From positions 1 to 33,612 of the forward strand of contig JAADFX010000073.1 of the NCBI GenBank assembly GCA_013152685.1: a stretch of DNA of 33,612 bases, written 5' to 3'. The translations under genes were made by a program, and so were the position numbers. The DNA is from Methanobacteriota archaeon. GTDB lineage: Archaea > Hydrothermarchaeota > Hydrothermarchaeia > Hydrothermarchaeales > BMS3B. Positions 1 to 33,612 of this stretch are shown piece by piece (the first letter of the stretch is position 1; every line of letters starts with the position of its first letter). The notes under the pieces were generated by a model that had not been told where the DNA came from, made no database searches, and was given only the letters and a program-made list of their open reading frames with translations.

Positions 1-1084
1 GGTCAATGTAGCCTATGTCTATGCCCAGCTCTAAGGAGGTGGAGCACACCACAGCCTTTAGCTCGCCACGCTTCAGCCTGTCCTCCACCTCCAGGCGAAT
101 CTCCCTTGAGAGGGAGCCGTGGTGCGCCCCTATGGTCTCGTCGGTGTATTTCTCGGGCCAGCGGGTCTTGAGCTGGTACACCACGCGCTCTGTGCCCGAG
201 CGGGTGTTTGTGAAGACCAGAGTTGTGGTGTGGGATGAGATGAGCTCATCCAGCAGCTCGTACATCGCCGAGTTCACCTGCTCCGCCGAGGCGTGCAGGA
301 GGTCGTCAACCGGGCAAAGCACCTCTAAGTCGTACTTCTTGTACCAGCTCACATCCACAATCTTGCAGCTCCTCAGCTCGCCGTCATCGCGGTAGCCCAC
401 CAGGTACTTCGCCGCCTCCTCCAGCGGGTGCAGGGTGGCTCCCAGGCCAATGCGCACAAACTCTTCGCCAACAACCTCCCGCAGCCTCTCCAAGCTAAGC
501 GAGAGATGCACCCCCCGCTTGTTGTTCGCCAGCTCGTGGATTTCGTCCACCACAACCCAGCGCAGGCTGCGCAGGTGCTCCACGAACTTCGGGGCGTTGA
601 GGAGCACGGCTAAGCTCTCAGGGGTGGTAATAAGGATGTGCGGCGGTCTGCGGAGCTGCCTCTGCTTCTCGCTCGCTGAGACATCGCCCGTGCGCACGGC
701 GATGCGCACCTCTGGCAGGTCTATCCCGTGCTCTCTTGCAATCTCCCGAATCTCCCTCAGCGGTACCAGCAGGTTCTTCTTCACGTCGTTGTCCAGCGCC
801 TTTAAAGGTGAGATGTAGATGCAGTAAACGCTCTCCTTCAGCTTCCCCTCCTCCCCCAGCTTGAAGAGCTCGCTGAGTATCGCCATGAACCCCGCGAGGG
901 TCTTGCCCGAGCCGGTCGGGGCCGTGATTATCACATTCTCCCCCCGGGAGATGAGCCTGAAGGAGAACCTCTGGGGAGGGGTAAGCTCCGCGAAGGTGCG
1001 CTCAAACCACTCCCTCACGTAGTGCTCCAGGCATGCGAGGCTCTCCTCCCGGGAGAAGGGCTCCCTCACGAACTCTATGCTCAT
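1..1084 (-). CDS. lhr: Lhr-type DEAD/DEAH ATP-dependent helicase, N-terminal part (runs off left edge)
   Basis: Reverse-strand translation MSIEFVREPFSREESL...; Walker A 'ITAPTGSGKTLAGF', 'VVDEIHELANNKRGVHLSLSLERL', 'GATLHPLEEAAKYLVG', 'TLVFTNTRSGTER'. No stop before the window edge. Confidence 0.85.
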   Translation of the reverse strand, partial: MSIEFVREPFSREESLACLEHYVREWFERTFAELTPPQRFSFRLISRGENVIITAPTGSGKTLAGFMAILSELFKLGEEGKLKESVYCIYISPLKALDNDVKKNLLVPLREIREIAREHGIDLPEVRIAVRTGDVSASEKQRQLRRPPHILITTPESLAVLLNAPKFVEHLRSLRWVVVDEIHELANNKRGVHLSLSLERLREVVGEEFVRIGLGATLHPLEEAAKYLVGYRDDGELRSCKIVDVSWYKKYDLEVLCPVDDLLHASAEQVNSAMYELLDELISSHTTTLVFTNTRSGTERVVYQLKTRWPEKYTDETIGAHHGSLSREIRLEVEDRLKRGELKAVVCSTSLELGIDIGYID

Positions 1085-1116
1085 AGCTACTGAAAATTTC
1101 CGGATAACCACTGAAA

Positions 1117-1127
1117 AGGTATATAAG
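1117..1127 (+). promoter_or_regulatory. TATA box (ggtatataagg) for the small membrane protein at 1153
   Basis: TATATAAG-type box about 30 nt upstream of ATG 1153; spacing fits a leaderless or short-leader transcript. Confidence 0.5.
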
Positions 1128-1152
1128 GCGGGGAACAATAACCATTAAAGGG

Positions 1153-1341
1153 ATGAACAAGAGAACCATAAACGCCGTCTTCGCATTACTTTTTGGGATG
1201 TTCGTCCTATCACTGCTGCTCAGCGACTCCTACCCCGAATTTGCCAAAAAGCTGATTTCCATCTGGTACGTGGCCTTCCTGCTTATCATTGCGCCCCTCT
1301 ACCTCTACCTGCTCGCGACCTGGCGCCCCGGACCGGGGTAG
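1153..1341 (+). CDS. small two-TM hypothetical membrane protein (62 aa)
   Basis: MNKRTINAVFALLFGMFVLSLLLSDSYPEFAKKLISIWYVAFLLIIAPLYLYLLATW; two hydrophobic segments; TATA box upstream; 3' end overlaps convergent nth by 56 bp. Confidence 0.6.
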   Translation: MNKRTINAVFALLFGMFVLSLLLSDSYPEFAKKLISIWYVAFLLIIAPLYLYLLATWRPGPG

Positions 1342-1993
1342 CGGGAACCCCAACCTTCGGGCAGGCTTCGGCGAGGGGGCACTCGTCGCACAGCGGCTTC
1401 ACGGGCTTGCACACCGTCTGCCCGAAGGCGACGAAGGTGCGGTTCAGCCTCTGCTTCAGCTCCTCCGGCACAAGCTCGTGGAGCGCCCTCTCGGTCTGCT
1501 CCGGCTTTGAGGTGCTCACAATTCCCAGGCGGTTGCTTATCCTGTGCACGTGCGTGTCCACGGCTATCGCATTCTTCCCGAAGGCGTGGGCAAGCACGAT
1601 GTTGGCGCTCTTCCTCCCTATGCCCGGGAGCTCTATCAGCTCCTCGAAGGTGCTTGGAACTCTGCCGCCGTGCCTCTCAATCAGCGCCCCTGCAAGCTCT
1701 CTAAGCTTGCGCGCCTTCACGCGGTAAAAGCCCACGGGGTATATGAGCTCCGCCAGCTCCTCCTCGCTCAGCGCAAGGAGCTCCTCGGGCGAGGAGACGC
1801 GCTGAAAGAGTCGCCTTGTAACAGCGGCGGTTGTTTCGTCTTTTGTTCTTGAGCTCAGGAGCACCGCCACAAGGGCGTGGAAGGGCGTGGTTATGTGCTT
1901 CTTAAACTCATACACCGGCGCCCTCCGCTTTCTCGCCTCCCTCTCCATGGCCTCAAGAAGCTCCTCCCAGGTAAAGCGGTTAAGCACGCTCAT
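1286..1993 (-). CDS. nth: endonuclease III (HhH-GPD, [4Fe-4S])
   Basis: 'LPGIGRKSANIVLAHAF..AVDTHVHRISNRLG' HhH-GPD signature and C-terminal CX6CX2CX5C cluster (CKPVKPLCDECPLAEAC). Confidence 0.93.
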   Translation of the reverse strand: MSVLNRFTWEELLEAMEREARKRRAPVYEFKKHITTPFHALVAVLLSSRTKDETTAAVTRRLFQRVSSPEELLALSEEELAELIYPVGFYRVKARKLRELAGALIERHGGRVPSTFEELIELPGIGRKSANIVLAHAFGKNAIAVDTHVHRISNRLGIVSTSKPEQTERALHELVPEELKQRLNRTFVAFGQTVCKPVKPLCDECPLAEACPKVGVPATPVRGARSRAGRGRGAQ

Positions 1994-2880
1994 AGCACCA
2001 CCATCAGCATCACCAGCAGCGCAAAAGCCTCGAAGGCTATCTTGAGGAAGATTATCCGCACCACCATCCCCCTGGAGAACAGCGATGCCACCACCGGCAG
2101 GGTGTGCTGGGCGTAGATTCTCGGTAGGGAGAGTACCAGGCCGAGAATGAGGGTGACAAGCGCCTCCTCCTGGGTGAGCACCCCCTGCTTCAGAAGCTCC
2201 CCCGCCACAGCGAAGCCCGCGATAACATTAGCCATCTGGGTGGCAACAATGATAGCCGCCTCCCCCGGAAGGGAGAAGATGCCCATCACCGGCTGGGCCA
2301 AAACGGCAAGCTTTGTGAGCATTCCGGAGGCCAGGAGGTAGCGCACCGCAAGGTAGGCGCCCAGGAAGAGGGGCACAACACGGAGCAGCGTCCTCAAGCT
2401 CTGCGCCAGCGCCCTGCGCGGGTCCCCGCCTCCTCCGCCGGAGGGCAGCTCCACCCTCCGCTCCGGCAGGGTGAGCCTGGCGTATACCAGGGCGAGGGAG
2501 CTCTGAATAAGCCCGCTGCCCAGCTTCACCAGCATGTACTTCGCCGCCAGGGGTGCGCCGAGCAGCGGCACCACCACCGGCAGGTAGAACTTGGGTATGC
2601 GGAGCACCTCGTAGGGGAAGGAGGTGAGGAAGGTGGTGAGGAGCACCTCCCTCTCGCTCACCTCCCCACGGCGGTGAAACTCCGCCAGCGTGGAGTAGCC
2701 AGCGCTGGGGCTCAGCATCCTGGCGAAGGCGCTGGCGGCGATTTCCCCGCTCAGGTGGGAGGCGGTGAGAAAGGGTGCAATGGCGCGCGCCAGGTAGCGG
2801 GTGAGCCCCAGCTCCAGCAGGAGGTTCGCGGCCACAATGCCGGCGCAGAGGTACACCAGAGTCTCCAGGAGGTAGCTCAC
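1990..2880 (-). CDS. nucleoside-recognition (Gate) domain membrane protein
   Basis: Multi-TM; 'GYSTLAEFHRRGEVSEREVLLTTFLTSFPYEVLRIPKFYLPVVVPLLG' and 'PVMGIFSLPGEAAIIVATQMANVIAGFAVAGELLKQGVLTQEEALVTLILG' resemble Gate domains; overlaps nth start by 4 bp. Confidence 0.7.
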   Translation of the reverse strand: MSYLLETLVYLCAGIVAANLLLELGLTRYLARAIAPFLTASHLSGEIAASAFARMLSPSAGYSTLAEFHRRGEVSEREVLLTTFLTSFPYEVLRIPKFYLPVVVPLLGAPLAAKYMLVKLGSGLIQSSLALVYARLTLPERRVELPSGGGGGDPRRALAQSLRTLLRVVPLFLGAYLAVRYLLASGMLTKLAVLAQPVMGIFSLPGEAAIIVATQMANVIAGFAVAGELLKQGVLTQEEALVTLILGLVLSLPRIYAQHTLPVVASLFSRGMVVRIIFLKIAFEAFALLVMLMVVL

Positions 2881-2888
2881 GCCAACAC

Positions 2889-3887
2889 CTAAAACTCCCT
2901 TTTTATGGCATAGTCGGCAATAACCTCGAGGGCGCGCCTGGCGGGCGTGGGAGGAAGCGATGCCAGCTGCTCCTTCGCCCTCTCTATGAAGTGCCTTGCC
3001 CTCTTTCCGGCATACTCCAGGGAGCCCGCCCTCTCCAGAATCTCATGAGCACGCCGCAGGTCCTCCGGGCTCTTGTGCTTTTTCCTGAGAATCCGCTCCA
3101 GCAGCCGCCGCTCATCTCCGGGGGCGCTCCGCAGGGCGTGGAGTATCACAAAGGTGGGCTTGCCCAGGGAGATGTCCATCCCCACCTTCTTGCCCAGCAC
3201 GCTCTCGCCCCCCACCAAATCAAGGAGGTCGTCGGTCATCTGGAAGCCTATGCCCAGGAGGTAGCCGAAGCGGGAGAGGGCGGCGGTTACCTCCTCCCCG
3301 GCGCCCCCCGCGAGGGCGCCGCACTCTGCGGAGGCCTCGAATAAGCTGGCGGTCTTGCGCTCCACTATCTCCAGGTACACCTCCTCCGTCAGCGAGGCGT
3401 TGCCGGTGTGCAGCGTCTCCAGCACCTCCCCCTCGGCGAGGCGCATGCACGCCCTGCTCACCACCTCGCTCACCCTGCGCACGGGGTGGGTGCCTATGTA
3501 CCCGAAGGCGCGGGAGAATATTAAATCTCCCGCCAGGATTGCGATGTCGTTGCCCCACTTAGCGTTCACCGTTTCAACGCCCCGGCGCATTGTGGCGAGG
3601 TCTATTATGTCGTCGTGGATTATTGTGGCGGTGTGGATGAGCTCAATACCCACGGCTATGCCCGCCACACTGGAGATATCGCCCTCTGGCTCAACCGCCC
3701 TGTAGGCGAGAAGCACCAGCGCGGGGCGAATCCTCTTTCCCCCGGTTAGAATCAGGTGCCTGGAGGCGCTGTACAGCTCCGTGGGCGTCGCCTGGGGGAT
3801 GCTGCTGAGAAGCAGCTCCTCAATCTCCTGCATGTCCTCCTTAAACCCCGGACAGGTCTCTGCCACAAGCTGCCAGAGCGCATCCAT
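2889..3887 (-). CDS. idsA: geranylgeranyl/farnesyl diphosphate synthase (polyprenyl synthetase)
   Basis: Aspartate-rich motifs 'IHDDIIDLATMRRG' and 'QMTDDLLDLVGGESVLGKKVGMDISLGKPT'; 'GGKRIRPALVLLAYRAV'. Confidence 0.93.
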   Translation of the reverse strand: MDALWQLVAETCPGFKEDMQEIEELLLSSIPQATPTELYSASRHLILTGGKRIRPALVLLAYRAVEPEGDISSVAGIAVGIELIHTATIIHDDIIDLATMRRGVETVNAKWGNDIAILAGDLIFSRAFGYIGTHPVRRVSEVVSRACMRLAEGEVLETLHTGNASLTEEVYLEIVERKTASLFEASAECGALAGGAGEEVTAALSRFGYLLGIGFQMTDDLLDLVGGESVLGKKVGMDISLGKPTFVILHALRSAPGDERRLLERILRKKHKSPEDLRRAHEILERAGSLEYAGKRARHFIERAKEQLASLPPTPARRALEVIADYAIKREF

Positions 3888-3900
3888 TAAAAAAACCTCT

Positions 3901-3912
3901 GGGTAATTACCC
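3901..3912. promoter_or_regulatory. perfect 12-bp palindrome GGGTAATTACCC just upstream of idsA
   Basis: Exact self-complementary sequence 14 bp upstream of ATG 3887; candidate operator. Confidence 0.45.
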
Positions 3913-3942
3913 GGGCTAACGTCTTAAAAAAGGAGTTGGAAA

Positions 3943-4122
3943 CTACGCCTTTATGAGGTGGTGCTTCCCCTCCCTGGAAACTATGAGCAGAAGCTCGCCG
4001 TCTTTGTCCCTTTTCGTCTCAACCCTGCACCCCGCGAACACCCCCACCACATCGTGCAGCCTGGGAGGGTAGGCCTCAAGGTCAGGCTCCCGGTACACCT
4101 TAGGGTCCCTCGGTCCTTCCAT
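3943..4122 (-). CDS. small hypothetical protein (about 59 aa)
   Basis: MEGPRDPKVYREPDLEAYPPRLHDVVGVFAGCRVETKRDKDGELLLIVSREGKHHLIKA; GGGTGAT SD 4 nt upstream of this ATG; the track ORF begins 3 codons earlier (4131). Confidence 0.6.
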   Translation of the reverse strand: MEGPRDPKVYREPDLEAYPPRLHDVVGVFAGCRVETKRDKDGELLLIVSREGKHHLIKA

Positions 4123-4250
4123 CTGTATCACCCTTCTTTATTACTGCCTTCGCTCATTTATAAATCTTATTATCGGCGATTGACGATGTGTGAAAAATGT
4201 TTTTTAAGTTAGAGTGCCCTCATAGGCAGTCTTTTTGCAGGAGGAATTCA

Positions 4251-5117
4251 ATGAAGGTGAGCATAATCGGCGGAGCCGGCAGGGTTGGCTCGGCGGCGGC
4301 CTACTCCCTGGTCATGCAGGGGCTTGTTGATGAGCTCTACCTTCTGGACATCGCCGGAGAGCGCGCCGCCGGCGAGGCGCTCGACATAACCCACGCGCTC
4401 TCCGGGCTGGGAAGGGACGTCTCGGTGGAGGGCGGCGACGACTACTCGGGCATAGCTGGCTCGGATGTGGTAATTGTCACCGCGGGCGTGCCCAGAAAGC
4501 CGGGGATGAGCCGCCTGGATTTGAGGCACCAGAACGTGGGAATAATCCGCGAAATTGCCAGGAAAGTTGCGAAAGCCTGCGACGACGCCCTGCTCTTTGT
4601 CGTCTCCAACCCGGTGGATGTGCTCACCTACTACGCATGGAAGGAATCAGGCCTGGGGAGAGAGAGGGTGTTTGGCCTGGGCACGCTGCTGGACACGCTG
4701 CGCCTGAAGTCCATGCTGAAGAAGAGGCTCGGCGTGGACTACCGGGAGGAGTCCTACGTCTTCGGGGAGCACGGCGACAGCATGCTTCCGGTTTTCAGGC
4801 TGAGGCACAACCACCCGCGGGATGAGCTGCTCGGCGTCTTCGAGGAGGTGCGCCAGGGCGCTGCGCGGGTGATAGCCTGGAAGGGCGCCACCTGGTTTGC
4901 GCCCGCGGTTGCCATTGCCAGGGTGGTGGAGGCGATAGGAAGGGGCGGCGTCCTGCCGGTGTCCACCTTCATAGAGGAGTACGGCCTGTACCTGGGCCAC
5001 CTCGCCGAGATTTCCCGCAGCGGTGTGCGCAGGGCTGAGTTTGAGCTCACCGAAGAGGAGGCGCGCCTCTTCCAGCGCTCCGCCGAGGTGGTCAGGCGGG
5101 CGATTGAGGACGTCTAG
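4251..5117 (+). CDS. mdh: malate/L-lactate dehydrogenase family, NAD(P)-dependent
   Basis: MKVSIIGGAGRVGSAAAYSLVMQGLVDELYLLDI Rossmann start; 'VIVTAGVPRKPGMSR', 'VSNPVDVLTYY', 'GEHGDSMLPVF'; AGGAGG SD before ATG 4251 (track ORF starts upstream at 4197). Confidence 0.93.
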   Translation: MKVSIIGGAGRVGSAAAYSLVMQGLVDELYLLDIAGERAAGEALDITHALSGLGRDVSVEGGDDYSGIAGSDVVIVTAGVPRKPGMSRLDLRHQNVGIIREIARKVAKACDDALLFVVSNPVDVLTYYAWKESGLGRERVFGLGTLLDTLRLKSMLKKRLGVDYREESYVFGEHGDSMLPVFRLRHNHPRDELLGVFEEVRQGAARVIAWKGATWFAPAVAIARVVEAIGRGGVLPVSTFIEEYGLYLGHLAEISRSGVRRAEFELTEEEARLFQRSAEVVRRAIEDV

Positions 5118-5120
5118 GCG

Positions 5121-5624
5121 CTAAAAGCTCTCCACGAGCACGCGAAGCTCCTCATCGCTCAGCATGCCCGAAATCCACACCACCCTGTTCTCGCGGGCGT
5201 AGAAGTAGTGCCGACCTCCCATCCCCCTTGCTTTGAACACCTCAGTGTCAGCAACGCTCAGACTTCCGGCAGGCGCAAACATGCCCGAGGCTCCGAGCTT
5301 TGCGCGCATCTGCTGCACCATGCGCTCGGCGGCTGAGCGGTTTGCGGCCACGCCCACCCACACCTTCACCAGCCTGCCGTCTCTGGTCATGTACTCGGCG
5401 ATAACCGCATCCTGCAGCTGGAGGGCGGAGCTTCCCCTGTGGAGCTCCCTGAGCTCCTTCAACGCTTCGTCGCCGCCCCTGAGGCTCGCCAGCGTGAAGT
5501 TCTCAGGGTGCAGATTCATGGCTCCCCGGGGCGCGCTATCCGGTGACTCTTCCTCCTCATAAAGCAGGGCTGCTCCAATAAGCAGCGCGCCCAGCAGGAC
5601 GAGCACAGCACTTCTAGGCTTCAT
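5121..5624 (-). CDS. membrane-anchored hypothetical protein in the ccmF operon
   Basis: N-terminal TM 'AVLVLLGALLIGAALLY' then extracytoplasmic domain '..GMGGRHYFYARENRVVWISGMLSDEELRVLV'; overlaps ccmF 3' end by 11 bp. Confidence 0.7.
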   Translation of the reverse strand: MKPRSAVLVLLGALLIGAALLYEEEESPDSAPRGAMNLHPENFTLASLRGGDEALKELRELHRGSSALQLQDAVIAEYMTRDGRLVKVWVGVAANRSAAERMVQQMRAKLGASGMFAPAGSLSVADTEVFKARGMGGRHYFYARENRVVWISGMLSDEELRVLVESF

Positions 5625-7980
5625 CGCCGCGACCCCGGGTGTCGTAGATAATGCACAGCACTATACCGACCACAAACAGCACGACGCCCATCCACACCTG
5701 ATTTATCAGGGGCTTTATCCTCACCGTCATAGACATCTCACCCTGGTAGGTGGGCGAGTCCATCACCACGAAGACGTCCCTCAGGAAGCTCCTGTCTATT
5801 AAGGGGCGCCTAGCATCGCCGTTCTTGTAAACCTCAAACTTCACGTCGCCCTCCCCCAGCTTCGCCTCCCCCCTGTAAACCGCAACGCGGGCGAGCTGCA
5901 CCCTCCGGAAGGCGTTTATCGGGTTCTCGCTTATCTGCTCCGCCAGGAGCACCACGTCCACTGTGCCCTGGGGGGTCTTAACTCCCAGCAGGGGCATTCC
6001 CGTCGCCACCACCACCCTGCCCGCGGAGAGCTCTACCCCCGGTGCGGTGGCAATCCAGAGTTCGCCGCTCTCGTCGGAGAGCTTCACGAAGGCGGCATGC
6101 CCCCCCTGCAGAACCTGCGCCACCACCCCCTTTACCGAGTACTCAGCCTCCGGCGCCTCCTGCACTGCTCTTCTGAACTCCCCTATGCTCATGCCCAGGC
6201 CACCCCCACCGCCGCTGCCGTAGTCTATGTAGTCCCTGAAGTCCAGGAGCTTTATCCTGTACTCGGTGAGCACCTCGCCTTGGTGCACACCCCAGGTGCC
6301 GAGCCTGCCGAAGCCCTCGTGGAACACCGCCTGGGCGAGGGGCTTCTCCTCGCCGATTCGGTTCTTGTTGAGCGTTACGGAGAACTCGCTGGTAAAGAGG
6401 GAGGAGAAGACCACGCCTATGGCAATCAGTGCCACGCCGATGTGGATTGCTATTACCCCCGCCTCTCTAAGCTTTCTTCGCCTTGGCGCCTTGGAGAAGA
6501 GGCGCCACCTCTCTGCGGAGGCGTACAGGATGTAGGCCACAGGGGGAATAACGCTGAGGGAGGAGACCTCGCCTATGGTGGCGTAGAGCAGCGGCTTTGA
6601 GGCGGAGATGAAGGAGGTGTAGTCCACTATGTTGAAGTCCTCAGTGGGTTTTATGAACACCGCCACCAGGGTGAGCAGCGCAAATCCCGCGAAGGCGCGC
6701 ATCGCCTCCGCCTTCCTCCGCTCTGTGTAGTGCAGCCCCAGGGCAATGAGGAGCAGCATCAGCAGGAAGAAGGGGTAGAGCCAGAGGTTGAAGAACTGCT
6801 TTGTTATGGCGTACTTCTGGGTGGTTATCAGCTTCATCAGCGGCGGGAAGGTGATGCCGTAGAAGGAGATGAAGATGACTATCAGGAACACCAGGATGGC
6901 GGCGTAGAAGATGTTGGTTCTGCTCACCACCCTGTCGCCCTCTTCCCGCCTGGGAACGCGGGTGTACTTCCACAGCCCCAGCGCCAGAGGCACCGCAAAG
7001 GAGATGCCCACCAGTAGCATTATGTACTTCCCCACGCTGCCCGCGATGAAGGCGTGCACACTCTCAAAGATTCCGCTGCGCGTCACGGCGGTGGCGTACA
7101 CCACCAGGGAGAAGGAGAGCGCCACCAGCACGGGAGCCAGGACGTTGTACTTGGTGCTGTCGCGACGGTGCTCCAGGGTAACGTGAACCGCCGCGGTGAG
7201 CATCAGCCAGGGGAGGAGCATGGCCGTCTCTACAGGGTCCCACGCCCAGAAGCCACCCCACCCCAGGGTCTTGTACGCCCATATCCCGCCGAAGGCCATG
7301 GAGACGGTGGAGAAGAGCCAGGCGAAGCGCAGCCACTGCATGCCCTTGGTCACCCAGAGCCTCTGCGCCTCCCTGTCTTCGCCGCGTCTGAGCGCGGTGA
7401 TGAAAAGGTACACCACTGCGCCTGCGAAGGGTATCGTGGTGCCAGCGTAGCCCAGGAAGGTGGTCACAGGGTGGGAGGCCATCCAGGGGTCGAGCAGCAG
7501 CGGGTTCAGGCCGTTCCCGTCCTCGGGCACAAAGCCGGGAGGCACGTCCGGGAAGGCCTCGTAGATGGTGGTGAAGGGCGACTGGAGGAAGGTGAGGAAG
7601 GTAAAGTAGAGCCCCAGCACAACCACCACAAGCTGGGTGTGCTTCACGAAGGCAAGCCTGCGCTCCTCTCCCCGCTCGAGCCAGAGGGCGCTTAGCGCTA
7701 TCAGCATCGCCCAGAAGAGGAGCGTGCCCTCCTGCCCGGCGAGGGAGCCCGAGAGCTTGTAGTAAATCGGGTAGGCGCTGCTGGAGAAGCGCCACACGTA
7801 GTAGAGGCGGAAGTCGCTCACGGCGAAGTAGTATAGGAGCAGCAGGAAAGCCAGGGTGAGGGAGGAGGCGAAGAGCAGGAGCGCCGGCCTGCGCACCCTC
7901 TCCAGGGAGAGGAGCAGCGCCAGCGCCGCGGCGCCGCCGCTGAGCAGGCTGAGGGCGAGAAGTGCATCACCCACGCTCAT
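5614..7980 (-). CDS. ccmF: cytochrome c maturation heme lyase CcmF, with an OB-fold-like segment in the C-terminal extracytoplasmic region
   Basis: WWD-type motif 'GWGGFWAWDPVETAMLLPWLMLTAAVHV', 'SGSLAGQEGTLLFWAMLIAL', many TMs; segment 'YSVKGVVAQVLQGGHAAFVKLSDESGELWIATAPGVELSAGRVVVATGMPLLGV' looks OB-like. Confidence 0.9.
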   Translation of the reverse strand: MSVGDALLALSLLSGGAAALALLLSLERVRRPALLLFASSLTLAFLLLLYYFAVSDFRLYYVWRFSSSAYPIYYKLSGSLAGQEGTLLFWAMLIALSALWLERGEERRLAFVKHTQLVVVVLGLYFTFLTFLQSPFTTIYEAFPDVPPGFVPEDGNGLNPLLLDPWMASHPVTTFLGYAGTTIPFAGAVVYLFITALRRGEDREAQRLWVTKGMQWLRFAWLFSTVSMAFGGIWAYKTLGWGGFWAWDPVETAMLLPWLMLTAAVHVTLEHRRDSTKYNVLAPVLVALSFSLVVYATAVTRSGIFESVHAFIAGSVGKYIMLLVGISFAVPLALGLWKYTRVPRREEGDRVVSRTNIFYAAILVFLIVIFISFYGITFPPLMKLITTQKYAITKQFFNLWLYPFFLLMLLLIALGLHYTERRKAEAMRAFAGFALLTLVAVFIKPTEDFNIVDYTSFISASKPLLYATIGEVSSLSVIPPVAYILYASAERWRLFSKAPRRRKLREAGVIAIHIGVALIAIGVVFSSLFTSEFSVTLNKNRIGEEKPLAQAVFHEGFGRLGTWGVHQGEVLTEYRIKLLDFRDYIDYGSGGGGGLGMSIGEFRRAVQEAPEAEYSVKGVVAQVLQGGHAAFVKLSDESGELWIATAPGVELSAGRVVVATGMPLLGVKTPQGTVDVVLLAEQISENPINAFRRVQLARVAVYRGEAKLGEGDVKFEVYKNGDARRPLIDRSFLRDVFVVMDSPTYQGEMSMTVRIKPLINQVWMGVVLFVVGIVLCIIYDTRGRGDEA

Positions 7981-8453
7981 TGCCCTGCTCCCCCGGAGGC
8001 TCTGGCCTTGACGCTGAGCAGCACCCTCTTGAACTCATCCGCGGGCATGTACCCTGGGACACGCGTGATTATCTCACCGTCGTAGGTCATGAAGATTACA
8101 TGGGGCGGCGCAGCCACGTTGAAGCGGCGGGTGTCCTCCTTGTTGACGTCCATGTCTATCGCCACCCTGACGAAGTCCTGGGCCAGGATCTGCCTTATGT
8201 CCTCCCGGGAGAACACCTCCTTGTGGTACTTCTCGCAGTACACGCACCATATCGTCCAGAAGTAGACCATGAGGGGCTTCTTCTCCTTCAGCGCCGCCTC
8301 CGCGCCCGCGTCGTAGGTGTTGTACCACTCCAGCTCGGCGATGTAGGTGTAGTTCTGGTCGCTTATCACCGGCGTTGCGCTCGCGGCGTAGTAGGCGAAG
8401 ATTACCACCGCCGCCAGGGCCGCAAGGGTTAAAAGCCTCCTGGTTTTTGGCAT
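7977..8453 (-). CDS. membrane-anchored thioredoxin-fold protein
   Basis: N-terminal TM then 'KKPLMVYFWTIWCVYCEKYHKEVFSREDIRQIL..FVRVAIDMDVN' with CVYC active site; overlaps ccmF start by 4 bp. Confidence 0.85.
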   Translation of the reverse strand: MPKTRRLLTLAALAAVVIFAYYAASATPVISDQNYTYIAELEWYNTYDAGAEAALKEKKPLMVYFWTIWCVYCEKYHKEVFSREDIRQILAQDFVRVAIDMDVNKEDTRRFNVAAPPHVIFMTYDGEIITRVPGYMPADEFKRVLLSVKARASGGAGQ

Positions 8454-8517
8454 GTGAAATGCACCTTTTCTTTAAAATAAATTTGCAGCTATTTAACTAC
8501 TTTTTTATTGCCAGAAT

Positions 8518-8526
8518 GAAAAAAAG
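8518..8526 (-). terminator. oligo-T archaeal terminator downstream of the UPF0173 gene (minus strand)
   Basis: A7 run on + strand (T7 on minus) just after the stop of the 8554-9222 CDS. Confidence 0.4.
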
Positions 8527-8553
8527 AAGGGGAGAAGGCTTTTCAGGGTGAAG

Positions 8554-9222
8554 CTAGAGCTCGTGGCTCTCCCCCGGCTGGAGAACCACAGCCTCTATGC
8601 CGAGCTCCTCCACAAGGCGTCTGAACTCCTCCCCACTCTCTTCCAGGATCGGGAAGGTGCCGAAGTGCATGGGTATTGCCAGCTCCGGCGAGACCAGCTC
8701 CACCGCCTTGGCGGCTATCCTGGCGTTCATGGTGTACCTGTCGCCTATGGGCACGAGCATAACCCTAGGCGAGAAGAGCTCGCCTATCAGGCGCATGTCC
8801 CCGAAGATGCCGGTGTCGCCAGCGTGGTAGACGCTCACCCCGTCCATCTCCACCACGTATCCGCAGGCGGAGCCCATGTAGCGCGTGGCATGGCTGCTGG
8901 AGTGCAGCGCCGGCACGAGGGTAACCCTCACCCCGTCCAGCTCAACGCTGCCGTAGATGTTCATCCCCTCCGCCTCTATGCCCTGCTCCTGCAGGAAAAC
9001 GGCTATCTCGTGGATCACGGCAATCTTCGGCTTTGTGCGCTTCGCTATCGCCACCGCATCCCCCAGGTGGTCCTCGTGGCCGTGGGTTATCAGCAGCACC
9101 TCGGGCGAGAGCTCCTCGGGCTTCACCCCCGCGAGGGGGTTGCCCGTTATAAAGGGGTCTATCAGCACCCGCCTGCTCCCCGAAAGCTCAAAACACGCAT
9201 GGCCGTACCAGGTTATCCGCAT
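8554..9222 (-). CDS. UPF0173 metal-dependent hydrolase (metallo-beta-lactamase fold)
   Basis: MRITWYGHACFELSGSRRVLIDPFITGNP, 'LLITHGHEDHLGDAV', 'AGDTGIFGDMRLIGE', 'IPMHFGTFPIL'; GGAGGAGGTGGTTG SD before ATG 9222 (track ORF starts upstream). Confidence 0.92.
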   Translation of the reverse strand: MRITWYGHACFELSGSRRVLIDPFITGNPLAGVKPEELSPEVLLITHGHEDHLGDAVAIAKRTKPKIAVIHEIAVFLQEQGIEAEGMNIYGSVELDGVRVTLVPALHSSSHATRYMGSACGYVVEMDGVSVYHAGDTGIFGDMRLIGELFSPRVMLVPIGDRYTMNARIAAKAVELVSPELAIPMHFGTFPILEESGEEFRRLVEELGIEAVVLQPGESHEL

Positions 9223-9282
9223 CCAACCACCTCCTCCAGAGAGCCCGAAGGCTACCGTCAAAAATAAAAGGGGGAGCCGCCC

Positions 9283-10629
9283 CTAGGGCGGACCCGGCTC
9301 GTACCAGGGCGGAAGCTCAAACTCCGCCTCCTTCAGGTGGTCAGGCCAGACTATCTTAGGTCTCGGTTCGCCTATCTTGGGGTCGTAGCGCAGCTGCTGC
9401 ATGTACAGCTCGAACTTGCTCTCCCTGTAGTCCTCGCTGAACTTTATCTTCCCGCCCTTCATGGGCTCCACTATCTCGTCCATCTCAAGCCTGTTGAGCG
9501 CCTCCACAATCTTCGCCTTGTCCAGGCTGCCCGCGAGCTCAATCGCCCTTGCGGCGATGTATATGCCCTCGTAGGTGGAGGCACCCATCATGCTCGGGTA
9601 GTCACCGTACTTCTTGTAGAAGGCCTCCTTGAAGCGCTTGGCGCGCTCTCCCACCGGCGTGGGCGGCGTGGTGTAGGGGGAGAACCTGCTCTCCTGTATT
9701 GAGTAGTCGCCCCACTCACCCACATCGCGGTAGTAGTCCGGGTCGTCCGTCGCCTCCACGGCCAGGTAGATGGTGTTCAGCCCAACGTCGCGCCTTCCCT
9801 GCGTTACTAGGGGCACCTGCTCGTTCAGGAAGGTCGCGGGATAGACCACGTCCGGCTTCGCCGCCTTCACCGCCGTGAGTATGGTGCGGAAGTCGCTCTC
9901 GCCGCGCTTGAACTTCTCCTCGGCCACGATTGTTATCTTGAGGTTGTGCTTCTCGATGGCCTTCTTAACGCCCTCGAGCACGCCCTCGCCGTACTTGCCC
10001 TCCTGGTACACCACCGCAAGGCGGAGCTTCCTGTCATCGCTGAAGCCGAACTTCTTGTTAATCGCCGGCCTTATCACCTGGTCCACGAAGAGCATCGTCG
10101 CCTCGGAGTAGTCGTCGGTGGTGGGGCAGTGGTGGAAGAAGGTGGATGTGTCTATGTCAGTCCTCCTGGTGATAAGGGGTGAGCTCGCACCGGTGATTAT
10201 GAAGGGCATCCTGTGCTCAGCCGCCACCACCTGGCCGGCGTAGGTGATGCTGCTTGAAAAGCCTCCCACCAGCACGTGCACCCTGTCCTCGGTAATCAGC
10301 TTTGTTATCGCCTTCACACCGCCCTGAGTGGAGGTCTCCGTATCGCCCCTGTAGAGCTTCAGCGGCAGCTTCCTGTCGTACTCCTTCACGTAGACGCCGC
10401 CCTGAGCGTTTATCTCCTCTATCGCGAGCTCTGCCGCTTCGAGCATGTCGTTGCCGGTGGTGCTCGCAGGCCCGGTTAGCGGCGCCACAAGACCAATGCG
10501 TATCGCCTCGGGTGCTTCGGGGGCAGCCCCGGCTGCCTTCTCAGCCTTGGGCTCCTCTGCCTTTTGGGCGCATCCAGCGATAAGCGCCGGAAGCAGCAGG
10601 AGCAGCAGAATCTTCCATGTTTTTCTCAA
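9283..10629 (-). CDS. LivJ-like periplasmic-binding lipoprotein (branched-chain amino acid/amide ABC type)
   Basis: Signal + lipobox 'ILLLLLLPALIAGCAQK'; 'IRIGLVAPLTGPASTTGNDMLEAAELAIEEINAQGGV'. TTG start at 10629 with GGAGGTG SD preferred to the track ATG at 10665. Confidence 0.88.
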   Translation of the reverse strand: MRKTWKILLLLLLPALIAGCAQKAEEPKAEKAAGAAPEAPEAIRIGLVAPLTGPASTTGNDMLEAAELAIEEINAQGGVYVKEYDRKLPLKLYRGDTETSTQGGVKAITKLITEDRVHVLVGGFSSSITYAGQVVAAEHRMPFIITGASSPLITRRTDIDTSTFFHHCPTTDDYSEATMLFVDQVIRPAINKKFGFSDDRKLRLAVVYQEGKYGEGVLEGVKKAIEKHNLKITIVAEEKFKRGESDFRTILTAVKAAKPDVVYPATFLNEQVPLVTQGRRDVGLNTIYLAVEATDDPDYYRDVGEWGDYSIQESRFSPYTTPPTPVGERAKRFKEAFYKKYGDYPSMMGASTYEGIYIAARAIELAGSLDKAKIVEALNRLEMDEIVEPMKGGKIKFSEDYRESKFELYMQQLRYDPKIGEPRPKIVWPDHLKEAEFELPPWYEPGPP

Positions 10630-10635
10630 CCTCGG

Positions 10636-10676
10636 CACCTCCTGTGCTATGTCAATACATAGCACCCTAGGAGGTG
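10636..10676 (-). promoter_or_regulatory. composite inverted repeat over the livJ-like promoter/leader; outer arm contains the SD
   Basis: + strand CACCTCC-t-GTGCTATGT-caat-ACATAGCAC-ccta-GGAGGTG: inner 9+9 bp perfect (10644-10652/10657-10665), outer 7+7 bp perfect (10636-10642/10670-10676). Confidence 0.75.
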
Positions 10677-10681
10677 GAGGG

Positions 10682-10690
10682 TATTTATAA
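10682..10690 (-). promoter_or_regulatory. TATA box (minus strand TTATAAATA) for the livJ-like gene
   Basis: + strand tatttataa; predicted TSS about 26 nt downstream falls near 10660, inside the inverted repeat. Confidence 0.55.
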
Positions 10691-10719
10691 TTTTTGGAGC
10701 CCGGTGCCGGACAGGGTGC

Positions 10720-11580
10720 TCAGCTGCCGCTGACCACCGTCAGGAAGATCTCCTCCAGGCTGGAGGTGTGGTTCTCTATGTCCAGGATCTCGCCCCCGCT
10801 GTGCACCACCTCTCCAGCAATTGCGTTCAGCTCTTCCAGGCTGGTGCAGGTCACCACCCTGCTGCCTGAGCCCCTTGAGCCAGGCGACCTGAACCTGAGG
10901 GTGTACCTGACGCCTCCAAACCTCCGCTTTATCTCCCTCACGCCGCCCTGGGCCACAACCCTTCCCCCCTTGAGTATCACCACCCTGTCGCAGAGCCTCT
11001 CCGCCTGGTAGAGGTTGTGGGTGGTCATCAGTATGGTCTTCCTGCCCCTCAGCCTCCGGATGTACTCCATCAGCTGGGCGGAGGTTATTGGGTCCAGGCC
11101 CGAGGCGGGCTCGTCGTAAACGAGCAGCTCCGGGTCGTTGATGAGGGAGCGGGCGATCATCACCTTGCGCCTCATCCCCTTGGACATCTCGCCCAGCCTG
11201 CGCTCCCTGTGGCTGAGACAGAGCTCGTCCAGCACCCTCTCCGCCCTTCGCCTGGCCTCCTCCCTCTCAACCCCGTAAACATCCGCGAAGAAGTCCAGGT
11301 ACTCGAGGGCGGTCATTTCCTCGTAAACGGGGCTCTCCTCGGGCAGGTAGCCGATGAGCCGCTTTGCCTCCTCCGGGGCATTGCGCATGCAGTAGCCGGC
11401 AACGGAGATTTCCCCCCGGGAGGGCTCCACAAGCCCCACAATCATCTTTATTATTGAGGTCTTTCCGGCTCCGTTGGGGCCCACAACGCCGACTATCTCA
11501 CCCCTCCCCACGCTAAAGGAGACGTCATCAACTGCGAGAAAATCGCCGTACATCTTTGAGAGGTTCCTGACTTCGAGCAC
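10720..11580 (-). CDS. ABC transporter ATP-binding protein (NatA/CcmA type, ABC-2 exporter)
   Basis: Walker A 'GPNGAGKTS', signature 'LGEMSKGMRRKVMIARSLINDPELLVYDEPASGLDP'. GTG start at 11580 (VLEVRNLSKMYGDF) preferred to track ORF start 11787. Confidence 0.9.
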   Translation of the reverse strand: MLEVRNLSKMYGDFLAVDDVSFSVGRGEIVGVVGPNGAGKTSIIKMIVGLVEPSRGEISVAGYCMRNAPEEAKRLIGYLPEESPVYEEMTALEYLDFFADVYGVEREEARRRAERVLDELCLSHRERRLGEMSKGMRRKVMIARSLINDPELLVYDEPASGLDPITSAQLMEYIRRLRGRKTILMTTHNLYQAERLCDRVVILKGGRVVAQGGVREIKRRFGGVRYTLRFRSPGSRGSGSRVVTCTSLEELNAIAGEVVHSGGEILDIENHTSSLEEIFLTVVSGS

Positions 11581-11655
11581 GCAAACCACCGGGTGAGTTT
11601 CTGGCAGCCGGGTACTTAAGGGTTGTTTTTCAGGCATCGAAACAAAAAGGTTAAT

Positions 11656-11672
11656 AGATTTCCCGGAAATCT
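11656..11672. promoter_or_regulatory. hyphenated palindrome AGATTTCC-c-GGAAATCT upstream of the ABC permease-PrsW gene
   Basis: Perfect 8+8 bp inverted repeat ending 8 nt before ATG 11681; no SD between it and the start. Confidence 0.5.
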
Positions 11673-11680
11673 GACACAAA

Positions 11681-13489
11681 ATGAATTTCGGCAACGTGCT
11701 GACTGTTTCAAGGTGGGAGCTCAGGCGCTCAAGGGGGAGGTTCAGCGTTGGCGTGCTGCTTCCCGCCGTCCTGCTGACCGCCTCCATGATGGTGCTGCTG
11801 CTCCTCTACCTGACGTCACCCTCCCCCGCTCCGCTGTACTCGGCAGGCGTTCTTAGGGAGGACAGGGTCCTGCTCCAGGCAATGGAGTACGACGGGAGGT
11901 TCAGGGTGGTCGAGGCCGGAGGCGACGCCAGGGAGATGCTAACTGAGGGCGAGCTGGACCTCCTCCTGACCAGCTCCCCGGAGGGCACCCTGGTTCTGTA
12001 CGCACCCACGGATAAGTCGCTCGCGGCGCTCAGCGCCCTCGAGGAGGCGGTGAAGCTTTACAAGACGCTCACCCTCTTCGCCGTGGAGGGGGAGCAGGTG
12101 AACTACGCCTTCCCTCTCTGGATACAGACCCACCAGCTGAAGCGCAGTGTGGAGTTCCAGTACTTCGCCCTCCCCGGGGATGAGGGAGAGAGCCCCCGCA
12201 GGGAGGGTGGCGGAGGAGGCCCGGGGGTCCTGGTGGAGGAGGAGTCTGCCCCGGAGGCGCTGCCCCGCTCCCAGGTGGCGGAGCTCCTGGAGGACTACCG
12301 GCGGGGTCTGCGCATAGACACCTCGGGGATACGCACAGAGGAGGCCAGGATAACCCTGCCCGCCCTCTTCTCACCTCCCCTGCCCTTCACGTCGGTGCTG
12401 CTCGCCTTTATAATCGCCCTGCCCATATACCTATCCTCCCAGTTCTACGCCACCAGCATGCTGGAGGAGAGGAACCTGCGCAGGGCGGAGGTGCTGCTCG
12501 CCTCGCCGCTCTCCGCCTGGGAGGTGGTGGCCGGCAAGACGCTCGCCCACCTTCTCCTCGCCCTGGGAGGAGTGGCGGCGGTGGCGCTGGTGCTGCGCAG
12601 AAAGCTGGAGGCTGAGGTGCTCCTGGTGTTTCTCCCCGTTGTGCTCCTGTTCCTCTCGGTGTCGCTGCTCGCCTCGGTGCTGAGCAGGAGCTACAGGGAG
12701 AACTCCTTCATTCTCATCTTCACCTCGGTGGCCATGTTCTCCTTCCTCTTCTTCCCGGCAATGTTTGTGAATGTGCACGCGGTGAGCGGCATCTCGCCCG
12801 TCTCCCTGCTGGTTGACGTCTTCGAGGGGGGTGAGATAACACCCGGGGAATACCTGCTCTCCACCATGCCCCTCACCCTCGCCGCAGGGGTGCTGTTTGT
12901 GCTGGCATCGGGAATATTCGCCGGCGAGGTGCACCTGTGCCAGAGGGGCACTGGTGACAGGGTCCTCTACGGGATAAATCTGCTCTGGAGGCGTGCGGGC
13001 GGAACACCGGCGGCGGCGCTCCTCCTGGGAGCCGCTGCCGCAGCTGTAGCCTACCTGCTTGAGCTGGGTTACATAGTTGCCCTCTTCCAGCTGCCCCTCC
13101 CCCAGTCCCTCTACGGGCTGATTGCGCTGGGGGCATACACCGAGGAGCTGCTGAAGGCGCTGGTTGTGGCGGGAATTGTGAGGTACTCCAGGCTCCGGCC
13201 CGGGATGGTGCTCATCGCCGGCGCTGTGTGCGGCGCCGGATTCTTCCTGGGGGAGAAGCTCATTGCCCTGTCCACGCTTGCCCAGCTCTCCGGCTCCCTC
13301 TTCTGGCAGGCGCTCATGGAGGGGAGGGGCCTCCTCCTGGCCCTCCTGCTGCAGGTCTCCCTTACACTCCTCACCGCCGCGGGGCTTGTGCTGAGCGGTG
13401 GCAGGCTGAGGGGCAGGTTCATCCCCGCCCTGGTGCTGGCGGGTGGGCACCTCCTCTACAACCTCCGCCAGGTGGGTGGTGTGCTGTGA
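11681..13489 (+). CDS. ABC-2 (NatB-like) permease fused to a C-terminal PrsW-like intramembrane protease domain
   Basis: N-terminal half: NatB-like TM/soluble/TM with 'SSQFYATSMLEERNLRRAEVLLASPLSAWEVVAGKTLAHLL'. C-terminal half: 'YTEELLKALVVAGIVRYSR' (EExxK), 'GAGFFLGEKL' (FxxxE), 'GGHLLYNLRQ' (HxxxN), all in TM context. Confidence 0.8.
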   Translation: MNFGNVLTVSRWELRRSRGRFSVGVLLPAVLLTASMMVLLLLYLTSPSPAPLYSAGVLREDRVLLQAMEYDGRFRVVEAGGDAREMLTEGELDLLLTSSPEGTLVLYAPTDKSLAALSALEEAVKLYKTLTLFAVEGEQVNYAFPLWIQTHQLKRSVEFQYFALPGDEGESPRREGGGGGPGVLVEEESAPEALPRSQVAELLEDYRRGLRIDTSGIRTEEARITLPALFSPPLPFTSVLLAFIIALPIYLSSQFYATSMLEERNLRRAEVLLASPLSAWEVVAGKTLAHLLLALGGVAAVALVLRRKLEAEVLLVFLPVVLLFLSVSLLASVLSRSYRENSFILIFTSVAMFSFLFFPAMFVNVHAVSGISPVSLLVDVFEGGEITPGEYLLSTMPLTLAAGVLFVLASGIFAGEVHLCQRGTGDRVLYGINLLWRRAGGTPAAALLLGAAAAAVAYLLELGYIVALFQLPLPQSLYGLIALGAYTEELLKALVVAGIVRYSRLRPGMVLIAGAVCGAGFFLGEKLIALSTLAQLSGSLFWQALMEGRGLLLALLLQVSLTLLTAAGLVLSGGRLRGRFIPALVLAGGHLLYNLRQVGGVL

Positions 13490-14571
13490 GGGTGCTTGCC
13501 CTTGCGAAGAAGGAGTTCTCCGCCCTCATGAGGGAGAAGACGCTGCTCCTCACAGTCCTCGTCCAGCTGCTGGTGGCGGCCTTCTCGGCGCTGCTTGCAA
13601 CGGGGCTGGTGAGCTACGCATCCCCGGAGGCGATCACCGCCGTCTCGGGGGAGAGGGTCAGCCTGGCCGTTGTGGGGGCGGACTGGCGCCTCCTCAGCCT
13701 CCTGAGGGAGGAGGGGCGCCTCAACCTGGAGGTGTACGCCGAGTTTTCCGGGGCCGTGGACGACTTCTACTCCCACAGGGTGGACGGCATCCTGGTGGTC
13801 ACCAGGGGGGAGGACAGACTCTCAGACCCCGTGAAGATAGACCTGTACCTGCCGAGCAACGACATCAGGGGGACGCTGGTCGCCGCCTACCTGAAGGAGC
13901 CCCTGGAGAGGTACGAGGAGGTGCTGCGCAGGGAGCGGCTGCACCTTCTTCCGCCGGAGATAAGGGAGGTGCTGGGCTATGAGCTCGCCTTCCCGGACAC
14001 CGACACCCACCCGGGCTACTTTGAGTTCATCTACGGCGTGCTCATCCCCCTGCTCCTGCTGGCGCCCGCCTTCATAGCGGGAGGGCTCGTCATCGACCTC
14101 TTTACGGAGGAAAGGGAGAAGAAGACGCTCCAGCTCCTGATGGCATCCCCCGTGAGTCTGCTTCAGATAGTGAATGCAAAGGTGCTGGTATCCCTGTCGG
14201 TGGTGCCCATCCAGAGCTTCCTGTGGATAAGGCTGCTGGAGTTCAACGGCATAGCTGTTGAGCGGGAGGGGCTTCTGATTCTCCTCGTGAGCGGCGTCGC
14301 CCTGGTGCTGGTGGTTTCCGGGGCGCTCATCGCCGTCTTCACCGGCAGGAGGAGCACGGCACACCTGCTCTACTCCCTCCTGCTGATGAACTTCTTCCTC
14401 GCCGGGATGCGGCTGGGGGAGCTCTCCCCCTTCGGAATGGCCACCTCCCTCGCCACCGGCGGCAGCTACAGCCCCCTCCTCCTTCTCCTGCTGGTTGTGC
14501 TGCCCCTGCCCCTGTACCTGGTGCTGGCGCGAGTGTGCATGAGAGCCAGAAAAGCGGGCGTCGCCGCCTAG
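13486..14571 (+). CDS. ABC-2 type permease (NatB-like)
   Basis: VRVLALAKKEFSALMREKTLLLTVLVQLLVAAFSALLATG...'IDLFTEEREKKTLQLLMASPVSLLQIVNAKVLVSL'. GTG at 13486 overlaps the preceding stop (GTGA); track ORF begins spuriously upstream. Confidence 0.85.
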   Translation: MRVLALAKKEFSALMREKTLLLTVLVQLLVAAFSALLATGLVSYASPEAITAVSGERVSLAVVGADWRLLSLLREEGRLNLEVYAEFSGAVDDFYSHRVDGILVVTRGEDRLSDPVKIDLYLPSNDIRGTLVAAYLKEPLERYEEVLRRERLHLLPPEIREVLGYELAFPDTDTHPGYFEFIYGVLIPLLLLAPAFIAGGLVIDLFTEEREKKTLQLLMASPVSLLQIVNAKVLVSLSVVPIQSFLWIRLLEFNGIAVEREGLLILLVSGVALVLVVSGALIAVFTGRRSTAHLLYSLLLMNFFLAGMRLGELSPFGMATSLATGGSYSPLLLLLLVVLPLPLYLVLARVCMRARKAGVAA

Positions 14572-14660
14572 GGGGATGACGCTCTGCCAAGCTCGGAGCA
14601 GGAAAGTTTCCATTGTGAAACACGAAAAGACTATATCCCGCCCGGTGGAGTTAGTTGGTG

Positions 14661-15767
14661 ATGGAGGAGTACGACGCAATTATAGTGGGGGCGAGCTTTG
14701 CCGGCCTCGCCACAGCCCGCTTTGCCAGGGGCGGCCGGGTGCTGGTTCTTGAGAGGGACCCCAGGCTCGGAGCCAGGCAGCGCTCCACCTGCGCAGCGCC
14801 GGAGAGCTGGGTAAGGCGGCTGGGAGCCGGCGGGAGCATCCTGGGGGTGATGGACAGGCTGGTGGTGCACACACCGGGGGGAAGGGAGATACCCATAACC
14901 ATGCCCGAGCGCTACTGCACCCTGGACTACGCCGCCTTCTGCCGCCTGGTGGCTGAGAATCTGGAGGCTGAGGTGAGGACGGGGGCGGAGGTCACCCGCG
15001 TGGAGGCGGGGGCTGGGAGCGGCTTCACCCTCCACTCCACCGGGGGCACCTTCTCCTCGCGGGTGGTGGTGGACGCCAGCGGCTGGAGGGCGGCAGTTGC
15101 CTCGCAGCTCATGGCAGGCTACTCCGGCGCGCCACTTGCCAGAGGCATTGAAACAGAGGTGGAGTACGAGGTGGACGAGGTGCACATATACCTGGGGAAC
15201 CGCATCGCCCCCGGAGGCTACGCCTGGGTGTTCCCCCTCGATAACGGCCGCGCCAGGGTGGGCCTGGGCAGCCTAAGGGAGGTGAACCTCCTGGAGCTCA
15301 ACAGGCGCTTCATGAGGCACCTGGGCGTAGATAGCTGGGGAAGCCACCACGGCGGTGTAATCCCGTGCTCAGGTCTCCGGGACCCCGTGGCCGGGGGCGT
15401 CTTCGTGGTCGGCGACGCCGCCGGTCAGGTGCTTCCGGGCACAGCGGAGGGGATAAGGAAGTGCTTTGTGTACGCTGAGCTGTGCGGCAGGGTGATATCC
15501 AGGGTGCTCTCGGGGGAGCTCCCGCTGGAGGAGGCGCTGCGCACCTACAGGCGGGGGGTGCTCAGGGCGAAGGAGTTCTACGACACAATGCTGGCGATTC
15601 AGAGGATTGCCTACAGGCTGCCTGACAGGGTTCTTGAGGAGGTCCTCTCCAGGGTGGGGAGCCGCCAGCTGGTGCAGCGGATTGTGGGCGCCTACTTCGC
15701 CGAGAACAGGGGCGGCGTTGACCTAACAGGCGTTGCGAGCTACCTCAGGCTGGTGGGCAGGCTGTAG
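14661..15767 (+). CDS. geranylgeranyl reductase family FAD-dependent oxidoreductase
   Basis: MEEYDAIIVGASFAGLATARFARGGRVLVLERD Rossmann GxGxxG-like start, 'VVDASGWRAAVA', 'VFVVGDAAGQVLPGTAEGIRKCFVYAELCGRVI'. Confidence 0.88.
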   Translation: MEEYDAIIVGASFAGLATARFARGGRVLVLERDPRLGARQRSTCAAPESWVRRLGAGGSILGVMDRLVVHTPGGREIPITMPERYCTLDYAAFCRLVAENLEAEVRTGAEVTRVEAGAGSGFTLHSTGGTFSSRVVVDASGWRAAVASQLMAGYSGAPLARGIETEVEYEVDEVHIYLGNRIAPGGYAWVFPLDNGRARVGLGSLREVNLLELNRRFMRHLGVDSWGSHHGGVIPCSGLRDPVAGGVFVVGDAAGQVLPGTAEGIRKCFVYAELCGRVISRVLSGELPLEEALRTYRRGVLRAKEFYDTMLAIQRIAYRLPDRVLEEVLSRVGSRQLVQRIVGAYFAENRGGVDLTGVASYLRLVGRL

Positions 15768-15768
15768 C

Positions 15769-16572
15769 ATGTACGTGGTAAAGGCTTCCGGCAGGAGGGA
15801 GAGGTTCAGCAGGGCAAAGGTGGAGAGAACCCTCCGCAGGGCGGGGGCAGGGAGAAAGCTAGCCGCAGAGATCGCCAGGCGCGTGGAGGAGGAAGCCCGC
15901 GACGGCATAACCACCTCTGAACTCTACCGCCGGATTATGGAGATGCTGGAGTCCCACCCCGGGGTGGCACAGCGCTACTCCCTCAAGAAGGCAATAATGC
16001 GCCTCGGTCCGAGCGGATACCCCTTCGAGACCTACCTCGCCAGGGTGCTCCAGGAGTACGGGTACTCCACACAGCTCCGGGTTAAGCTCAGAGGCGAGTG
16101 CGTCACCCACGAGGTTGACATCATCGCGGCGCGGGGCAGGAGGAGGGCGATGGTGGAGGTGAAGTTCCACAACTCCCCGGGCACCTACATCGACCTCAAG
16201 GAGGCGATGTACACCTACGCCAGGTTCCTGGACACCCGCCGCCGGAACAGCTTCACAGAGGCATGGCTGAGCTGCAACACCCGCACCTCCCCCCAGGCCA
16301 GGGAGTATGCCGAGTGCGTTGGTCTCAGGCTCCTGTGCTGGAAGTACCCGCCGGGCAGGGGGCTGGAGAGGCTCATAGACGGCAGGAAGCTTTACCCCAT
16401 AACCGCCCTCAGGGGTGTGGACGGCGGCGTGGTGGGCGCCTTCTCCAGGGCGGGCTACATGCTGATAAAGGACCTGCTGGATGTGCCTCCCGCCAGGCTG
16501 GCGGACGCCACCGGGCTGCCGCGGCAGAAGCTCGAGCGGCTGGTGGAGCTCGCCAGGGAGGCGGTGGCCTAG
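15769..16572 (+). CDS. ATP-cone + PD-(D/E)XK (Mrr-like) nuclease + C-terminal helix-hairpin-helix-like fusion
   Basis: 'MYVVKASGRRERFSRAKVERTLRRAG..ARDGITTSELYRRIMEML' ATP-cone; 'VTHEVDIIAARGRRRAMVEVKFHNSPGTYIDLKEAM' nuclease core; 'AGYMLIKDLLDVPPARLADATGLPRQKLERLVELAREAV' HhH-like. Confidence 0.82.
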   Translation: MYVVKASGRRERFSRAKVERTLRRAGAGRKLAAEIARRVEEEARDGITTSELYRRIMEMLESHPGVAQRYSLKKAIMRLGPSGYPFETYLARVLQEYGYSTQLRVKLRGECVTHEVDIIAARGRRRAMVEVKFHNSPGTYIDLKEAMYTYARFLDTRRRNSFTEAWLSCNTRTSPQAREYAECVGLRLLCWKYPPGRGLERLIDGRKLYPITALRGVDGGVVGAFSRAGYMLIKDLLDVPPARLADATGLPRQKLERLVELAREAVA

Positions 16573-17741
16573 AGCTTCTCCCTCAGCGAGGCTATCTCTT
16601 CAAAGGCGGCAAGCACGCGCTCTATCTCCTCATCACCCAGCCCGTAGACGCTCAGCTTAATGTGCTTGCTCAGCCCCTTGTGCAGCCCCACAATGCGGCG
16701 CTTGAGCATCTCCTCAGCCAGGAAGAAGCCCTTCCGCCTGTGCTTCTTTGAAATCTCCCAGAATAGGGGCGTCTCGAAGTGGAGCAGGTGGTGGCGCTTG
16801 GGGCGCTCACCCAGGAGCATTATGTCACCATCACCTATATCCTCAAGCTTGTCAACAAAGCGGTTGGTCTTCTTCAGCTCCTCCTCCCAGCGCTTCACGC
16901 GCGCCTTGACGTGGTAGAAGCTCAGCATCGCTGAGATTAGGGGTATCCCCCCCACGCTGCAACCGAAGACGTTGGGAATCTTCTTGCCGAACACCCTGCC
17001 TGTCCACTCCGCCTGCGATTTTGAGGGGGCGAAGGTTCGCCTGCTCCACTCGTAGGTGGTGACCACGAAGCCGAGGGGCGCCAGGGAGGCCATGCTCTTG
17101 TGGGCGCTCACAGTGAGAAAGTCGGCGCGCATCTTCTTCATGTCCACAGGCGCTACGCCGGCGGTGTAGGCGGCGTTCACCATGAAGGGAACCTCAAGCT
17201 CTTCGCACAGCTTTCCCAGCTCCTCCACAGGCTCAATGTTGCCGAAGTAGGGGTCTGCGTGCGTCGCGACCACGAGCGCCGGCCTGCCCACCTCCTCAAT
17301 CTTCTCCCGAAAAGCCTCAACCGTAACCCTGTACTCAGGGTAGCCCGTGTGGGGCGGCTCCACCACGCGCAGGCCCACCATCTCCGCCGCTATGTTGGTG
17401 GAGTAGTGCGAATTCGGGTCCACCACAACCACCGGCTCCAGGTTCTCCTCCTTTACGTAGTCTGCAATGGTCTTCATAACCACGTACTGCGCCGCCCTGC
17501 ACCCGAAGGTGTGCTCCGCCTCGTCGCCGCCAAAGAATTCTGCTACCTGCTTCAGAAACTTCCTCACGGGGGGCTTGGTGATGAGGCTGCTCCTCCCCTC
17601 TATGCAGTCGTGGCACACGCTGTAGCCTATCTCAAGCCAGCCGTCCTGGCAGAGCTGCTCCTGCACCTCCTGCGGGAGTATGCCCCCGCGCATCAGCGGG
17701 TTTATCACCACGTAGTCCTTGTACCTGTTTACAAACTTCAA
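16569..17741 (-). CDS. pscS: O-phospho-L-seryl-tRNA:Cys-tRNA synthase (SepCysS)
   Basis: 'NPLMRGGILPQEVQEQL..GYSVCHDC..FLKQVAEFFGGDEAEHTFGCRAAQYVVM', PLP lysine region 'DFLTVSAHKSMASLAPLGF'. TTG start at 17741 with GGAAGGTGA SD preferred to 17777. Confidence 0.9.
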   Translation of the reverse strand: MKFVNRYKDYVVINPLMRGGILPQEVQEQLCQDGWLEIGYSVCHDCIEGRSSLITKPPVRKFLKQVAEFFGGDEAEHTFGCRAAQYVVMKTIADYVKEENLEPVVVVDPNSHYSTNIAAEMVGLRVVEPPHTGYPEYRVTVEAFREKIEEVGRPALVVATHADPYFGNIEPVEELGKLCEELEVPFMVNAAYTAGVAPVDMKKMRADFLTVSAHKSMASLAPLGFVVTTYEWSRRTFAPSKSQAEWTGRVFGKKIPNVFGCSVGGIPLISAMLSFYHVKARVKRWEEELKKTNRFVDKLEDIGDGDIMLLGERPKRHHLLHFETPLFWEISKKHRRKGFFLAEEMLKRRIVGLHKGLSKHIKLSVYGLGDEEIERVLAAFEEIASLREKL

Positions 17742-17789
17742 GCTTTCACCTTCCTTGTGGGGGAGAGTTAACCTCATAAAGGGGCTGCC

Positions 17790-19106
17790 CTACGGCTCAA
17801 GGCGGTGCCTGTCGCGTGGGAAGAGCACCGCCTCCCGTATATTCGGCAGGTTCAGGAGGAGCATGAGGAAACGCTCTATGCCCATGCCGAAGCCTCCGTG
17901 GGGAGGCATCCCGTACTTAAACGCCTCCAGGTAGCTGGAGAAGTTCTCCACGCGGAGCCCCTTCGCCTTTATGCGCTCCACGAGGAGGTCGTAGTCGTGG
18001 ATACGCTGCGAGCCCGAGATTATCTCCCTGCCCCTGAACTCCAGGTCGAAGCTGGCGCTCAGCTTTGGGTCGTCGCTGTCGGGCATGGTGTAGAAGGGCT
18101 TCGCCTCGAGGGGGAAGCGGGTGACAAAGTACAGCTCGTGCCCCCGCTGGAGCATTATCTCGCCCAGCTTCTTCTCAGCCTCGGTGGTTAAATCCTCGCC
18201 AAAGGGCAGCTTTAAGTTCGCCTCCTCCTCGAGCAGCGCAAGCGCCTCCTCATAGCTCAGCCTGGGGAAGCGCTTCTCGGGCACCTTCAGCTCCACGCCC
18301 AGAAGCTCCAGCTCCTGCGAGCAGTGCTCCCTTACCTCGAATATCATGGCGCGGATGAGCCCCTCGATGACCTCGAGAACGTCCTCGTAGCTGGAGATGA
18401 AGGCAAGCTCGCAGTCCACGGCGGTAATCTCATTAAGGTGCCAGATGGTGTCGTGCTCTTCAGCGCGGAAGTAGGTGGCTATCTCAAACACCCGGTCCAA
18501 ACCGGAGCCCATGAGCATCTGCTTGTACAGCTGCGGGCTCTGGGCGAGGAAGGCCTCGCGCTCGAAGTAGCTTATCGGGAAGAGCTCCGTGCCGCCCTCG
18601 CTGGCGGTTGAAATTATCCTGGGGGTGTGCACCTCGATGAAGCCCCTGCTGAGAAGGTGCTCCCTCGCCGCCTTCAGGGCGCGGCTCCTTATCTTGAAGA
18701 TCGCCGCCACGCCTGGCCTGCGCAGGTCGAGCACGCGGTGGTCCAGGCGGGTGTCCAGATTGGCGGGAACCTTGCCCGTGGGGTCTAAGGGTAAAGGCGA
18801 GGCGGCGCTGCTCAGCACCTCTATCCGCGAGGGTATGACCTCAACCCCTCCCGGAGCCTTGTCCATTGCCTGGAGTTTGCCCCTGACAACGACCACGCTC
18901 TCCTTGCTCACCCCCTTCGCAGTCTCAAAAACCTCCGCCGGAACGAACTTCTTGGGCAGGGTTACCTGCACTATCCCCGTGCGGTCCCTGATGAGCAGGA
19001 AGAGGAGCCCGCCCAGCTTGCGCTTCTCGTGCACCCAGCCCGCGATGCTTACCTCCTCTCCATCCATCTCAGGAGAAAGCTCCCTGGCATACAGGCGCTC
19101 AATCAT
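17790..19106 (-). CDS. aspS: aspartyl-tRNA synthetase, archaeal type
   Basis: OB-fold start 'VSIAGWVHEKRKLGGLLFLLIRDRTGIVQV'; class II motifs 'FIEVHTPRIISTASEGGTELFPISYF', 'YFRAEEHDTIWHLNEITAVDCE', 'GGFGMGIERFLMLLLNLPNIREAVLFPRDRHRLEP'. Confidence 0.96.
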   Translation of the reverse strand: MIERLYARELSPEMDGEEVSIAGWVHEKRKLGGLLFLLIRDRTGIVQVTLPKKFVPAEVFETAKGVSKESVVVVRGKLQAMDKAPGGVEVIPSRIEVLSSAASPLPLDPTGKVPANLDTRLDHRVLDLRRPGVAAIFKIRSRALKAAREHLLSRGFIEVHTPRIISTASEGGTELFPISYFEREAFLAQSPQLYKQMLMGSGLDRVFEIATYFRAEEHDTIWHLNEITAVDCELAFISSYEDVLEVIEGLIRAMIFEVREHCSQELELLGVELKVPEKRFPRLSYEEALALLEEEANLKLPFGEDLTTEAEKKLGEIMLQRGHELYFVTRFPLEAKPFYTMPDSDDPKLSASFDLEFRGREIISGSQRIHDYDLLVERIKAKGLRVENFSSYLEAFKYGMPPHGGFGMGIERFLMLLLNLPNIREAVLFPRDRHRLEP

Positions 19107-20382
19107 GCTCTCGCCTCTCTATTCTTGCTTTTACGCTCTCCGCATGCATCTCAAGCCCTTCTGCCTCTGCGAGGGGCACAATTATCTCCGCCAGCTCCTC
19201 AAGTGCCGCTCTGCTCAGCCTCTGGAAGGATATCACCTTGAGGAAGTCGTAAACATTCAGCCCTGAGTACACGCGCGCATACCCTGCGGTGGGAAGCACG
19301 TGGTTTGTGCCGCTCGCATAGTCGCCGCAGGCAACCGGTGAGTAGCCGCCCAGGAAAACTGAGCCCGCGCTCTCTATCCTGCGCAGCACCTCGTCGTCGT
19401 TGCGGGTAATAATCTCAAGGTGCTCGGGGGCAAACATATTTGCAAAGTCTATCGCCTGGGCTAAGTCCCTAGCGATGAGTATCGCACCGTTAGCCTCAAT
19501 CGCCTGCTTTGCCTCGGCTCGGGAGGGCGTTTCCCTTTCGAGGATTTCCCTCACCCGCTCTGCAAGCTTTCGCGAGGTGGTTACGAGCACACTGCTCGCA
19601 AGGGGATCGTGCTCCGCCTGGGCAAGCATGTCCAGCGCTATGAAGCGGGCACTGGCAGAGTCGTCGGCAATTATGAGCACTTCACTCGGACCTGCGGGCA
19701 GGTCTATTGCCACGTCTCCGCTCACCAGGCGCTTGGCGGCGGTTACGTAAACATTCCCCGGCCCAACGATCTTCTCAACCCGCGCTATGCTCTGCGTGCC
19801 GTAGGCGAGGGCTGCTATCGCCTGGGCACCGCCGACGCGATAAACCTCGTCCACGCCAGCGACGGAGCAGGCGACTAAGGTGAGGGGGTTCACCTCCCCA
19901 CTCCGCGCTGGCGGCGTGGTCACAACCACCCTGCCCACGCCCGCCACCTTCGCAGGCACAGCGCACATGAGTACGGTGGAGGGGTAGCTTGCCCTTCCCC
20001 CCGGCACGTAGCACCCCACACTGGCGATGGCGCGGTAAACCTGCCCCAGGGTGATGCCGTCCCTGGTGTAGCTCCAGTCGCCGCGCAGCTGCCTGCGGTG
20101 GAAGTCGGCAATGTTTTCCTTAGCAATTTCCAGCGCCTCTATGAGCTTTCCATCCACCCTCTCCCCGGCCTTCTCTATCTCCTCCTCGCTGACCCTGAGC
20201 TCCTCCACCTCAGCGCCGTCGAAGCGCCGCGTGAAGTCGCGCAGCGCTTCATCACCCCGTGAGCGGACCTCCGCGATAATCTCTGCTACCTTCGCCTCAA
20301 CCCCTGCGAGGTCTGCCCTGCCCCTGCGCAGGAGCTTGTCCCTCTGCTCCCGGGTGAGCTCTGAAATCCCGGAGAAAAGCAT
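19099..20382 (-). CDS. hisD: histidinol dehydrogenase
   Basis: 'VGCYVPGGRASYPSTVLMCAVPAKVAGV', 'VGPGNVYVTAAKRLVSGDVAIDLPAGPSEVLIIAD', 'GGYSPVACGDYASGTNHVLPTAGYAR'. ATG 20382 (MLFSGISELTREQRDKL) preferred to 20505. Confidence 0.95.
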   Translation of the reverse strand: MLFSGISELTREQRDKLLRRGRADLAGVEAKVAEIIAEVRSRGDEALRDFTRRFDGAEVEELRVSEEEIEKAGERVDGKLIEALEIAKENIADFHRRQLRGDWSYTRDGITLGQVYRAIASVGCYVPGGRASYPSTVLMCAVPAKVAGVGRVVVTTPPARSGEVNPLTLVACSVAGVDEVYRVGGAQAIAALAYGTQSIARVEKIVGPGNVYVTAAKRLVSGDVAIDLPAGPSEVLIIADDSASARFIALDMLAQAEHDPLASSVLVTTSRKLAERVREILERETPSRAEAKQAIEANGAILIARDLAQAIDFANMFAPEHLEIITRNDDEVLRRIESAGSVFLGGYSPVACGDYASGTNHVLPTAGYARVYSGLNVYDFLKVISFQRLSRAALEELAEIIVPLAEAEGLEMHAESVKARIERREHD

Positions 20383-20515
20383 GCTTGTGAAGTAGAGCGA
20401 GGAGATATTTAAATTTGTTGTGGAAGGGTGTGGGGCATAAGTGAGAAAATAATCATAAGACACTTGCATCTTGATTAAGAACCGAGCCAGCATTTCATAC
20501 AACACGCCACTAGCT

Positions 20516-21538
20516 TTAATGATATGTGCTGTGATTTAGCCTGACTCTTACTTCTCTGCCTCTTCTGTGCAGGGTGACAAGCCCCTCCCGACTGAGATTT
20601 CTCAGGTGGTAGGATACAGTGGAAGGAGAAAGGTTAAGGGCTGCGGCTATCTCTTTTGCACTTGCTTCACCGACTTTGCTCAGGTAGCTTAGAATCCTGC
20701 CGGCGGTTTCACCTGGGTAAGTTTCATGGGAGCATTCAGAGTTGGGAAAGTAGACCCTAAACCTCCCGGTCTTCTCCGACCGTATCATCCCGAACCTCTC
20801 TAGCACCTGCAGGTGGTAGTGCAGCGTCCCCCTGTTTATGCTCATCTGCCTCGCCAGTCTCCTGAAGTGAATCCCTGGATTTTGACAGATGAAATTCAGT
20901 ATTCTGACCCTTACCTCAGTTTTAACCTCTCTTATCTTGTATATGAGCAGAAGAATAAAAGATATGCCAATAGCCACCAGATAGTGCCCCAGAAGGGCGA
21001 TAACGTAGGTAAAAACGAGAGCGGTGAATACCAGCGAAGCGCGCCTTTTGCCCATTCTGGCGAGGTGGGCATACAGCACGAAAAAGGCTATCCAGGCGGC
21101 ACCGTAGTCTATCAGGAGCCTCATAAGGAGATGGAGGTATTCGCCTTCAGGCGTTACCACACCAGGGCCTGCGGACTCGTACACTATTACGCCTGCCATC
21201 AGCAGAGCGGCAAAGGGGCTCAGCACGTACTCTGTCCAGTTACCGGTAAAGTAGGCGAGGGTGAGGAGCGCCATGCCGTTAATGGCGAGAGGTGTGGAAG
21301 CAAGAGCCACGCGGAACACTGCATCTTTAAATGGCATTCTGATTCCGCTTTTTTCATGAAAGTATGCGTAAATTGCGGCGAGAGCCAGGAAGGTTAAGAA
21401 AGGAGCAAGGAAGGCAGCTGCTGACTGCATGCTAAGCTTTGCAATACCCTCTCTTTCAAAGGCGCGGGCATATAAAATCCAGTTGAGCGCAGAGATGCTT
21501 CCCAGCACGACAATTGGGTAGAGGATTTTTAGCCTCAT
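20516..21538 (-). CDS. multi-TM membrane protein with two C-terminal winged-HTH (ArsR/MarR-like) domains
   Basis: About six hydrophobic segments, then 'RVRILNFICQNPGIHFRRLARQMSINRGTLHYHLQVLERFGMIRSEKTGRFRVYFP' and 'AGRILSYLSKVGEASAKEIAAALNLSPSTVSYHLRNLSREGLVTLHRRGREVRVRL'. Confidence 0.85.
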   Translation of the reverse strand: MRLKILYPIVVLGSISALNWILYARAFEREGIAKLSMQSAAAFLAPFLTFLALAAIYAYFHEKSGIRMPFKDAVFRVALASTPLAINGMALLTLAYFTGNWTEYVLSPFAALLMAGVIVYESAGPGVVTPEGEYLHLLMRLLIDYGAAWIAFFVLYAHLARMGKRRASLVFTALVFTYVIALLGHYLVAIGISFILLLIYKIREVKTEVRVRILNFICQNPGIHFRRLARQMSINRGTLHYHLQVLERFGMIRSEKTGRFRVYFPNSECSHETYPGETAGRILSYLSKVGEASAKEIAAALNLSPSTVSYHLRNLSREGLVTLHRRGREVRVRLNHSTYH

Positions 21539-21570
21539 TGTTTATAAAGCAGAAAGAAGGGATAAAAAGC

Positions 21571-22677
21571 TTATCTCCCTGGCAGTATCGGCCTCTGGAC
21601 AATCTTCGCACCGCGGGGTGCGTCGGGATAGTACTTCACGTCAACCAGCGCTATCCTCGTGTTCTCCTGGAGTTTTTGAAGCTCCCTGAGCCTGCCTTCA
21701 ACCTCAACCCCGTATATTTCGGCAGCACCTTCACTCAGGGCAAGTATCATCATTTCCTGCCTGCGGAGCACCCTGAGTAGCGCGGCGCTTTCATCGCGCT
21801 TGGCCTTATCCAGAGCTTCTTCAGTTCGTGTCATGTCAGCCTTCAGGTCTCCTATTTTTCTGTCCAGCGACTCTGTAACAGAGCCCTGAATGTCGAATCC
21901 GCCTCCGAATCCATAACCTCGTGCCTCGAACCACACCGCCTTTACTTCAACCCTGTAGTCCCTGAAAAGGCTGTCCACATCGCCGGTGCTGGCGAAACTG
22001 TCCAGTGAAACCACCGCATGCATTATCCCTTCTGGCATCTCCTCAGCAAGCTTCCTGAGCACCTTCTTCCTCTGGGATATGTATCTCTCCACCTCATCAC
22101 CGCTTTCCGGACGCAACATCACCATCAAGCGGTCCCCACTGGTTGAGCTGCTGGAGGCGAAGTTCCAGGTGCCGGAAGAGGGAGCTGTGAAGTCTCTTAT
22201 GGGGTAGTAATCCACAGGCCAGTTCGCTCCAGTGCCTGGAAGGTCCCATTTGAGCTCAGCCTCCAGGATTGTCCTGCTGCTCACGACAGAGCTGTCCTGG
22301 TCACTTAAGTCGATGTACATCCAGTACTCCTGCCCTGGCACAGTGGCTTCGGCGTCGTCGCTTCCTACTACGAATTCATCCCAGGTGTTGGCGGAGTTCT
22401 GGGCGTCATCTTCTAAATCGAGGTACTTCTGCGGCAGGTTGCTGCTCCAGTAGCCAGCGTATTTTGCAAAGCCGGTGTTTTCAACCCTGAACTCGTGTTC
22501 ATACGCCTCAGGATACCACTCGTTAAATCCCTGCTCATTCCACACAAAATCCGAATATGCATAGCTCTTGCTTATGTAGTAGTAACCGCTGTCGGGCACA
22601 TAGTCCGGGTGCGATGTGGCAGCTACTGCACCAGCTAGCAAAAGCAGCAATACCGGCACAGTGCAATTCCTTTTCAA
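21571..22677 (-). CDS. secreted hypothetical protein with C-terminal coiled-coil-like region
   Basis: TTG start 22677 (LKRNCTVPVLLLLLAGAVAATSHP signal peptide) with SD GGAGGTGA; preceded by leader cassette A. Helical region 'SVTESLDRKIGDLKADMTRTEEALDKAKRDESAALLRVLRRQ'. Confidence 0.75.
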   Translation of the reverse strand: MKRNCTVPVLLLLLAGAVAATSHPDYVPDSGYYYISKSYAYSDFVWNEQGFNEWYPEAYEHEFRVENTGFAKYAGYWSSNLPQKYLDLEDDAQNSANTWDEFVVGSDDAEATVPGQEYWMYIDLSDQDSSVVSSRTILEAELKWDLPGTGANWPVDYYPIRDFTAPSSGTWNFASSSSTSGDRLMVMLRPESGDEVERYISQRKKVLRKLAEEMPEGIMHAVVSLDSFASTGDVDSLFRDYRVEVKAVWFEARGYGFGGGFDIQGSVTESLDRKIGDLKADMTRTEEALDKAKRDESAALLRVLRRQEMMILALSEGAAEIYGVEVEGRLRELQKLQENTRIALVDVKYYPDAPRGAKIVQRPILPGR

Positions 22678-22685
22678 ACAATTCA

Positions 22686-22793
22686 CCTCCCTTTTGATTC
22701 TTCGAAGGGAGGCCTCCCCACTCATTTTCTTTAAAAACCTCTGCTATAAATAATTTCTGTGACAAACTTCAAAATGTTCGTTTGTGGTGAACA
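22686..22793 (-). promoter_or_regulatory. promoter/leader cassette copy A
   Basis: Dyad TGTTC (22775-22779) N9 GAACA (22789-22793); core TATAAATAATTTCTGTGACAAACTTCAAAATGTTC (22745-22779); palindrome GGGAGGCCTCCC (22707-22718); SD-sequestering arms CCTCCCTT (22686-22693)/AAGGGAGG (22705-22712), + strand notation. Confidence 0.85.
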
Positions 22794-22826
22794 CATACAA
22801 TAAAAAGCAGTTTTTCTGGTTTAGGC

Positions 22827-23069
22827 TTACAATGCCAAAATTTTATCGATCAGTCTGAAGGCAAATTTAAGCAGGAGGAATACAATTGCCGCAGCTACAA
22901 CCATATCCAGCAAAAACAGTAGGTTTCCTAGAGGTGGACTTATCCCGTAGTCCGGATCCAAAAATGGACACTCAAAGCATATAAAGAGAGATAGAAAAGC
23001 CCAGAGTATTGCTCCCACACCGATTAGAAATACCTTGATTATATCCCCGAGTCCTTTTCTCACGCTCAT
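22827..23069 (-). CDS. small two-TM hypothetical membrane protein (80 aa)
   Basis: MSVRKGLGDIIKVFLIGVGAILWAFLSLFICFECPFLDPDYGISPPLGNLLFLLDMVVAAAIVFLLLKFAF; GGAG SD about 8 nt upstream. Confidence 0.65.
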   Translation of the reverse strand: MSVRKGLGDIIKVFLIGVGAILWAFLSLFICFECPFLDPDYGISPPLGNLLFLLDMVVAAAIVFLLLKFAFRLIDKILAL

Positions 23070-23115
23070 GACAGGAACTCCATTTAAATTAACAAAAATA
23101 ATAAAAAAGAACGAA

Positions 23116-23619
23116 CTATCGCGGGGTACCTATCCACTCTATTGTTTTTCTCGGATATCCCGTACCCTTTGATACTACGAACTTCTGGGTGTTGTATACG
23201 TTGAATCCATGGAATCCACCGCAATGTAAATTTGCCAAGTGATCGCCGTGGGCCCCGTGCTTTATGTAGTACCATCCCTTGCCCGTCCATGTGCCCAGAG
23301 AGCCGTAGTCCACATGCACGCTTCCGTCTTTACAGGCTGAAAACTGCCATATCATGGTGTCGGAGTACCAGTCACCGTCTATTAAGGAAAACCCACTGAC
23401 GAAAACTTTTGATTCGCACGACCTCTTATATCCGCTTTCCTGAACCCATACGAGGGGGTCATACGCCTTCTTGTCAAAACATCTCTCTTCGTCCTCCACC
23501 GCGTACTGAATGTCCGGACACCGGCTGGTGTAGGAGCCCCGCCAGGAAGAGTAGTCATGAAAGATACCTGCGGCAGGCATGAAGTAGTACCACCCGTAGT
23601 GGGTACCTTCGCCCTCCAT
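23116..23619 (-). CDS. Trp/Tyr/Cys-rich hypothetical protein lacking a visible signal peptide (possibly 5'-truncated)
   Basis: MEGEGTHYGWYYFMPAAGIFHDYSSWRGSYTSRCPDIQ...; extracytoplasmic-like composition, but an in-frame TGA lies 3 codons upstream of the ATG. Confidence 0.55.
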   Translation of the reverse strand: MEGEGTHYGWYYFMPAAGIFHDYSSWRGSYTSRCPDIQYAVEDEERCFDKKAYDPLVWVQESGYKRSCESKVFVSGFSLIDGDWYSDTMIWQFSACKDGSVHVDYGSLGTWTGKGWYYIKHGAHGDHLANLHCGGFHGFNVYNTQKFVVSKGTGYPRKTIEWIGTPR

Positions 23620-23626
23620 CTGTTCT

Positions 23627-23797
23627 TCATAGTATTACTCCTCCATATCTTATGGTGTTGTGGAGGTCTTCTGCCTTCTCCTTCTCCCCGGCATTCAGCA
23701 GCTCCAGCACCAGCTGTAGCCCAGAAATCTGAGCCTCAAGGATTTCTGCCCTTGAGGCCTTTCTCTTTTCCGGCTTCTTTTGCTTAGCTCCAGCCAT
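23627..23797 (-). CDS. 56-aa charged small protein downstream of leader cassette B
   Basis: MAGAKQKKPEKRKASRAEILEAQISGLQLVLELLNAGEKEKAEDLHNTIRYGGVIL; SD GGAGGTGA + 5 nt + ATG, same spacing as copies A and C. Track ORF (start 23839) reads through the leader. Confidence 0.65.
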   Translation of the reverse strand: MAGAKQKKPEKRKASRAEILEAQISGLQLVLELLNAGEKEKAEDLHNTIRYGGVIL

Positions 23798-23805
23798 CCA
23801 CTTCA

Positions 23806-23910
23806 CCTCCTCTTTTTCTTCGAGGAGGCGCCTCCCCAAGCTATTAAAATGCTATTTCTGCCATAAATAATTTCTGTGACAAACTTCAAAATGTTCACTG
23901 GTGGTGAACA
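23806..23910 (-). promoter_or_regulatory. promoter/leader cassette copy B
   Basis: Dyad TGTTC (23892-23896) N9 GAACA (23906-23910); core CATAAATAATTTCTGTGACAAACTTCAAAATGTTC (23862-23896); palindrome GGAGGCGCCTCC (23824-23835); arms CCTCCTC (23806-23812)/GAGGAGG (23822-23828). Confidence 0.85.
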
Positions 23911-23929
23911 TATAATTCCTTAAAGTTTT

Positions 23930-24181
23930 TTACTCCTCTTCTAAACCCTCCCTAAATTTTTCACTCAGAAGTATAAGAACCCCGTAGGAGAATATCAAAA
24001 CTCCTGCGATGCTCAGGCTTGTGCTGCCATCTGCAAACTGAGGAACAAAGGTTAGAATTGTGCCAATAACAAGAAGATCCAGCACCCTTGCCCTCTTATC
24101 CTTTTTTATCTGAGATGCACTTCTAATCCAGAGGATAATTCCTATAACCGCAATGAGGGCAAACAGCGCCTTTGTTAACAC
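23930..24181 (-). CDS. small multi-TM hypothetical membrane protein (83 aa)
   Basis: GTG start; (M)LTKALFALIAVIGIILWIRSASQIKKDKRARVLDLLVIGTILTFVPQFADGSTSLSIAGVLIFSYGVLILL; GGAGAT SD upstream. Confidence 0.65.
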   Translation of the reverse strand: MLTKALFALIAVIGIILWIRSASQIKKDKRARVLDLLVIGTILTFVPQFADGSTSLSIAGVLIFSYGVLILLSEKFREGLEEE

Positions 24182-24200
24182 CGGACTATCTCCAGAAAGA

Positions 24201-24311
24201 TTAAGCTTGCCTATGTTTGAATTCTTTCACAGAAATATACATCAGGGTCACCGATCCGGCTGCAATCACCAACCCGGCTGCATAGCCCGCGCCTCCATCC
24301 CCGATGCTCAT
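24201..24311 (-). CDS. possible 36-aa single-TM peptide
   Basis: MSIGDGGAGYAAGLVIAAGSVTLMYISVKEFKHRQA read directly from the reverse strand; not in the ORF track; no strong SD. Confidence 0.3.
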   Translation of the reverse strand: MSIGDGGAGYAAGLVIAAGSVTLMYISVKEFKHRQA

Positions 24312-24376
24312 ATTTTTCCCGGTTATTACCGCATAGAGTCATGAGTTAAATTACCTCTTACAATCCCACTCAATTA

Positions 24377-24907
24377 TCACTCTACAATCACTTTCACTTT
24401 AGCGGATTCCACCCTGCCCACCCAGTAGGGCCTGGTTATCCTCTCATACTCCGGTTTTCCTGTAAAATAAACTGCCTTCAAGACATACTCGCCTTTCTTT
24501 AGAGTCCAGCAGTTTTTCCAGGCATCTGCCTTAAGAGAGAATCTAAGAGATTCCCCGGGCTTAAGTTCTATCAAGTTTTTATTTGTCATCTGCACTCTTT
24601 GAATAACAGGACAGCGATGTTTTGAAACTGGCGTGCCATTCGGATAGTAGAAGGCTATGTCATAGTCCATAAGCCACTCTGGCTTCCAGACATTAATAGA
24701 GTTTTTCCCGTTGTTCCTCAATATAAACTCAATATCAAAGGCTTCTCCTTCCTTGATTATATTCTCCTCCGGCACCACAGTAAGAGTGAGATTTCCATAT
24801 TGAGGTTTTGCCAGAAATTTATATGGTATCGGAGTGTTGAATAACCACTGAGCAGCTACTAACAGTATAAGAACTGTTGAAATTAAAATAAGATAAACTT
24901 GTCTCAT
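24377..24907 (-). CDS. membrane-anchored extracytoplasmic hypothetical protein (Ig/BsuPI-like beta domain)
   Basis: N-terminal TM 'VYLILISTVLILLVAAQWLF' then 'LTVVPEENIIKEGEAFDIEFILRNNGKNSINVW..LIELKPGESLRFSLKADAW..KKGEYVLKAVYF'. Confidence 0.65.
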   Translation of the reverse strand: MRQVYLILISTVLILLVAAQWLFNTPIPYKFLAKPQYGNLTLTVVPEENIIKEGEAFDIEFILRNNGKNSINVWKPEWLMDYDIAFYYPNGTPVSKHRCPVIQRVQMTNKNLIELKPGESLRFSLKADAWKNCWTLKKGEYVLKAVYFTGKPEYERITRPYWVGRVESAKVKVIVE

Positions 24908-24933
24908 TATTTAACCGCTCCATGCATGACTAC

Positions 24934-24962
24934 TAAAAATAAATAAAAAACAAAAAATAATT
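24934..24962 (-). terminator. T-rich terminator region downstream of the metalloprotease gene
   Basis: Minus strand AAATTATTTTTTGTTTTTTATTTATTTTT immediately after the stop at 24968. Confidence 0.5.
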
Positions 24963-24967
24963 TAAGA

Positions 24968-26254
24968 TTATCTGTACCCTGCGACGGTGGTTTTTGTCTC
25001 GGAAATTCTCCTGATGTTGTCGTGAGTGGAGTCTCCGTGATTGTTTCTGTCTGAGAACTCAAGCTGCATTCCACCGATCCAGCCTGTGCCCATGAAGGGT
25101 GTCCATAGTGCTGTGTATCTGTCCCATATGATGTACTTCCACTGGTATGCCCTTGCATAATTTGGGTTTGTGTTGTCCTGATGTCCTGCATCAAAGTTGT
25201 GCCCTGTTTCATGGGCGGTTAGAATACACCTATCCTTAAAACTTGCAGTGTAGCTGGTTCCGGGTTCTGCTACCATCTGGGCAGTTGCAAATCCACACCA
25301 TGCGCTCCCACCACAGTACCCATAGGAACATCCGCCAGCTTGTCCGTCGAAGTTTTTGCCCGAGAAGAGAAAAGCTAAATCGCTTTTAGTGCTATCTCTG
25401 TCGCTGCTAGCTCTGCCAAAGAAGCTTCCAAGTACGCTTCCGCAATCCCCATTGGGTATGTTGGAATAATATCTATAACTCCTAATGGAGAGCTGCACTC
25501 CTGCAGGAGCATATGCATCGTTTATGCTGGCTATCATGCTGGCGATCTCTGCTGTTGGATTAGAAAACTCATTTTTAAACTCCGTGTCATATCCTGCTAG
25601 CAAATCTACGGTAGTTGTTGATAAAGTCCCTGAAAGTGTATTTTCTACTGTCGAGTCCACTGTTTTTAGGTTAATGTGGCTTATCACATCACCATCCAGC
25701 GGCATAGGGGTGGCGTTTGTCTTGTCTCTGAGCATTTCTGAGCTATAGATAATGTGAACTATCCTCCCATTGTACTTCTTGTTTGTCTGGTCTATCACAT
25801 AATATTTGTCTCCAAGTTCTATCACACCGATGACTACATCACTGCTCACCGTGATGATAACTCTGCTGTTTTTAATTCCTCTGACTTTGCCTTTGTAGGT
25901 GTACAGAGGCGGCGCTTCCTCTATGAATTTACCGCTCTCGTTTTCAGTGATTATCACGGCATTCGCTGACTGAACTTCCACAGGCATAAGCTCCATCTCA
26001 AATTTTCTTCCAAACAGTTCAAGACTCACAACTCCTGAATCCGCTGCTTTCTTAAAAGCCATAGGGTCTATAATAACCGTTTTGAATTCTTTTAGGAAAT
26101 TGCTGCCCAGAATTTCTGATTTGTTATATGGTATCTCCTTGAAGAAACTGTAACTCTGGTTTGTGCTACTTGCTAAGCCAGCAAACACACTCCCAGCCAC
26201 CAGCGCCACAACAACCAGCGCCGGAATTCCTATACTAAACCAACTTCCTTTCAA
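24968..26254 (-). CDS. secreted ADAM/reprolysin-like (M12-type) metzincin protease with propeptide-like N-terminal region
   Basis: Signal peptide 'IPALVVVALVAGSVFAG'; zinc motif 'TAHETGHNFDAGH' (HExxHxxGxxH); downstream 'PFMGTG' Met-turn candidate; prodomain-like 'YTYKGKVRGIKNSRVIITVSSDVVIGVIELGDKYYVID'. TTG start 26254 at conserved spacing from the SD; track start 26263 is inside the SD. Confidence 0.88.
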   Translation of the reverse strand: MKGSWFSIGIPALVVVALVAGSVFAGLASSTNQSYSFFKEIPYNKSEILGSNFLKEFKTVIIDPMAFKKAADSGVVSLELFGRKFEMELMPVEVQSANAVIITENESGKFIEEAPPLYTYKGKVRGIKNSRVIITVSSDVVIGVIELGDKYYVIDQTNKKYNGRIVHIIYSSEMLRDKTNATPMPLDGDVISHINLKTVDSTVENTLSGTLSTTTVDLLAGYDTEFKNEFSNPTAEIASMIASINDAYAPAGVQLSIRSYRYYSNIPNGDCGSVLGSFFGRASSDRDSTKSDLAFLFSGKNFDGQAGGCSYGYCGGSAWCGFATAQMVAEPGTSYTASFKDRCILTAHETGHNFDAGHQDNTNPNYARAYQWKYIIWDRYTALWTPFMGTGWIGGMQLEFSDRNNHGDSTHDNIRRISETKTTVAGYR

Positions 26255-26262
26255 TTTCTTCA

Positions 26263-26371
26263 CCTCCTCTTTTTGCTTTTTTGAGGAGGCGCCCCCTCTT
26301 TTTGTTGTTTAGAAGCTTTTCCCATAAATAATTTCTGTGACAAAATTCAAAATGTTCGTCATAGTTGAACA
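26263..26371 (-). promoter_or_regulatory. promoter/leader cassette copy C
   Basis: Dyad TGTTC (26353-26357) N9 GAACA (26367-26371); core CATAAATAATTTCTGTGACAAAATTCAAAATGTTC (26323-26357); arms CCTCCTC (26263-26269)/GAGGAGG (26283-26289); upper stem GAGGAGGC/GCCCCCTC (26283-26298), pairing in RNA with one G-U. Confidence 0.85.
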
Positions 26372-26752
26372 AGTTTTTCCTGTAAATCCACTAAAGGTAT
26401 AAACAAATGAATCAATATCGTTAAATTAGCAATCTGAATGTGCCTGTTGATCTAATCTTTATAGAGATTCTATCCCATGAGGCATGGATAGTCAGATAAA
26501 TAATAGTCTCTATTGGTTGTATAAATTTATCTGTCGCGGATGTGAGCTGCGGAAGAAAAGGCATTCTACACGCAGGCTGGCTTAATATTGTGGCACATGC
26601 GCGGATCAAAGCACGGAATGTTCTGCTTGTACCGTTCTGGACGGTTTCAGCAGGTGTTCGCTCTCGCGGAGGCGTTTGAACTTTCACCTGCTTCACGGTT
26701 CTGCCGGCAAACTTAATCTCGGCGCCCGGGAAACTTGGGGTGAGGTGGTGCA

Positions 26753-27208
26753 ATGAGGCTTGGTGCAGCTGTGCTGCTCCTCCTGCTGGTGGTGGGCTGC
26801 ACCGCCGGGGACGGCGGAGCCGACAGAAAGCCGGGCGAGGAGGAGCTGACCAGAAAGAGCAGCCAGGGTGAGGTGGACGTGGATGTGGTCTACCTCAATC
26901 CGCTGATGCCGGAGGAGAGGGAGAGGATTGTGTTCAAGGTTTACCTGAACACCCACACCGTGGACCTCTCGGGATACAGGGTGGAGAAGCTGGCGACCTT
27001 CAGAAACAGCCGCGGGATGGAGGTTAAGGAGGGTTTCGCCTGGATCCCGGAGATGGAGTCGGGACACCACCGCTACGGCTACCTGGTGCTCCCGGCGAGG
27101 GTCAACGGCACAGAGCTGGTGACGCCGGAGGACGAGTACATTGAGCTGGTTATTGACGGCATCCAGGGCAGGAGGGTGTTCAGGTGGGACCTGAGAGAGC
27201 TGAGGTGA
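26753..27208 (+). CDS. lipoprotein, partner of the following membrane protein
   Basis: Lipobox 'LLLLLVVGCTAGD'; 'IVFKVYLNTHTVDLSGYRVEKLATFRNSRGMEVKEGFAWIPEMESGHHRYGYLVLPA'. Confidence 0.75.
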   Translation: MRLGAAVLLLLLVVGCTAGDGGADRKPGEEELTRKSSQGEVDVDVVYLNPLMPEERERIVFKVYLNTHTVDLSGYRVEKLATFRNSRGMEVKEGFAWIPEMESGHHRYGYLVLPARVNGTELVTPEDEYIELVIDGIQGRRVFRWDLRELR

Positions 27209-27795
27209 TGCGGAAGGAGTTCGACGCGCTCGGAAGGAGAGCTACTCTGGCGGGCATGGGTGGAGGAGCCCTGCTCCTCCTCCTTTACTTCGGCATCCTC
27301 AGTGCTGCGCAGAGCTTTGAGCACGCGCTGAGCTCCTTCCTGGAGCTCTGGTACTGGATTCTCGCCCTCTCCGCGGGCTTTGGCACGCAGGTTGCCCTCT
27401 ACTACTACATCCGCGGAGCCTCCAGGCTCAGGGACGCCCGTGCGGGTGCCGGCGTTGCCGCAAGCGGTGGAATGAGCGGCACCGCCATGGTGGCGTGCTG
27501 CGCCCACCACCTCAGCGACGTCCTTCCGCTTTTCGGCGTCTCGGCAGCGGCGTTGTTCCTGACGGAGTACCAGCTCCTCTTCATGGTGCTGGGGCTGCTC
27601 TCAAGCCTGGTGGGCATCGCCTTCATGCTCAGGGTTATTGCCAGGGGTGCCCTCTTCGGGGAAGAAAGCACCCTCCGGGTGCTCCGGAGGGTGGACATGG
27701 ACAGGGTGTTCCACCTAACCCTGGCGCTGGCGGCGCTCACCCTCTTGACCGTGGCCACGGCGGGCTACCTGGGCGCTGTGGACCTCTCACCCTAG
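27208..27795 (+). CDS. multi-TM membrane protein with intramembrane CC-x-HH motif
   Basis: ATG overlaps preceding TGA (TGATG); 'GGMSGTAMVACCAHHLSDVLPLFGVSAAALFLTEYQ'. Track ORF starts 8 codons upstream. Confidence 0.75.
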   Translation: MRKEFDALGRRATLAGMGGGALLLLLYFGILSAAQSFEHALSSFLELWYWILALSAGFGTQVALYYYIRGASRLRDARAGAGVAASGGMSGTAMVACCAHHLSDVLPLFGVSAAALFLTEYQLLFMVLGLLSSLVGIAFMLRVIARGALFGEESTLRVLRRVDMDRVFHLTLALAALTLLTVATAGYLGAVDLSP

Positions 27796-27804
27796 GGGAG
27801 CGCA

Positions 27805-28416
27805 TCAGCAGCTCCTCAGGGAGCGCTGCCTCACCTCGCCCCCGGGGCTGGTCTCGGCAAACACTATGCCCTCGAAGGTGTAGATTTTTGTGCCCTCCTC
27901 CAGCCAGCAGTCAGGCATCAGCCCCGCCTTAATGCAGGTGTGGCTGAGAAACTCCTCAGCCGTCCACCCGTGGTCCACGGGCACCTGGGGGAGAAGCAGC
28001 CCCCTGGCCAGGCCCCTCTCAACAATCAGACCGTGCCTCCCCACCTGCACCTTCTCCGGGTACTGCCTGGGTGACTCCACCTCCAGAAGCCGCGGCGCCG
28101 TGAGCACCGTCACCTCCACTGTGCACCTCTCCAGCTCCCCGGGTGAAACCGGCGGGAACCTGGGGTCCTGCGTGGCGGCTGAGATCGCCGCCCTGATGGT
28201 GGCCTCCACCAGCGGGTAAACCGGCTCGGGGTAACCTATGCACCCCCTGAGCTCATGCTCGGGGTACCTCTCCAGGGTGACAAAGACCCCCGCCTTCTGC
28301 CGCAGCTTCTCCGGCGCATCTCCGGGAGGCTCCAGCTCGCGGCCTTCGCGCAGGTATACCTCAATCGCCCTTCTGGCAAGTGCCACGAGGTATCTGCCGT
28401 CCTCCAGGGAGTACAT
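27805..28416 (-). CDS. AMMECR1 family protein
   Basis: 'GVFVTLERYPEHELRGCIGYPEPVYPLVEATIRAAISAATQDPRFPPVSPGELERCTVEVTVLTAP' is the AMMECR1 core. Confidence 0.93.
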   Translation of the reverse strand: MYSLEDGRYLVALARRAIEVYLREGRELEPPGDAPEKLRQKAGVFVTLERYPEHELRGCIGYPEPVYPLVEATIRAAISAATQDPRFPPVSPGELERCTVEVTVLTAPRLLEVESPRQYPEKVQVGRHGLIVERGLARGLLLPQVPVDHGWTAEEFLSHTCIKAGLMPDCWLEEGTKIYTFEGIVFAETSPGGEVRQRSLRSC

Positions 28417-28451
28417 GCTATAGAATTCTTCTGGGGGCTTATCAACCTTAC

Positions 28452-28781
28452 CTAGAAGGTGAGGAGCTTCTCACTCCACGCCACCACTTCGTACATGTCC
28501 TTCAGGGTGGAGAAGGGGCAGAGCTCACTTCCCTCCTTGCGGCGCAGGTTGAGGCAGGTGCCGCATGCCAGGATCTCCCCGCCCTTGTCCACAAAGCTCT
28601 GCATCTGCTCCGTCACCTTAAAGTTCTCTGTGTCCAGGGTCTCTGCCTCCACACCCTTCCCCATGAGGAACACCTTAACCTCATCCCCAGAGCTCAGGGC
28701 AAAGTTGGCAAAGCGGAAGGCGTTCCACACCGTCTCCGGGTCGTTCGAGGATATCACAATTCCAACCTTCACCTTTACCAC
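28452..28781 (-). CDS. DsrE/DsrF-like sulfur-relay family protein
   Basis: 'VGIVISSNDPETVWNAFRFANFALSSGDEVKVFLMGKGVEAETL..GGEILACGTCLNLRRKEG'. Confidence 0.85.
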   Translation of the reverse strand: MVKVKVGIVISSNDPETVWNAFRFANFALSSGDEVKVFLMGKGVEAETLDTENFKVTEQMQSFVDKGGEILACGTCLNLRRKEGSELCPFSTLKDMYEVVAWSEKLLTF

Positions 28782-28834
28782 CTCCTTGGCATCTCACCTA
28801 CTATTATATCGTGATATATTAATATATTTTGCCC

Positions 28835-29293
28835 CTAGAGGATGTGCTTTTTGAACACCACCGCATCCTCGCCGTCGTTGTAGTACCCCTTCAGCACCTC
28901 CTTCTCCGAATAGCCGAGCCTCCTGTAGAACCTCATCGCCCTGGTGTTTGATGCCCTGACCTCCAGCCACAGCTCGATGACGCCCATCTTTTTCAGCTCC
29001 TCCTCCACCGCCAGCATGAGCGCCCTGCCTATGCCGCGGCACCTGAAGCCGGGGTCAACGGCTATCGCAATTATGTGCCCCTTGGAGTTGACCTTCCTGG
29101 CAATTACATAGCCCACCACCCGCCTGTCCACCTCCGCCACCAGGAAGGTTTCGCCGTAGAGTTCGTACAGGTTTATCAGGAAGAGGGGGTGGTACGGGTC
29201 CCTGAAGCTCTGGGCTTCTATCTCATAGACCCTCTGCAGGTCGCTGGGTCTGAACTTCCTTATCATCAGAATCTCAAAGGCGCCGGCGCTCAT
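28835..29293 (-). CDS. rimI: GNAT N-acetyltransferase, RimI-like
   Basis: 'IRKFRPSDLQRVYEIEAQSF..GHIIAIAVDPGFRCRGIGRALMLAVEEELKKMGVIELWLEVRASNTRAMRFYRRLGY'. Start uncertain (29305, 29293 or 29266). Confidence 0.85.
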   Translation of the reverse strand: MSAGAFEILMIRKFRPSDLQRVYEIEAQSFRDPYHPLFLINLYELYGETFLVAEVDRRVVGYVIARKVNSKGHIIAIAVDPGFRCRGIGRALMLAVEEELKKMGVIELWLEVRASNTRAMRFYRRLGYSEKEVLKGYYNDGEDAVVFKKHIL

Positions 29294-29346
29294 ATCCCCG
29301 CACATATTTCTTATCTCACGCCACCAATATTATCTTTTCCTGAGGC

Positions 29347-29742
29347 ATGCGGATGCGCCGGAACTTTGCGGTAATCGCCGGGTACATCGCCGAGAACTAC
29401 ACCAGGGACACGCGGATTGTTGAGGTGGGTGTCGGCAGGAACAGGCAGGTGCTGGAGGAGCTCAGGAGGAGGGGGTTTGAAGTCCTGGGTGTTGACCTGG
29501 CTGGAGGGGAGGGGGTGGTGGTGGATAATGTGCTCTCGCCCAGGCTGGAGGTGTACCACGGGGCGGGGCTTATATACTCCATAAGACCTCCCCCGGAGCT
29601 GTACCCGGCGCTCCTGTCAGTCGCCAGGAAAGCCGGCGCGGACCTTCTAATTCGCCCCATGAGCACCGACCCTCCGCCGGAGGGGATGAGGCTGGTGAAC
29701 TACCGCGGGGAATTTTTCTATATTAAAAAGAGGTCACCTTAG
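29347..29742 (+). CDS. UPF0146 family protein
   Basis: 'AVIAGYIAENYTRDTRIVEVGVGRNRQVLEELRRRGFEVLGVDL..GLIYSIRPPPELYPALLSVARKAGADLLIRPMSTD'. Confidence 0.85.
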   Translation: MRMRRNFAVIAGYIAENYTRDTRIVEVGVGRNRQVLEELRRRGFEVLGVDLAGGEGVVVDNVLSPRLEVYHGAGLIYSIRPPPELYPALLSVARKAGADLLIRPMSTDPPPEGMRLVNYRGEFFYIKKRSP

Positions 29743-29973
29743 CCTTGCTCCGCACTCGCTGCAGAACTTGAAGAAGGGCTCATTTCTGGCGCCGCACCTG
29801 CTGCAGGTTACGGGACGGACAAGCTCAAAGGCATCGCACTCCTGGGCTCTCATATCCCGCGAGAGGGCGCAGAACATGCTCAGCTCGGCTCCGTTGAAGT
29901 TCCACTTTATAATCATGTTGGAGCAGAAGATGCACTTGCTGGTTACCTGGGCGATGTCCCTCAGATTGGCCAT
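29734..29973 (-). CDS. double zinc-ribbon small protein
   Basis: 'CIFCSNMIIKW..CALSRDMRAQECDAF' and 'CSRCGARNEPFFKFCSECGARL'; ATG overlaps the upstream rSAM stop (TAATG). Confidence 0.75.
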   Translation of the reverse strand: MANLRDIAQVTSKCIFCSNMIIKWNFNGAELSMFCALSRDMRAQECDAFELVRPVTCSRCGARNEPFFKFCSECGARLR

Positions 29974-31088
29974 TACTTCTCCTTATTACTGACATTTTTA
30001 AGTACTTTTTCTACGTACTCCTCTATAGCCCTCTCAATTCTGGGCCGGAGGTGCTCAAGCTTTTGCTTCGCCTCCCGCGACACCTCGGGAAGGGTTCTCC
30101 GGAAGACTCTCCGCGGGTCGCGCTCCGGCTCAAGCGCCCTGCTGCCCTTGAGCACTTCCAGGTCGCTGAAGGTGCCCAGGAGCCTCCTGCCCGCGTACAC
30201 CACCTCCTCCTCCACCTTCCTTCCATGGCGGGTGCCGAACATCTCAAAGAGGGGGAACTTGGTTATCCCGTTGGCACCAGCGAGCAGGGCAACGCCTATG
30301 TTCGGGAGCTGGTCCACCCAGGTGCCCGAGATTATCTTTACCTCCGGAAAGCTCAGCCTCACCGCCGCGATTACGCCCGCCTGGTAAAGCGACGCCGGTG
30401 GAGGAGAATTTTCGTAGCGCGTGCCCCTGTGGGGGTTGAGGGAGTAGATGGTAATCCTGTCCAGCTCCAGCTCCGCTATCAGCTCGAGCAGCGCATGGGC
30501 GTCGCTGACGCTCTCCCCAAGCCCCAGGATTACTGTAATCCCCGTCGAGTAGCCCATCTCCCCCGCCTCAGCAAGCATGCGCTTTATTTTTGCTAGGGGC
30601 TTGCCTGGCACAATCTCGCTGCGCAGCTCCTCATTCACGCACTCAACGCTCCCGGTCACGCCCTCTGCAACGCCCCTGAGGTGCTCAAGCTGCTCTCCGC
30701 TCAGCACGCCCACATTGAGCCACACCTTTGACTGCGCCGCGTGGGCAACCATCTCCGCAAGGAGGCGCAGCTCCTCCAGGGTATAGGCACCGTACCCCCC
30801 TGACAGGAACTCCACCTCCCACCCGAGCCTGCGTATCAGCTCCGCCTCAGCAACGACTCGCCAGGGTGCGCGCTTCGCCTTCTCGGCGGAGCTCAGTCTC
30901 TTCCTCTGCTTTGCCATGTAGCAGAAGGCGCAGCTCGCCAGGGAGCACCACCAGGATATGAAGATTGCCCTCTCCAGGGTTACATAATCGCCGTGCCGCC
31001 TCAGCGTGAGCGCATTTGCCTCCCTCAGAGCCTCGAGGAGGTGCTCTGAGTCGCTGAAGAGCTGGGATACCTCCTTCCGGGTGAGCAT
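29973..31088 (-). CDS. radical SAM protein with non-canonical CX4CX2C motif (BioB-like architecture)
   Basis: 'ISWWCSLASCAFCYMAKQRKR' verified codon by codon (TGC TCC CTG GCG AGC TGC GCC TTC TGC); 'FLSGGYGAYTLEEL', 'GYSTGITVILGLGESVSDA', 'YSLNPHRGTRYENSPPP'. Confidence 0.82.
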   Translation of the reverse strand: MLTRKEVSQLFSDSEHLLEALREANALTLRRHGDYVTLERAIFISWWCSLASCAFCYMAKQRKRLSSAEKAKRAPWRVVAEAELIRRLGWEVEFLSGGYGAYTLEELRLLAEMVAHAAQSKVWLNVGVLSGEQLEHLRGVAEGVTGSVECVNEELRSEIVPGKPLAKIKRMLAEAGEMGYSTGITVILGLGESVSDAHALLELIAELELDRITIYSLNPHRGTRYENSPPPASLYQAGVIAAVRLSFPEVKIISGTWVDQLPNIGVALLAGANGITKFPLFEMFGTRHGRKVEEEVVYAGRRLLGTFSDLEVLKGSRALEPERDPRRVFRRTLPEVSREAKQKLEHLRPRIERAIEEYVEKVLKNVSNKEK

Positions 31089-31095
31089 TACCGCC

Positions 31096-31701
31096 TCATC
31101 TCCAGCCGGTGATAATAAAAACGGGATTCATCGCCCTCATCATGCTCACGCCCTCGCGCACCTTCTCCGCCCTTGCAACGCTCACCAGCACAACCTCCTG
31201 CTCAAACTTCGCTGCCTCGAGGGCGGCGCGTGCCCTGTGAAGCGTCTCCAGGGTTATTGCAGTCATCACCACCCTGCCTTCGGGATGCAGCTTTTTTGTG
31301 ACAGCTTCCACTATCTCCTCCACCCTGCCGCCGCTTCCACCTACAAAGACGCGGTGCGGTGGCTCCAGGCTGTGCAGTGCTCCTGGAGCCTCCCCCTCCA
31401 CAATGCGAACCTCCCCCTCTCCGGGGGTGGAGGCGCTCTCAGCAATGCCGAACCTCGCCAGGTTCCGCCTCAGCAGTGCAATCGCCTTCTCCTGCCTCTC
31501 CACGGCGTACACCCTGGCTCCAAGCAGCGCAGCCTCCACGCTCACGCTACCGGTGCCCGCGCCCACGTCGTAGAGCACCTCTCCGCGGCAGAGCCCGAGC
31601 TTCGCCAGCGCCACCGCACGAACCTCCTGCTTCGTCATGGGCACGCCTTCACGCTCAAAGGCGTCGTCGGGTACTCCGGGCACCGCGCGCTTCACTTCCA
31701 C
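31096..31701 (-). CDS. cbiT: cobalt-precorrin-6B C15-methyltransferase (decarboxylating)
   Basis: 'VPGVPDDAFEREGVPMTKQEVRAVALAKLGL..VLYDVGAGTGSVSVEAALL'; next to cbiE and cbiD. Confidence 0.92.
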   Translation of the reverse strand: MEVKRAVPGVPDDAFEREGVPMTKQEVRAVALAKLGLCRGEVLYDVGAGTGSVSVEAALLGARVYAVERQEKAIALLRRNLARFGIAESASTPGEGEVRIVEGEAPGALHSLEPPHRVFVGGSGGRVEEIVEAVTKKLHPEGRVVMTAITLETLHRARAALEAAKFEQEVVLVSVARAEKVREGVSMMRAMNPVFIITGWR

Positions 31702-32297
31702 ACCACCATTATGCTGTTACCCGAGAAGCTCTCCCCGGCGATGTCCTCCAGGGTAGCCACCACCACCCGCTCTCCCGGCAGGGTGAGGTTCTCGCACACC
31801 GCGCAGCGGCGGTTTCCCAGGCGGGCGAGTAGCCTTCTGGCGACTTTATGGGGAGGGTTTTTACCGTCGCACATTACAACAACCTTCTCCTCTCCATGAA
31901 GCCCCTCCAGCGCATCCTCCCGGCCGTGGAGGCTCACCACTTTTGCCCCGTTCCAGGGCTCCTTAATCCTGGCGAAGCACAGCTGCACAGAGCTTATACC
32001 CGGCACCACCTCCAGCATCTCCTCCGGAAACCTCCTCCTGAGGAAGCCCAAGATGCTGAACAGCGTCGCATCGCCGGAGGTAAGCACCGCCACGTCTTTA
32101 TCCGAGTGCCTCTTTATGAACTCCACAACCTCCTCCAGGTCGCGGCGTATCACCATTCTGGGCCTGCTGCGGGGCGCAAACCTGAGCGCGGTCTCCCCCC
32201 CTGCAAAGGCAGAAGCGCGGGCGATTGCGCGCCTCGCCGCGGGGGTTATGTACTCCTCGCCTCCCGGGCCAACGCCTACAACAAGTATCTTCCCCAC
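31692..32297 (-). CDS. cbiE: cobalt-precorrin-7 C5-methyltransferase
   Basis: 'ILVVGVGPGGEEYITPAARRAIARASAFAGG', 'VAVLTSGDATLFSILGFLRRRF', 'VPGISSVQLCFARI'. Confidence 0.92.
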   Translation of the reverse strand: MGKILVVGVGPGGEEYITPAARRAIARASAFAGGETALRFAPRSRPRMVIRRDLEEVVEFIKRHSDKDVAVLTSGDATLFSILGFLRRRFPEEMLEVVPGISSVQLCFARIKEPWNGAKVVSLHGREDALEGLHGEEKVVVMCDGKNPPHKVARRLLARLGNRRCAVCENLTLPGERVVVATLEDIAGESFSGNSIMVVWK

Positions 32298-33361
32298 CTT
32301 ATCCGCCTCGCTCCAGCGTCGCTGCCTACTACCTCTCCTTTCAGGTTAATTAGGATGGTGCCGGTCTTAAGCTTTCCCTCCACGCGCTCTCCGGCGCGAA
32401 GCGAGGCGCGCTCTGCAATGCGGTTGAGCACGCCTGCGAAGCCCCCGCTTAACAGCAGAGACACAGCCTCCTCCGCGGTAGCCGAGCGGAGCAGCTTTGC
32501 GACAAGCTCCTGAGGTGCGCCCCCCTCAGCGGCGTAGGCAGCGAGGGTTTCAAGGCGGGCATCCGCGACCCTGCTGTGGGTGTGGAAGATGCCGGCCGCA
32601 ACCTTGACCAGCTTTCCCACGTGGCCGAAGAGCAGCACCCCCTCAATCCCCCTTTCGGCGCACTGCTCCAGCATGTAGCCCACGTAGTTGCCGCACTGCA
32701 CCACCGCATCCTCGGGCACGCGCCGCCTCAGTGCGTTCTTCTCCCCTATCCTGCCCGGGGTGAGCACCACCTCCGTGAAGCCTGCCGCAAGGGCTACGTC
32801 TATCTGGGGCACCAGGGAGCGCATGAAGGCGCTCTCACTCCAGGGCTCCACCCTGCCGCTCGTCCCCAGGATTGAGATCCCCCCCTTAATGCCCAGCTTC
32901 GGGTTCATCGTCCTCCTGGCGAGCTCCTTTCCGCGGGGCACCTCTATGAGCACCTCCACCCCGCCCTCGGGCATGGCCTCCCTGACAGCGCGGCGTATCA
33001 TCTCCCTGGGCACCGGGTTTATTGCAGCCTCTCCCACGGGCACAGCCAGCCCCGGCTTTGTCACCACGCCCACGCCCCTGCCGCCCCCTATCACCACCTC
33101 CCTGCCGGAGCGGCGCCTCACCTCAGCGCAGATCAGCGCGCCGTGGGTAACGTCAGGGTCGTCGCCGGCGTCCTTAACCACGCACGCCCTCGCCACGCCT
33201 TCGCGCATCTCGAGCTGTGCTACGCCGAGGCTCACCCTTTCGCCGGAAGGTAAGGCGATGCTGACCCTCTCCCTTCTCTCGCCGCGCAGCAGAAGCGTCG
33301 CCGCCTTTGCCGCGGCGGCGGCGCAGGTTCCCGTGGTGAAGCCCTTTCTGAGCTTTTTCAT
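32276..33361 (-). CDS. cbiD: cobalt-precorrin-5B C1-methyltransferase
   Basis: 'MKKLRKGFTTGTCAAAAAKAA', 'VVKDAGDDPDVTHGA', 'NPKLGIKGGISILGTSG', 'LLFGHVGKLVKVAAGIFHTHS'. ATG 33361 preferred to track start 33421. Confidence 0.95.
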   Translation of the reverse strand: MKKLRKGFTTGTCAAAAAKAATLLLRGERRERVSIALPSGERVSLGVAQLEMREGVARACVVKDAGDDPDVTHGALICAEVRRRSGREVVIGGGRGVGVVTKPGLAVPVGEAAINPVPREMIRRAVREAMPEGGVEVLIEVPRGKELARRTMNPKLGIKGGISILGTSGRVEPWSESAFMRSLVPQIDVALAAGFTEVVLTPGRIGEKNALRRRVPEDAVVQCGNYVGYMLEQCAERGIEGVLLFGHVGKLVKVAAGIFHTHSRVADARLETLAAYAAEGGAPQELVAKLLRSATAEEAVSLLLSGGFAGVLNRIAERASLRAGERVEGKLKTGTILINLKGEVVGSDAGARRIRWGRYLL

Positions 33362-33409
33362 GATGAAAAAAGTAATATTCTCTTTCGCATATAGCTTTAT
33401 CCATGAAGC

Positions 33410-33612
33410 GTGTGCACGCACGTGTTTATCTCCGGCAGGGTGCAGGGCGTGTTCTACCGGGAGTACACCCGCAGAAAGGCGCAGGAGCTGGGGGTAAAGG
33501 GCTGGGTGAGAAATCTGCCCGACGGCAGGGTTGAGGCGGTCTTTGAGGGCGAGGACAGAGCCGTGGACGAGATGGTGCGCTGGTGCTGGGAGGGCTCGCC
33601 CTACGCCAGCGT
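33410..33612 (+). CDS. acyP: acylphosphatase (runs off right edge)
   Basis: GTG start; 'CTHVFISGRVQGVFYREYTRRKAQELGVKGWVRNLPDGRVEAVFEGEDRAVDEMVRWCWEGSPYAS'. Confidence 0.88.
   Translation, partial: MCTHVFISGRVQGVFYREYTRRKAQELGVKGWVRNLPDGRVEAVFEGEDRAVDEMVRWCWEGSPYAS

What the first reader, a model, noticed from the sequence alone, without database searches (positions are those of the whole stretch)
22686..26371. Three near-identical promoter-plus-leader cassettes upstream of three unrelated genes: a local regulon
Seen directly: cassettes at 22686-22793, 23806-23910 and 26263-26371, all driving minus-strand genes. The 35-bp core (C/T)ATAAATAATTTCTGTGACAAA(C/A)TTCAAAATGTTC (+ strand) is invariant except for two positions. 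The TATA-like element lies about 25 nt before the GGAGGC hairpin. SD GGAGGTGA is followed by exactly 5 nt and the start codon in all three (TTG, ATG, TTG). The downstream genes (secreted coiled-coil protein, 56-aa charged protein, metzincin protease) share no obvious similarity, so this is duplicated regulatory DNA rather than duplicated genes. Inference: a cohort of extracytoplasmic/secreted functions under one switch.
Basis: partly seen in the sequence, partly recalled or inferred. Interest (0 to 1): 0.85.

Follow-up and report, generated by a model that had tools for sequence, protein, structure and literature searches.

The report
Archaeal regulon for exported proteins
Three near-identical regulatory segments in this archaeal genome belong to a promoter type shared with archaea of another phylum, nearly always placed before genes for exported proteins and often beside a gene for a membrane-anchored DNA-binding protein that probably controls it.

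Summary
The three cassettes are real, and chance does not explain them. The core is an archaeal BRE/TATA promoter with a conserved element directly upstream (consensus TnGAnGATTGTCACAGAAATTATTTATA). A fourth copy lies elsewhere in the same genome. Downstream genes have a hydrophobic N-terminus in 84% of cases against 38% background. Genes of a double winged-helix family, membrane-anchored in the islands examined and here encoded just after the first cassette's gene, lie within 10 kb of a site 18 times against about 2 expected. In the window's genus most leaders are predicted to hide the Shine-Dalgarno sequence in a stem with two compensatory changes, and several cassettes share a signal peptide while the mature proteins are unrelated. 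Best reading: a modular cassette under a membrane-anchored one-component regulator, probably an activator, with a translational lock. The regulon is well supported; the regulator's identity, the sign of control and the RNA switch are inferred. In two motif-bearing genomes only soluble relatives of the regulator were found.

The parts
22740..22793 (-). Cassette 1 promoter: palindrome TGTTCACCACAAACGAACA (22775-22793), conserved element and BRE/TATA (20-mer 22746-22765)
   Evidence: model hit 22740-22785, E 6.5e-13 (the site was in the training set)
22678..22722 (-). Cassette 1 leader: GGGGAGG arm, anti-SD CCTCCCTT (22705-22712), SD stem AAGGGAGG (22686-22693)
21571..22677 (-). Exported coiled-coil protein, first gene behind cassette 1 (TTG start)
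20516..21538 (-). Candidate regulator: about six membrane helices and two C-terminal winged-helix domains; 32 nt after the preceding gene, so probably in the unit of cassette 1
   Evidence: Pfam, AlphaFold model, TM scan, homologues in other islands
23856..23910 (-). Cassette 2 promoter: palindrome TGTTCACCACCAGTGAACA (23892-23910), conserved element and BRE/TATA (20-mer 23863-23882)
23798..23839 (-). Cassette 2 leader: GGGGAGG arm, anti-SD GCCTCCTC (23822-23829), SD stem GAGGAGG (23806-23812)
23627..23797 (-). 56-aa charged protein, no signal peptide, first gene behind cassette 2
23116..23619 (-). 167-aa protein of unknown family, second gene behind cassette 2
22827..23069 (-). 80-aa hydrophobic protein, last gene of the cassette 2 unit
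26317..26371 (-). Cassette 3 promoter: palindrome TGTTCAACTATGACGAACA (26353-26371), conserved element and BRE/TATA (20-mer 26324-26343)
26255..26300 (-). Cassette 3 leader: GAGGGGGC arm (26291-26298), anti-SD GCCTCCTC (26283-26290), SD stem GAGGAGG (26263-26269)
24968..26254 (-). Secreted metzincin (M12/reprolysin-like, HExxH) protease; its homologue lies directly behind a site in G161
   Evidence: Pfam Reprolysin_5 E 5e-14
24377..24907 (-). 176-aa exported, membrane-anchored protein in the cassette 3 unit; kept in G009
23930..24181 (-). 83-aa hydrophobic protein in the cassette 3 unit; kept in G009

Best explanation
The cassettes are promoter-leader modules, in several cases promoter-leader-signal peptide modules, of an archaeal regulon for exported and envelope proteins. 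A dedicated DNA site lies directly against the BRE/TATA box. The most likely controller is the membrane-anchored double winged-helix protein encoded at 20516-21538, in the unit of cassette 1. It would sense an envelope or extracellular condition and, bound just upstream of the BRE, help recruit TBP/TFB. In the window's genus a second control follows: the mRNA starts near a GGGGAGG arm, then comes an anti-Shine-Dalgarno stretch, then the Shine-Dalgarno sequence. The default fold hides the Shine-Dalgarno sequence, so translation needs the arm to win, either during transcription or with a helper factor. New exported proteins join the regulon when a coding region comes to stand behind a copy of the module. 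Shown by computation: the conserved motif, the export bias, the co-location with the regulator family, and a predicted fold with two compensatory pairs. Inferred: that this regulator binds this site, that it activates, that the leader switches, and how passengers are gained.
For: Motif conserved across phyla with upstream extension TnGAnGATTG beyond BRE/TATA. Export bias 42/50 against 38%, P 1.7e-12. Regulator-family genes within 10 kb of a site: 18 observed, 2.08 expected, maximum 11 in 20,000 simulations. Regulator homologues inside islands of G009, Methanoperedens G027 and seven other genomes. Metzincin homologue directly behind a site in another phylum. SD predicted paired with P about 1.0 in five of six leaders, open folds 6.4-7.3 kcal/mol worse; two compensatory pairs. 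Shared leaders and signal peptides before unrelated mature parts. Site geometry fits archaeal activators (PMC5512572) and ArnR gives a precedent for a membrane-bound activator of surface genes (PMC6396743).
Against: In G008 and G020 the motif is present but only soluble double winged-helix relatives were found; G008 is a fragmented draft. The regulator family is multi-copy in several genomes and island genomes are related, so 18 events are not independent. No binding or expression data. The C96 site lacks the palindrome and the hairpin leader. The G008 leader pairs its SD only partly. In the other phylum the SD is mostly predicted free.
Confidence: 0.58

Rival explanations
1. The site is read by another factor, for example the soluble double winged-helix protein (orthologues at G000:C41, G009:C37, G008:C83, G020:C5) or a TFB/TBP variant. 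The membrane regulator is then a regulon member, or it acts on the upstream TGTTC-N9-GAACA palindrome.
For: The soluble protein is present in all four motif-bearing genomes of the own phylum. The motif overlaps the BRE, which a TFB would read.
Against: Family members co-locate with sites in other lineages, and those inspected in the islands are membrane-anchored. The soluble gene lies away from the sites. G015 carries a fragment of the soluble type without a strong motif.
Confidence: 0.25
2. The similarity reflects only strong, generic BRE/TATA promoters plus local duplication; there is no shared regulator.
For: CAGAAATTATTTATA is a good generic archaeal core promoter, and some hits within 2 mismatches precede housekeeping genes (thermosome L035, FtsZ L049).
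Against: Conservation reaches some 12 nt upstream of the BRE. Strong model hits occur in only 4 of 23 genomes of the own phylum although all have promoters. Export bias and regulator co-location.
Confidence: 0.1
3. The cassettes are a small mobile or repeat element that spreads and happens to carry a promoter.
For: Three copies in 3.7 kb. Passengers are swapped behind shared leaders. Contigs of G009 end inside cassettes. In G020 both copies lie near the same transposase-like ORF.
Against: The metzincin cassette is kept at the same place in a congener. Boundaries coincide with functional parts. The motif persists across phyla while flanks differ. No terminal repeats were seen by eye; no dedicated search was made.
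Confidence: 0.05

Closest known systems
ArnR / ArnR1 of Sulfolobus acidocaldarius (PMC6396743)
   Same: Membrane-bound one-component HTH regulators that bind sites upstream of the core promoter of surface-structure genes and activate them.
   Different: ArnR has one N-terminal HTH, a sensor domain and two C-terminal TM helices; here about six N-terminal TM helices and two C-terminal winged helices. ArnR boxes are TCGAC-N5-GTCGA and lie at -43 to -84; here the conserved element abuts the BRE.
EarA, euryarchaeal archaellum regulator (PMC5512572)
   Same: Winged-helix activator whose sites lie immediately upstream of the BRE.
   Different: EarA sites are four 6-bp repeats at one operon; here one longer element at many exported-protein genes, and the candidate is a membrane protein.
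Transmembrane transcription regulators, TTRs (PMC10269533)
   Same: DNA-binding domain plus TM region in one protein; said to average four per archaeal genome and to be enriched in Methanomicrobia.
   Different: That survey is of proteins; no DNA site or regulon of this type was found described.
Bacterial SD-sequestering leaders (RNA thermometers, riboswitch expression platforms)
   Same: The SD is hidden in a stem, with a competing upstream arm that could free it.
   Different: No known sensor domain is evident. The stem is predicted to stay closed at 20-75 C and mostly closed at 85 C in five of six leaders, so a simple thermometer is unlikely. The leader is reused before unrelated genes.

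Membership tests
Transmembrane transcription regulator (definition of PMC10269533) | Predicted DNA-binding domain and at least one predicted TM region in one protein | tested here: met
   Pfam HTH_24, HTH_5 and HTH_HVO_0163_N; six hydrophobic segments; helical N-terminus and two winged helices in the model (mean pLDDT 68, winged-helix part mostly 83-91)
ArnR family | N-terminal HTH, HAMP/sensor domain, two C-terminal TM helices | tested here: not met
   Order is reversed: TM helices N-terminal, two winged helices C-terminal
ArnR family | Activates surface-structure genes from the membrane | not testable with these tools
   Needs binding and expression data
EarA | Soluble winged-helix protein acting at 6-bp repeats upstream of the archaellum BRE | tested here: not met
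   Candidate is a membrane protein; the sites are one long element before exported-protein genes
RNA thermometer | SD stem melts within a physiological temperature range | tested here: not met
   SD pairing predicted at 0.88 or more at 85 C in five of six leaders; prediction only
Translational switch by SD sequestration | Two mutually exclusive folds, one hiding the SD | tested here: met
   Both folds exist in the predictions and two stem pairs changed on both sides; switching itself not tested
Transposed element | Terminal repeats, target duplications, insertion polymorphism | tested here: inconclusive
   None seen by eye at the borders; no dedicated search or strain comparison was made

The most novel reading that the evidence does not exclude
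Archaea of at least two phyla use an interchangeable export cassette (regulated promoter, translationally locked leader, signal peptide) behind which different exoprotein coding regions are swapped. One membrane-anchored regulator would then control a changing set of surface and secreted proteins, with control at both transcription and translation.
Probability: 0.3. Interest if true: 0.8.

Novelty: new variant of a known kind. Interest (0 to 1): 0.62.

Why it matters
To my knowledge few archaeal regulons are defined by both a DNA site and a candidate regulator. A promoter element shared between phyla, tied to exported proteins and to a membrane-anchored double winged-helix protein, gives a concrete, testable regulator-site pair for archaeal envelope biology. 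It reaches Ca. Methanoperedens, where the site precedes giant surface proteins. The leader suggests translational control by Shine-Dalgarno sequestration in archaea, and the shared leader-signal peptide segments suggest how new exoproteins could enter a regulon.

Tried and rejected
RNA thermometer: rejected as the simple reading, because predicted SD pairing persists to 85 C in five of six leaders. Viral spread of the motif: no exact 20-mer in IMG/VR contigs. A first covariation count was made on a misregistered MAFFT alignment and was replaced by one with fixed arms; an alignment with one misregistered row was discarded. The phyletic match of regulator family and motif in the own phylum looked perfect at E<=1e-12, but on inspection the G008 and G020 proteins are soluble relatives, so it is not used as evidence for the membrane form. 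Foldseek against PDB returned only generic winged-helix matches. Literature: EarA, ArnR and transmembrane-regulator papers give analogies; CsmR is a 13-kDa winged-helix protein, not this type; none of the searches returned a description of this motif. NCBIfam names none of the passengers.
Full report
OBSERVATION. The window has exactly three copies of a repeat (22727-22793, 23844-23910, 26305-26371). The 34-nt core matches three times against 0.00 in shuffles. Read on the minus strand, each copy is TGTTC-N9-GAACA, then TTTGAA(G/T)TTTGTCACAGAAATTATTTAT(A/G)G, then a GC-rich leader and GGAGGTGA-N5-start. TTATTTAT(A/G) preceded by CAGAAA reads as an archaeal TATA box with BRE, so transcription starts near 22722, 23839 and 26300 are expected (inference).

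GENE LAYOUT. Cassette 3 heads a metzincin (24968-26254), a membrane-anchored exported protein (24377-24907) and a small hydrophobic protein (23930-24181). Cassette 2 heads a 56-aa charged protein, a 167-aa protein and a small hydrophobic protein. Cassette 1 heads an exported coiled-coil protein and, 32 nt later, a 340-aa regulator (20516-21538). In congener G009 the same order of three cassettes is found (metzincin unit, middle unit, exported protein plus regulator), but the middle unit has a different secreted passenger.

THE ELEMENT ELSEWHERE. A fourth copy with 2 mismatches is on contig C96 of the same genome, before an exported protein. The exact 21-mer occurs in nine loci of a genome collection: six Ca. 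Methanoperedens, two unnamed archaea, and one Chryseobacterium contig that is probably chance. In seven of the eight archaeal loci a very large secreted protein starts about 80-115 nt downstream; the eighth is cut by the locus end. Twenty-one promoters from several lineages align with consensus ACnTGTnGAnGATTGTCACAGAAATTATTTATAGnAGnA. A sequence-only model made from them finds strong sites (E<1e-3) in the own phylum only in G000, G008, G009 and G020. In 397 genomes of the Methanoperedens phylum it finds 41 genomes with E<=0.01; some have 10-15 copies, many in one island, for example G161:C1:77,001-97,000. The sites used to build the model match by construction; the others do not. By inspection of the translations, the C96 gene and the gene behind a Methanoperedens site (L031) look homologous. 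Genes behind the island sites include ABC-2 permeases, an ABC ATPase and lipoprotein-like genes.

EXPORT BIAS. Among 52 distinct strong sites in fetched loci, 42 of 50 scorable downstream ORFs have a hydrophobic N-terminal segment, against 38% of 465 background ORFs (Fisher P = 1.7e-12). Some exceptions look like wrong-frame ORF choices. The background comes from the same loci, which makes the test conservative; related genomes are not independent, which makes it liberal.

REGULATOR. The window protein 20516-21538 has about six membrane helices and two winged-helix domains. Searched against the fetched islands, it has homologues in G009:C15 (49%), in Methanoperedens G027:C24 in the unit behind the site (37%), and in seven islands of other genomes (31-37%). 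Over 20 genomes, 18 of 71 family members lie within 10 kb of a site; 2.08 are expected and the maximum in 20,000 simulations is 11; 15 of 20 genomes have at least one against 1.9 expected. Caveats: relatives are counted separately, contig breaks are ignored, and the family is multi-copy in some genomes. In five islands the regulator gene is divergent from a conserved site; the gene behind that site is the metzincin homologue in G161 and a different exported protein in G136. In the own phylum the membrane form was found only in G000 and G009; G008 and G020 have soluble 164-168 aa relatives. G006 (99% complete) lacks regulator, strong motif and leader. G007 (82% complete) has no family member and no strong motif, yet keeps the leader hairpin and signal peptide before a gene whose early mature coding region is 88% identical to that of the G008 gene, which does have the motif. 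This fits promoter element and leader being separate modules, but G007 is incomplete.

LEADER. In five of six leaders of the genus the SD is predicted fully paired, and folds that leave it open are 6.4-7.3 kcal/mol worse. Of six leaders tested against shuffles, four have z of -3.2 to -3.6; cassette 1 (-1.57) and G008 (-0.55) do not stand out. With fixed arms, 92.5% of cells pair and two pairs changed on both sides (6 of 500 shuffles reach the pairing and covariation scores; only five distinct rows). The pattern CCTCCTC-N-GAGGAGGTGA in the genus falls on cassettes, on the G007 gene and on one unrelated site in G000:C70. In ten leaders from the other phylum a GGAGG arm, a CCTCC stretch and an SD again occur in this order, but there the arm mostly wins and the SD is largely free in eight of ten. 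I read this as a possible shared switch architecture, not as shown.

MODULARITY. In the genus several leaders are about 80% alike and signal-peptide coding regions 64-69% alike, while mature parts are at background (for example c3 against G009a: 0.82, 0.69, 0.23). Cassettes 1 and 2 do not share that signal peptide. In Methanoperedens the promoter-leader averages 63%, the signal peptide 48% and the mature part 25% identity. Faster evolution of exposed domains could explain part of this. In G386 the conserved leader and a signal peptide are followed by a stop codon, which looks like an empty cassette.

MECHANISM. [quoted passage not shown] That is the geometry here, so activation is my choice at about 60:40 over repression. 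A membrane-bound one-component activator of surface genes has a precedent in ArnR (PMC6396743). The TGTTC-N9-GAACA palindrome, seen only in the own genus, may be a second operator or an extended site of the same protein.

VERDICT. What is added is the cross-phylum extent, the candidate regulator, the sequestering leader and the signal-peptide module. The kind (membrane-anchored regulator with an envelope regulon) is known. This pairing and cassette form appear undescribed in the library searched, which lacks most subscription papers.

Noticed in passing
G355:C390 and C335 (locus L118): A genome drawn from the Methanoperedens phylum holds contigs with proteins 74-87% identical to the window's island; probably contamination of that bin rather than transfer.
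   Followed up: partly
L144, site at 10272 (-): Conserved leader and signal peptide followed by a stop codon after about 35 codons: looks like an empty cassette whose passenger is lost.
   Followed up: partly
L057, L058, L116, L129, L140, L141, L144, L145: Leaders of about 220 nt with a conserved CCCGGAGGC ... GCCTCCGGG hairpin and an SD shortly after it, reused before different exported proteins.
   Followed up: partly
G000:C41:4360-4737 and orthologues in G008:C83, G009:C37, G020:C5: A soluble double winged-helix protein related to the membrane regulator is present in all four motif-bearing genomes of the phylum.
   Followed up: partly
window 10720-14571: ABC ATPase and two large ABC-2-like permease genes on the other side of the window; ABC-2 genes are also found behind motif sites in other genomes.
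   Followed up: no
L061 477-878 and L062 8752-9153: The same transposase-like ORF lies near both motif copies of G020.
   Followed up: no
L055 1-508 (G026:C104): A winged-helix regulator gene is divergent from a motif that heads an exported protein in Methanoperedens.
   Followed up: no

Follow-up and report, generated by a model that had tools for sequence, protein, structure and literature searches.

Do some archaeal genes hide their Shine-Dalgarno (SD) sequence in an RNA hairpin, and does a competing hairpin release it? The question is raised by the window, the 33,612-nt stretch of DNA analysed here, in which three minus-strand genes share a leader made of a G-rich arm (arm1), a C-rich arm (arm2), an A-rich loop and a long SD (arm3). 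A first-pass annotation had described mutually exclusive hairpins at these sites, and the sequence agrees both with where it placed the three copies and with its observation that the C-rich arm of each can pair either with the SD or with the G-rich arm just upstream. The elements are as follows.

26291-26298, minus strand: copy C arm1, GAGGGGGC, the competing arm, predicted to form the 5' end of the RNA
26283-26290, minus strand: copy C arm2, GCCTCCTC (anti-SD-like GCCUCCUC), in which CGCCUCCUC pairs with GAGGAGGUG
26270-26282, minus strand: copy C A-rich loop, 13 nt, neither sequence nor length conserved
26263-26269, minus strand: copy C SD (arm3), GAGGAGG, then UGA; the SD stem reaches into GGUG
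23831-23837, minus strand: copy B arm1, GGGGAGG
23822-23828, minus strand: copy B arm2, CCUCCUC
23806-23812, minus strand: copy B SD (arm3); loop of 9 nt
22713-22719, minus strand: copy A arm1, GGGGAGG
22705-22712, minus strand: copy A arm2, CCTCCCTT / CCUCCCUU (compensated)
22686-22693, minus strand: copy A SD (arm3), AAGGGAGG (compensated); loop of 11 nt
26254, 23797 and 22677, minus strand: start codons of copies C (TTG), B (ATG) and A (TTG)

The two stems themselves had to be redrawn. The SD stem is longer than annotated, since CGCCUCCUC pairs with GAGGAGGUG over 9 bp, including one G-U, in most copies. The upstream stem, drawn as 8 bp, would be loopless because its arms abut; the hairpin that can fold has 6 bp and a GCGC tetraloop, or 5 bp and GGCC in copy A, and the G-U pair that had been noted for copy C alone is also found in copy B. 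In all intact copies, the start codon lies 5-6 nt downstream of GAGGTGA.

Searches by DNA similarity, pattern and covariance model yielded 18 leaders, the 3 in the window and 15 further copies: four in G004, two in G003 and one in G002 (congeners, all Hydrothermarchaeota MAGs), seven in a 'Geoglobus' MAG, and a single one in G156, a genome that belongs to a different phylum. All three copies detectable by DNA similarity in the source MAG (1.8 Mb) are on the window's contig 73, and among 23 genomes of the class the leader is confined to the window's genus. The G156 copy has both arms in full, stands behind a promoter of its own and precedes a homologous signal peptide; it lies on a 6.1-kb contig, given which mis-binning could account for its presence there. 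Both G003 leaders have a damaged arm2, one through a mismatch and the other through a deletion. Several candidates were set aside: 27 matches to the arm2-SD pattern in viral contigs, none of which on inspection had the family's arm1/SD leader layout, and covariance-model matches in G016 (38.7 bits) and G063 that appear to lie within coding sequence and were taken as chance. Locus L119 (3312-4496, G156:C37) encodes a trypsin-like exported protein, with the leader present and a different promoter. At L113 (G041:C390), the leader is joined nearly directly to the C-terminal end of the metzincin gene, a junction that probably arose by recombination between paralogues.

The SD-hiding stem is the conserved element of the leader. 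When 17 leaders from five MAGs were registered by hand, 117 of the 119 cells of its core were paired. The two compensatory pairs that had been reported for copy A (U-A to C-G and C-G to U-A) are correct, and occupy stem positions 6 and 7, where both partners differ in copy A and in G003:C60; these probably represent one event that G003:C60 inherited, so that compensatory support consists of two double-changed pairs from one event and has limited power. In the stem extension of L018:63-106, G-U has become A-U and C-G has become U-G, and both still pair. The homologous leaders, to which the annotation had looked for conserved pairing, thus keep SD occlusion across 17 copies through a two-pair compensatory event and one-sided compatible changes. 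In alignment A3, a covariance-model alignment fitted to the SD-stem model, the covariation score was 0.117 compared with 0.077 for shuffled alignments (one shuffle in 500 reached it), and pairing fell from 99% to 49-80% in slid registers; these values support the stem rather than prove it, because A3 leans to structure and its sequences are related, and its gap placement conceals the G003:C60 mismatch that the hand-registered count shows. The inverted repeat CCTCCTC-N3..25-GAGGAGG occurs three times in the window, with 0.02 expected, and two of the three belong to these leaders. On its own it is no more frequent across the genome than the control (18 sites versus 20), but when joined to an SD with GGTGA in the 23 class genomes it returns seven leaders and one other site, with two in the control.

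Since all copies are closely related paralogues, the conserved pairing could come from sequence conservation alone, and the leader might have no regulatory role beyond damping, either as a static attenuator or as something carried along when paralogues were recently copied. The way that leader, promoter and signal peptide move together in tandem paralogues fits this explanation, as does the occurrence of damaged-arm leaders in G003. However, the arms have outlived divergence of the spacer and loop (mean identity 83% for the arms, 67% for the loop and 62% for the spacer, with shuffled spacers at 51%), and they are kept behind different promoters in G002 and G156, so that we regard mere damping as a possible but doubtful account.

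Folding both alternative structures, as had been proposed, gave -14 to -19 kcal/mol for the SD-hiding form and -7 to -12 kcal/mol for the SD-open form of intact leaders at 37 C, where the upstream hairpin is 3-10 kcal/mol weaker than the SD-hiding fold. The SD-hiding stem is the dominant ViennaRNA fold in every intact leader, and the leader is in this respect predicted to work like an SD-sequestering leader. Minimum free energy z-scores were -3.5 for copy B and -3.2 for copy C, and only -1.2 for copy A. Predicted SD opening in intact leaders was below 0.3% at 37 C, 0.1-6% at 70 C (at most about 2% in most of them) and about 2-40% at 90 C, while the damaged G003 leaders were far leakier, at 10-39% at 70 C.

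The modelled opening curve climbs between 70 and 95 C, consistent with the idea that the leader is an RNA thermosensor whose hairpin melts near or above the growth temperature, so that heating would turn on the exported enzymes. The host bears signs of thermophily (a reverse gyrase, a 16S G+C of 63% in a congener and an IVYWREL fraction of 0.47, used qualitatively only since the 109 C derived from it is implausible), and base pairs alone are conserved, with no aptamer. Against this, melting is common to any hairpin, the stems are nearly perfect and GC-rich and lack the mismatches that destabilise known thermometers, and the controlled genes are not heat-shock genes. Heat sensing is a tentative proposal, and temperature, although the most economical guess for the trigger, is an equally tentative one.

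Whether arm1 makes this a two-state switch is a separate matter. Across 17 leaders, arm1 is complementary to arm2 in 99 of 102 cells, G-U included. It has two main variable columns, both opposite U (one with 10 A-U, 5 G-U and 2 G-C, the other with 8 A-U and 9 G-U), and the remaining columns are nearly fixed. As A and G both pair with U, this variation is more easily reconciled with an RNA helix than with a DNA palindrome, although the signal is modest because purine transitions are common. The competing idea is that arm1 and arm2 form a DNA palindrome at the transcription start, serving as an operator or initiation element, with their RNA folding incidental. The arms are indeed almost perfectly palindromic about GGCGCC, and their distance from the TATA box is constant, but in 15 of 17 copies one or more positions of the 6-bp arms are not Watson-Crick paired, 12 of these 15 depart by G:T alone, which pairs in RNA and not in DNA, and the arm2-arm3 compensation would be left unexplained; we therefore consider a DNA element quite unlikely.

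At 70 C, the predicted opening of the SD fell by a median of 44-fold when arm1 was removed. In four of six leaders, however, the real arm1 did no better than a shuffled G-rich 5' segment, and its advantage was clear in only two of six, suggesting that the effect may come from G-richness and not from a tuned antisequestor. Arm1 would on these models aid opening mainly by its G-richness, and a tuned switch is a conjecture; a 6-bp hairpin is also unlikely to act as a kinetic trap at such temperatures. Of the mutually exclusive hairpins first proposed as a switch, the alternative pairings do exist, but the SD-hiding fold is favoured over the other, and in most leaders tested the arm1 effect is matched by shuffles.

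The position of arm1 in the transcript was evaluated from the promoter, whose elements are as follows.

26324-26331, minus strand: putative TATA box of copy C, TTATTTAT, assigned by consensus
23863-23870 and 22746-22753, minus strand: TATA equivalents of copies B and A
26354-26370, minus strand: GTTC-N9-GAAC of copy C, conserved, upstream of the TATA box
23893-23909 and 22776-22792, minus strand: GTTC-N9-GAAC equivalents of copies B and A

In the 11 copies measured, the TATA-like box is 23-26 nt from arm1, despite differing spacer sequences. The RNA start was placed by the usual archaeal TATA-to-start spacing, and is predicted to fall at or a few bases before arm1, which would make arm1 the extreme 5' end of the RNA. 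GTTC-N9-GAAC has three matches where 0.12 are expected, and is followed in all three copies by ATTTTGAA..TTTGTCACAGAAATTATTTAT, which reaches through the TATA box; it is probably the operator at which one transcription factor acts on all three copies. A candidate for that regulator is encoded on the minus strand at 20516-21538, directly downstream of copy A; this protein has hydrophobic segments near its N-terminus and two winged-helix domains at its C-terminus. In G021, of the same class, the promoter element occurs without hairpin arms at L015 (1501-1536) and L017 (1501-1536), one of the two preceding an ORF with a signal-peptide-like start; the promoter motif is found more widely than the leader.

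The leaders precede genes for otherwise different, mostly exported proteins. Those in the window are as follows.

24968-26254, minus strand: copy C gene, a secreted metzincin-type metalloprotease (HETGHNFDAGH; Pfam Reprolysin_5, 5e-14)
23630-23797, minus strand: copy B gene, a 56-aa ORF without signal peptide, followed by an ORF at 23116-23619
21571-22677, minus strand: copy A gene, a secreted 368-aa protein, function unassigned

Judged by eye, 15 of 17 downstream ORFs have a signal-peptide-like N-terminus, mostly with the pattern M(K/R)(S/G)xW...PAL...GSVFA, while the mature parts differ and include a metzincin protease, a trypsin-like protease (by motif) and unknowns. The signal peptide is missing in copy B and G003:C104. 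An out-of-frame MKNRW signal-peptide-like start precedes the second ORF of copy B (23116-23660, minus strand), which appears to be a remnant or a rearranged exported gene. All three leaders lie in an island (21571-26600) with a G+C of 0.456, compared with 0.615 in the surroundings, and this AT-rich island was likely acquired horizontally. Other leader loci are likewise AT-rich (G+C 0.40-0.48), and together with the G156 copy they suggest horizontal spread of a cassette of leader and signal peptide; a leader that needs only the conserved anti-SD would travel well.

From conserved pairing, folding energies, the positions of TATA box and start codon, and the spread with signal-peptide genes, we favour, with moderate confidence, a compact translational hairpin leader of about 42 nt that is OFF by default. 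Transcription would start at or just before arm1. Arm2 (CGCCUCCUC) would imitate the 16S anti-SD tail and pair with the SD along its whole length (GAGGAGGUG), forming a hairpin of 7-9 bp that keeps translation off. Opening of the hairpin would free an unusually long SD, with about 9 nt complementary to 16S and 5-6 nt from the start codon; this match was scored against the 16S tail GGAUCACCUCCU of congener G001, because a search of the window's own MAG found no 16S. Arm1 would take arm2 into a weaker 5-6 bp hairpin and so lower the cost of opening. Given a loop that is free to vary and the lack of a conserved ligand pocket, the hairpin would most likely be opened by base-pair energetics, through temperature, ribosome loading or an unwinding protein; until then, translation of these proteins, most of them exported, is probably restrained. 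The single compensatory event, the damaged G003 arms, the copy A z-score and the arm1 shuffles count against the default-OFF leader, and our confidence in it overlaps with that in the trigger options, which are ways in which it could work.

One such way is a trans-acting protein or small RNA that recognises the leader and opens or stabilises it, for which the archaeal leaders bound by L7Ae and occluding the SD are a precedent (PMC5539422, PMC6298567). The A-rich composition of the loop is maintained, but loops range from 9 to 15 nt without conserved sequence, no kink-turn was seen by eye, and the specific partner would be needed in the other phylum (G156) too, so that we think a dedicated factor rather unlikely. 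A ligand riboswitch is very improbable: the shared-arm alternative stems look like expression platforms, but the leader has only ~42 nt and no conserved unpaired core, and an Rfam search of the leader region found no family match (two matches, E 2.7 and 4.2, were far under gathering scores). What survives of the original suggestion of a riboswitch, thermosensor or leader switch is conserved SD occlusion, with a thermosensor or an OFF-hairpin opened by protein or ribosome as possible forms; the riboswitch is disfavoured and two-hairpin switching is conjectural.

Among known systems, the fluoride (crcB) riboswitch of Thermococcus kodakarensis was, as of 2021, the only experimentally determined natural archaeal riboswitch (PMC8241225). 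It and the present leader are both archaeal and thought to act on translation, whereas this leader is shorter and lacks an aptamer and an Rfam match. Regulated SD occlusion is rarely documented in archaea, and L7Ae leaders are a protein-dependent case. The present 5' leader resembles them in being archaeal and in burying the SD within a stem-loop, but L7Ae leaders take on structure only once the protein has bound a kink-turn (PMC5539422, PMC6298567), while this leader is predicted to be stable alone, its intact stems are continuous standard pairs, and no kink-turn with tandem G-A pairs was seen by eye at the SD stem. Having neither aptamer nor, by eye, kink-turn, it is classed as neither riboswitch nor L7Ae leader. 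The 18 natural variants, damaged ones included, on otherwise different exported proteins form a test set for translation control in thermophilic archaea. That they constitute a naturally occurring RNA thermometer of archaea, operating at around 80-95 C, in a self-contained and horizontally mobile cassette of leader and signal peptide, is an unlikely reading; if true, exported enzymes would go untranslated until heat opened the SD hairpin, with the competing arm at the 5' end tuning the response. Bacterial RNA thermometers of the fourU and ROSE types share with this leader a short 5' UTR hairpin that hides the SD and needs no ligand pocket. In contrast to them, the leader is archaeal, precedes genes for exported proteins, and has a long, mostly perfect, GC-rich stem for which substantial opening is predicted near 90 C or above.
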